This document shows, piece after piece, positions 1 through 64,000 of a stretch of 64,000 bases of DNA; the first letter of the stretch is position 1; each line of letters opens with the position of its first letter. The position numbers were made by a program, and so were the translations under genes. Source of the stretch: Sipunculus nudus (Eukaryota > Annelida > Sipuncula > Golfingiida > Sipunculidae); the NCBI GenBank assembly GCA_026874595.1, contig CM049309.1, forward strand, positions 90,852,723 through 90,916,722. Reading direction: 5' to 3'. The notes below the pieces were generated by a model that was not told the DNA's origin, made no database searches, and saw nothing but the letters and a program-made list of their open reading frames with translations.

Positions 1-1517
1 TTTTGTTTATATGTTAAATCTCTTGTGGAAATAAATTAATTGTGATTAAAATTTATCCAACAGCAGAACAGCCCTAGAAGTTAAAATATGTCACAAATGA
101 CTGAAAGAGACTTGTAATTTTATGTAAAGGTTTTACAGGAAAGATAATTATCATGGACGATGTATACCCCGGAAAGAAAACTAACCAGCAATGCCAGGCT
201 TAAAAGGTTCATAATCATTAGTAACATGAGGCCCTGGGAATATTTTCGACCCTTCCTCAGTACTGGGTTCTGTTATGTTTAGAAGTTAACATTTCAGCTC
301 TTAAAACAGTGCATTCGATTCCCTGTAGCTATTCCTGGGAACTGCTTTTACAGAGTGCAGAGGGCAAAACATAAATCATGTTTCAGGCTACAAAGGTCCT
401 GTGTCACTCTGTAGACAGGTGTATTGATTAATAGCGTATCTGCTCAGCTTCCTTCCAGTCTGCTGAGCTGTGACAATTACCCACCGCCCGGGCTTTGTCC
501 TGTCACCCCCCGTAGAATGGCGCTGCTCTTACCGCGAATAAACGCTAAAGCGTTATGATTATAGAGTCAAGAAAATAAGATAAAAATTATCCCTCTCTGA
601 ACTGGGTAGATTTCTAAACCCGAATGCTCTTTGTCCAGTATCTGGCTATGAATTAGTTCAATCATTAAGATGTTTGTACATTCATTTGAACCATGGAATA
701 TTTTACAAATAGAAATAATACATACAAAAGGCTTTCCGTGTAAAGTAATACAGATATCAACGGAGGCTATCTTCTTGATTCATTAATTAATGTTGGGGGA
801 CTTCATGTTCCTCCTCGGTTAAAGTTGAAAGTTGAAGGTAGATCAGTTTATAAAAAAAAGGTATAAAATTTTACCAAAGGACAAAAGAAACATAATTAAA
901 ATAATGATACAGTTGTATTTTATTTTCGTCACGGATCCACCATTGTATTATGCGATGATTCAGGGTGTCACAGTTATATGTATTTATAGCATACTTTATT
1001 TTAAATCATCATTAATAATTGTTTAATAACTGCTTCTTACCAGCTTCATTTCTCGACATTTTCGTTGCTTTGTTATATTTTCAGTATATGTCTATACTCA
1101 CTAGTTATGATACTGCATGCCTTTTGTTATTAGAACAAACACATGAAAAATATCGATATTAATCTGTAAAGAATGGGGTCATTCTGTTAACAGAGATTTC
1201 AAAAGGCTTCATCCTACGAGTTGGTGGCACCGGGCCATATGAAATACATCTCAACACGCATTCCGTGGCCCATATACAGTATTCCGCGCATATAGTCTTT
1301 TTAAGCTGTAAACTGAATGTAGGTTGCGCAAACAGTCAGTAAAAGATTAACCGTCCAAGATATACGGTGATAATAATTTTCCGGGTATTCCATCTATATA
1401 TTCTCTAAATACATAGTTTGTGTGACTATAACGGTAAATGGACCACATTAAAGTCAAGGTTACCCTCGTAGTAACGTCTCTTAGTAATGGTACTGGTCCT
1501 CTTACACATATATTTGA

Positions 1518-1550
<33 letters not shown>

Positions 1551-2968
1551 ATATATGTCGTTTCGCAAGAATTGTCCTCGGCGACAGCGACGCAAGGGGT
1601 GCTGGAGCCGGAGTATCCCCGACATCCTCACCACCCGTGCCGTAATGGTAATTTTTTCTCAGTTGCAACAGACCAGGAAATATTGACACGATAATAATTA
1701 TGATAAGGTACACAAAAGCTACCCTGAACTCTCTTATCGAGACGTCTGCAAGGTGTACGGCTCAACTGATTTTACACTCTGCAAGAACAATAGAAGTATA
1801 TCCTATACCAAAATCATATCTGAAGAAAAAAATGTGCTGTGTTCCTTTATAATTAACATCATATTTATTCGTGTTAGTTCCAGTAATAAGTCAGTTTGGC
1901 TGATACATTTTGATTCGTTAAAATGATCAGAAAAAAAAAAAAGTTTTTTTGTTCTAAAATTAGGTATGGCATTCACTGTATCAGGTCACCATGGCCATGG
2001 TAATTATATTTGTCCATTGGTGTGATAAACTTGGGCAAACGAAATAAATAACATTGACCTCCATTCCTGTGATCAGTCGCCACTGTGACTGCTTCATTAT
2101 CCAGAGCCTGCAAAACCTTGCAGGATGGAAATAGGTGTTAGTAAATGGAATGTGTCCTTATTAACCTTATAGAAGAACCAAGCACGTGTGGGTTTCCTTG
2201 ATCTTACTTCCCAGCATACACCCAGGTACTCGAAGAAATTGTTCCTGTCTCTGTTTCTATAGAAACCTCGGGTAAACATTCTGCTGGGCGTTTCCTGAGA
2301 TTCAGTTTTATTCGTAGTTACAGAACAATGCTCTTCAATTTTCAAGGATCTAGAGTGTACAAAGAATTAATGCACAAATCATGTTTCAAAGTTTGAAGAT
2401 TTTGGCACCAGTTATTACTACACAATGTCCTAAGAGTTAATTAATGTATTGTTTTCTTAGGTGAACAATTAGTTTAGCTTCGGTCGGTGATATAAATCCT
2501 TCAAAACTTTCATTCAACTCAAGATGAAGCGGGAATATATTTGAAAAAAATTGGAAAAACCTTTCGCCCTGAAATGTACACTGAAATGTAACCGGCATTC
2601 TTCAAGGAAAGCAATTCTACTTTTCGAGAGGAAACACAAACTGAAGAAATTGAGAGGAATCTGTCATGTTTTATGTCAGGGATTATGTACGCTGGCTTCT
2701 TCCATGACACCAATGTGGTAACAGGGTCGGGTCTTTAATAAGTGCACAGATCCTCATCGTATAACGGCTTTCTTACTAGAAAATTATCTTTGATAATATT
2801 TAAATTAACCAGGCATTATAATACTTCACACATGACTGTCGATCTCATGTTAAATACCTGAACACAGGTCTGTATATACGCCTGCACGTGATGATAGTTC
2901 TTCCACATACATGGGTTTCCGCCTGCATATGACGTTGTTCAAGGCAGGCTATTTATTGTGAAGCAAAT
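1..2968. other. Non-coding DNA, left flank
   Basis: No recognisable exon, RNA gene or mobile element is visible. The open frames here are under 100 codons, lack family motifs and partly run through a (TA)n tract. The stretch around 430-560 is less AT-rich than its surroundings and holds homeodomain-type and Sox-type words (ATTGATTAAT, CAATTA, CTTTGTCC), so it might be a regulatory island, but that is inference only. Confidence 0.5.
1517..1556. repeat. (TA)n microsatellite
   Basis: An alternating TA tract with one or two interruptions. It creates the Tyr-Ile runs seen in the minus-strand open frames across it, so those frames are not genes. Confidence 0.85.
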
Positions 2969-2970
2969 TA

Positions 2971-4464
2971 AAGCCCCGTTCCAACTTTCACGAATTTGAC
3001 GCCGAATCTCCACGAACATGCATCATTAAAATTCGTAGGGACGTCGTGGGAGTGTCGTAGATGATGTCTTGAACATTCGGTAATGTTCGTAGCGAGGTCT
3101 TGAGCACTCAGAATTCGTGGCGCTATTTTTGAAATGTTCAAAAATTAAGCTTTGCCGTCACAAGTCGTAGCTAAGTCGTAACAGTTTCTTGGTAAGTCGT
3201 ATGAGAGTCTTCATAATTCTTGTAAATTCGTGATGTAAAACAATGTCACGAATGCTCACGAAGGAAAATGACATCGACACGACTTCAACACGACTACAAT
3301 ACGACTACCACAAGAACCTCTCAAGAGAGAGTCACGTTCATAAAACCCCTTCCTACTTCCACGAATTTGGAGACGAATCATCAAGAACTGACATCATAAA
3401 TTTTATTTTCTTAGTGATTTTTAACTTCTTACAAACCAATGAGGAATAAGGTTTAGAAGTAAGAACACTGTGTAGATTTGTAAATTTGTTTTAAAGAAGA
3501 TTTGTATTGTGGTTATTGGTTCCAACTAAATTTGAACTAAATAATTTGAAGAAGCTGAATCAAATTACGTTTCCTTTGTAATTTGTAACTTCTTTGTAAA
3601 CAAACAAGGAAGTTTTTGCAGTGAATAAACTATGTAGTTAAGTAAATATGTTTTAAAGAATTTTTTTTATCGTGGATATTGGTTGACAAAATAAATTTGA
3701 ACCAAAACAGTTTAAAGAAGCTGAATATATTATACAGTTTCGTCATACTTAAACATATGGTCAATATAATAAATTATGAATTTCCTATTTTACTATGAGA
3801 GAGTGAACTGAGCCTAACACAAATTTATATTAACAGAATCTTATATCACATTGAGAGCTGAATCAATAAGATATTTTAACCAGTATTTTGAGAGTACAGA
3901 TATTTTACATCCGATTAAGACGGTCGTCTACTTGGACTTAAAGAAGTTAACGTCGTATTTGCCACCACATAAATAAGGCGTAATTGTCTAATTACTCAAA
4001 TCAAATGAGACATATATTATTAGTGTTTTAAGCTGGATAACTTTTGTCAAATTATAATATCTGGAGAAGTTGAGTAAAGTGTTGTTATGGTGTCCTTTTA
4101 CTAATATCGTCTTCTTTGTGACATTACAATAGCTATATATCACATATATAGCTATCTAACAATCCGTGGCAAAATTGAATGATCGTAGGAGTATCGTCCA
4201 CAAGTCGCAGATCAATCGTGGAAATATCGTACCAGTATCTTAGACGTCGTCACGGAGCCGTGAACATTCTTAAAAGTCTCCTGTCATATCGTGCTGGCTT
4301 CGTGTCACTGTCGTAGCCAATCGTACTGGCATCGTACTCCTTTCGTACAATATCGTGGTCGTGATGGAATTTTTATCACTCGACAGGCCGATTGGCCACG
4401 AATCGCCACGAATTCAACATCGTAGCGATTCGGCGTCCAATTCGTGAAAGTGGGAACGGGGCTT
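2971..4464. mobile_element. Non-autonomous TIR element (MITE-like, 1.49 kb)
   Basis: The two ends are inverted copies: starting AAGCCCCGTTCC on the left, and read in reverse complement on the right, they agree over about 38 bp with two mismatches. A TA dinucleotide flanks each side (2969-2970 and 4465-4466), as expected of a TA target duplication. Both arms are filled with short GTCGTAG, TCGTGG and TCGTAC words, which may be subterminal transposase-binding repeats. A second, diverged copy of the terminus lies in direct orientation at about 3339-3380. No transposase frame is present. TA duplication suggests a Tc1/mariner-like or related mobilising enzyme, but the superfamily is not proven. Confidence 0.75.
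3435..3684. repeat. Diverged direct repeat inside the TIR element
   Basis: Two about 88-bp segments (3435-3523 and 3597-3684) share the same order of words, including TATGTTTTAAAGAA-like and ATTGGTT blocks. They form an old internal duplication in the AT-rich centre of the element. No coding content. Confidence 0.5.
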
Positions 4465-4466
4465 TA

Positions 4467-5824
4467 GACTGTTAGTAGTCCAGAGCGCCTGAGCTTATGT
4501 TTGCACTGCTTCCCTCCCACATATAATATCCCAAACAACCGGCGTGTAGGCCCATGCTGTACAGCGTACCCGCATTAAATATCTACAGTACAGCGTCATC
4601 TAAATTTGGGCATGTCTCGGTAATATATAAATCTGGCGTATAGATAATCTTGTATCTGACGTGTGTGCATTCATACCTGGCGGGTATCATTCATCCCCGG
4701 CGTGTGACGTGCACAGGCCTCAAATGGCATGCGAAAGCTGGACTTCTTGTAAAATAACAGAATATGCCACATGGCTACAAGTCGTGTCTATGATATTATT
4801 TTACAGTCATGAACAAATAAACAAAAAAATACTAATTTGGATAATTTTATGCACTTTATATCCTTTACGTAAAACATGCGCCCTGTGTCCCTCATAAGGA
4901 GTAATGTCCCCAGAGGCTAACGGTTAACTGGGACCTTGCTGTAGACAATCCTCGGGCGATTTATTCGACTGGCACTTCGGTTCCACTATGACGGGTGCTG
5001 GATGGACGATTATCAAGTTGCCGAGTGAAGGACTAAACGTAAGGTTTACTTGTTTGAAGAATTAAGTGCAGTTAATTTAATACAAAGTCTGTATCCATGG
5101 AGTGAGATCTGAAGGTCTGTAACAATGGGACGTAGTAAATTACTAGACCTCACGTGGCAGGTTCTAAACATGATATGTCCACTCTGTTTAAATGATAAGA
5201 GCATTATAAATTGATGTCAAATTAGAATTCATTACACGTGAGACATAAACTCTAGAGTACGTCATGAAAAGTAAGTCCAGTCAGGGCGTCAGAGTCATAT
5301 GAGTTTGTTATGGATTAATGCACGTTTCGTGTACAATGCAAGGGGTTTTTCTTTTTCGTGTGTAATAGTATTTGTGTACACCTCTGGTGGATCCGGTTAT
5401 GATGTTTCCAAAAAAACAAGAAATATTGATTGAAGGCTATGTGTTTTAATGGGTCCCCTTTACATGGATAACAAAATTAAGAAAAGATTTTAAAAATATC
5501 GCTTTATTTACAAACATATATGGACATACCGTAAATGTACAATGAAATCGTTTGAGCTAAAATAAATTTATTTTACTAATATTACTTAATCAGGGTTCAT
5601 AACGGTTTTATTTTTCTTAACAAGGCCTACAGGCCTAATGCGAACCTGTGCAGTGGCATATACACCAAGTATAATGCTTCAATGCTGGACCATCACTTTT
5701 CAAAGACGTGTAATATGTAAATGAACAATGAAAATACCAAACCGTTTTAAAAAAGAACCAATAACACAAACATCACTGTTGAAATACGGGGGGATGGGTG
5801 CACACAACACAAAAAAAAATAGTT
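4467..5824. other. Non-coding DNA
   Basis: No gene, RNA or complete repeat is recognised. Short open frames (under 85 codons) show no motif. Confidence 0.5.
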
Positions 5825-6130
5825 GTAGGTGGCGCCACCAGTCTTGTACACGACAAAGCTGTCCGAGATGTATACATATGCCCAATTTCAATCTGATATG
5901 TCAAACCCCTCTTGAGAAAAAAAGCAGGGACATACGCTGTGCAAAAAGTATTGTAGGTGGCGCTCCCAGACTTGTATAAGACAAAGCTATCCGATATGTA
6001 TAAATATGCACAATTTCAGGCTGATATATCAAATCCTTGCTGAGAAATAAGCAGACACATACACTGTGCAAAGGTCATTATAGGTGGCGACACCAGTCAT
6101 GTGAACGAAAAGCCATCAAAGATACATGGA
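5825..6130. repeat. About 128-bp tandem repeat with GGTGGCGCCACC core
   Basis: The block TAGGTGGCG(C/A)(C/T)(A/C)CC recurs at about 5825, 5953 and 6080, giving periods of about 128 and 127 bp. The intervening text (TCTTGTA, ACAAAGCT, CCGATATGTA, CAATTTCA) is also conserved between units. A fourth partial unit fades after 6130. The same core word appears elsewhere in the window (17.5, 45.6, 49.4, 49.9, 50.1 and 54.6 kb), so this belongs to a dispersed family. Confidence 0.75.
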
Positions 6131-6639
6131 CAGGTAAAAATATCAGGCTCATACATAAAAAATCTTTGAGTCAGGTACACTGGACTTACCAGGCTTAGGT
6201 GAGAAAGGCAGTTGCCCCCAGTGAACTGGAACGAATTGCTGGAACCAGCTACTGCATTGAGTGAACTCTTGACCTGTACCCGGGTGCACTGAGTGAATTC
6301 TTGACCTGTTGCATAATCTGACCCAGTTGGCAGTCTGTCAAAACTATAAGCAGATCCAGACTGATCTTTGGCTTCTTGCAAAATCTGAAATAGTTTGAAG
6401 TCTGCTACGCTATTTATAGATACAGATACAATCTTGGCCTATTGGCAAATCTGTTTACACATACTGAAAGACTTTGGATACAATACTTTTAAAGCTGACA
6501 TATGCATAAGATTCGGTTATCAAAATGTTTAGAAAAAAAAGATGCAGTCCTTTCAAAATTTGGTGATTATAGCTCCAGCTGTTTTCGATAGAGACTAGTT
6601 TAATGTAGAGCTGTTTAGATGGCTGACTTTTACATAAAA

Positions 6640-6760
6640 TTTGGTGATGCTATCTCCAACCGTTTTTGAGAGAGACTGGGTTAACGTACTGACGACGGCG
6701 GACGGATGACGCTGCGCCATCGTATTAGTTTAACAGGTTCGCTAAAAGAAAAACCAAGAG
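6640..6760. repeat. Fragment of a dispersed repeat with GACGACGGCGGAC tail
   Basis: The order 'TTTGGTGATGCTATCTCC', 'GACGACGGCGGACGGATGAC' and 'AACAGGTTCGCTAAAAG' resembles the 3' portion of a non-coding repeat common in marine invertebrate genomes. Related GGACGGACGGAC and GTCCGTCGTCCGTCC blocks lie near 26.05 kb and 45.16 kb. The family is recognised by general resemblance, not by a database match. Confidence 0.4.
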
Positions 6761-7126
6761 ACAAACAAATTGAAAAAAATGAAAAAGTAATGAGGCATGG
6801 AAATATTTTATAGAGAATTTTTAAATGTCGTGAATTATGCGTGAATGTGATGAATGATCAACGGGAACATCAGCGTCAGTGTAGCTTAACATGCAAAAGA
6901 AAAAGAATGTAATCCGGCGGTACAATGAAGGGCGTCATGAGCAAGATTCCGAAAGTCCTTTTGGACCACACCCTTAAAAAAACCTGACGATAGCAACTGT
7001 TGCCACACGCACATAATTCAATCTACAATGTGCGAGGTGTGGCTTAACATGTGAAACAGGGATCATGTCAGCTCGTTATAACATGAATGTCTCGGATGCG
7101 AGGTCAATGGGCATGAACAAGTGCAG

Positions 7127-7128
<2 letters not shown>

Positions 7129-7200
<72 letters not shown>
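7129..7200. repeat. (TA)n microsatellite
   Basis: About 60 bp of alternating TA, followed by GTATGTATGTATATG. Confidence 0.95.
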
Positions 7201-7202
<2 letters not shown>

Positions 7203-7942
7203 ATGGGCAATATTTAAATAACTTACGCATAGCTAAATTGCTTTTACTCTGAACACGCAGGAAGATTTCAGGTTATGTATTACACGACACTATTTACACG
7301 TAAAATATTGGGTCGTATACGGGTCTGACCACTTGAGGAATCTTTCAGTCGCTGTATATCAGACTTGGGGTATTCGTATTCAGTATTCGTATTCATTGTA
7401 TTCGAATACAGGTATTTTCAGTATTCGTAATCGTGTTCGAATACATTTGTAAAAAGTACAAAAGTATTTGTATTCGTATTAAAATACATTGCAGAAGTAT
7501 TCATGAATTTCATGAATACATGCAGTATACATTAACGTTGTCTACCTTTTGTCCTTTATCCATTTGGAAAAATGTCCCATTATTTGTCCCCTCATGGCCT
7601 GGGTCGGCTAATTGGAAGACTGGCCAATACCCGTCGTGGAGCACCCAGAGCAATGGCAAACCCGCTGCCGTCTCTGCTAATATTCAACGGACGTGATGTG
7701 ACTATTGGTGTTAATTAATTCATCTTGGCTTTACCTTGACCAGCGTTCGGCTCTTGCAAGACGTCCCCTCATTCAACACTTCCCGGTCCTGGTAGGCTTA
7801 CTTGGTGTAGCATAAAATATTTCCCTGTTAATTTTAGTATTTATAACATTTAAGAATTATAGAGCTGCGTCACGCCAGTTCACAGACAGGTTTCTTAAGT
7901 TCTAATGCTCAGGTTACAAATGTAAAATTCTGCTTTATGGAT

Positions 7943-8232
7943 GAACATTAAACGGATCGTGTTAAACGACACACGGATCGTGTTAAACGACACACGGATC
8001 CTGTTAAACCACATACGGATCCTCTTAAACGACACACGGATCCTGTTTAAACGACACACGGTTCGTGTTAAACGACACATTGATCTTGTTAAACGACAAA
8101 CGGATCGTGTTTAACGACACATTGATCCTGTTAAACGAAACACGGATCCTGTTAATCGACACACGGATCCTGTTTCACGACACACGGATCATGTTTAACG
8201 ACTCACGGATCCTGTTAAACGACACACAGAAC
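7943..8232. repeat. 21-bp minisatellite, about 14 copies
   Basis: The unit ACACGGATCCTGTTAAACGAC is repeated about 14 times with scattered substitutions. Because 21 is a multiple of three and the unit has no stop in some frames, open frames appear on both strands (Leu-Asn-Asp-Thr repeats on +, Val-Ser-Phe-Asn repeats on -). They have no other support as genes. Confidence 0.9.
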
Positions 8233-9957
8233 CCTTTAAATGTTCGTCTGCATCTGTGAAAATCATCCAACTGATAATTCAAAGTAAATGCCAGAGGGGA
8301 ACTCAAGCAACTATTTTTGAAAAACGTTAGTGATCTGTAGTTAATTGTAAATAAAAAGGTTATACTTTAATCACAAATCACAATAATACCAGAGGGTAGG
8401 TAATCCAGAAGACGACACTCGCTGAACATATGTAGAAATCATGGCTGGCACTTAGTGTTAATCTGATCATGAACTGCCATTAGGGGTAGGTGAGTAATGC
8501 CTAATTAGTATCTCATTGGCCCCTGGTACATTACCAGTAGTCAGGTTATCGACAATACACATATTATATATCATGATCTTTGGTATCGTATCCTTTTTTT
8601 TTTTTTTTTTGCTTAATTTTTATCAAATTGATCATCTATTGAAATGTTTGAAAAGGTCATGTAGTCAGTGTACAGAGGGTGAGTGGAAAGACACATTAAG
8701 AGAGTGAACCACAGAAAAGTTGCTGTGTGTGGCGTGGAGGAACACGGCTTTAGTTAGAAATAGTTATCTTTCTTTGCAAGGAGAAAAGTAACGTTTGTAT
8801 AGGGCCACTCAACAGCAGTTAGAAGTGTCAATCTGCCGAAAAACTTTTTATACAAAATCTGTACTGACAAAGAGAGAGAGACCCGAGCTCAGCTGGTTAG
8901 AGAATTATCAGCTCATAATATAATAACTTATCCATTATCACGGATATAATGTAACTGCGTGTCATTTGTAGTAAATGTAACAGTAATATAATAAGATTTC
9001 CAGCATCATTGTTTCTAAGTCTCGTCTCTGTTACTACTCGTGGTGAAGGCATACAATAGTTTGAAAGAACCACGTTCCAAGTCGTAGAACTTGCTTGTTT
9101 GTTTCCTCGGTGTTATAACTGAAAACGTGCATGCCTTTGACGTTCCATTGACTCTTTGAAATGAAACGGAACATCTGTCACAGGAGGACTTAAGTATAAG
9201 GTCGGAATCAGTTATTTTCATGACATAAGCTAACTGATGTCTATTTTGTTCACTGTTTTCAGTAAATTCAGTCGTTTTAAGAGAATAATTCTTATGACGG
9301 TTCCACTGTGACCGTTTGCGTCACCGTCCATATATATAACTTTAAGGATACTTAGTGCACGGTAATGACGACTCGGTGGTATATTTTGACATCTCCAACT
9401 TCACATAAACAATTAAAAAAAAAAGTCTACCTGAAGCTAAAATCATCCATAAATGTGTCCACACCCTCCCCTCTGCCTCCCCTTTATTGTGATTATTCGT
9501 GTCTAAGCAGGTACTAAGAACTAGAGAAGGCCATGTTTCGAAACCTAATTCTTTTTTATTGCCTAAGACTAATGACAGCACGGTAAATCGTTTGTATTGC
9601 AATGGTGTGTAAGGTAAAAGAAGAGTGAGAGAAGGAGGATAGTTAATTCAAAGATCCCTTCACACCTGATATGTAAAATTATAATAACATGTGTATCAAT
9701 ACGAACTTTATGATAAAATGCTACTTTAATATCTGATAAGTTGGCCTAATGGTTTTGATGGTTTTGTTCCATAAAAGGACATTTTTTTAAATTCGTGTGG
9801 TAAGTTCTACATGTACACACGGTTTTTCGTGTCCCTTGTGAAATTTTGTGGTTAGCAGAGTGGTTATTAGAACATAAATACAGAACGCCTTATTACAACC
9901 TGCGTTCACAAGCTGACCTTGTGTGACACGCTAGGGGTTAATTGGCAGTTGACCACC
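8233..9957. other. Non-coding DNA upstream of the DIRAS locus
   Basis: Apart from a T-homopolymer near 8593-8610 and a tRNA-head-like fragment at 8882-8920, nothing is recognised. Short open frames lack motifs. Confidence 0.45.
8882..8920 (+). repeat. tRNA box A-like fragment, possible SINE remnant
   Basis: The string GAGCTCAGCTGGTTAGAG matches the D-arm and internal promoter box A of many tRNAs. No box B (GTTCGAATC type) follows at tRNA spacing and no cloverleaf closes. It is therefore at most a truncated tRNA-derived SINE head, or chance. Confidence 0.3.
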
Positions 9958-10010
9958 TTTGACGTCAGTGTGGTCAGAGTGACCTCGCTGTCACTTCACG
10001 GTAAGGAAGA
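9958..10010 (+). promoter_or_regulatory. Candidate DIRAS promoter/first-exon end (CRE site and splice donor)
   Basis: A perfect cAMP-response element, TGACGTCA, lies at 9960-9967 in a locally GC-richer stretch. At 10001 the sequence CACG|GTAAGGA is a strong splice-donor consensus. Together they could mark the promoter and the end of a non-coding first exon for the GTPase gene whose CDS exon has an acceptor at 11368-11369. A second donor-like site (AAAA|GTAAGG) lies near 10376. Transcription start and exon use are inferred. Confidence 0.3.
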
Positions 10011-11194
10011 TGGCGGCTATTGGAGGATGGCTGACTGATTGACACCGAGCCTGCCTGTTATTCTAGTCGGTGAACACCCCCGCATGCAGTCGTCTTTACA
10101 GATGCCTGGAGCTAGATGCAGACATACGGCCTGCCTTTATCATATCGATTATCACCCGTTTGCCTGGTTCAGGCAGGAATATTGCTTGATTTGCCAGCTG
10201 TATCCTCAAAATACCATGCAGTGTTGATTTTATTGACTCACTTTTTCTGTTAGTTTAGTCGGCACAGGAGGAAAAGCCAAAGTAGCCAGTATATAAACTT
10301 GTAGTGCAAATTCCAGTTGTTGCCACGCAGGATCTGGAAAACAACAGACCAAACCATGGAATGCTCGGTTAGAAAAGTAAGGTGTTTTGTATTGGTATCT
10401 GTATACGCACGGGAATGCTAGCTTGATTTAGATGAGGATTTTAATCATCAGGATGTTTCCTTTTACATAGACAATTATTTAGATGAAATGGATTATTTAG
10501 TAATTTTCATACACTTATTTCATGTCCGCATGGCTGTTTTCATTTTAGAAAATTTTATAATATGTTACGATTAACAAACCTGGATATAATCGTTAGAATA
10601 TACAACATTTCTGATAGAGCATTGTTGTGTGGCTGACAACGTGATGAAGGGGACTAACCCCATGTACCATCCGGCACCAATATATTTTCTGTCTTTTTTA
10701 ATGTTCACGGTAATTTTCCGAAGCAAAATAATATTCACAGCAAGGTTATACCATTTATACTTTTTTTAATCTTGATTGCGCATGTAGTAACTGGGAAGGG
10801 ATTTTGAGAAATTATACCCGACACGAATTTCTTTGACAAAGCTACCCTGAACTTTAAACATACTTTCAGAAATAATATTGATTATCGCCATTTTTAGAGG
10901 ACTACATTAAAAATACATAAGTGCTAAATTCCCTGAACTACTTTATATATTTGTTTTTAACAGACGGTTCAAAACGTGGGCGAGTTTACGGTTTCCAGGA
11001 ATCCACCCTCATGTGCTTTTGTTGTGACGATTCCTTTTGTTCTGTGTCAAGTTTCTCGTTAATAAGTGTTTTGAATTCAGTATTCACGCGTTGTAATAGA
11101 AAAACTCTCTCTAAATATATACAATATCAATTCAGCATGCGCCTCGTTTATATGGTATAGTTGTTTGTCTATAATATTCCTGTCTCTATTACAG

Positions 11195-11267
11195 GCCGGC
11201 ACTTGAAATCCCTATACGGTTACCAGTTTGAACATGCAGACATCTACACACCTTTAGCCAGACGCCT
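11195..11267 (+). other. Possible internal 5' UTR exon of DIRAS
   Basis: A pyrimidine-rich run ends in ATTACAG at 11194, a good splice acceptor. A possible donor CCT|GTATGT begins at 11268. If both are used, the following intron is only about 100 bp and largely a (TA)n microsatellite. No ATG-led conserved coding is visible in this segment, so it would be untranslated. This is prediction only; the alternative is that it is simply intronic. Confidence 0.25.
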
Positions 11268-11272
11268 GTATG

Positions 11273-11274
<2 letters not shown>

Positions 11275-11331
<57 letters not shown>
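11275..11331. repeat. (TA)n microsatellite in the intron before the DIRAS coding exon
   Basis: About 55 bp of pure TA end only about 38 bp before the splice acceptor at 11368-11369. The Tyr-Ile runs in overlapping frames come from it. Confidence 0.95.
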
Positions 11332-11334
<3 letters not shown>

Positions 11335-11402
11335 TACCCATAATACATTTTGTGTATTTTGTTTTTCAGAGTCCAAGTGACCGATCCATTCGCCTGCGGG
11401 TG

Positions 11403-11999
11403 ATGCCGGAGCAGAGCAATGACTACAGGGTGGTGGTATTTGGGGCTGGAGGTGTCGGCAAGAGTTCTCTCGTGCTGCGTTTTGTACGGGGGACCTTCCG
11501 TGAAAGTTATATCCCAACCATAGAGGACACGTACCGACAGGTTATATCCTGTAATAAACAGGTGTGCACGCTTCAGATAACGGACACTACAGGCAGCCAT
11601 CAATTCCCCGCTATGCAGAGACTTTCTATATCCAAGGGGCATGCCTTCATACTTGTGTTTTCAATCAGTAGTCGCCAGTCTCTGGAAGAACTGCGGCCGA
11701 TATTCGCAGAAATCTGTGAAATCAAAGGCGACATTGAGAACATACCAATAATGTTGGTAGGGAATAAATGTGATGAGACGGCCCGGGAGGTGTCCACCCA
11801 GGAAGGGGTGGCCATTGCCAAGCAGTGGAGCTGTGCTTTTATGGAGACCTCGGCGAAAACTAATTACAATGTCAAGGAACTCTTTCAAGAACTGCTGCAG
11901 TTAGAAAAACGCAGGACAATGAGCTTACAGCTTGATACAAAGAAATCAAAATCTCAAAAGAGAAAAGAAAAATTGAAGGGAAAATGTGCATTAATGTAA
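11403..11999 (+). CDS. DIRAS: Di-Ras family small GTPase
   Basis: This 198-residue Ras-superfamily GTPase occupies one coding exon; human DIRAS1 and DIRAS2 are about the same length. The G1/P-loop GAGGVGKSS is near residues 14-22, the effector-loop region [11 protein letters not shown] follows, and G3 is DTTGSHQF rather than the Ras DTAGQE. The SH replaces the catalytic Gln, a Di-Ras hallmark linked to low intrinsic GTP hydrolysis. G4 is NKCDE and G5 is ETSAK. A Lys-rich tail ([15 protein letters not shown]) ends in the CAAX box CALM, predicting prenylation and plasma-membrane attachment. The ATG at 11403 is chosen because [10 protein letters not shown] matches the family start; the upstream open frame is intron and UTR. 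A pyrimidine-rich splice acceptor (TTTTTCAG) ends at 11369, so an upstream non-coding exon is expected. Di-Ras proteins are mostly neuronal in vertebrates. DIRAS1 versus DIRAS2 orthology cannot be resolved here. Confidence 0.97.
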
Positions 12000-13088
12000 T
12001 TGTGTGTACACGTTAAGTATTTATTGACGGCAAGAGCTCTGGTAGCCTCGACCTCGGGTTCCCATAGGAACATCCAGCGACCGCGGGCGGCCCATCAGCT
12101 GGAGACGTGGAATGGCATCCGGAAGCGATCATGTCACCAGACGCCGCTCATTTAAGGTGTTCTTGGTATTACAGAGCTTCTGGTACCAGAACAATCCGAG
12201 AAGTTTTAGGTGAATGACTGAGGACAAAGGGCATTTTTATAGCGTCGATTAACGCCATGTGCGTGGTCGTGAAGGCATTGTTGTTAACACTTTTTTATAC
12301 AGTTACGAGAAGAGGTCAGTGCACTTTTCGTCTGTTTGAAAAAAAAAACTGCGATGACGTCAGCATGACGTCTGCCTTTCATACTATATATTAGCACAGT
12401 GAAGAACAGTGGAGAACCCGGGCGACGTCACATGGCAGACATGTTCAATTACAGCAGTATTTAAACTGCTCATTAACAAACTGTTAATTCCTGCACAGAC
12501 TACTTCTGCAGTACCCGTACGTACTCCGGCACATGTAAATATTTACTATAACCACGTGACTGGAACTAAGTATAGCCACAACGTCTTGTGATAGAACACT
12601 TTCACTTTCCTGTACTTGACATTTCCATGGATTAAATATTGTGCAATAGTCTGCGCAAGCTCGATGGTAGGGGTAGGTACAGATATGGTTTCAGACTGAA
12701 GCAGAGCTCGCATTTTTACACAACTGCATTCTGTTCAAGTATAGATGGTATTCTATTACGCTTATAACAACATTATGTAACTTCAATCCTTAAATCATCA
12801 CCTGTGTGCATATAATCGCATCATGAAGGAATCGGTACAGAGAATGAATGTCATTCTGATAGACTTCATAACGTCTAAAGCCCCTACATACCTTTACCTT
12901 GTATTTCCTTGGCAGCCTAATGTTGCCGTTGTTTATGGATTTATTCCATTTATTTAAAATTCGAAAATGGACAAGGCTTTAAACATGATTCTTGTCGATG
13001 GCCTTACTAGTCACAATATGTATCTAATATCTAATCTGCAATAAGTTCATACACACGATTTAAGATACGTAAATGAATATACGTATAG

Positions 13089-13124
<36 letters not shown>

Positions 13125-13132
13125 TTAAAATG

Positions 13133-13174
<42 letters not shown>

Positions 13175-13380
13175 CTAGCATCCATGCATATAGAGCACAC
13201 ATATTTTATTGTATGGAAGCATGTGTATACCTCGAGGGATTGATACGAGGGTCGTTATTTCTTAATTAAAGCTACTGTTAGGAGTTGTTACGTTGAATTG
13301 TTTACAGATCGGCCTTTGCATTTCGTTATTTTATTTCTGTGGGGGATGGATCTGCAAATTCACATATGTAAATAAACATG
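12000..13380 (+). other. DIRAS 3' UTR and downstream DNA
   Basis: No second gene is seen. Candidate polyadenylation signals are ATTAAA at about 12632 and AATAAA at about 13371; which is used cannot be told from sequence. The downstream (GA)n and (TA)n tracts would lie inside a long 3' UTR if the distal site is used. Confidence 0.35.
13091..13172. repeat. (GA)n and (TA)n microsatellites
   Basis: A (GA)n run at about 13091-13121 is followed 15 bp later by a (TA)n run at about 13136-13172. Confidence 0.95.
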
Positions 13381-13399
13381 TTGGAGCACTCTACTCGAA

Positions 13400-13587
13400 G
13401 TTTGTGTCATAATGTTTTTAACACACCCCCGCCACCAAGCAACGACATTTTTTAGACAAATCTTATGCTTGACGGGGGTATTGGGGACCCCCACCCCACT
13501 GCTCTCAACCAACGACATTTCTTAGGCAATTTTTATGCATGACACCCTTCGACCCCTCCCTGCGAGACAATCCTGGATCCGCGCCTG
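13400..13587 (-). mobile_element. hAT-like terminus, fragment
   Basis: Read on the minus strand the segment begins CAGGCGCGGATCCAGGATT, the kind of CAGNGGCGGATCCAG end found on many hAT-type non-autonomous elements. An internal word pair (AACGACATTTTTTAGAC and AACGACATTTCTTAGGC) shows a short duplication. The other end and a target duplication were not found, so this is a fragment. Confidence 0.35.
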
Positions 13588-15288
13588 TTTTACCTGATTT
13601 AATATGTATTATCCATCTGTAACAATGTAAATGTTTCGTATGAAAAAAAAAATTAATAAATAAATGTGGTAACATCAGCACTTGAATTATCTCCTGTTGA
13701 CCATACTTAGTATGGCGGAAAAGTAATGTAGTGGAACCGCAGTATTGGAAAATATGGACCGTGCATCATAAAATATACATTGTGATCCAAATAAATGTGC
13801 TCTTAGCTTGTGTCACTCTGTCATTTCATCAGCAACTTGGCAAACCAATTCGTGTTCAGAATTAAAATCAACCAGAACAAACTGGCATGTCCCCTAGCGC
13901 CAATTAACACGGCGGCTTTTGCCATGGTAACGGGTGCTGAATGCATATCGATTTCACTATCGTTGGTCCCCCCCGTGGCTGATCTCACTGCGGCTCCTCG
14001 GGCTGACTATCCGTTAACCTGCAGTTCGGCCTCATATCGCTCTGTGGTCTTCCAGTAATTCGTTTACACTTGATACCCGCTGCTTTATCGGTGATAGAAT
14101 ACTAGAAACGAAAACTTGGTGTCAACCTCGTCCCATATTGACTCTCCCGCAGGCATTTTACCACATGTATGCGAAGCACGTAGTTGCCAGTATGACGGAG
14201 GACGTCAAGTCATCCAGCCCACACTGATACGGCTTGAAAGAAAACTGTTAAAGTATCTGCTTTTCACCCAGATCACCTTTCAAATTTAATGAACTATTCC
14301 TTGCTTTCACTACAATTTGTCTTTTGACTAATATTCCTTCATCAGATGTAAATGCCATTGGCATTTCCCTTACTGGAAGACACATGTACATATATAAAAG
14401 AAATATAATCTTGCATCTATAGCCTGATCGGGAAATACTGAAAACTTAAATACCTATATTTTTTTAAGGCGCTCATATCCTAAGGTTTTGTTTCATAAAG
14501 CTATTTCTAGATTTTGAAAGAGGACGACAAACGGAAGAGGGGCAGACGACGGGACAGCCAGAAACGGGGAAAAACTTAATCCAGAATTAATCGACACAGA
14601 AAAAAAAATAATGCAATAATTTTAGTAATCAGTTTGATACTGTCCTTACTAAATGAATAGGAAGCGTTAGATGGAAAGAAGCATTCCACAAAGAGCAATA
14701 CGGATTTTACTTCACCCAACAAGACCCCAAATATTACAAAATAATGAATAGTTATGCTGGAAATTTTTTTAAATTTTTACATGCTCCTAAATGTTCAAAA
14801 CATACAGTGTGTCCCATTCATAACATTTCAATACGCCCAATAGCCGTCAATGTGTTTAAGAAGAAAAATACTTCAAATGAACATCTTCTCAGACAAAATT
14901 TGGCATTTTATCAGCTGACGAAAAAATAAATCCTGTACTCCAGCTTTATAACAAGTTGTACCCAGTAAATAATGTGCGGTGGAGAAACGAACAACATATG
15001 TCATACTATCGCCGATCTGGATCAAAAACATTTGTATGTATACTTGAATTCACTATTTTTATTCATATATTTATATGTGTTGTCTTACTGATCCAAACCA
15101 TATCTTAAATATACAAGGACTATCTAGGAGGAATATATGAGGCTATATAAATTTATTTTGATATATAGGGAAAGGAGAGAAATAAAATGAGGCAGAAGAA
15201 AACGGGAGATCATATAATATGAATTTACGAGAAGATAAGTGACTTGATAGTAAGGGCCATGAGAAGGATGTCCCAAGGTTATTTCATC

Positions 15289-15378
15289 AAATAAACATCA
15301 TCAGAGGAGGTGAACAAAGCCTGGTAGTTGTGTAAATAAACATCATCAGAGGAGGTGAACAAAGCCTGGTGGTTGTGG
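15289..15378. repeat. 45-bp tandem duplication
   Basis: Two adjacent copies (15289-15333 and 15334-15378) of a segment starting AAATAAACATCATCAGAGG, nearly identical over the whole length (two differences noticed, near the 3' end). Confidence 0.9.
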
Positions 15379-16472
15379 TGGTGAACATGTTATTAAAATA
15401 TTTCAAAGTACAGAAATCTAGAAGACACGCAAAAGCAAAATTAAGAAGTCTTGATAAGACCTCAGAGATTTGCTGTGATCTTATACCTGCGAAGTGCAGG
15501 TAATTACTTCCCGTGTGAATAAAAACACTGAATTGCGAAAGCCTTGATAATTAACTCCGGTGTTAGCATTCATTTCCGCTTCATTCAGTACTAAGCACCA
15601 CCTATAGGGACTATGGCCCTATATTTCTATGAGAGGTTTAAATTAAGGAAAAACGACCTGGAATCTGGGAGGCGTACAAAAATACAAATGGTATAACTGG
15701 GAGTTTCATGGATAAGGGAATAAGATTGAAGATTAGTATTTGATGCAGTAAATCAATGTTTCACCAAAAAGGACACAAGATAAAATGGGCACTAGGAAGG
15801 AAGACGCGTTACTCTTCTTGTAATGAGAGTTGAGACAATTACAAACACTAAAAGCAAAGAAGGAAGGAGGGGTAAAAAAGATGGACAACCTTTGGAAAAG
15901 ATGGTTTCTGATCAAATGGAGCTTTTAAAGATCAATGGAGAATTGTCACAGTTGAAAGTTTAGAACTTGACACACAAAAAGTAAATAACAATAAGAGCTC
16001 AGAAGGCAGGGGATTATAAAGATTATAAATGACCAGAGTTAAAGATGACTGGTTAAAGACCAGCTCATTAAAGATCAACAATATAATCTGTCAATATTTT
16101 CCTTGGTGTTAGGGCAAACAGAATACAAATGTGGAGGGAGTTCGTTTGGAATAAGAAACATGAGCGGATAAAAACCAGGGAATTAAAGAACATGGACATA
16201 TGACATCGAATAAACGAGAATAGTTTTAAGGATGAAGGTATGAAAAGTCAACAGGGAAAATGACGGACTGAAGGTGATAGACACATGGACAAAGTTAACA
16301 GGACAGAGGATCATTACCAAGCTAATTTGTTTACATCTAGATAGGCGGAGATCAGGCAATATGCAAGTACTTTTATAAACGTTTGTCCTCAGTTAAAATG
16401 TATGAATATTTTAATTACTTATTTTCTTATATTTCGATGAACAATTAAAAGGCAATAAAAATGAAGTACAAT

Positions 16473-16538
16473 GAAACCTGTGTACTAAGACCATCCGCGG
16501 GACTGACCAAAAGTGGTCTTAATTCACGGGTGGTTTTT
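16473..16538. repeat. Short dispersed inverted repeat (AAGACCA...TGGTCTT)
   Basis: The order AAACCTGTGTACTAAGACCA, GGGACTGACCAAAAGTGGTC and GGGTGGTTTTT resembles a small non-coding repeat recurrent in invertebrate genomes, in which AAGACCAC and GTGGTCTT blocks are inverted. The identification rests on resemblance only. Confidence 0.35.
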
Positions 16539-18308
16539 CAGATATGTTCCACTATATATTACACAACATGTTTGCTGCTGATATATGTATTAATTGTGAA
16601 AACGGTACAGCATTTGTCACATAAGGAGATGATTTAGTTTTTACTTTTGTTCCAATATAATGGTCTATATAATGATGTCAATACATCATCTGGCAAATAA
16701 TTCAAGATAAAGCAGTAACAACCTTCAGATTGTGTTTGTGAGTGAGAGTTCGATTTATGTCAATCATTCTCGTGTAGTTAGCAAGTATGGCAGCTGCCAT
16801 GCACGAGCCGGGCTGTGATAATTATCCCTGGCAGTGGAGAGCTCATCAGATGTGTGAGGGAAAATTGGTTCCGCCTTGAGCCTGAATGACGACACCAGAA
16901 GCTGGCAGGTAAATGAACTGGGCGTGGACAATAATAAGTATTAATGTGACCAGTCATCTGAATTAAAGCCAGGGTTCGGGCAATTACTAGACATATCCAA
17001 GAGCTCTAGTAATAGGGGTCACCTGTTCACAGTTTGGTACAAAAAGGGATTGTGCTGAGTTTCCTGGTAGTGTTCCATCCTTGATGACAGGCGACAAGGT
17101 AACAAGATACGGCATGCAGTACACATGCACCCAAATTATACTTACATTCATTGAAAAAGGCTGTATTCCCCCTTAAATAAATGTAAAATATCGCACTTTA
17201 TTAAAGTTTCTTGGCCAATGTATATATAGTCCGACAACAGTACTACAGTTCTTACAGATATTGTAATGGCACCTCATATTTTGACTCCAAATGTTAGGAC
17301 AATATGTGTATTTATTGCAAAAACATCTCGTGCAAGCTTGCTTTTCAGCTTTTATTCCTATGATGTTGAAACTTTTGCAACTATATCCGCAACGGTCATG
17401 TGAATTCCTTCATTTACCCATACAGAGATTATGAATTTTGGTCACTGTAATAATTATCAATTGACAAATAATGGTACAAATGCATAACTTCTGAACATGT
17501 AGGTGGCGCCACCGAATCAGGCACACGGCTTGCATTTAACAAGATTCAGACATGTAAAGACTCCTAAAATTCATTTACCAAAAAAATCAAGGGGGCTACC
17601 GGGGGACAAGTTTTAGGGATTAAGTCATAACTTTTAACATTCTGTAATAAAAGTCATAGTTTTTCTATACACAGTTTAATTAATAATCTTTAAATTATGC
17701 ATTTCATACAAAGAGAACATTTATGTGTGAGACTCATCAGTTGCCTCATTTAATGGTTATAAATGTTAGCCTTCATTGGAATTTATTGTTAAATTATTGT
17801 TATTGGGAATGATTTAAATCAGAGCAATTCAAATAAACAATTTTAACCCTTCGCATCAGAACTTTTTATTTTTATTTTATTCTTTCAGGAAGGCAAAATA
17901 ACACAATTTTGATTAGGTTTCCTTTGATATGAAATGCTTTTACCTATTTAGCAAAACGATTCTGTTTTTTATCATGATCCTTGATCATATGACATTGTTA
18001 TCGAAACACACAAAAAAGGAAAAAAAATCGCCAGCTCGCACTGATTTCTGACAAAAATGTGTCTGAGAAACATACTTTTATTGTTCTATTTTATTGGCCT
18101 TAACAGAAAAAAATTATACTGTATTTTGCGAAAATATATTATTGCGTAACATGTGGTGGGATCTCTGTCCGTACTCCCATTGTTCACATAATATCGGCAA
18201 AAAAATCTGTTTTACAACATAAAAATGTCTGTACTATTCCTGCATGGTCCGTCAGTTATCTACCACTTTAGGCTTTAACAAGCTGATATCTATGATTGAA
18301 CCAGTTTT

Positions 18309-18427
<119 letters not shown>

Positions 18428-19127
18428 GTGCTTTATTTTCAACCTATACGGCACACTTGTTTCCATTAACACTTTTATAAATGAAACAAGACCAGCTGCC
18501 TACATACTGCACGATTCCTATTCGAAATCAGCACTGCATGGATGTTGTCGGTATCACTGTCATATATCATAGAACATATCTTAACTCAGCATTAGTTTGC
18601 TTCTAGATCTTCCTGTCCACAAAATTATCTCGAAACAAAAAAAAAACCTCTTTTTAATATCTTGTACATGCAAACACAAATCCTCGGATAACTACAAATG
18701 TAATCAGTTATATTGGAAACATTTAATTGTTTTTGACATTTCCTTTTCCCTTAAATCTAAGACAAAACAACAAGCAAACACGGGTGATCACATGACCACC
18801 ACATGACCTCTTTGGATGAACCAAAAACAGGAGGGAAAGGTTTTTAGGTGATAAGACACAATGCTATTTTATCGGATCTGTGATGAGTTCCGCGACGGAA
18901 CATTTAAAATTATGATTAGACAGAGCTTCAATTGAACGCATTCATCTGACACCTTTATAATGCTACCGGAAACCCAGTTTTAGGGTGCAGTCGTTATTCA
19001 AAACAGAGATCAGGGCGTGTGGTGAAACAATAATTTCATTATATATTTTCAAAAAGTAAGTTACCAAAAATAATCTTTGTTTAAAGGAAGTGGAGTATAC
19101 CTGCGTGTGAGGGTATGTGTGTGAAAT

Positions 19128-20005
19128 TGTTACGGAACCTAATATCAACAGATAACGTAGTCGTGACGAACATACATTTGGCAATGGAGATTAAAAAAAT
19201 CAGATTCTATAACACAAGGCAGCATGAAATGTCTAGGGGAATGAATAAAGAAGTCATTGTTTTTTTTTTTTTTTTAACAAAAAATTATAATTTATTCTTA
19301 AAACAATCCTAACATTACAATACACTAAATCAATACAATTATACAGTATAACACCAGTTCAACAGTAAATCAATATATAAATAAAGGGTACAGTACCTGG
19401 ATACCACCACTGTCACGGCGACAAAAAGTCCTTTAAAGCAAATAATCCAGATGAACAGTTCACATAAATCTTCTCAGAGAATAACAGTCCAGTCAAATCA
19501 CCAAATCAATTTGTTGTAATCCAAAAGTGAAGTTCTGATAATGATCCCAAAGGCAAACTGAAGACTAATTAAAATCCGTTACAAAATCGAAGAAAAGCTA
19601 TAAATGCCGCAATAATAGGAAAAGGTCCACAAACTTACTGACACTCTTCTGTGTCCGCTGGAATATATCTCTCCTCTCTCCCGGCTCTAAAACACAGCCC
19701 CTTATTTATTACTTTTCACCTTAGGCCGTGAACTTTTTCATATACCCAACAATCCAAAGAACCCAATAATACACACTTACAGGAAACATCGAGAACAACG
19801 AACGCTGTGTTTCTACATATCAGGGTTCACACGTGGGCCGGCCCGGCTTGGCCAGGCGAGAAAGCCCCCAGACTAGCATGACCGCTGTACCCACACGTCA
19901 GACCACACGCGTGGGCCGGGCTATGCCGCCATAGAAACGGACAATGCTAGCGCTGCACATACACATGTAAGACTGCTGCATACAATAAAAGAGACATCTG
20001 TAACA
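19128..20005 (-). repeat. LTR in reverse orientation (878 bp)
   Basis: Its reverse complement begins TGTTACAGATG and ends GGTTCCGTAACA, giving the TGTTAC/GTAACA ends of an LTR. It aligns along its length with the forward LTR at 22111-22888, for example in the GGGGCTGTGTTTTAGAGCC, TACCTGGATACCA (reverse) and AGAAGTCATTG blocks, though with many differences and a roughly 100-bp length difference. The forward partner carries TGTTACAGGTG at the equivalent end. Confidence 0.85.
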
Positions 20006-20045
20006 CTCCCCCTCCTGTAAGAAAAAAGAAAATTTTCTAAAAAAA
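20006..20045 (-). other. Reversed polypurine tract and short internal stub
   Basis: Just inside the inverted LTR lies CTCCCCCTCCTGTAAG, the reverse complement of the CTTACAGGAGGGGGA polypurine tract found before the forward LTR. It is followed by about 20 bp of matching internal sequence and then homology stops. This shows that the left arm is the 3' end of an element facing left and places the rearrangement junction near 20045. Confidence 0.75.
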
Positions 20046-20046
20046 A

Positions 20047-20433
20047 CTGGATTCCGTCCAGTCAGACCAAGGGTCTAATTTCATGTCTGGCTTATTCCAA
20101 CAAGTTATGCTTGAGCTAGGTATAAAACAGTACAGCTCTTCGCCATACCATCCTGAAAGTCAGGGCGCCCTCGAGCGTTTTCACCAGACAATAAAAAACA
20201 TGATCAGGACTTATTGCTATGACACACAGAAAGACTGGGACGAAAGAATCCACCCATTGCTGTTAGCTGTCAGAGAATCCTTTCAGGAGTCCTTGGGTTT
20301 CTGTCCCTCTGAACTAATTTTCGAACATGGACCTCGAACGGAACTTCCATTGAAACTGCTTAAAGAAAAACTCTTGTGTGAAAATCCCGATTCTTTTAGT
20401 TTACTGCAGTATCTCTCAGACCTTCGCACTTAA
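20047..20433 (+). pseudogene. Truncated retrotransposon integrase (C-terminal half of core plus tail)
   Basis: The open frame enters from the breakpoint without a start codon. SDQGSNF carries the second catalytic Asp, and YHPESQGALERFH carries the Glu. Exactly 35 residues separate them, as expected for a DD35E integrase core. The zinc-binding HHCC region and first Asp are absent. The downstream LLLAVRESFQESLGFCPSEL segment is the usual post-core block of gypsy integrases. The frame ends at a stop just after 20430 and is followed by 200 bp of degenerate sequence leading to the RT frame. Confidence 0.9.
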
Positions 20434-20643
20434 TTACACAATGCTTGTGAAATTGAAAAGTCAAATCTAAAATCTGCACAAAGTAAAATGAAAACAAAGA
20501 ATGACAAGCACACTGTAAGTAGGACATTTGAGCCTGTTTCTGTAAATTGTGTAAAAACACTGACCCTGACCCAGTTAAAGTAGATACTGATGTAGTGTGA
20601 TGTAGACATTCAGTTTGGTAGAGTACCATTAAAAAACTCAGAC

Positions 20644-21985
20644 GTGCTTAAACATCTGGATGCCAAACTGTCACACCTTACCGCACCACAACAACAAGAC
20701 CCTAATAACCTGCTGCGGAATTATGAACATTTGTTAAGTGACATTCCAACGCGAACTAACATGTTGTGCCATGACGTCGATGTTTGCGGGGAAAGCGCAG
20801 TCAAGCAACTTCCATATAGACTGAATCCAGAAAAGCAAAAGATTCAATATTTGCTGACCAATAATTTTATTGAACCTAGTAACAGTAACTGGAGTTCATC
20901 ATGTATTCTTGTGCCAAAACCTAATGGAAGTTACCGTATGTGCACAGATTATCGAAAACTGAACTCTGTCACCAAGACTGACTCGTTCCCGATCCCGAGG
21001 ATCGATGATTGTATTGATAGAGTCGGTAGCTCCAGATATGTCGCCAAGTTTGACTTGCTAAAAGGATTCTGGCAAGTTGCGCTGACAGATCGAGCGAAAT
21101 AAGTGTCCGCATTAGTGACGCCGTAAGGACTGTGCCAGTATAAAGTTATGCCGCTTGGCATGAAGAACTCGCCAGCCACGTTCCAGCGCCTCATCCATAT
21201 GGTTGTCAAGGACATTCTGGGCTGCGACGCATATATTGATGACCTTATCGTGTACAGCGACACCTGGGAGAAACATCTGCAAATTCTTCGCGACCTCTTC
21301 GAAAGACTCAGTGAAGCACGTCTGACCATCAACATAGTAAAATCTGAGTTTTTTCATGCACAAGTAACATTTTTGGGTCATATTGTAGGGCAGGGTCACG
21401 TAAAACCTGTTGATGCTAAAATAAGTGCTACTTCTGCATTCCTAGACCAGAGAACAAAAAGCAAATAATGCCTTTTCTTGGTATGGTTGGGTACTACATA
21501 GAGTTTTGCTGCTGTAGCTGAACCTTTGAAAATGCATTTCAGAATTTGAAAGCAATTTTGCAAAGTTCACCAGTTTTAGCAGCTCCAGACTTTTCTGTAC
21601 CTTTTAAGTTAGCTGTGGATGCTAGTGAAACTGCTGCTGGTGCTGTGTTGTTACAAGAAGGCAATGATGGCATAGATCATCCAATTTGTTATTTCTCAAG
21701 AAAGTTTAATGCAAACCAGAAAAACTACTCCACTATTGAAAAAGAATGTTTGGCTTTGATTTGGCGTTGCAACATTTTGAAGTTTATGTTACTTCATCAT
21801 TCAGGCCTATCATTGTCTTCAGCGATCACAATCCCCTCGCGTTCATGAACAAGTTGAAGTGTAAAAATCAAAGATTGTTGAGATGGAGTTTGTTCTTACA
21901 GGATTACAATCTTGATATCATACACATTAAAGGAAAGACAATGTACTTGCTGATTGCTTATCGCGATGTTTATGAAATGTTGTAA
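20644..21985 (+). pseudogene. Decayed gypsy reverse transcriptase-RNase H
   Basis: The RT frame reads from 20644 to 21468 with two in-frame stops (21100-21102 and about 21133). Fingers and palm motifs are clear: WSSSCILVPKPNGSYRMCTD, RYVAKFDLLKGFWQV (motif A Asp), MPLGMKNSPATFQ, YIDDLIVYS (catalytic YxDD) and FLGHIVGQG. A frameshift region (21469-21545) follows. RNase H resumes in other frames: KLAVDASETAAGAVL has the first Asp, NYSTIEKECLALI the Glu and VFSDHNPLAF the next Asp, with another frameshift near 21750-21848. The tail after HIKGK is altered and no further integrase follows, consistent with integrase being encoded upstream. Non-functional copy. Confidence 0.93.
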
Positions 21986-22090
21986 ACAGGATGTTTATGT
22001 AATGTTGTAAATAAGATGATTTTGAGATGTTGTAAAAATTTAGTGATTGTGATCGCAAAAAGAAAGTTTTCTGTGAACACTTTCTTTTTT

Positions 22091-22110
22091 TTTTCTTACA
22101 GGAGGGGGAC
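22091..22110 (+). other. Polypurine tract before the forward LTR
   Basis: TTACAGGAGGGGGAC sits immediately before the LTR start TGTTACAGG. This is where plus-strand DNA synthesis is primed in LTR retrotransposons. A T-rich run precedes it. Confidence 0.75.
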
Positions 22111-22888
22111 TGTTACAGGTGCTCTTTTTATTGTGACACCCTCGCCGGGCCGTTTGTTACATTCTATGTTTAATCCGTACTGGTTGAACTCTCGTTGACA
22201 TGTTAGCCTTGGGCTTTCACGCCTGGGCGTGGGTCACGTGATGACCCTGGTTTGTGGGGATACACACGACTATGTTCTTCTAGATAATTCCTGTGTCGCG
22301 TGCTTACCGTGTATGATGTATTATTCTTCGAATGTTCTAGAGGTGGAAAATTCTCGGCTTGGGGTGAAGAGTATATAAAGGGGCTGTGTTTTAGAGCCGG
22401 GGGCAGAGAGAGCAGAGAAGTTTTCTAGCGGACGCAGAAGCGTGTGTCAGTTTCTAGGACCTTATTCGACGCGTGCGGCAATTATAGATTTATCTTCACA
22501 GTTTCCCCTGGATTTTGTGCATTTGGACTTCAGTTTACTTTCCGGATTGTTACAAGAGCTTTACACACAGCTTTATACATTTAAAGAACTTATCGTTGTG
22601 ACGGTGTTGGTATCCAGGTACTGTGCACATTATTTTCTGTGTGATTGTATTGATTTTTTGATATACCGCTGTTTTACTGTATAATTGTATTGATTTAGTG
22701 TATTGTATTGTTAGGGTTGATTTAAGAATGAATTATAGTTATTTGTTAACAAAAAACCAATGACTTCTTTATTCATGCCCCAAGACATTTCACGCTGCCT
22801 AGTGTTACAGAATCTGATTTTTTTATCTCCGTTACAGAATTTGTGTTCATCACGCATACGTGATCGGTTTATGTTAGGTTCCGTAACA
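22111..22888 (+). repeat. Forward LTR (778 bp)
   Basis: Starts TGTTACAGGTGCTC after the polypurine tract and ends GGTTCCGTAACA, with short inverted TGTTAC/GTAACA termini. It matches the reverse complement of 19128-20005. A TATA box (22372-22378) lies about one third of the way in, and the rest would carry the R and U5 regions. No gene of its own. Confidence 0.87.
22371..22380 (+). promoter_or_regulatory. LTR TATA box
   Basis: GTATATAAAG stands in a GC-richer part of the forward LTR and is followed by GGGGCTGTGTTTTAGAGCCG, conserved in the other LTR. It is the likely core promoter of the retrotransposon. The inverted LTR has the diverged equivalent TAATAAATAAGG. Confidence 0.6.
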
Positions 22889-22895
22889 CAGGATA

Positions 22896-22946
22896 CAACG
22901 TGTGACAGAATACAGCATGTGACAGAATACAGCGTGTGACAGGACA
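22896..22946. repeat. 17-bp tandem repeat beside the LTR
   Basis: Three copies of a unit close to GAATACAGCGTGTGACA directly follow the LTR end. Confidence 0.8.
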
Positions 22947-24024
22947 AATTTTAGTTATTTTACAACTGATACAAGGAAAGAATATATATTGGAAAATTAT
23001 ATTAGTAACACATAGGCTTTCCTCGGTCATTTCCACCTTCTTGTTGATATGAAGAAAGCAGAAAGTGTCAAATAAAATGCTGAGCAGTAATTATAATTTG
23101 ACAAGGATTCACATAAAACGGACAGTCTGGCAGATGAGGGTCAAGGCCATTGACCACCTGCACAAAAAGAATGTATGAGTTGTTTACTGTATAAAAATTC
23201 TAAGAAAAATAACAGTCAAATTTTGAAAAGCCAGGTCACTTGGCTGCATGACCGCGAAGCATCTAGGAGGTTGTGGTTTATATGACTGGCTCTTCTTGAG
23301 AAACCTGAGTAATCAAACAACACAGTGCACAAATGCCCAGTATATTTAAAACAGCCGACATTATAAGTGCAGAATTTAGCTTCAAATGATATTAGCTAAG
23401 AATATATGGCTCTGAAACAAAATGTTGAACATGTGTAACAAAATCATTAGGCGGCTTAAAACACGGTTGTCTTTCGGGTCACGGTGGTCAATCCATACGG
23501 CTATGGTATGTGTTTACAAACTAGGCTATAAATTCTAGCACGAAATAATTTACCATATCTATTTACTCAAAAGTTTTACAGCAAATATTCCTTGAATAAT
23601 TATTCTATCACTACAAAGAATACCGTAACACTTTCAGATAATATGTGCAAACAATATTATCCTGGCTTAATTCTACATTACTGTTTAATATGAGAATTGT
23701 AAAAACAAAAACCCGGGGGGGGGGGATCTGTCCAATCCCACCCTTTACAGCCTTCATCCCTGGTTTTACTTAGTTGTATCGCTTTCATACACTAGGCGTT
23801 TATGTTCTAAACAAACAGGTGTATTGGAACAGCGCCATGTTTATTGCTTTGACAGGCAGCTTTCACACCTAAATAGGCGTACGATGGACGATTTCCATGC
23901 TGTTCCCATGACAACATCCAACTTGGAGCCACAATCTGCCCAGTCTGCTGTATTAGAACCGAGGTGTCAACCAAGTACGCACAAGTTAGTAAAGAGGTTA
24001 TGTACTCAAATACCAGTTGAGTAT

Positions 24025-26345
24025 CAGGGGCGGATACAGGATTTTGCAAGTTGAGGGGGGGGGGGGGCTATTAGATACTTTGCATAATATAATATATATA
24101 TATTTAGGCGCAGGCACTTGCCGTACTCTGTGAATCATTGGATACGTTATTTCAATTTAAGGCACTTTATACCTATAAGACAGAATTCTTTGCCGTTTTA
24201 AAAACGAAAAACTGCCCTTTTTTTATTCTTAAACTTCAGAATAATGATTTTAACAGAATCAACTGTTCTTGATGGATTAGAGAAGGAGGTATTAGATGGC
24301 CAGTACCACATCCAATCTCCCGAAACATCTAGTCGTAGTTTCAATCTAACATTAAATAATTTGCAGACTGGAAACTACCAAAACATAACTCCTCGCTTAT
24401 ATATCAAAATATACTTTTTGAATTTTTCCACTCCATATACGATCTGACAATTTGTAAATTGTGAAATTTTTGTAAACTGGTACAGATGTGCAACTTTAAA
24501 AATTTTCCCGAGACATAGTTTACAACTGGAAACTCGTGAACAAAGTTGAGAAAAAACGTAAATGCAGACAATTCATATTATGTGTATTTTTATTTTGTGA
24601 ATTTACAGTTTATTGCGCAAGGATTATATTAATTAAAAAATGTGGGGTAAGTTCAACAACTCGATTTTGCATAACCGGTCTGCTAGCCCCTTTCGGAAAG
24701 TATATTCAATTAAAGATTTCCCTAAAACAAAAAAATACAGACCGTCTTTTTATCGTCTTTTTTTCACAACAGTAAAGCATCTTTTAAATAAAAATATATT
24801 TGTGATCCAGGTAAACTCTATATTATTTAGGATTGTTTTTTTTCTTGCTCTCCTCATAAGTCCGTCTATAACTGTTGAATACAGCTGCTTACAGACGAAT
24901 CAACCAATGTCGATACTTACATGCTATACCTTGCTTCGCAGAGCTATAATTAACTCAGCAAATAAAGACTTTTCTAGTGCAAGCAGTTAGAATGCGGAAT
25001 TCATAGCAAAAGAATGAATGATCTGGACATTATTTTTTTCTCTCAACCGATATTTAAATAAAAATAAGACTTGGGTATATTAATAATCTCTTTCTAAGGT
25101 ATCGTATAGAGATGAACATCAGATGTGAGCACAAGTGCCCAACGATGTAAACATTTCATTCATTATTTTATCTCAAATACGGATCAGTCATAAAAAAGAC
25201 ACAACTACATCTAAACATTTAAGTGCATTAAACATCATTGGAAAAGGCAAACGAATAACTCATGATTGAATATTATTCTCTAACTATTTTTTAAGATATT
25301 ACTCACCAGCGTTTATATTGAATTACTGGTATAGCTTAAATAACTTTTCCATGTGTGCAGTTGCTTCATTAGACTATAAGTATAACTTGCTTTAATACGT
25401 TCAAACGTCATATCTCTTTTATATATACGTCGGAATTATACAATGCATCTTTCGTTCGCATATTTATGCATTTTCGTTTAAATATTTATTTGTTAATTTA
25501 TACATTTGTAATCGATAATAAATCTTCCAAAAAATGATGCTATAGGTATTAAACATTGTCAATTTACTAAAGTTTCTTGTACCGTTTTGTATATTTTTTT
25601 CTTTTAAAGAGCGACAAGGACAAATAATTTCAAAACAGATTCCCCATTGAGAATTTCAACTGATATATACAGCCAAAACCAAAGTCCCCCATACATGTTA
25701 TTTATGACGAGGCAGTAAATTTCCACTGCCTATCATAAAAATCTAATGCTATGATGTATGTATATTCAGACACTCTTTATTATTTTTTATTTTTAACGAA
25801 TTATATTGACATTTGTTTAAAAGAATAAATTATTTTTATTTCTAGGATAGAGAGACTTGAAAGAGGCTTGTTTTTTAGTTAAACGCTTATCCATGTTCAC
25901 ATGGAAGATGTCCAGGCCCAAGGACAGCTGTTTGAGAAAGCCACGGTTGTTAGATCATGTAGATCGAAATTTTTAAACAACAAGGACCTAGGGCCATAAT
26001 GGTGGCCGGGCATATGTTTAACTAGGAAAGTGTGGCATCAGTGATGGTGCGGGACGGACGGACGGATTGAAGGACAGACGGACGAAAGGACGGTCCGACT
26101 GACAGAGGCGGACCATTTAAGTAGTCTTCTCTCCTAACGGCGGGGGAATAAAAAGATGCCTGATCCTGGTGTAGACATGCGTCTCTCCCAACGATTTCTG
26201 GGGTGTTCAGCTTTTGTTTTTAAGTTGAAAGGGTGATATTTGTATGACGGCAACTGAAAATAATGTAAAGAAAGTCTTCTCTGATAAAAATGATAACAAT
26301 GTTTCAAGCTTGGGGGGGGGGCCTCCCCCTCTGGATCCGCCACTG
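24025..26345. mobile_element. Possible hAT-like element defined by CAG(G/T)GGCGGAT ends
   Basis: The left end reads CAGGGGCGGATACAGG and the right end, reversed, CAGTGGCGGATCCAGA. Both are followed by a G-rich run, like hAT-type termini. No convincing 8-bp target duplication flanks them (TTGAGTAT versus CAGTATGC) and no transposase is seen between. They may be two unrelated solo ends rather than one 2.3-kb element. Confidence 0.25.
26047..26100. repeat. GGACGGACGGAC-rich dispersed repeat fragment
   Basis: GGACGGACGGACGGATTG followed by GACAGACGGACGAAAGGACG. It is similar in composition to the tail at 6685-6720 and the reversed block near 45160. Confidence 0.45.
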
Positions 26346-29342
26346 CAGTATGCCAGTTTTTACATTATTTATCATTATTATTCATTGCGATTATTTATCA
26401 TCATTATAGTTACCACAAATTGTACAGAAACTTGAATAAGCCATACAAAAATATCATTTTATAATTTATAATAAAAGGGGAAATGTCTATCGATAAAACA
26501 TGCGGGAATCTGAATAATTTTTTTTGTGTGTAAACATTATCTACAGTGATAATATTTATCCGTCATATAACAGACACCTTTGACATTATTACATTTGAGA
26601 AATCCAATGCAAATCCACAGGTCCAATCATCTAAAGTCACACAAGACAAATTGAAATCAATTGACAATAGAAGAAAAGTTGTGTCTTTATCTGTCTTTCG
26701 TGGACGCAAAATGTCAGTAGAAATGAGTATTCACTTATAAGTGTAATTTTGTAAATAAAAACGAATAAGTCTTCCAGACAAATAAAGTGAGGACCACCCA
26801 AGTGAGGACCACCCAAGTGGTGTCCTATACAAAAGCGGGTATCAGTTTCAATATCTACTTCATTGTTACAAAACCCTTGTGCTTGTATCCATGCCATCGG
26901 ATTTCTCTCTCGGAATGTTTTTAAAGAGAGTTCATTTTATACGCTATTTGTCAGAATGTCGTACAGGACTTCTAAGTTCCTATTTAATCTATCTGATTGC
27001 CTTTGGACTGGGTGGGTCATACTTCGGTGATACCGTATCTGGTCTTATATATGCATGAGGGGTTCTCGCAAAGATATCACATATAATATTTCACTAATAC
27101 TCGTGCAATCTTGATAATGGAAATAACTAGCACAGAAAAAGCATTCTATTTGTTGGAATATTCTTCACGTACACAACGATTACGGCCGTAATACAAATGA
27201 CCTATAATAAAGGAGTCACACAAATCCTGTTCGTACTGTTTCAGGAGGCAGTATGTTCCCTTCTGGTTAGAATTTAAACATCACACCTCTGAACTCTTAT
27301 ATACACAAGTGGGTTAAGAAATAATTACCCGGGAATTATGTGCGCGGACAGAAACCAGCAATGTGGCGCGGGTGCAACATCTACACGGTAATCAAGGCCA
27401 GACATTCCCAGAAAAACTTTATTTTTTCAGCATTTGACTAAGTTTTTAAAAAGTCAGTGGAAAGGTACCTTCCATTCATGGAAACGCCTTCAGATAATAT
27501 TAATGCATTCCTGTTTATATATTCAGTGAAGTTTAAGATGCCTGTGAATGCAATGAGACCTGAAGTGATAGGAACGCGATAGTAGAATACGAGTAGCCCT
27601 AGCCCTCCGTGATTTGTGCCATTTTGTTATGGTTTATGTTTTATCATATTCAGAACAAATTTTTGGATAATTCAAGTATGGTCTTGTGTTGTAAAATAAG
27701 AGATTAAATTTTTTTCAAAATCAGTAAATTTTGTTATGTAAAAACAATTACATTTAAAGCAAACACAAGAAATGTAGTGAAAATTAACTTTTAAGCAGTT
27801 CCCCTCTTTAAACTTGAAAATATTCAGGTTGAAGAGAGCTATATAATGCCTGTAGAATTTGAATATTTGAGAATTCCGTCGAATACAGAGTTTACAATCT
27901 ACAAAAAAAGTATGTAATTTAAACTAACTCACTATGGCCATTTCATAGACCGATTCCGTTAAAGTTGGGTAGAAGTGTATTAATTTACGTCAATGATGTT
28001 GATCTAATCTTGATACAATGAAAAGTCTCCGTATCTCCTATATGCGTTGTTAGTTGCATTAAGATGGTCCTTTTTGCATTCTGGTATTACCTGATGATTG
28101 TCCTGGTAACGATGGCTCAAGTAACACCAGAGGTTTTAATTTCCGATCCTAATAGTTACCTTAAGATGTTTCCTTTATTTAGACACCGGTTTTGTGTATC
28201 TCTTATATGCGGCAGATGCACTTGATGACGATTGAGAACACGACCGCTGATATACCGTTTGCAAACCTTCATTCATTGGAGAAAAGAACATGTATAATGG
28301 GTATTATAATGTTGGTAATCTTGGTGAATCTCGTTGAATATGTAACCAGTGGTCCAGTACATGTTGCAGTGTACTATAGCTTATAGAACAGGAAATTAAG
28401 TAGCATCTGTAAATGGTGAACCCGTAATCTTAGGGAATGAGTCCAACGTGAATACTTGTTGGATGAAGATTTACGAAAATACGCAACTGTCACGATCGCT
28501 TGAGATCTAAGAAATAATCTCCTCGCCTAACCTCTTTTGGCCCAGGTGTTCTACTGGCCAAATAATGCAAGGACGTGGTGTGTCTGTGCAAATGCAATTG
28601 AAAACGACGAAATAGGCATTGAAAATGACGATATATGATACCGAAACCACCTTTCCTGTTGCCACACTAGGTTATAAAAATAGCATTCAGGTTGAATTGA
28701 AATTACTACTTTTTCAGATACAAGGTGTACTAGAGTATATGAACTAAATAAAATGGTAAGAGAACACGCATGTGATGGGTACAGCTGATTTTAATGCATC
28801 TACAGAGTGAAAAGAGGATTTTTACGAAATGCTGGAATAATTGTAAAAAAAAAAAACATGAGACCATCAAAACAAAATGGTATCCAAAATATCAGTTTTA
28901 TCGAAGGTGGAAAGTGGAAACAGTCTTGCCGGTTAATGTGTTGTCTGATCTGATATTTAGAGCTGTAAAGTATTATTTTAAACATTAAGCTGATGTTTCT
29001 GGACTATGTCACGGTTTTCCCGATGGCACGATCTTTACTCAGCAGGTGATATCGGCAGAAACATCGCCTTCCTTACATGAACTTGTAAGCATGGATCCTG
29101 AAGAGTGCAAAGTCACAGGTAAGTAAACAGATGTCTGACGCATGTCTGGTGAGGATTAATGTACATCCAGATTGTATTCATGGATATAAAATAGGAATTT
29201 AAAACACTTTATAATCTGTTAACAGCATATGTCGAATATTTTCTGGTTACATGCAAATAACCTGCATTATTTATATCCGCCATTATTTATTTGCGTTCAT
29301 TCCATCCGTGTATGTGTGTTTGTGTGAAACATAACTCACACA

Positions 29343-29460
29343 GTCGTGAACGGAATTCCATGAAATTTTCAGAGCATTCGGGAATGTGCCAATGAAGAAT
29401 CGAATAGATTATTGGTGTGGGCCCTGCTCATGATCTGGATCCTGGAAAGACTTCCTGGAA
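29343..29460 (+). repeat. Dispersed repeat, copy 1
   Basis: The order 'GTGAACGGAATTCCATG', 'GAATGTGCCAATGAAGAATC', 'ATTGGTGTGGGCC' and 'CATGATCTGGATCC' matches the reverse complement of 42730-42860 block by block. The family seems widespread in animals, but a database match was not made. Confidence 0.6.
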
Positions 29461-32400
29461 TGCTCACGAATGTGCAGTCACACATCCTGATAGAACGTGG
29501 GAAATTGGACCCTGTGTGTGAATGCAAACACTCGTTCGGTAACATGTGCACCAATAAACCTGGGAATATGGGCCAATAAGTGAATGAAAACACGGGTTGC
29601 GTAGTTCCGACATTAAGTCGGAGGCCTGCATTCTTGAGAATGCATATTTCTACTAAATTAGTATAATCATGCAATATTAAATACTAAATAAAAACTTTTT
29701 CTGTGAATCTATATGGTAGTCCGCCTAGGATATGTGATTTTTAAAGTCAATCCAACTTATGGTATTTTCTAAACAAACAACCCATGAATATTTAAAAAAA
29801 GAATCAATGCCATTGATTTTACAGAGCTGGGAGAAATGAAGATGTTCCTGGTGTTCTGCTTGATGAAAGGAAGGGACCATGTCAGACGGCACTTCATTCT
29901 GTCTTCCACAGGTTTGTCCTCAGGAGTCAGCCGGGGGAGAACAAAGAGAAGGACTGATTTGTGAGAAGTTGGCACACTTGACACACTTTCCCCAAAGGGC
30001 TAGTCGGGATGGGCAGTTGCGTGATAAAGCGCTAGTTATGTCAATGAGTTCTTCAGCCAATACCATAGAACCAGCCACATGAGAGGAATCACTAAAATAC
30101 CATAGAACCAGCCACATGAGAGGAATCATTAAAATAAAAGGTCAGACCGCCACCGAAGGAGAAGTCTCTGTAGTTTGCGGTTAGGTACCTTGTTCAGTCC
30201 CGTTTAAACAGTTGTATATGACAGGATGTAAATGAAATAAATCAATTGGATATCTGCTGATTTAAAGGTTTTAAAGTATAGTCAAGATAACACGCCCGGG
30301 AAGAGTTTTTCTTACTAACAAATTGTTTGCATTGTTGTTCATTGTTCTTACAAAGAGATCCAACATCATAACAATCATAGTTTTATTTCTTGCGTACGAC
30401 AAGATATTGATGGCCGCACAGATTTTTTAATCAAACAGATCTAGTTAAAGTTTCCTTTAGCCAAAACCTGATGATAAAAACAACTGAGGATTAATACCAA
30501 TCAAAAGGTATTTATATTTGGTACGTATTTAACAATTTCTCCACAATATAGTCCTCGATAGTTTCTAAAAACAGGAACGTCTGCAAACTTTCTGCTGTTG
30601 ATGCGAGTTTCTGCTGTACGGTTTTCGCTTTTTGTTTCCTGAAATAAGGACACACTGGCAGTGCGGCATTTTAGTACAAATGTTTCATTATGTTTTCAAC
30701 GGCAGCCCTGGTTGACTGTTTGAAGGTGGAGATGCATTTATTTAGTTATTTATTTTTATTTATTTATTTTTGACAGCGGTGTCCAGTTATATGAACGTAT
30801 GTTATATCCTATCTGGAAGTGGAGTAACAAAAGAAAAAAAATAGTTTAATTGAAAATGGCGTTATAAAATGAATGTTGACGTATTAGGTGGGGATATCAT
30901 CTACACAGTCCTGCAAGAGATGTATCGTTATTGGTTAAGATACAATGGGGACCATTAAGGTACAGGAATCTTTGTTGGATGTTTCTGTAATGCTATTACA
31001 CGCCTTGATCTACATTTATATTACGTGATTCTAAAGACTCACAACGTGGCAGAGATGTCACGTGTAGGCTATGAGTATACCGTCAAAACATGCTTGGGAA
31101 AAATTTATACAACAGATCTGGTTTCTCATGAGTGCTGAATAGATCGATTCGAAATAAATTTTGTTGACTGCTAAAGGGGTGGGTTATAAAATACACGTCT
31201 TGACTTGAGTCTAGACTTACGTTTATAAGTGCAGTCTCGAGTGTAGAAGTTGTCCTAAGACAACTCTAAAGATTATCTCAGTATCGCGGGCTTGTCCAAC
31301 GATCTTGATTTGAAAATGACTTTAATTAACTGACATTATTGTGACAGTGTGTACCTTCAGACTTCATTAAGGCATCCCGAGACCTGTGCTTTACGGGAGC
31401 AATCGAATGTTTCCAAGACCGTTCGCAGGGCAGATTTGAACACTGAAACTGAAACTGACTCTAGACTCTGTTTTCAAGAGGTCAAGGCTGTCCTGAGATG
31501 AAGATTGTAACCTACTATCGGTGAGAGTATCCATGGCTTGATGCGCTATCTACAACTCTGGCATGTCTATAGATATGGGTCAGCAGGGAATGTCTTTCTA
31601 ACACAGAATCATCAGCTGAATGTGAGTGACTTTTCATATGGTAAATTCTTAGTACAATCTACACTTAAGATCAGATTACCCAGGAATGGTTTCATACCTC
31701 TGTTTGAATTTTAACGCCCTTTTTAAATGGACCGTGTATTAAGAGCTGTACAATTGTTTTAGCACCACCTACCAATCGTTTAAAGAAACATCTTTTATTT
31801 CAGATTTCCAAGTGATGTGATCATGCATTTATCTCAATAATGTATTGTTCTGAAATTTGATATGCCCCAATGATCTTGAGTCGTTTTTATGAAAGTATTT
31901 TGTTTCATAAATTGTTGAACTTTGTCTTGTCAATGGAACCTCTGTATCCATTGGACAAGACATGTAAACCTTGTCGCCTACAAAACTGTTTTGATTCACG
32001 TAAAATGAAGGAAGGCTTCATAGCCAGTTCCACAATTTCAATGCTGATTGACCGTGGACAGATCTATCTTTTAAGCAAGACTTACAAAGCCATGCACCAT
32101 TTCCTTCTAACATTATCTTAAACAGTTCAGGGTTCTAAGAAGCAGCATAATGACTCTTTCAGAAAAGTTCCAACAGCCAAAGCCTACAAGCCTACATCAT
32201 TACAATATGATATAGTCAATATTTTGAATCTCACAATATTAATATGGAATACTGTGTTATATCGATGATAAATTTGCGATTTACATCGGTTCTATAGACT
32301 AGAAAGACTTATCACCTGTGAAGATTTTGAATATTTTTGAAGATTTTTGAACAAAACCGGAACCGGAAGGCCAGCTGTTCTCATCCTCAGTAGGAGGCAC

Positions 32401-35400
32401 CGCTTTAACCATTGACTGTAGCTGTCAATCCTAATATTCTTGGTTAAAAGTGGGATCGTAGACAAGTTCCATAATAGTATTCGGAAGGTGATTAGGTTTT
32501 CATCCGATCCAAATGCATTGAAACGGCTGTTTCGCACATGATATGAGAACAGGTATATGTGAAAACTCCGCCTACGATTTATTCAGCCCACGCATTGACC
32601 TAGATTAAGAGTAAGTTATAGTAGCTGGAGCTGTCCTGTTTTCTTTCCAACCATGTGAAGAAAAGTGCCGAAAATTTACCCTTTTCCAAACAAGACTGAA
32701 AGATAGTTAAAACTTCCCGTTAACATGTAGGCCATGTTGAGCCACCAGTACTACCGAATAGCGCACTAAACCTAGTGTATATGTATGTGTTCAACGTTAT
32801 GGGGCATTTGTTCAGCCATTGGTGTGTAAAACTACTTTCGCAATAGCAATATATAGCTCAGGTAATCTGAAAGGTACAAAGAAGTATGGAAATTCCGAAT
32901 GACGGTATATTTCTTACTATGGATGATATATACATAGCATTTGTGAATATAGTGTATAAGCACATTAAATGGACTTACATTGTTGGGCAAAATGCTTTGT
33001 TAATAAAATTTCCTTTTCGTAAGTAGGAAACGCAACAAGTTCCCTCAAATGAATACTGGAACACATATCGGGTCGGTGATTCTGTGATTTGTTATAAATA
33101 GAAACATTTTTCTTTATGAACGAATTCTGTATAGGGTCTCTTCCTGTTACATGAAATTCCCTGACCCAGTTACAGTGTCATTGTTATACCTGAAACGTCC
33201 TCGTGACGCTCACAACAGGCTGATGATTCTGTTAGATTATTCAGGCAACAGAAGGTTGCTCTGCTTGCCGCTTGCTGCCAACGATACACGCATGACTTGT
33301 ACGGGTTCCTTAATGTATCTGAAAATGCCTGTAGACCAAATCATCACGACACACTCTGTAGGCGTTCAGTCAAGTGACATCTCTTTATCTGTCTGTTTAA
33401 AGGGATGCAGGGCTTCTCAATGACGTCAACTGCCTTCAAACAGACACGAGCATGTCAGATCGTAAGTCTTCATGAATGTAAGCCAGCTGTGCTGTTGACA
33501 TATCTGTGTTATAATTTTTGTGTTGGTGCACTTTAATAACCATAATCATAATAATCATACAAAGAAAGTTTGAACAATTATTATAATAAGGATACTTATG
33601 AAGATGAGGATGGATAATGATCCTAATCAAATCATGAAAACGAGAAACTAGCCGGAGCAGCTGGTTACATTATAAATAAATACAGCTGCAATGTTTTATT
33701 TATGATTCTTCCATGGACACTCCAAAATTATGTGATAAATTATAACACATATTTAAAGGGGCCTAATCACCTTTAAAGTATGTTGAATTAACACGTAAAA
33801 TAGCTTCTTCCCTTTAATATAAAATTGTTCCTGCCAAAATGTTGCCCTGTAAATGAGTGTTAAATACAGTTGACCGGGCGCGATTACAGGTGACAACATA
33901 AACACAGCGCATTGGACTTGGTGCATGAGTGAGCCATAACACCTGCCAATCATGATTTGCCCGACTGACTTGGCCCCAAAATTGTAATACATGTTCCTGC
34001 TGGCTGAAATATTGTGTGTTGTGGCTCACAATCGGACCTCTGGTCACGCGGCATTGTTATGGTATACAGAGACATGTTGACTGTGTTTACAAACAAGCAG
34101 AACACGAGCAAAGTGTTAAACAGCTGTATGCCAGGTACTGAGACCGTGTGCTGGGATGGTTCTGCTGGGAAACTTTTGTATAAAGCACAACTGAACCGAT
34201 AGTGTTAAAGAATAGGCATAATAATGCTCCTGATTATGTCCCTTTAAGGTTAAATCTTTCTCTGGAGAAAACTAGCTACCCAAATACTGTGTTGTTTAAA
34301 ATTTTGACACCAAAAGGTCATATGATTTATACGCATTGACAATGAAACAACAAAATTAATATCAATTCCTTCTAAATAAATCCCCCGGATATACCTACCG
34401 GTGACACGTACTCCTGCCTAAAAGGGCTCTCCAAAAGCAAAAGTATTTCTTGATTTTTGCTGAAGATTATAATTATATTGCTCATGAAAACCAACAATTT
34501 GTACCAACTGAGAAAAAACCATTATTTGATTTCTTTTTCAAAGAAATGTACTGTAATGGTGTTTTGATGTCAGCTTTATTTGAGTGGCCCAAAATAACAC
34601 AGACAAAACATCAATGTATGCTTTCTCTGATAAGGCTATGTAAATGGCTGCCTTGTTGCTGTTTATAGCTTGCGGTTCTGGTTTGTCAAGTGTGATTGAA
34701 TGAGGGCCGGCTCGCTATAAGAGTTCGATCAAAAGCACCGAGTACTCTACATACCATAAACTTCTACTTCTACGGCGTGTGCTTCAATTTCCCTCTCTCT
34801 AGGCTGCAATAAGCAAAACTTTATGTGAATATTTCCAGCTGTTAGGTTCTCCTAATACGCTGATCAATAATTTCCGGTGGGCAGTGAATATAGGGGATAC
34901 TGAAACGTTGCAAAGTACAATTTCTCTCTTCACTTTGTGCCTTTGATAAAACTTTGACTGCTGCATCTTTTCATCCGAAACTGTTCTCGGTTTGTTTATA
35001 AGTATTATGATTAGGATCTTGTTAGTTGGTTGATACGAGGGTTGGTCTGTGTGAGTGTTTTACTTAAATTTTTATTGACGTAGTTTAAGTAAACTTAAAA
35101 TCTCGTAATGTTGGACGATAAATGACATTATGTGAGATTTCACGAAAACACTAATAATTGTTTTACTCTTTTAAAAATGTCTGTCCTGTGTTACATTTGA
35201 TAAACTCTACCAAATATAGTGTCGTCCAATCTCGACTTATGTCAAGAAACAAGAATGCCATGGCTTCGTTAAAATCTGTCGGCTGGACAGAGCTGGCCAT
35301 GTGTCATGATTACATATCTTGTTATAGATAATTTCAATTACGTGCAGGTGTTAAGGCGCAACAATAAAGTTGACAACACGGGAAATTAAAAGAACACTTG

Positions 35401-35798
35401 TTGTAAGGAAATATTAATTTGTTGCCATGGCTCTAAGATGACACGTATCTGAATTCTGAAATTCGTCACAGTGCAAAAAGGCACTGTCAGGGATACAAAA
35501 ATGCAGTGTAACTGCCGACTATTGTAAACATCAATCAAGTAAGCATCTGAAAAAAAACAATCTACACATCATTCCTATCTCCTAGATAATAGACAAGCTA
35601 TGTTGTCATACACACATAAGTGTATGCATTTTGAACTTGCTAGACGGTAGGTATTTATCTTATATAGTTTTAAAATTGTAATAATTAAAGTAGAATTAAT
35701 GACATACACGAAGCGCCGTTTCGCAAGCCAAAAGTCACAGACGGTGATTTAAAAGTTGTTAAATATTAATGTTCGTTCTCGCCAATTGTTCATATCAT
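29461..35798. other. Non-coding DNA
   Basis: No gene is recognised. A 37-bp tandem duplication lies at 30062-30135. A less AT-rich patch at about 33875-34060 contains bHLH and homeodomain-like words and could be regulatory. Frames such as 33151-33423 are open by chance and show no motif. Confidence 0.45.
30062..30135. repeat. 37-bp tandem duplication
   Basis: Two adjacent copies of a segment starting ACCATAGAACCAGCCACATG, differing at one base (CACTAAAAT versus CATTAAAAT). Confidence 0.95.
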
Positions 35799-36971
35799 AC
35801 TCTGTTACACATCTTAGGCTGTACTTGGTGTTGCTCTGTTACCCATAAAAGGCTGTACTTGGTGATGCTCTGTTACACATTATAGGCTGTACTTGATGAT
35901 GCTCTGTTAGACATTATAGGCTGTACTTGTTGATGCTCTGTTAGAAATTATAGGCTGTACTTGGTGATGCTCTGTTACACATTATAGGCTGTACTTTTTG
36001 ATGCTCTGTTAGACATTATAGGCTGTACTTGTTGATGCTCTGTTAAACATTATAAGCTGTACTTGGTGATGCTCTGTTACACATCATAGGCTGTACTTGG
36101 TGATGCTCTGTTACACATTATAGGCTGTACTTGGTGGTGCTCTGTTACACATCATAGGCTGTACTTGGTGATGCTCTGTTATACATCATAGTCTGTACTT
36201 GGTGATGCTTTGTTACACATTATAGGCTGTCCTTGATGATGCTCTGTTAAACATTATGAGCTGTACTTGGTGATTCTCTGAAGCACATTATAAGCTGTAC
36301 TTGGTGATTCACTGTTACACATCATAGGCTGTACTTGGTGATGCTCTGTTACACATCATAGGCTGTACTTGGTGATGCTCTGTTAGACATTATAGGCTGT
36401 ACTTGATGATGCTCTGTTAGACATTATAGGCTGTACTTGGTGATGCTCTGTTAGACATTATAGGCTGTACTTGGTGATGCTCTGTTACACATCATAGGCT
36501 GTACTTGGTGATGCTCTGTTACACATCATAGTCTGTACTTGGTGATGCTTTGTTACACATTATAGGCTGTCCTTGATGATGCTCTGTTTGACATTATAGG
36601 CTGTACTTGGTGATGCTTTGTTACACATTATAGGCTGTCCTTGATGATGCTCTGTTTGACATTATAGGCTGTACTTGGTGATGCTCTGTTACACATTATA
36701 GGCTGTACTTGGTGATGCTCTGTTACACATTATAGGCTGTACATGGTGGTGCTGTGTTAGACATTATAGGCTGTACTTGGTGATTCTATGTCACTCATTA
36801 TAGGCTGTACTTGGTGATGCTCTGTTTAACATTATAGGCTGTACTTGGTGATGCTCTGTTTAACATTATAGGCTGTACTTTTTGATGCTCTGTTAGACAT
36901 TATAGGCTGTACTTGTTGATGCTCTGTTAAACATTATAGACTGTACTAGGTGATGCTCTCTTACACATCAT
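35799..36971. repeat. 34-bp satellite array, about 34 copies
   Basis: The unit is close to GGCTGTACTTGGTGATGC followed by TCTGTTACACATTATA, 34 bp in all. It is repeated head to tail across about 1.17 kb. Variants alternate at fixed sites (ACACAT, AGACAT or AAACAT; TTGGTG, TTGATG or TTGTTG). Larger blocks recur, so higher-order duplication has occurred. No long frame is open. Confidence 0.96.
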
Positions 36972-37904
36972 TAACTCTGCCTGATAAGGCCCCGACGGGA
37001 GTCATTTAAATGAAATTCTTGGTACTTGCTCGGGGAGGGGTCAATGCCAATCCTTGATACATTTGCATAACTAAAGTACATGTATAAATTAAGTTGAATG
37101 ACATATTAAATGTTTTAACAGTTTCTTTAAAAAAGATTCTCACGTAAGCCGTCTCATCTACAATATTTTCTAGTCGATTTTCGCCGGCCAGAAAAATCAG
37201 AAGATCGGTTCAGATATGAGGGTGCTGCTGGCTGGATTTTTTTTTTTTTAATTTCGGCAGAACAAATCGGCTGCAGAAATCCCTGACACTGTCAATGATA
37301 TACCGGCCGATTTTCATCCAGCGAGAGAATTCGGTAAATGTGATGACGGAAACGATCAAATCGGCTGATTCATAACTTAATTTTCCTTCTTTTTATCATT
37401 TCTGACGCAAATAATGATCCTTGAGACGAAATTAGTAGTGACCAAAAGACCGGAGAAATCTGGTGATCTGCACGGAAAATCGATAGGTGTGCGTGCACGC
37501 ACCGTCGAGACTTGTATATTTTTTTTTCTGGCAAGGTGAAAAAATTGCCCGCATAAACAAAAAACAAAAAAAACTGTAGATGGATGGCCGGCTTTATATC
37601 CCGGCTGCGTAAGTAAAAAGCAACTTGCAGCAACCATACTGCTTATAGAACAGCTTTTTTTTTTTAAATATGAAACAATTAGTTCAGCTATACAGGTGAG
37701 ATACCAGTCAAACTGATCACAAGTTGATGATCGCCGCTCCGACATCTATTTTATGAATATATAAATGAACAAGCCTGCACGTAATCTGGCCGAAATCATA
37801 ACTGCAAATAAAATATAACGTATCAAACGTGAATATTTGATATAGAAAATTTCAAAAGATGTTTTTGATTACTCAATACAGAAATTGTACAAGAGTATTT
37901 TTAT

Positions 37905-38195
37905 TGTTTCAATTGCCTTGCTCATTATTCATGAAATTAACACCAGAGCAGCAAGGTCTCTTACAGCGTAGCTGCCAGGGCCTTGCGAGTAGACTAACGA
38001 AACGCACAGATTTTTGTCTGCATACGCAGATATATGTAAAATACGGCATAATATTTCTTTGAATTCGTCCCTCATTTTACTTGGTTTAATTGCTTTGTTC
38101 ATTTTTCATTAAATAGATACCAGAGCACCAAGGTCTCTGAAAGCGAAGCTGCCATAGCTCTGCTAATCTTGTCTGCATGTAAAGTACAGCATTTT
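37905..38195. repeat. Diverged direct repeat, period about 180 bp
   Basis: The segment 'AATTGCCTTGCTCATTATTC ... CCAGAGCAGCAAGGTCTCT ... AGCTGCCA' (about 37910-37980) recurs as 'AATTGCTTTGTTCATTTTTC ... CCAGAGCACCAAGGTCTCTG ... AGCTGCCA' (about 38088-38155). Confidence 0.7.
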
Positions 38196-39255
38196 TTCTA
38201 TTGACCCACCCTTTGCTGTAAATTGTGCTATGATAGGATGTCCTTAATTAAAGTATTAACACACAAGAAGATGGATCATATAAATGTTTTACGGCAGCAC
38301 TTTTCGGACCATGTATTATTTCCTCAATTGCACTGAATAAGGAACTTACACCAAGAGTTGCTGGTTTAACAAATGGAATATTACGTGACAAACCTGGGAA
38401 TGATATGATAACCTGCTCTGATTTTAGGACGTCTGTTCACGTAATCAACCAGACAATAAGGTGGGTTAAGCAATTTATCACAGAATGTCAAGGAATATAG
38501 ACAAAGTACTCCAGGTGGTGATATATAAACAAGCAAGCTTTAAGTCAACAGTATGTCACGCGCTGAATTAATAAAAATCCGATCTGGGGCTTGTTTCGTC
38601 TCTTCCTTGGACACTTGAAACAGAGAACACGATATAAGGTCTTTGCCAGTCTTTGATGAGTGTAAAAGTAATTATTGTCGTAATAATTGTTACGTAAGCA
38701 GGATCATATAATGTGCGCATTATGTGACAGAAGTGTGTTTGGCCAAAACGCTTAACATTGGCTTGTTAACACACGTCTTAAAGAAGTAGAATTAGAGACA
38801 TGAGCAAGCGATGGTTAAAAAAAAGAAGACCGTTCAATTAAATGACCAAAGTGCTTGGGCTGTTAAAGATCCCAGATACATCTATGGACATAAAAAAATT
38901 CCAAATGACAAGTTCTGTCAGCAGAAAATATTAGATAGTTTAATGGAAGCAGAGAACAAAAGAGATAGGAGAGCTGTAACAAATAAACGGATAGAGAAAA
39001 TATAGAACACACGCTAATTGAACAGTGACATCTCAACGAAAACAAACTGATTAGGGTAATTATTGTGCTGATTAATGTTATAAAACAGTGTCAGTGCGTT
39101 TAATAGAACACAGAAAAACGCAGTAATAAAATAACTGAAACAAGCACAGATCGATCAAAAACAATTAAATATACCTGCTATCAGAGATTTTCGATCAGCT
39201 TCCATGTCTGTCAAGTGACTCTTTATTTTTACAGCAAAAGGGATGCGTTTATGAG

Positions 39256-39279
39256 CCCCCCCCCCCCCCCCCCCCCCCC
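39256..39279. repeat. C24 homopolymer
   Basis: Twenty-four consecutive C residues; length may be unreliable in the assembly. Confidence 0.95.
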
Positions 39280-40940
39280 ACAAGTCAAACGCTTTGTATA
39301 CACCAAGGACACCTTCACCGTGTATTCATTATGTGTGGACCTTCAGGAGAAGTTAATTTCACGGTGCTCGGTACAAACCCAATAACTACTTGGTTAGCAT
39401 TTGGTAATTCCTAGTGAGCGTTAAACTTGCAATTAAGGTTACGTTCAAGTGACTTGGCTCACATATTTCATACGGCAGTACTTATACATACCCATTTTAA
39501 AATTTCGGAAAAAGATTAACAAAGTGAAACATTTCGCATCACTTTTGGTTGTCATTAACTGAGGAAAACCCCTTCAGGACATATAAGTGCCACAAATCTC
39601 GCAGTTATACACCGATAAAAATCTATTACCACTTTTTAATTAAACGAATTGTTTTAAAAAAATCATTTATTTTAAGAATTTAACAAATTATCCCTTGGTT
39701 TTGAAAGATATCACATCACATTAAAATTCAGACTGACATCAGCTCAACTGAGGGACAGCACGTGAAGACTGCAGTCCAAATCACCCAAAGGCGGCAGATT
39801 GTATGTATTATTAATGCGCCCACTTGGGCATGCATTTAATTTAAAGTTATTCGTGTTAATTGAAATTCCACAAATACTTTCCACTGAGAAACATTTCCTA
39901 AATACAGAATGAAGGCCACTTCCTCGGAGATCTTTTTCAAGGAGTACACAAGCTTAAGAAATAGCTGATTGTCATGAATAACGCCCCCACCCCTGGCATT
40001 AAGAGTGGATCTTGGTCTCTTTTCTCTGAAAAAGTGGCCATAATTGCTGCATGAAAGACGTGCCATTTATAGGATAAAACAGAGACACCTTTCCTCTTTG
40101 ATCACTATATCCATTAATAGACCTGTATAATAAATACTAGGAGCGGTAGGGTACCCATGTAAGCTTTCCTGGCGTGCCAACGTGTTCCAAAATAGTTCTG
40201 TTGCTAATAGGCCTGTGGTTTATCCCGTACAAAAGCGGCTCCTTCCACGACACCTCCCACGCCGCCAGCAGGCAGATGTCCTTGGTTTCTATCCCAACCC
40301 GGCAATTGTGTTCAGCTTTTTCAAGCCACAATAGATTTACTTTGTCAGCATAAACTTCAGCAGCATTTTGTGAAAACGCCGTTTTCCAGGTTAAAACTGT
40401 CCTGTATGCAGATGTTACCCCGGAGCTCTGTGTAGGAATACACGTACATCTTAGAGCTCAATCTTAAAAGTTCACCTTTATCCTTAAACCTTAATTTTCA
40501 TGATTCATTTATACGTTGCTCCGAATATGTGAATCATTTCTAGCTTATATAATAATACTTTAAAGTATGAATGGTTGTACGCAAGGGGAAAATATGGAAT
40601 AATTCAGGCAAAGCAAGGTCCTGTATTTCTTATTTGCCTCATCTCTAACTGATCAAAATCAGTAGGTTTTTGTAAACAAATACATTTCCAACTGTTTATT
40701 TGTCCTAAATCTGGATATCACTGTATATTTCTTCGAATATGAAGCTGATCAACTAATCGGTTAAAGCTAAAGTTTATTCAGCACAAAAGTGCTGAATAAA
40801 CTCAGTGTTTCCTTGAGTTTAGGTATTACATCACAGAAATATGTGTTGCAAGCGCCTGATAACAAATGCCTCTGTATGATATCTATATAGATCCTTTGCA
40901 CCTATGTCTTCAGTCAAAGCCTTAATCTATTATTGCACAG

Positions 40941-42244
40941 CAGACCTGGGGTCAATTCCGAATTGAATTGGAATTGAATTGGAATTGAAGTGAAAAATGA
41001 ATGAATTGGAATTGAATTGAATTGAAAAAAGTGAAAATGAAATGAATTAGAATTGAATTGGAATTGAAGTTTACAGGCTCCACTGAATTGATCTGAATTG
41101 ATGAACAAAAGTTCAAACTCTCATATTTTCCAAAGTGTCACTCACTGGAAGTTGCTCAAGGTCAGTTTGAAAATCAGTCATGCAGTATTTGGTTAAACTC
41201 AAACACAAATGCCTCTCATGGATGACACAAGGAGCATGATAACAGCTTAAATGCTTCTTTATCACAGTTCCACAATTGTTTGTACCGGTATCCGCATTTT
41301 CAGCACACCGAAGATGAAATAATATTAATATAATGATAAGCTTTTCACAGTAACAGTAATAATAATAGATATAAATTAGAGCTGTAACAGTAATGACAAT
41401 AGAAGGCAAAGGGTTAGAGTAATATGTATTACCTTCTATTACTTCCCATTTCCTACTGTGCCATAAAGCATGTGATCAGATAATACTGTACTGACTTGTT
41501 CTGGTCCAGTGACTTTCTAGGATATGCCTATATTGTTATAGCATTCTGGGTCGCTGGAGCTGCTCTACTGTTTTGTTGTGTTCAGACCAGCTGTTATCTG
41601 TGTAGTGACCAGTGGTTCTGATTACCTAGGGCACTTCACTGGACAGAACTAGCAACATCCCACAGACTGCTGGTCTTTGATTGACCTTCCTATCGTTAGG
41701 GGATATATTGTGATCACCCCCTCCTCATAATTATGAGAACTTTTATGTTTTTCATCACCAAAAATAAAAAAAATATTTGCATAGGTAATAATGGCCACTC
41801 ATTTGAAATCCAAATAAACCTTTATTCCTATTTAGGCAGTTTACCTAACAATTGCCCAGGAAAACTAGTAAAACCTGTCTGGCTGCTATGCTTTACCACA
41901 TTGAAAAACCTCATGTTAATGAATACTAGTATATAAAATATAATGAAATTTGGATTTCATTTAGTTTTTGAGCAAATTCTACCAAATCTGAACAAAACTT
42001 TACAGTAAGTTATGTAAACTTATGCAAAAGTAAAAGAACACCTGTGATAACACAAGTTACCCACCAAAGAAATTTATCAGATGAGTGCAACTTTTTTAAT
42101 TGCGAATTGAATTTGAATTGGATAAAAATTATTTGAATTGAATTGGAATTGATATTTATCTCCATTACATTGAATTGAATTGGAATTGGAATTTTATCAA
42201 AGTTCTTGAATTGGAATTAAAAATTTGAATTGACCCCAGGTCTG
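40941..42244. mobile_element. Non-autonomous hAT-type element with GAATTG-repeat arms
   Basis: The element starts CAGACCTGGGGTCAATT and ends with its exact reverse complement, AATTGACCCCAGGTCTG: 17-bp TIRs with the CAG/CTG ends usual for hAT elements. It is flanked by TTGCACAG (40933-40940) and TTGTACAG (42245-42252), an 8-bp target duplication with one difference, which is the hAT signature. Subterminal arms (about 40958-41105 and 42100-42230) are packed with GAATTG and GGAATTGAATT words. The 1.0-kb interior has no transposase, only chance frames. It must have been mobilised by an enzyme encoded elsewhere. Confidence 0.87.
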
Positions 42245-42729
42245 TTGTACAGTACTTGATTTATGGGAGTCACGACAGATGGCATTCACCTTAGCATATC
42301 TCGGCTTAGTAAAATAGTTTACATGATTTACTCGACTCATTATCACTGACATCATCAGGATGTACAATATTTAACTCTCATGTTCAAGGCCAGCTTGTAT
42401 TTTTTTGTTCGTGATATGAATCACCTTAAATGTAAAATCAAGTGAATTAATATATTAGTTTACATTTTTTGTGGTGTGTACTTTTAAACAACGAGAATTC
42501 AGTTCAAGTTATATTTGGAATAATAGCTTGGCATTTTACAGTACAAAAAAGTCAATATCCGCATATGATACCTTTTTGCTTAGAGATTAATCAAGTATTC
42601 AGTATATATTTTAAAACACTAACATTAATTCTAAGTGGATTGCGGACTGCTCCAAAATCCGTGTTTGTATTCATTCATTCGGTCCATATCCCCGGCTTCA
42701 TTCATGTAGAGTTTGCGTATATTCATCGA

Positions 42730-42860
42730 TGGGCATCCTGAATCTGGATCATGCGCCAGATCCGCACCAAAATCTAATCGGTTCTTCATTGGCCCATTCT
42801 CGAAATGCCCTAACAATTTCTATAGATTCCGTTCATGACTGTATGACTTACATCATGAAC
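42730..42860 (-). repeat. Dispersed repeat, copy 2
   Basis: The reverse complement contains 'CATGAACGGAATCTATAG', 'GAATGGGCCAATGAAGAACC', 'TTTTGGTGCGGATC' and 'CATGATCCAGATTC', matching 29343-29460 in order. A short (CA)-rich tract lies beside it. Confidence 0.6.
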
Positions 42861-43087
42861 AACACACACAAACACACACACGTATGACCGGGGCAATGGC
42901 AACTAGTTGTAATATTCTATAGAATGGTTTTACGGACAGGGTCATGGCCTGTCGATGGCTCTATTGAATGAGGACGACAGTAACCAGACGATTCCTATAT
43001 TTGTTATTAATTGTTAACATTGTTCAGGTTTTATATGCACAGGGCTTGTAATCAGCCAGAAGTCATAACCTGTCGTAGGAAAATCAT

Positions 43088-43195
43088 AGCGAATCACATC
43101 TAGATATCACCTTTAGCGAATCACATCTAGATATCACCTTCAGCGAATCACATCTAGATATCACCTTTAGCGAATCACATCTAGATATCACCATT
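43088..43195. repeat. 27-bp tandem repeat, 4 copies
   Basis: Four nearly perfect copies of AGCGAATCACATCTAGATAT plus CACCTTT. Each contains the palindrome ATCTAGAT. Confidence 0.97.
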
Positions 43196-44029
43196 TTACC
43201 TCTGAGGCTCCGCATGGCGGGGTTCCAACTAGGGATATAAAAAAGTTTGTTTCATTTGTCTAAAGCCTTGATTTAACAAGCTCGTTTATCAGCAACACAT
43301 GTATTTATTTATTTGGTGTACACACATATTAAACCTTGTTACACGAGTATCACTCCACAGTATTTTACAGCTTAGTAAAGAAGACAGTTTTGGGTTCACA
43401 GACCTGATAAACCTGCATGTGCAGTTTGTGAGGACCGAGGGAAGACACGTCTTTTATTGATAAAACAGGCTGTGGATAAAATTATATATCCAGGTAGGCA
43501 TGCAGTAGCTGATCCAACCTTTATACCTAAACGAATCTACAAAATGGTAGATATAAGGGTTTTTAGGGTTAAGTAAGGACCTGCGATTAATTGTTGACAC
43601 AAAAAAAAATGTATTTCCCCCTTTCATACCACTTATGCGAAGTCTATAAATATATCCGCCACTACAACATTTATCAGCATTATCTGATTCCAATACCCCA
43701 TGCGCTAACGTTATAGCACACACTCCAGTGTCAACCTAAGCTCGCCAGGTCTCCTTCAGTATGTCATTGACAGACACACAGACAAGACAGTCTTTATTTT
43801 AGTGTTCATAATGTCAAGGTTTATTTTAGTGTTAATAATATCAATGCTTGTTTTAATATACCGCGTGACAATGATATATGATGTTTAATAATGTGATAAC
43901 TAAACCATTGTGCTTGGTTCTCAGTTTATGATAGAGCTGTGATGTGGTTGGATATGATTACTCCTGAGTCAGGGTAAATGGGTGTGATCGTATTTATAGC
44001 TTTTCTAAATCAAACCTACTCAGCCAGCT

Positions 44030-44730
44030 TTTAAATGATGAGTATTGATTGTCATACAGGCTGTTTGACCACAGGCTAGATTGCCTTTGAGAGGCACCTG
44101 TCTCCTAATTTTGAGACGCAATGTCATTTGTGGACGCCATTCCATTTACCTCATTTAAATTCTCAGAAGGTTTTTCAGCATATGACACATACACATATAA
44201 GGGAACAGGTCAAGTCGACCGTAATCCATCACGGTTTAACTGATGGATATGTCGACATCTATCACCACGTTTTAATCATTCTTCACCACAGAGGAACCTT
44301 AAACCTTCAAAAACCCATATTTTCATATACAAATGTCAAATATTAGGGCTTTTCTCGCCTTTGATCGTTTAATATAAGATTTTCTAGCCGCGCGGTGATC
44401 CGATAAATTCCCTTTAGGCTGATCTGTTATCTATAAATGTGCCAAGGCAGAACCCGCAGGCGCCACACTCCACTCTGTGACGTCATCAAATAAGGCCAAT
44501 CTTGTCTATTGATCGTAGATGTGTCATCTTGAGATCCGCGCGGCTGCTAATATCCGCCTGCTGCAACCCAGCCGGGGCCTACGCCAAAACTGGAAGATAT
44601 TTACTAATCAAACAATGTCACACGCTCATATTAATGAAGCCGTTCAAGACTATAAAACCTTATTTGTGCCCTTCTTTGGTCTTTGTTTGGCGCCCGCTGA
44701 TTTAAATATAATGCTGTCATCAGGCTAACA
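44030..44730. promoter_or_regulatory. Candidate regulatory island
   Basis: The stretch is locally less AT-rich and free of repeats. It has a perfect CRE palindrome TGACGTCA (44478-44485), an E-box CACCTG near 44096, CCTTTGA (TCF-like), CTATTGATC and paired GCGCGG words. Overlapping open frames show no protein family. It resembles a non-coding enhancer, but only cross-species conservation could show this. Confidence 0.2.
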
Positions 44731-45135
44731 GGAACAGGCTTAGCACATACACAATAAGCAATATTGGTAAATGTGTTTTTAAGTATTGGTTCCAGCAAAA
44801 CCTTACGCTTGTTAAGTCAAGTATATGCGAAGTCTGCCGGCAAAGAATGTGACTTACCTACACCAGATGGCGTTAAAGTACTGGTACCACACAATTTTAA
44901 CAACTTGAGTTATTTTGTTCAACCCTGTTCAAGTGATGTAGGACCTGTAATCGAAAACGGAATCAAGTTTACTTTTACAGGGACTCAGACTTGTGTTCCA
45001 CCGTCCTGACCTCGGGGGCGCATAAAGGATTTTAAGAATTGTAGGAGGGTATGGGAGGGACAAATAGCGAAAGATAAATCAGGATATACATGTATATAAC
45101 TGGGAAAATATTTTGAGCTTAGCTAACCATCATCT

Positions 45136-45850
45136 GAGCTATAGCAGTCACCCTTTGTCCGTCGTCCGTCCAAGGCACAAATCATAACCGTTTATCCAAA
45201 ATACTTCTAACTTAATTTTTTGGTAGGGCTTTGTAGATCTCTTTGCATACCTAAAGCAGGTCACTGTAACCTATGTTTTGCGAGTTACGCCCGTTTTTGT
45301 GTGCTTTTAGCACTTGGAAATCAGAAATCAGTTAGCGTTCTGGGCTGCAAAACAAATATTTTACACTCAACCCTAAAACTAAAACATTGTGCATCAAATG
45401 CACATATAACATTGTTACCATGCAGAAAATGAAGAAAATCGGCCCAGCCAGTTCTTCAGAACTGTCTCGGGCACAATTACAAAATTTTAACATTTTAAGC
45501 TGTTGATGTAAGAAATTCATACTAAATGTAAAATATCTCAGAAAAAATTACACGGATCTTCCTTAAATTTTGCAGGCTTATTAATCAAGGATAGCCATTT
45601 CAGCTATGGAAGACTGGTGTCGCCATCTAGTTTCTTTATTTTTAGGCATTTATTAATTGTTATTTTAACTCAGATATAACTGCAGGTCAGATGTTAACAA
45701 GGAACAAATCATAACCGCTTGAACTATAAACGTTTTATTAAAATCTAGGTAGTTCCTCTGCAAGTCTCCTTGCATACCAAAAATTGGGTCACTGTGACAT
45801 ATATTTTTCGAGTTAAGCATATTCTCTGTGTTTTAGAACTAAAATTTTAA
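45136..45850 (-). repeat. Dispersed repeat with GTCCGTCGTCCGTCC block
   Basis: Begins TGAGCTATAGCAGTCACCC and GTCCGTCGTCCGTCC, the reversed counterpart of the tail at 6685-6750. The following two diverged segments share 'AAATCATAACCG', 'TAGATCTCTTTGCATACC / CAAGTCTCCTTGCATACC', 'GGTCACTGTAACC / GGTCACTGTGAC' and 'GAGTTA', a direct duplication with period about 540 bp. Non-coding. Confidence 0.5.
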
Positions 45851-46242
45851 CATTACAGAAAGTTCAAGTCAGCGGAGCGTCATGATCCATGAATCATTTG
45901 TTGAAATAAGTAGCATTTCATGAACATTCTGGGTGCTACCCAAACACCTTATGTGCCACAGGATTTGGCATAGATGATTAAAGTTAGTGATGGTATGACT
46001 GTACTATTTAAAGAAGATTTGGATTTCAATCTCTCAGCTGTCGTTATATCATCATTTCTTGTATTCATAGTAAAACAAAAATCAAATGTTATTAACGGAC
46101 GCTCGGTATGTAGTTTTTGTATTACTTTTTTACATTTGCAGTAATTAGCTCTTCTTTTGCTGTACTGCTATGCTTACGTTCAGGTAAACAGAATTCAAAC
46201 AATAGCTTACAGTTAGAAGGAAAATTATATTTCATTCTTATG
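45851..46242. other. Non-coding DNA
   Basis: Nothing recognisable. Confidence 0.4.
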
Positions 46243-46832
46243 ATGCAGGTGCCGGGATCGATATCAGCCAATGGAGAGTATATAGCAATGAAGGTGCCGG
46301 GATCGATATGAGCCAATGGAGAGTAAATAGCAATGCAGGTGCCGGGATCGATATCAGCCAATCGAGAGTTAATAGCAATGAAGGTGCCGGGATCGATATC
46401 AGCCAATCGAGACTTAATAGCAATGCAGGTGCCGGGATCGATATCAGCCAATGGAGAGTTTATAGCAATGCAGGTGCCGGGATCGATATCAGCTAATCGA
46501 GAGTTAATAGCAATGCAGGTGCCGGGATCGATATCAGCCAATCGAGAGTTAATAGAAATGCAGGTGCCGGGATCGATATCAGCCAATCGGGAGTTAATAG
46601 CAATGCAGGTGCCGGGATCGATATCAGCCAATCGAGAGTTTATAGCAATGCAGGTGCCGGGATCGATATCAGCCAATGGAGAGTTTATAGCAATGCAGGT
46701 GCCGGGATCGATATCAGCCAATGAAGAGTTAATAGCAATGCAGGTGCCGGGATCGATATCAGCCAATGGAGAATTAATAACAATGCAGGTGCCGGGATCA
46801 ATATCAGCCAATGGAGAGTTAATAGCAATGCA
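46243..46832. repeat. 45-bp minisatellite, 13 copies
   Basis: The 45-bp unit contains GGTGCCGGGATCGATATCAG followed by a CCAATGGAGAGTTTATAGCAATGCA-like part, with a few variable sites (GGAGAG or CGAGAG; TTTATA or TTAATA). Thirteen copies run without interruption. Because 45 is divisible by three and both strands lack stops, long frames appear on both strands (a 15-residue repeat with VPGSISAN on +, and with DIDPGTCIAINS on -). There is no start context, domain or non-repeat coding extension, so it is treated as non-coding. Confidence 0.93.
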
Positions 46833-47934
46833 TGCAAGTTATGTTATCATGACTAAGAAGTCACGGACCCACTGTTCAAAAGGAAAGTGGGAAAAAGAGT
46901 ACATGTGCATCTGGAGAGTAAAACCTGGAAATTAGGAAATTCCTTGCAAACATTGCAGACCCCTCTCAACCGGTGGACTATACCGCCTGAATCAGTAGGG
47001 TTTAAATGTATATAAGTATGACAGTGGTACTATCATCCCAAGGTACAGAAATTTATTGAAAATTTAGGCTGTAAACGTACAATCTAGGTGAGTTAAAAGA
47101 AGCACTTTGATTAGAACTCCGGTATATTTTTCGGTGTTATTCTGATTTTCAGTTTTGTTAGGTCGGTAAAGGGGTTGCAGGGGTCCGCCCCCCCCCCCCC
47201 CCTTCCCGGACCTTTGGACATTTTTATAGTTTTTGCCAAAGGTCCTCAGTTGGACCCGTCCTTTTCCTAAACATTGGATCTTCCTGACAATGTGCCTAGC
47301 CATCCTCCTGACAATGTGCGGTGGTATGACACCTCAACTGTCACCTATTGTCAGTACATCGACGTAAAATATTATATTATTTAAGAGATTATTTAAGAGA
47401 TATTTAAGAGATATTTAAGATATGAGATTGAAAATTCTAAGTAATATGTTTTGTAGTGACAAAATGATGAAGACTTATTTAAGGCAAGAGACCACTTTAC
47501 GTAAGGAAAAACATGTTTTTTTGGGACTCAAAAATGTAATTATGGTGGTAAAACCACTGAAAGTAAGGAATAATGTATTTTGTAGTGTCTTTAAATAATG
47601 TACTTAAATTGGAAAACACTAAAAGTAAAGAAACAGAGTTTAATTAATGAAATCTAGATGGGAGGCCTGCTTGGCGGACCCCGGTTTCCCCCTGATTATC
47701 GGCCGGATAATGTCTTTGTTGACATTGTGTCACATTCTCACATTTTATGATATATATCCGTGGCGTGGTAATGTAAATATAAACAGAAACTTATGTATGT
47801 GCTTACTTGGATAGCTTCCGTGATATACAACTGTCTCAAGAATTGTTGAAGATGGACATGTAAAGGCAAAGTAATAGTGCAGCTACACTTATTGTGATCA
47901 TATCAATTTTCTGCAAAAGGATTACCTGGATGAT
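46833..47934. other. Non-coding DNA
   Basis: A C-homopolymer (about 47188-47203), a short TATTTAAGAGA repeat (about 47380-47420) and loosely repeated AAGTAA(G/A)GAA words (47480-47640) are the only structure seen. Confidence 0.4.
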
Positions 47935-47950
47935 TGTAATAATTTTTTAT

Positions 47951-49010
47951 TACAATAGTGGTTGATGTTGAAGGCGGAAAATTTTCCTAGATTTGTCGAG
48001 ATTCTTCCAAACAAACGACATTTCCGAAAAAAAAACCCACACAATTCATGCTCTGTCTCCCCAAAAACGCATCAGTTTGTATTTCATATGTTATTACACT
48101 AGTGAACTTTATTACATTAGTGACCGTGTCGAGAAACCACTATTGTAATAACGGTCACTGTTGTAATAAAAACTAGCGGCCACCTTTATTTCACCACTGA
48201 ATAAATAATTCTATCGTCGTTCATCTTGAAATGCCACCATTGTTTTAAATTTGAGTTCAATTCTAAAATGCTGCAGAATTGTAGTATTCCAAACTTTATA
48301 ATCCACTCTTACATCATTAATTATAGCAATTACGAAATTTATTACAATAGTGAACGTTATTACAATAGTGACCGTGTCGAGCAACCACTATAGTAAAATA
48401 ACGGTCACTATTGTAATAAAAATTACCGCCACTTTTATCTCAAAACTGAAGAATATTTCCCTCGTAGTTCATCTTGAAATGCCACCATCTTTATATACTG
48501 TGTTCAAGTGTGATATGCTGGGGAATTAAAGTATTCCAAACGTTGTAATCCATCCTTACTTAATTAATTATACCTATAACGAAATTTATTACAATAGTGA
48601 ACGTTATTACAATAGTGACCGTGTCGAGCAACCACTATTGTAATAACGGTCACTATTGTAATAAAAAATAGCCACCACTGTTATCTCACCACTGAAGAAA
48701 TAATTTCCTTCATAGTATGTCTTGAAATGTCACCATCTTTTTCTATTTTTGTTCAAGTGTGATATGCTGGGGAATTATAGTATTCTAAACATTGTAATAC
48801 ATTCTTACTTAATTAATTATACCTATAACGAAATTTATTACAATAGTGAACGTTATTACAATAGTGACCGTGTCGTGCAACCAATATTGTAATAACGGTC
48901 ACTATTGTAATAGAAAATAGCCGCCACGTTTTTCTCACCACTGAAGAAATAATTTTTCCTTATCTTATATCTTGCAATTCCACTTATATTTCATATTTGG
49001 TCAAAATATT
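47951..49010 (+). repeat. Left arm of the foldback-like structure
   Basis: An outer block (GAAGGCGGAAAATTTTCC, AACAAACGACATTTCCG and GCATCAGTTTGTATTTCATA) is followed by four 247-249 bp units. Each has ATTACAATAGTGAACG, GACCGTGTCGAG, CACTATTGTAATAA and a GAAATG(C/T)CACCAT block. Outer units differ more than the two inner ones, which resemble each other. Confidence 0.85.
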
Positions 49011-49157
49011 TCTTGCACCATGGACTCCATACATTATTACTCGATATGTAAAAACTCATCTCTACCCTTTTCCTCTCACAACGTGATGAAGATTCCTGTG
49101 CGCCTTGAAAGCTCGGATTAAAAAATTAGTTAGTCTATAGAATTTATTTATTTTCTC

Positions 49158-49246
<89 letters not shown>
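49158..49246. repeat. (TA)n/(GA)n microsatellite
   Basis: About 40 bp of TA followed directly by about 46 bp of GA, inside the centre of the foldback-like structure. It accounts for the Ser-Leu/Tyr-Ile frame on the minus strand. Confidence 0.95.
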
Positions 49247-49248
<2 letters not shown>

Positions 49249-49362
49249 GGCATTGCTCCACTCATAAAATTTGCCGCAACTGCATGAATACCTTAGTCAC
49301 CAATATTATGACGTCATGTCACGGGTCGCTTGGTACAAAATGGGAAAATTACACTCATTCTT

Positions 49363-50110
49363 AAATATCTCAAGACATCTTGCATGGATTGCTCCAAAAA
49401 TCAAGTTGACCGAAGATCTTGGATAGTGTGGTCATATACCGGAAACTTGTGGCGCCACCTATTATCCTTTTCTTGTTTTCGTGCCGTATAATATCCCTAT
49501 CAGTGCCACTTGACAGTACTGTAAGGATTATAAGTCAAAAACAAATAGACAGATTTCTATGATATTATACATTTACATAGATATGGGTTATGGGATGATG
49601 TATATTTAAAATGGGATCATGACCTTTCCTATGAGAGTGGCTTTGACCTTGAGTATTGCCATATATGGCGACAATCACATAAAATCATAAATATCTCGAT
49701 ACGTGATGTATGGAATGGTCCAAAAATCAAGCTGACCGAAGATTCTGGATAGTTTTGTCTTCTGCGGAAGATTATTGGCACCATCTTCTGTCCATTTGTT
49801 GTTTTCGTGCCGTTGATATCCCATCAATGCCACTTTGCAGTACTGTAAGCATTAAAAGTATAAAAACTAATGGCCGGATTGGAATGAAATTGTTCATGTT
49901 CATTGACCTGAATATCTTATATTCAAGACTGGTGGCGCCATCTGCAATTGTTTTCGTGTGGCGTCCATCCATACATATGTTTTAGGTATAAATTGTTCAT
50001 ATCCTAGGAGTGGTTCAATGTGTTTTGCTGCAATTTGGCATATAAATATATTTTTGAGAGTTTTCTCATCAACAAGACAGGTGACGCCATCTACCGTGCC
50101 CTTTTAAAGG
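49363..50110. repeat. Direct repeat family with GGTGGCGCCA(C/T)C core
   Basis: Two segments about 325 bp apart share CCAAAAATCAAG(T/C)TGACC, GTTTTCGTGCCGT, ATCCC(T/A)ATCA, TGCCACTT and CAGTACTGTAAG. GGCGCCACC-type cores occur near 49452, 49932 and 50090. The core is shared with the 5.8-6.1 kb array. Confidence 0.7.
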
Positions 50111-51041
50111 TATAAATTAATTAAACAAAAACGTAATTAAACATATAACACAATAATGGTCATAGCGAATCCCGTACACAGTACACTGTAAAAAATGGAG
50201 ACACGTCTAATGTTTTGTACAATACACCGGTGTTATATTTGAATAGCCACATGTTTAAATTGTCTGTGTTTATGCAGAAAACACTGGTGTCTACAGATAG
50301 ACACAAGACGTGCTTTTACCAACATGTTTAAAGGCCCCTTTAAAGTGGTATAATTCTGTCAAAATAAATCTCAATACATTGTAATAGTTTCAAATTTGTG
50401 TGAATGAACTTTAAACAAATATTTAATGTACATAAACGTATTTCAAGCATTATTATCAGGGGTCAGTACTTAGTTTGACCATATATATTTGCTGTTAAAT
50501 AATTTATCGGGGATTCGAGGTATAATAGGTTAATAATGCCCTTCCGTTTATTCATTAATTCACCAGCCCTTATAACATGAGCAGTAAAAACACCCGGGTG
50601 TTTATAAGCGGCTCGATATAAACACCTGGAAACCAAAGTGTTTTCATGATTGACAATGGTCCAGTGCTTTATGAGATCACGTAATACTGTGAGCCAAGCT
50701 GCTGATAAATGCGCGGTTGACTTTAAATGACCAACATATGTTGCTCCAAACTAGTATGTATATAGACATCCAAACATCCAGTGCACTCGAGTTGTATCCG
50801 ATGTCATTTAGAATGTCACCATGTAAACACAGATACGTCTTTATTTATCCTAACAATTATTATATGATCATATTTATATTATATTCATATTGCAAGAAAT
50901 TACTTTAATTTGTTACTTTCTCACTCCCGTATGACAGACATTGTAAAAATGTAAATGTGAAAATTGCCGCCAGGTTGGTTTCAACCTTGTTTTGTTTAAC
51001 TGCGTTTGTGGTATGTGTTGGTATATATATCTATATCATGG

Positions 51042-51157
51042 TACAAATGGCAATCTGGTACGCTTGGCAATTGTACCAGTACAGATCGCAATTAGGGACT
51101 TTTACTGGTACAAATCCCAATCGCAATCTGTACTATCATATCAGATTGCCATTTGTA
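51042..51157. repeat. Inverted repeat with 16-bp perfect arms
   Basis: TACAAATGGCAATCTG at 51042-51057 is exactly reversed as CAGATTGCCATTTGTA at 51142-51157. The loop holds more GGTACAAAT, GCAATT and GATCGCAAT words in both orientations, so the stretch could fold into a branched hairpin. Confidence 0.8.
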
Positions 51158-51164
51158 GCATAAC

Positions 51165-51166
<2 letters not shown>

Positions 51167-51201
<35 letters not shown>

Positions 51202-51207
51202 TATATT
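51167..51207. repeat. (TA)n microsatellite
   Basis: TA tract with one GTATA interruption, just inside the right arm of the foldback-like structure. Confidence 0.9.
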
Positions 51208-52468
51208 AAGAAAAATTATTTCTTCAGTGGTGACATAAAACAGGCGGCTATTTTTTATTACAATAATGACCGTTATTACAATAGTTGTTGCTCGACACGG
51301 TCACTATTGTAAAAACATTCACTATTGTAATAAATTTCGTTATAGGTATAATTAATGACGTGAGAGTGGATAATAACGTTAGGAATACTATAATTCCCAA
51401 GAATTTTACACTTAAACAGACATATAAAACGATGGTGGCATTTCAAGATAAACGGTGAGGGAAATTATTTCTTCAGTATTGAGAAAGAAGTGGCGGCTAT
51501 TTTTAATTTCATAAGTGACCGTTATTACAATAGTGGTTGCTCGACACGGTCACTATTGTAATAACGTTCACTATTGTAATAAATTTCGTATAAGGTATAA
51601 TTAATTAAGTAAAATTTATTTCAACATTTGGAATACTATAATTCCCCAGCAATTTACGCTTGAACACAAATATAAAAAAAGATGGTGGCATTTCAAGATG
51701 AACTACGAGGGAAATTATTTCTTCAGTGGAAAGATAAAAGTGGCGGCTATTTTTTTATTACAATAGTGACCGTTATTACAATAGTGGTTTCTCGACACGG
51801 TCACTATTGTAATAACGTTCACTATTGTAATAAATTTCGTTATAGTATAATTAATTAAGTACGGATGGATTACAACGTTTGGCATACTAAAATTCCCCAG
51901 CATTTTACACTTGAACACATATATAAAAAAGATGGCGGCATTTCAAGATGAAATATGAGGGAAATTATTTCTTCAGTGGTCAGATAGAAGTGGCGGCTAT
52001 TTTTTATAACATTAGTGACCGTTATTACAATAGTGGTTGCTCGACACGGTCACTATTGTAATAACGTTCACTATTGTAATAAATTTCGTAATTGCTATAA
52101 TTAATGATGTAAGAGTGGATTATAAAGTTTGGAATACTACAATTCTGCAGCATTTTAGAATTGAAATCAAATTTAAAACAATGGTGGCATTTCAAGATGA
52201 ACGACGATAGAATTATTTCTTCAGTGGTGAAATAAAGGTGGCCGCTAGTTTTTATTACAATAGTGACCGTCATTATACAATAGTGGTTTCTCGACACGGT
52301 CACTAATGTAATAAAGTTCACTAGTGTAATAACATATAAAATACAAACTGATGCGTTTTTGGGGAGACAGAGTATGAATTGTGTGTTTTTTTTCGGAAAT
52401 GTCGTTTGTTTGGAAGAATCTCGACAAATCTAGGAAAATTTTCCGCCTTCAACATTAACCACTATTGT
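51190..52468 (-). repeat. Right arm of the foldback-like structure
   Basis: Five about 250-bp units in reverse orientation to the left arm, each with GTGGCGGCTATTTTT, ACCGTTATTACAATAGTGG, CTCGACACGGTCACTATTG and AATAAATTTCGT blocks. The outer block then follows (GCATC... on the left reads GATGCGTTTTTGGGGAG here) down to CCGCCTTCAACATTA. The last unit matches the outermost left unit best. Confidence 0.85.
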
Positions 52469-52640
52469 AATAAAAATTATTACAATAGTGGTTGCATTTG
52501 CAACCAATATTGTAATAATTATAACAATAGTGACCGTTATTACAATAGTGGTTGGCAAAAACTTGCCCTTCCCAACCGCTATTGTAATAATTATTACAAT
52601 AGTGAACGTTATTACAATAGTGGTTGCAACAGTGCTTAAA
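52469..52640. repeat. Outer cluster of ATTACAATAGTGG boxes
   Basis: Alternating CACTATTGTAATAA and TTATTACAATAGTG boxes separated by short GC-containing linkers (GCATTTGCAACC, GGCAAAAACTTGCC) form a series of nested hairpins. The left end has only one or two such boxes (47938-47962), so the two ends are unequal. Confidence 0.8.
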
Positions 52641-53439
52641 TAAACTGACTGATAAGATTCATAACTATAGCAAGCTATATTAAAATATAAATTGTTGTGT
52701 TCTTTGTTTCATGTTTTTATAATACCGTTGACAAAATTTGTCTACTATAAACATGAAAAACATAATAAGTGCATAACCATGTAATTTTATGAGTGCATTG
52801 GATAATATAGAATCACTGGGTTACATGCAACAAAGTGGCCCAATTTTGTAACGTACTCTTGAAGGGTAATAGACCATTTCATGATCTTTAATGACAGAAG
52901 TCATTTTTCAAACTCAAATCATTGAGATACTGTTTGATACCTTGTATACCACTTTGTTTAGTGCAACCCCTTGTAACATGAATAAACAGTATTTCAGATC
53001 CACTCTTATTTCTATAGGTCTGGCAATTGCACAGCACTTTTATGCTACTTTTATTATGCCCTTATTGAAAATGCTTAAAAAATAAGTTCTTTTTCTTGAG
53101 ATGTTTGTTTTATTCACCTTGTAAGAAGTAGGCTCACAGTGTTAATTTTTAAAACATAAAATTTTAGCAGAGAAACATGTACAAAGATCCATATTGTTTA
53201 TTGCTGCCATTTTAGACTTCCAAAGGGGGAAAATGTGTTGAAAGAGCACACTTCAAGCACTGGTGCAACCGCCATTTTCAAGGCTGAACAGATTGGTGCG
53301 AACCAACTACTATATTAACTGCCTATGTGTAGTATAATTGTATTTATTATGGATAAATGGAACCATGCAATACTAAATAAGTTGGTAAAACATCCAATGT
53401 TTCACTCCTGTGATAGTAAAAGCATGGATCGCAATATGG
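52641..53439. other. Non-coding DNA
   Basis: Nothing recognisable. Confidence 0.4.
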
Positions 53440-53700
53440 GCTGGTCAAGTTTAGGATTGTAATCTAGGCTGGACAGATCTTAGATCTGTCCAGCCCAGAT
53501 TGCGATCCTGAAGCAAGAAAGACAGGATCGCAATCTGGCCGGACTAAACTGCGATCGCAGTGTTGGTTGGACAGATCTTAGATCTGGCCAGCCTGAATTG
53601 CGATCGCAATTTCGGCCGGCCTGAACTACCATCGCAATTTGGGCTGGACAGATCTAAGATCTGTCCAGATCGCAATCTGGGCCTTGACATATACAAACAA
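53440..53700. repeat. Palindromic GATCGCAAT(C/T)TGG cluster
   Basis: The words GATCGCAATCTGG, GGCTGGACAGATCT and their reverse complements recur about five times each in both orientations. A perfect 14+1+14 bp palindrome lies at 53467-53495 (GGCTGGACAGATCT, T, then its inverse). A second, AGATCTAAGATCT-centred, lies near 53649-53668. Short frames across it are by-products. Confidence 0.85.
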
Positions 53701-54033
53701 TACCATGCGCCACCCGGTTTAAGCACGAGTTTGGTAAAATGGGCGTGATTCTTGGACGACCAGGTGACGTCTAGGTCCATGTTGACCACCATGTTTTTAA
53801 CATAACCTTTAAAATGTGATAAAGCACAGCTTCATACGAATCGTAGTTTCCGAGAACGTTGAGGTCAAAAGTGGACCGACTTCTCTTTATCAGTATTAGA
53901 TAAGTTAAACGTTTTCATCACACATGGTGAGTGTCATTGGAAAGTAGACCAAAGGTTTCACGGTTGCTTCGATCTGTTTGGTGGAACATAATGCAGACTG
54001 ATCTATGTAAACCTTGGGATTATTTTATATGTA

Positions 54034-55924
54034 AAGCCATATTCACATGTAGAAATTTACTCATGTAATTATTTTTTGCATATGGAGTAAATTTACGCCT
54101 GTGAGTAAAATTCTACTTGGAGAATATAGTTACATTGTGTTCACGTGTCATTAAGCTTCATGTGTGCAAATTGACATTTCAACGCACTAAAATAATTAAA
54201 CAAGGGCCCAAGGAACCAAAGCTCATGTGTGAATATTTACTCTTTGATGACACTGTAGCTATAGGAACAAGAATTGTTCTGTTCATGTTGGACGGACGTT
54301 ATTGGATAAGGACATCCCCGACGTGGAGAATCCGGGCAAGGACGTTTCCGACAGGCCTTTTTGCATGAAAATGTTACAAGGTTTAAACTGAATGGAAATG
54401 GGTACAAGTCTAGGCCAACCAAATCCATCAATATTTCTGCGACAGAACTGAAAGAAATGTGTGTAGATAGTTTTCTTCATATTTGCATAATGACAAGGAT
54501 ATATGTTAGGATGCCCACACTATTTTATTATTTTGTTGTTATGACTCATACTAAGATGACATAACATACATCATTGCTAAAAATTTACACTTTCCAACCA
54601 GCCTTAAGATAAAAAAAACGCACATAATATAGGCCAACCGAAATTGTAGGTGACGCCATCACTTAGTGTCAAATAAACAGGTACAACATATAATGTCAGT
54701 ATCCATGTAGCCGGACTCAATAATGGACTCCGCAATGGTTCTATAGCTCACAGGTCATTGCTATCTTTAGAGGTAGCAATGTATGAAGTATTTTATTTAA
54801 AATGGATGACAGGGCAAGAGAAGGATGTCGCCCGGCGGAAAAGGAGCTGGACAATGGAGATGAAGGCCTCAAAAAAGAAATTACCTTAGTTTTTCCTCCC
54901 CTATATTACCATCTCAGAACTGTCCCCGAGTCTGTATTAAAACTGTTTCTGCTTTCCTTAATATTACCTAAACTGTTGTTCTGGGATCACCTGATAAATG
55001 TACATATTCTGAAACCTAAAAATATTCCCTACAAACCGGCTTCTGTGGTTCAGGGGTTGAGCGCAGGACTCAAAGCCGGGAGAAGTGAGTTCGAATCTCA
55101 GCCGAGGCGGTAAGATTCTTCACGGTCGGCGCCCACCCAGGGTGAGCGCTCTTAATGGGGAGACTGGCCCATCAGTCGTGTTTCACTCGCTAACGAGTGC
55201 GCCTTTCGGAGGGGTTCCTCGGTGTTATGACCAAGTCATGGGGATGACACACACACCCAGGGCCCGCAGGAGTTGTATACCGAACCAGGTTGACGCCAGG
55301 AAAAATCGGATATAATCCCCTGTCATGTAGACCGGAATGGAACTCTTCAGATGTACATATACTTAAGCAAAGCATTAAAAATGGAGGCGGTTACCTCAAC
55401 CAAAAAAATTGGGAAAAAAATATTCCCTACAATGTGGTGTATGTTACTTAATGACTTCTCGTAATTTGTTGATTCTTCACGATAAAAAAATATTGGTTTT
55501 ACTTATCTATCTTTAAATCTATATATTTCAGCCATTTATGGTTCAAAACATTCAATTTTCAACATATTGAGTTGTAAACAATGCACCAAAATGCGTACGT
55601 TAAGGCCTATATATGTTTAATGGGAAGTCGTTTTAAGGTGAAAATTTGAAAAATAATCCATGCCCATTTCAAACGTAAATGCCTTGAAAATTCATAATTT
55701 TGAAAGTAAGCACCGTAAAAAATAATATATAAATATGTCTTAGGATTTACCCAAATTTTTACATCATGGACATAATAACTTGTAGAGTGCATTCTTAGAT
55801 CTATATAAACAATATGTTTTTGTTTTGATTTTGACAAAAAAAATATGAATTATGATCTTGACCTAAAAGGACGACTGAATTGGTCTAAATTAATGAATAT
55901 GAAATCATAGGCCAATTTGTGACA
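54034..55924 (+). mobile_element. TIR element, copy 1 (3' end lost, SINE inserted)
   Basis: Starts TA|AAGCCATATTCACATG and aligns along its length with the reverse complement of 56205-57763. Shared blocks include GAATTGTTCTG / GAATAATTCTTG, GGCCTTTTTGCATGAAAATG-like, ATCACCTGATA, CAACATATTGAGT and TAGAGTGCAT. It lacks the last about 280 bp of copy 2 and abuts copy 2's terminus. A complete SINE (55035-55415) with target duplications interrupts it. No transposase frame. Confidence 0.7.
55035..55415 (+). mobile_element. tRNA-derived SINE with 17-bp target duplications
   Basis: The head is tRNA-like: GCTTCTG can pair with GAGGC on the 3' side, box A is TGGTTCAGGGGTTGAGCGC and box B is GAGTTCGAATCTC, with spacing typical of an RNA polymerase III promoter. 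The anticodon arm is degenerate (CTCAAAG loop, possibly tRNA-Leu-like), so this is not a functional tRNA. A body of about 300 bp follows, containing GCCCACCCAGGGTGAGCGC and CCAAGTCATGGGGATGAC, and then an A-rich tail. Flanks 55018-55034 and 55416-55432 are identical (AAAAATATTCCCTACAA), proving retroposition into TIR element copy 1. The empty site is visible in copy 2 near 56810 (diverged). Confidence 0.88.
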
Positions 55925-55926
55925 TA

Positions 55927-57763
55927 AGCCCCATTCACATGCTCACATTTACTCCTATGAGTATACACATGTAATTAAATTTACTGAAGTAAGTGTATTG
56001 TGTCAGATTTACGTATTGATTATAAATACTCCTGGAGTAATCTGACATGAGTAAAAGTATATCTGTACGACCTCAGGAGGTGATGCAAAAGTAAATTTGC
56101 ATGCAAGTAACTTTACTTATGCAGTAAATTGTGTCATGTAAACAGATTTCTTATTTGCATATATAAGCAAATTGACCTTTTTGTTAAAGATTTGCTTATG
56201 ATTGCATGTTCATTAATTTAAACCAGTGGTTCAATCGTTCTTCTAGGAATTGGAATTTCTTTTTTGTGGTCAAAATTATAAAAAAACCTATATTGGCTTT
56301 AGAGTTAAAAATGCACTCTACATGTTATTATATGAAAACTTTGGGTTTTCTGATAACGGTTGATTTGATCTAGAATTTAAAATATTTTTTATAGATTTCA
56401 GATATTCGACTAACATCATTAATTCCAACATAGATGTGCCGATTATGATTAGCTGCATCATGTTAAAATATGGGTAATCCCTAAAACATATTTACATATA
56501 TTATTAGGGGTACTTATTTTTAAGATTATGATTTTACAGGACATTTGCGTTAGAATGTGCATGAATTATTTTGTAAAATTTTTACCTATAAACGTTTTCC
56601 TGTTAAAGATTGCTCCCATTTTAACATTTAAATGCATATGCTCACGACTGAATATGTTGAAAATTTAATGTTTTGGGCAATAAATGGAAGAGCATTTTCG
56701 ATTTAAAGGAAAAGATATAAAACCAATATTTTTTTTATATTTAAAAGAAATCAACCAGTTACTAGAAATCATAAAGTTTTCATACGCCCCGTTTAAGGGA
56801 ATATCCTTAAGTATCAGGTGATCCCAGAACAACAGTTTAGGGAATATTAAGAAAAACAGAAACAATTTTAATACAGACTCGGGGACAGTTCTGAGATGAC
56901 AAACTTTGGTAATTTAATTTTGAGGCACTGGTGGGGAATGAACCAGGTACTTTCATCTCCGAAGTCAACTCCTGGTCCATCAGGCTACATCCTTCTCTTA
57001 CCCGGTCATCAATGTTTAACTAAATGGCTGTCTATCTGTTAATACCTTTTCAAAACAATGACTCCACGGATACAGCCAATATATGTTATAAATGTTCATG
57101 TTGGAGCCCAGTAACTTTGTTTGCGAGTTAGTTAGCGCGTTTGTTATGTGCGTTTTGTGTGCTAAGGGCCGGTTGGAAAGTGTATAGCGTGTTTATAGAG
57201 TGTGGTATGTTATATCATCTTGGTAAATATATAATGAAAAATGGAAGGGTAGGCTATATCATAAAAATATGTCCCTTTCATCATTTAGATATTAAGAAAA
57301 CTGTCTACACACTTTTCTGTGATAGATTGGTTATAATGGTAGATTGATCTGACCTAGATTTGGAACCGTTTCCATTCATTTCAAAACTAATAGCCTTTTC
57401 ATGCGATAAGATCTGTCTAAAACGTCACTGTCCGGAATTTGCAATTTCGGAATGTCCTTTCCGGAAATGTCCGTCTATCATGGAAGTGAATAATTCTTGT
57501 TTCTATATAGCTAGAGTGTCTTCAAGTGGAAATATTCATGAGCTTTGGGTCCTGGGGCTCTTGTATTACACTTATAGCGTGTTTAAATGTAAATTTGCAT
57601 ACCTGAACATTAATGACATTTGAAAACAATGTAAATGTACTTCAAGCATATTTTTACTCACATATGCAAATCTGGTCAAATAACACAATACACTTAGATA
57701 AGTAAATTAACTTACATGTTTATACATATTCACAGGAGTAAATGTGTGCATGTGAATGGGGCT
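55927..57763 (-). mobile_element. TIR element, copy 2 (both ends present, 1.84 kb)
   Basis: Both ends carry AGCCCCATTCACATG(C) termini in inverted orientation, similar over about 80 bp (ACATTTACTCCT, AAGTGTATTGTGT). They are flanked by TA on each side (55925-55926 and 57764-57765). The body is the inverted counterpart of copy 1. No transposase is encoded; frames such as 56665-56865 are chance. The ends resemble those of the 2971-4464 element in their first 6-7 bases (AAGCCCC) only. Likely non-autonomous, with TA target duplication. Confidence 0.75.
56924..56996 (-). repeat. tRNA-like sequence inside TIR element copy 2
   Basis: On the minus strand, box A-like TAGCCTGATGGACC (56974-56987) is followed by box B-like GGTTCATTCCCC (56933-56944) at tRNA-like distance. 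The arms do not close into a good cloverleaf. Copy 1 has a more decayed counterpart near 54820-54870. It may be an old tRNA-derived SINE captured by the TIR element. Confidence 0.4.
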
Positions 57764-57765
57764 TA

Positions 57766-58279
57766 AAAAAGAAAAGGAGGTTTTCAATGAATCACAGCAT
57801 TCATCAATACAGCCTCCACTGTACCTTTCATTTAGGTATTTATCTGTAGGGGCAAAACTGATGCTGCTCATGAATATGTAAATATCTGACGCACCCGAGT
57901 ATATTGCTTTGGAGGCGGTCGTACGTGTTGATCTATCAGATTATTATTATTATATGCTTATTTTATCTCTTATGCTTATATCCCTTACTATTATTATATG
58001 CAATTATATCCTTCTGTTATATATTTTTAAATTCTACCACATTTCAGTTTGTGCTGCCGTTATTGTGAAAACTCTTGATAGTTTAGAAAGCATAAGAAGC
58101 ACGAACTTTATTGTGGGTAACTTCTTGTAAGCTTTGTAGCCTGCTTTGAGGCTATAATGATGCTTGTTTAATATCCGTTTATCACGAATTTAACTGGGGT
58201 TTTATTTGAATGCACAATTAAATTAGGTCTAGTCTGCTTTCTGTGTTAAGATATAGTCAATGTGATAAAACGAAATTTT
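57766..58279. other. Non-coding DNA
   Basis: Nothing recognisable; frames are short and AT-driven. Confidence 0.4.
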
Positions 58280-58280
58280 A

Positions 58281-58319
<39 letters not shown>
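58280..58319. repeat. (AAT)n microsatellite, LINE tail
   Basis: About 13 AAT units at the 3' end of the minus-strand LINE, where CR1/L2-type elements carry short tandem tails. Confidence 0.85.
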
Positions 58320-58544
58320 TTATTTACATAGCGCTTCTTATGATGAATATATACCATATCAGAAGTGCTTTACACATTAGAATACTACCATAATATTCAA
58401 AAATCATAGCTGTGCAGCAGTAAAACATAGTATGAATAACATTATAAATTGAAATAAGATATCAACTTTTATCAAGAAGATATGATTTACAGAATAAAAA
58501 TGTTTGAAGTCTGGATTGAAAAACATTAAGAGATTGACTATTCT

Positions 58545-58877
58545 TCACAAATGTTGGTAATGCATTCCACAGGCGGAGACCTGCATGTGCAAAAGATGAT
58601 AGCCTAACTTGCTCCAATTTAGCTTTTTGAATCGGTAATTACTCTGTGATCTTAAAGCTCTCCTATGATCATATTCTATAAGTGATTGCAAATATACTGG
58701 GGCTGACATATTGACACACTGATGAACAAACACAAGAACTTTATAACTGATTATTTCTCTAATTTTAAGCCAGTGAAGATAATGAAACACTGGAGAGATT
58801 CTCTCATACTTTCCAAGGCCACACACTGTACGAGCTGCCATATACTGAATCAACTGATATAAAACATTCAGGTGCAC
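58545..58877 (-). pseudogene. LINE post-RT region
   Basis: Contains AARTVCGLGKYERISPVFHYLHWLKIREIISYKVLVFVHQC (quoted here in parts: AARTVCGLGKYERISP, LHWLKIREIISYKVL), the conserved region C-terminal to RT in CR1/L2 LINEs, and then RRALRSQSNYRF. It shares the strand with the RT fragment upstream but needs frameshifts to join it. Confidence 0.85.
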
Positions 58878-58983
58878 CTAGCAGAAGGCTGTTACAGTTA
58901 TCCTGGTGGCTAACAACTAACCCTTGAATTATAATTTGAATAGTTTCTGTTGTTAAGGACTGTTTAACCCTGTTATTTTTTCT

Positions 58984-59780
58984 TCAGTGTGAGGTAAGAA
59001 AAAACAACAAAATTTGCTGATATGTTCTTTGCATTTCATTTGTCTGTCCATAAAGTAAATTTCTCACTACAGGTTTTGCTGTAATGTTACCATCACCTAT
59101 CAGAACTGCAACTTCACCAATTTTATTTAACTGCTGTTGTGTACCAAAAACAATACATTCTGTTTTTTTATAATTCAGTTTTAACAAATTTGTCTTCATC
59201 CAGAGTCTGATGTTCTTAACACTTTTTTTCTAATTTCCTGATAAAATTATTTCTACTCATTTGTGATTCCGATTTAAATGTCATATATAATTGTGTGTCA
59301 TCAGCATAACACATAAAACTAACAATATGTGCCCTACATATATCTCCTATAGGGGCTGTGTATACATTATATAGTTCCGGTCCCAGTACAGACCCCTGAG
59401 GAACACCACCGCTCAAGGCTGTCTTTCCTGATGTCACATCCCCTACTAAAACTGAACGAGTTCTTCCTTTCATGTATGATGGTAGCCAATACAGCACATT
59501 CCCATTGATACCGTATCTAATTCTTAACCTGTTTAACAATAAATAGTGATCAACAGTGTCAAACGCTGCACTCAAATCAAGCAGAATATTACTTCTTGTT
59601 TATCAATAGCTTTCCAGAGCTTTTTAGTCGAGCTGCTCTTTCAATTAACTTCCCTAAAAATGTCAAATTTGATACAGGTCTATAGTTCTTTTCTGTCAAA
59701 GTAAGATCGATTTTTTAAAGTAGAGTTCTAACTAAAGGTTTCTGAGGCAACTTGGAAAAACACCCTGTTGCAGGTAAGCA
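58984..59780 (-). pseudogene. LINE reverse transcriptase, disrupted
   Basis: In minus-strand order: NYRPVSNLTFLGKLIERAA (about 59690-59630), LLDLSAAFDTVDH with the motif A Asp (about 59600-59560), GVPQGSVLGPELYNVY (motif B), MCYADDTQLY (catalytic YxDD, about 59300) and WMKTNLLKLNYKKTECIVFG (about 59210-59150). Between IERAA and the motif A block too few residues remain, indicating an internal deletion. At least two frameshifts are needed. Confidence 0.9.
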
Positions 59781-59944
59781 TTGATGATATTCTTAAACAC
59801 AGGCACAAAAATGATAGAATAGTTTTTCACTAGGTATGTAGGGATGTGATCTAACTAATTTTTGTTTGCTGATTCACTGCCTTATCATCCAGCAATGCAA
59901 AATCACAGAAACGATTATCTGTTTCTAGAATTGATTCCACATAC

Positions 59945-60665
59945 TTATAAGCAATGTCTTCTAGATTTACAGTTTAAAGCCCATCTATGATTTTGGCTAT
60001 TTGGATATGAAGAAGTTGTTAAACTTCTCAGCAAGGGTACAATAATCAGAGCACTTTGGTAAAGGTAAAGTCTCTTTCCGGAACAGTAGCTGGTTAGACA
60101 GTTTATAGATTGTTTTGTAATCAACTTTATCATTAAAAAAAATCCTATAATATTCCTGTCTTGCATGTTTGAATTTGTAATATACATGCCGTTTGTAATG
60201 TGAGAAGGTTCTATTGCTTGATTTATCCCGTCTCCTTCTTTTTGTCGCCTTTGTTTTATATCATCCTTGAGCACATCAGTGAGCCATGGAGCTAGGTTTC
60301 TTTCTTTGACCTTGAAAGTCATCACTGGAGCATGTTTATTTGCCAAAGTTTTAAGATAGTTGTAACATGACACCATTTGGTCCACACTCTCCATGGTAAT
60401 TTTATCCGGTAATTCATTCAAATCTGAAGTAAACAAGTCTTTATCTATTTTCTTCCATAATCTTTTCCTGATTGTTCGGTTTATCATTCTGTCAGTTTTA
60501 ACTTTCATATCGAATTCTATAAAACAGTGATCTGATATGAAATGTCCTAGTTGGATGTTTCTAACAACAGAAGAGTCATTTTCTGATAGCACAAGGTCAA
60601 TTGTATGACCAGCAGTATGGGTAGGAAAGTTAACATTATTATTAATAAAATATAACTCTCGTCAT
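59945..60665 (-). pseudogene. LINE endonuclease end and linker
   Basis: NFPTHTAGHTIDLVLSENDS (about 60640-60580) and LGHFISDHCFIEFD carry the C-terminal AP-endonuclease motifs (HTIDL and SDH). The linker follows (RKRLWKKIDKDLFTSDLNEL, RNLAPWLTDVLKDDIKQRR). The N-terminal endonuclease motifs are absent, so the insertion is 5'-truncated near 60665. Confidence 0.85.
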
Positions 60666-61489
60666 TTTCATACAAGAAACGTTCTGTGTATTCTCGTGTA
60701 TTCTTTACCTTTTTTCAGTTCACCTTGACGTATATAAAGTATATTAAATGTAATTTACATGATATACATTCCAATATAACATATTAATGCAGAAAAACAA
60801 TAAAACATTCCAGTGCATCCCTCCTTTACAAGTACATTCTCTATTATGCCTAGATAGCTTCGGACTTGAATTGTAATTGTTATTGGAGTGTATCAACTCC
60901 TTAAAACTGATTGGGTACAATAATAGAATACAGGGAGTGGGCCCGTTGTACAACTTCGTTGTACTGCCCAAAACAAATCATTCGGAAGCCATGTAGCTAA
61001 AGCGACAGCTAAGAGTCTATATGAGTGCTCCTTGGTAAGAAATTGAGAAGTCCAGTTCGTCTCAATAAATATTTCTTTTTATATTTAGGTGTAAATCAAA
61101 TTTTACACAGTAGCCCAGCTATTCTCTTTATTCATTAGTCCAACCATCAGGTCAAAGAGGTTTGTGGAAATAGGAGGACACTAAAAACAGAAAGAAAGAC
61201 GCCAAAAATAATTGCATAGAACCATTTTATACTTTTCAAAAAAGGTGAATTATGATTTATAATTTAACGCCCTGGGTCCCATTTGCGCATACAAATGGAA
61301 ATTTTATCAATATGCAAATTTTAAAATTTACAATTAATTGATGACCAAGTAATAGGGCTCCCTTTCAAACGGGACGGGGACTGGTTGGATCAGCAAGTTA
61401 TCTACCGCATTGAGGGTGTAGCGATAACCCTTTACATATATGGCAAGGGTGGACTGGCTTAAAATGACAACCGGGAGTTGTAAAAATTA
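60666..61489. other. Non-coding DNA
   Basis: Nothing recognisable beyond the LINE truncation point. Confidence 0.4.
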
Positions 61490-62386
61490 ATATGCCTGGG
61501 GGTCGATGATGTGAATAAACTTTCAAGGCATGTAGGCGGAATATGAAAATAAAATATCGAGGCCAGCGGGCCGATAATGTGAACAAAATATCGAGGCCAG
61601 TGGGCCGATAATGTGAACAAATATCGTGGCCGGTAGGCCGATAATGTGGACAAAATATCGAGGCTTGTGGGCCGATAATGTAAACAAAATATCCAGGCCA
61701 GCGGGCCGATAATGTGAACAAAATATCGAGGCCAGTGGGCCGATAATGTGCACAAAATATCGAGGCCAGTCGACCGATAATGTAAACAGATATCGAGGCC
61801 AGTAGGCCAATAATGTAAACAAAATATCGTGGCCTGTGAGCCGAAAATGTGAACAAAATATTTAAGGTTGTCGGTCAATAATGTGAACAAAATATCTAGG
61901 CCAGCGGGCCTATAATGTGAACAAAATATTGAGGCCAGTGGGCCAACGATGTGCACAAAATATCGAGGCCTGTTGGCCGATAATGTGAATAAATATCGAG
62001 GCCAGTTGGCCAATAATGTGGACAAAATATCGAGGCTTGTGGGCCGATAATATAAACAAAATACCGGGCCTGTGGGCCGATAATGTAAACAATATATAGA
62101 GGGCTTAGGGTCGATAATGTAAACAAAATATCTAGGCCAGCGGGCCGATAATGTGAACAAAATATCGAGGCCTGTGGGCTGATAATGTGAACAAAATATT
62201 GAGGGCTGTGGGTCGACAATGTGAACAAAATATTGAGGCCTGTGGGCCGCTTATGTAAACAAAATATCGAGGCCTGTAGGTTGATAATGTGAACATAATA
62301 TCAAGGCCTGTGGGCCGATAATGTGAACAAAATATCGAGGCTTGTGAGCCGATAATGTGAACAGAATATCGATTGGCCGATGGTGT
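61490..62386. repeat. 34-bp satellite array, about 26 copies
   Basis: Unit close to GGCCGATAATGTGAACAAAA followed by TATCGAGGCCTGTG, 34 bp. Copies vary at GCCAGTGG, GCCTGTGG and GCTTGTGG, and some units lose one or two bases. Because 34 is not a multiple of three, the minus-strand frames cycle through three readings, giving long Tyr/Ile/Pro-rich frames without other gene evidence. Unrelated in sequence to the 34-bp array at 35.8-37.0 kb. Confidence 0.95.
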
Positions 62387-63419
62387 TGAATTTTAGGCCG
62401 CTTTCACTAAAAATTCCAGGGCTTATTTCTCATCCAAGTCCGTCCCTGCAGCCATTGCTTAGGAGAAGTAGAGATCTGATTAATTTATGTTTTAAATTGT
62501 GTTACATTAAATAAGAAATAAAACAATAGGTGAACATAAACATGTCTAAACCAGGCCTTCAGAACAACATGCTAGAGCTTGTGGTCTTGTTTTGCGAAGC
62601 ATAATGAAGAGTGGAGTCAAAATGTTGTTTCAAAATATCCCCCAAAAAACTAACACATTAATGAAAATCTTGGTTTCCTGTGTAACCAGATGCCAAAAGT
62701 GAAAAGGTATGGGATGTTTGTTCAAGCTGATGGGAAGCAGAAAGCAGTCTAAAAAATTCAGTCAATAACATAGCAAGGGTAAGCACAAAGTAATGCTACT
62801 ATACAAGCTGAACACGTCAATCAAATTTGACAATATTTCCCCGCCGTACTGTAACAGACCACTTGCTTGTGAGTTCTGTTACTTTTTTTTATTATATGAT
62901 GAAATATAAATAAAAAATAGTCCAAAATATAAGCAGGGATTATATTTGGTCTATCGCCATAATGTGAATGATTTTTTGTATTCACTGTCTATGTAAATAT
63001 TTGAACAGCATTGTGGCATTTATTTGAACGATAAGCTGCAATTCGTTTGACATGGTGCATCTTATATTGCAAACAGTACATGACAGGTTTGACAATGGAC
63101 ATTTGACGATAAGAAATAAAAAAAGGAGGTTATAATAGCTGGCATCTTCATTTGTGATAACCCTTATTGTGCCCAGGTCATGGGTTACGACAAGGAACGT
63201 GTTTTTTACTGTATACACATATTGCATTCTGGATTAATTGTGAGAGAATCCCCAAGCTCCGTGGCTATCTATGTTTTCATAGCTAGTTTATTCAAACCAA
63301 ACCTACCTTTTGTCTCTGCAGTATAGGGATGATCTCAAACATTCTTTCCTTTATAAATGTATAATACGTTAAAGTAAAGAGGATTTTCTGCATTACATCA
63401 CAAATGAAAGCGTGTGTTA
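62387..63419. other. Non-coding DNA
   Basis: Nothing recognisable. Confidence 0.4.
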
Positions 63420-63635
63420 CGACCCATAATGTAATAACTGGCCCATAATGTAATAACGGCCCATATTGTAATAAAAACGACCCATAATGTAATAATAGCC
63501 CATAATGTAATAAAAAAGGGCCCATATTGTAATAAATATACCCTGCCCATATTGTAATAAAATCGCAAGTGGGTAAAACGGCCCATATTGTTATAAAATC
63601 GAAGGTGGATAAAACGGCCAATAATTTTATAAATC
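63420..63635. repeat. Short-period GCCCATA(A/T)TGTAATAA array
   Basis: Eight or nine copies of a GCCCATAATGTAATAA-like core spaced 18-35 bp apart. The ATTGTAATAA part is identical to the hairpin arm word of the 47.9-52.6 kb structure, though the surroundings differ. Minus-strand frames here are by-products. Confidence 0.88.
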
Positions 63636-63849
63636 AAAGTTCATGCAAATTAACTTAGACAATTCAAATATTGACTTCTCGTGACACGAATGTGTAAGTA
63701 AACATGCAAGTATGAAAAACCACTGGATTACATAATGACTATTTGCTTAAAACGGTGACCAAGCTAATATGAACGAAATATGGCCATGATTCATGATTAT
63801 CCTTTTGTTGAACCAGTTTTTAAATAGGATGATAAAGTATTTAAACAAG

Positions 63850-63887
<38 letters not shown>

Positions 63888-63897
63888 TATATGTATA
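63850..63897. repeat. (TA)n microsatellite
   Basis: TA tract with two ACATA/GTATA interruptions near its right end. Confidence 0.92.
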
Positions 63898-64000
63898 TCG
63901 CCAAAATGTAAATATTTTGTCAATTTTAACAGATAAATTATACAAAACTCTCATTATCGATACATTTTAATGTATTTTAATTCTTTTTAAAATATAAATG

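Follow-up and report, generated by a model that had tools for sequence, protein, structure and literature searches.

A foldback-type transposon family with 6-bp, GC-centred target duplications in Sipunculus nudus

A repetitive element in the window analysed here, a 64,000-nt stretch of Sipunculus nudus DNA, is very probably (roughly 0.92) a non-autonomous DNA transposon with foldback anatomy, and the evidence supports its assignment to a new non-autonomous foldback-type family as far as our searches reach. An initial annotation had already proposed a foldback transposon, a reading that the inverted arms, discrete ends and target duplications support once the ends are corrected. The same annotation regarded the family as undescribed, which stands within the reach of our searches for the family itself but does not extend to its kind: foldback elements with tandem-unit arms are already represented by Tetris of Drosophila virilis, with arm units of ~220 bp, and the supported novelty is a family of this kind with 6-bp, GC-centred insertion.

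Repeat and self-comparison analysis recovered the inverted arms of tandem units and the mirrored outer block that had been described at the outset. The left arm (48091-48955) contains 3.5 copies of a 249-bp period and the right arm (51213-52332) contains 4.5 copies of a 250-bp period. These arms are mutually inverted, with 48146-48396, for example, 98% complementary to 52025-52275, and the outer block at 47944-48034 is mirrored at 52386-52476 (99%). Both proposed ends of the element required revision. The right end, corrected to 52631, is the true terminus of this copy, whereas the left edge at 47933 is a truncation, because the 145-bp terminal module seen on the right (52487-52631) is absent on the left. 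The copy lacks this left module and ~2 kb of interior, and since its left terminus is gone it is no longer able to move normally. Its features are as follows.

47933-48090, plus strand: left outer block, comprising an end remnant and a 91-bp unique block; outer edge is a truncation
48091-48955, plus strand: left arm, a tandem array of ~249-bp units that each contain a hairpin of TTATTACAATAGTG-type 14-mers
48956-49150, plus strand: conserved interior adjoining the left arm, with 79-96% identity in copies where it is found
49158-49249, unstranded: (TA)n(GA)n microsatellite within the element
49250-51150, plus strand: conserved interior (mid1, mid2), in which no long reading frame occurs
51165-51206, unstranded: (TA)n tract, site of ~2.0 kb absent relative to copy L016
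51213-52332, minus strand: right arm of tandem ~250-bp units, inverted
52333-52486, minus strand: right outer block, mirror of 47933-48090
52487-52631, minus strand: right terminal module, with the end ...GGTTGCAACA as true terminus
52632-52637, unstranded: GTGCTT, of NNGCNN type, presumed remaining half of a 6-bp target duplication whose left half is lost

At ≤2 mismatches, TTATTACAATAGTG has 45 matches across the window against 1.7 expected, a count reached by 0 of 100 shuffles; 42 of these lie within the element and the other 3 within a relative at 63.4 kb. DNA folding of a single-unit hairpin, a 123-bp stretch, gave −30.1 kcal/mol (z −9.9). The related family, which begins at 63,415, has 5-bp duplications, and the end pattern TGTNR is common to both families.

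The family terminus reads 5'-TGTTGCAACCACTATTGTAATAACG, and full copies are bounded by discrete inverted termini of the form TGTTGCAACC...GGTTGCAACA. A search of the 1.43-Gb host genome with the terminal 25-mer at ≤2 mismatches revealed 286 places, versus 0 for the reversed control. Among 28 elements with both ends known, 20 are flanked by exact 6-bp target duplications and 5 by duplications agreeing in 5 of 6 bases, while the end pairs of the other 3 share a 5-mer, a repeat of 5 bp and not 6 bp; deliberately mispaired ends matched in 3 of 756 cases. Length was assessed in the first 17 elements, where 6 bp accounted for 13, no other length from 3 to 12 bp for more than 2, and lengths of 7 to 12 bp for none. 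The duplicated sites are GC-centred, with NNGCNN in 14 of the 20 exact duplications compared with a 3.5% background (p ~1e-16, set against the GC dinucleotide rate of the window). Furthermore, the proposed comparison of empty and filled sites could be made for two insertions, whose empty counterparts are visible in adjacent tandem-repeat units.

These observations bear directly on whether the structure could be something other than a cut-and-paste element, namely an inverted satellite or a satellite array carried by a Helentron, as in oysters. Helentron-borne arrays are on record in oysters, and the longest family copy indeed carries ~40 head-to-tail units in one arm, but the fixed, inverted ends, the 6-bp duplications and the empty sites all speak against such an origin, and target duplications are never made by Helitrons. 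The initial annotation had itself noted that a unit confined to one locus, or lacking discrete ends and duplications, would be an inverted satellite. Instead, the 248-bp unit and the outer block are present with the same anatomy at many dispersed loci with discrete ends and target duplications, which identifies the structure as more than an inverted satellite, namely a transposon. We consider the satellite and Helentron readings exceedingly improbable, and the paired termini with their target duplications rule them out.

As the initial annotation had remarked, no transposase is visible: in the stretches examined, the sequence between the arms yielded none that belongs to the family. A scan of 40 family stretches gave a longest frame of 175 aa in family sequence, and 0 of 8 interior frames matched Pfam. 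Longer frames occur in two of the 40 stretches, L023 (951 aa) and L018 (246 and 228 aa), all outside the family-matching parts; their domains are Gypsy-type and LINE-type, respectively, in the parts of these two elements that were read. The 951-aa integrase frame of L023, a C2 copy, was, within the tests made, rejected as the family enzyme: SCAN and CCHC domains are present in it, a same-strand RNase H frame adjoins it, and it lies beyond the last family match. The long copies of 17.3, 17.1 and 13.3 kb were likewise set aside as autonomous candidates, the 17.3-kb copy consisting of expanded arms and the examined pieces of the other two of family sequence plus foreign stretches. An IS481 model matched 65 genome places, of which 33 fall in frames of ≥1,000 aa that we take to be Gypsy-type retroelements; 0 of the 65 lie within 20 kb of a family terminus (121 of 286 termini listed). 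The terminal motif had 0 matches in viral contigs, and motif strings gave 0 in a search of papers. With neither an autonomous copy found nor a transposase linked to the family ends, movement is presumably in trans.

The described foldback elements compared here generate duplications of 7-10 bp, and foldback elements at large are mostly considered members of Mutator. Tetris is structurally closest, sharing inverted arms, a flanking domain, variable numbers of tandem units, a middle that apparently encodes nothing, the absence of a known autonomous partner and units that have also expanded into satellite-like arrays. It differs in its 8-10 bp duplications and is known from three structurally complete copies, as against 28 insertions with both ends readable in the window family, which has 6-bp, GC-centred targets and full or 5-of-6 duplications in 25 of 28 copies. 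Tm1, a Mutator/foldback element of root-knot nematodes, similarly has composite inverted repeats, in which a ~14-bp motif recurs in varying number, and includes MITE-like members, but its duplications are mostly 9 bp, its insertions show no target preference and some members encode a putative transposase. A Mutator-type element of the Tm1/Tetris lineage would account for the composite repeats with internal tandem units and, as in Tetris, the non-coding middle; the 6-bp duplications in place of 8-10 bp (0/17 at 7 to 12 bp) and the clear target preference, which Tm1 lacks, make this very unlikely. Given the GC-centred targets and 6-bp duplications, foldback anatomy appears to have emerged in a lineage of different insertion chemistry. 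Galileo, of the P superfamily in Drosophila, also has inverted repeats that are internally repetitive and vary in length, and its tandem repeats have been proposed to contain secondary transposase sites; compared by description, it differs in having 7-bp duplications, seen in 0/17 elements here, and transposase-coding copies. Helitrons and Helentrons are distinguished by the lack of the target duplication that the window family has. Polinton/Maverick elements combine a 6-bp duplication with genes for DNA polymerase B and integrase; the window family shares the duplication length and has no long frame within family sequence.

The TGT...ACA ends favour an integrase-like DDE transposase as the mobilising enzyme. 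A source in the GingerRoot/IS3EU/Ginger2 group, in some form common to the 63.4-kb family with its 5-bp duplications, is quite possible, if short of probable. Both families show the TGTNR ends reported for Ginger and Gypsy, and duplications are 6 bp in GingerRoot and IS3EU and 4-5 bp in Ginger2. Complete IS3EU families have TA..TA ends, however, as does GingerRoot apart from occasional TG..CA ends, so that the TG..CA ends of the window family would be the minority form. Ginger2 fits in its TGTNR ends but not in the mostly 6-bp duplications or the GC-centred targets, since neither its AT-rich RTATAY sites nor the CCGG/CCGT sites of Ginger1 resemble NNGCNN, and the inverted repeats reported for Ginger measure 40-270 bp. 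No gene of this group was found in window-family elements. The genome contains 40 matches to rva_4 (PF24764), a model putatively associated with IS3EU or GingerRoot, several of them of equal score and frame length; 0 of the 40 lie within 20 kb of a family terminus, again with 121 of 286 termini listed. A Dada-type transposase appears unlikely, even though the family target partly resembles that of Dada. Dada is known from oyster, makes 6-7 bp duplications and has several reported targets with GC at positions 3-4 (TAGCTC, TGGCGC, ATGCTA), but other published duplications (GCGCAA, GCGAAT, TAGTCT, GCGTTCA) are not NNGCNN-like, and Dada lacks the terminal inverted repeats that are long in the window family. 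Dada copies with definable termini also sit in small RNA genes; at our insertions, the only Rfam hit across 20 loci was a weak tRNA match lying 157 bp beyond the L019 element, and ARAGORN gave 0 in 27 loci, although a gene interrupted by the insertion could escape detection.

Returning to the non-autonomous foldback transposon, we infer that a DDE-type transposase encoded elsewhere in the genome would bind the CACTATTGTAATAA 14-mer, which is located immediately inward of each end and recurs along the terminal module and the units. Such an enzyme would cleave at TG/CA and join the element across a 6-bp stagger, and the arrays, as extra putative binding sites, may raise competitiveness. A fuller and somewhat doubtful proposal places both this family and its 63.4-kb relative under a transposase lineage not yet described. 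Such an enzyme would recognise runs of a shared TGTAATAA-core motif, cut TGT...ACA ends and integrate across a stagger of 5 or 6 bp, choosing GC-centred targets for the 6-bp family; the arms would then serve as arrays of binding sites, through which gene-less copies might outcompete their helper and subsequently become satellite DNA.

Copies with both ends range from 171 bp to 17.3 kb. Exact target duplications flank the 1182- and 702-bp copies, and the 171-bp copy matches in 5 of 6 bases, although short copies may be explained in part by post-insertion deletions. We found no support for within-element conversion keeping the arms alike: mean outer-block identity is nearly equal within elements (0.895, 14 pairs) and between elements (0.885, 727 pairs), and of 142 units, 72 were most similar to a unit of another element, 64 to one of the same arm and 6 to one of the opposite arm. 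Arrays probably lengthen by unequal exchange. Where a unit's best match lay in the same arm, the distance was a multiple of four units in 33 of 49 cases across the two most expanded arms, in support of the earlier suggestion that unequal unit numbers arise by recombination. Arms sometimes grow by blocks of four units, and the longest arm mainly so. Running from short deleted copies to the ~40-unit arm, the range of sizes captures a transposon arm turning into a satellite array.

Sequence analysis confirmed the foldback-like element with facing arrays that the initial annotation had placed at 47935-52640: the two arrays are inverted relative to each other, and a 91-bp outer block lies on both sides with 99% complementarity. 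The family copy in the window spans 47933-52631.

Features of the window copy
48091-48955: left array, period 249 bp (TRF)
51213-52332: right array, period 250 bp (TRF)
52487-52631: right terminal module, kept in this copy

The 14-mer TTATTACAATAGTG matches the window 45 times at ≤2 mismatches versus 1.7 expected, and the 123-bp hairpin stretch of one unit folds as DNA at -30.1 kcal/mol (z -9.9). Alignment of outer edges placed the family terminus, 5'-TGTTGCAACC, 145 bp outside the outer block. The proposed right end was thus ≤10 bp from the true terminus, but the proposed left end is a truncation at 47933, because the 145-bp module is lost there and unrelated sequence begins outside. Relative to L016, a family copy elsewhere in the host genome, ~1,990 bp are missing from the window copy at a (TA)n tract (51165-51206).

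A genome-wide pattern search placed the terminal 25-mer at 286 sites at ≤2 mismatches (control 0), and a 455-bp left-arm query yielded at least 493 matches on at least 13 contigs of the 1.43-Gb assembly, a lower bound from 40 scored of 434 candidates. Mapping element parts in 20 genome stretches revealed a common plan of outer block, arm of 248-bp units, conserved interior, opposite arm and outer block. Five copies (L013, L015, L016, L017 and L020) carry ~2 kb between the window-matching interior and the opposite arm that the window copy lacks. Copy sizes include 171, 702, 1182, 3712 and 4479 bp and reach 17,308 bp. At C5:72993153-73017315 of the host assembly (G000), four same-orientation unit matches (L006, L010, L009, L004) lie ~7.8-8.1 kb apart and may reflect tandem amplification of whole elements. 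Another dispersed repeat, at window 33758-34248, matches 512 bp inside a 13.3-kb copy on contig C11 (L053) at 75%.

Target duplications were evaluated in all 28 elements with both termini available, leaving out the window copy, L018, L022, L023 and L025-L027, for which one terminus was lost or lay outside the sequence read. The first 17 elements comprised 13 exact 6-mers, two 5/6 matches and two cases of 5 bp alone, with none at lengths of 3, 4 or 7-12 bp; with 11 more, the counts were 20/28 exact 6-bp duplications, five at 5/6 and three sharing a 5-mer (the third by eye). Mispaired ends, as a control, agreed in 3/756. The exact duplications conform to NNGCNN in 14 of 20 cases; in the window, 3.5% of dinucleotides are GC. 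For two insertions located in local tandem repeats, an adjacent repeat unit provides the unoccupied site: it matches closely for a copy on contig C8, and for L017 it differs within the target itself.

Arm lengths diverge strongly in the 17.3-kb copy, where one arm holds 40 aligned units and the other 3 (43 and 5 by a looser core count). Among 142 units, 72 had their best match in another element, 64 within their own arm and 6 in the arm opposite. In the comparisons inspected for L016, L020 and the window copy, best matches appeared to fall at corresponding places of other elements. For the two arms that have expanded most, a best match within the same arm lay a multiple of four units away in 33 of 49 cases, as expected under unequal exchange of four-unit blocks (~992 bp), and at other distances in 16. 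These data support the earlier proposal that arms change length by recombination.

Frames of ≥200 aa occurred in two of 40 family stretches (L023 and L018), the other 38 reaching 175 aa at most, and Pfam gave no match for eight interior frames of the family. The L018 frames (246 and 228 aa; RVT_1 and zf-RVT, LINE type) are located beyond the interior. In L023, a 951-aa frame with SCAN, CCHC, H2C2, rve and SH3 domains lies between the ends of a 12-kb family copy.

Putative retroelement in L023
L023:6249-9636 (C2:28.49 Mb): 951-aa frame upstream of a same-strand RNase H frame

By its domains this frame is a putative Gypsy-type retroelement; with that domain content, its RNase H neighbour and a position past the last family match (4746), it was provisionally rejected as a family gene. 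Because the family sequence of the 40 scanned stretches, some copies being read in part, holds no long frame, we conclude that the family is non-autonomous.

The similar motif near 63.4 kb belongs to a second, more numerous family.

Second family in the window
63415-64000, continuing past the window: left end, terminus TGTTACGACCCATAATGTAATAAC, subterminal 18-mer runs

This terminus occurs at 873 genome places at ≤3 mismatches (control 2). All five copies read were 1.6 or 3.0 kb long with no frame >144 aa, and each had a 5-bp duplication by eye (GCGTC, GAGGT, AGGTT, CCTCT, GCATT). Both families share a TGTNR-type end and a TGTAATAA core, so their enzymes may be related. The interiors of L033 and L016, one from each family, have 77 bp in common at 92% identity.

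The TGT..ACA ends and 5-6-bp duplications of the two families best fit the integrase-like group, a candidate source of the foldback family's enzyme. Published accounts give 4-5-bp duplications, TGTNR ends and AT-rich targets for Ginger2 and 6-bp duplications for GingerRoot and IS3EU (PMC10045372; PMC2836005), 7 bp for Galileo (PMC3573991) and mostly 9 bp for Tm1 (PMC3169594). Dada, described there as without inverted repeats, makes 6-7-bp duplications with NNGCNN targets in several, not all, cases (PMC3706591; PMC8869645), and the family's GC-centred target fits part of these. By literature comparison, the structural kind, a foldback with tandem-unit arms, is already known from Tetris, whose duplications are 8-10 bp (PMC4079207); the 6-bp GC-centred insertion is the family's difference. 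Its motif strings did not occur in the literature text searched, titles and abstract openings disclosed no foldback elements of this structure in bivalves or molluscs, and 'foldback' is absent from the portion of PMC10294476 (bivalve transposons) available. Integrase-like rva_4 frames (PF24764) occupy 40 genome places, several of which tie in score and have a frame of 232 aa, and are possibly a recently active DNA transposon; 0/40 lay within 20 kb of the 121 family termini listed of 286. At insertion sites, an Rfam scan of 20 loci produced a single weak tRNA hit, located 157 bp outside the L019 element, and ARAGORN detected no RNA gene in 27 loci.

The window holds other tandem repeats. Thirteen copies of a 45-bp repeat (46243-46832) lie within 46122-46935, with open frames of 200 and 229 aa on both strands, and arrays of 34-bp period with different units occupy 35800-36968 (34 copies) and 61494-62372 (26 copies).
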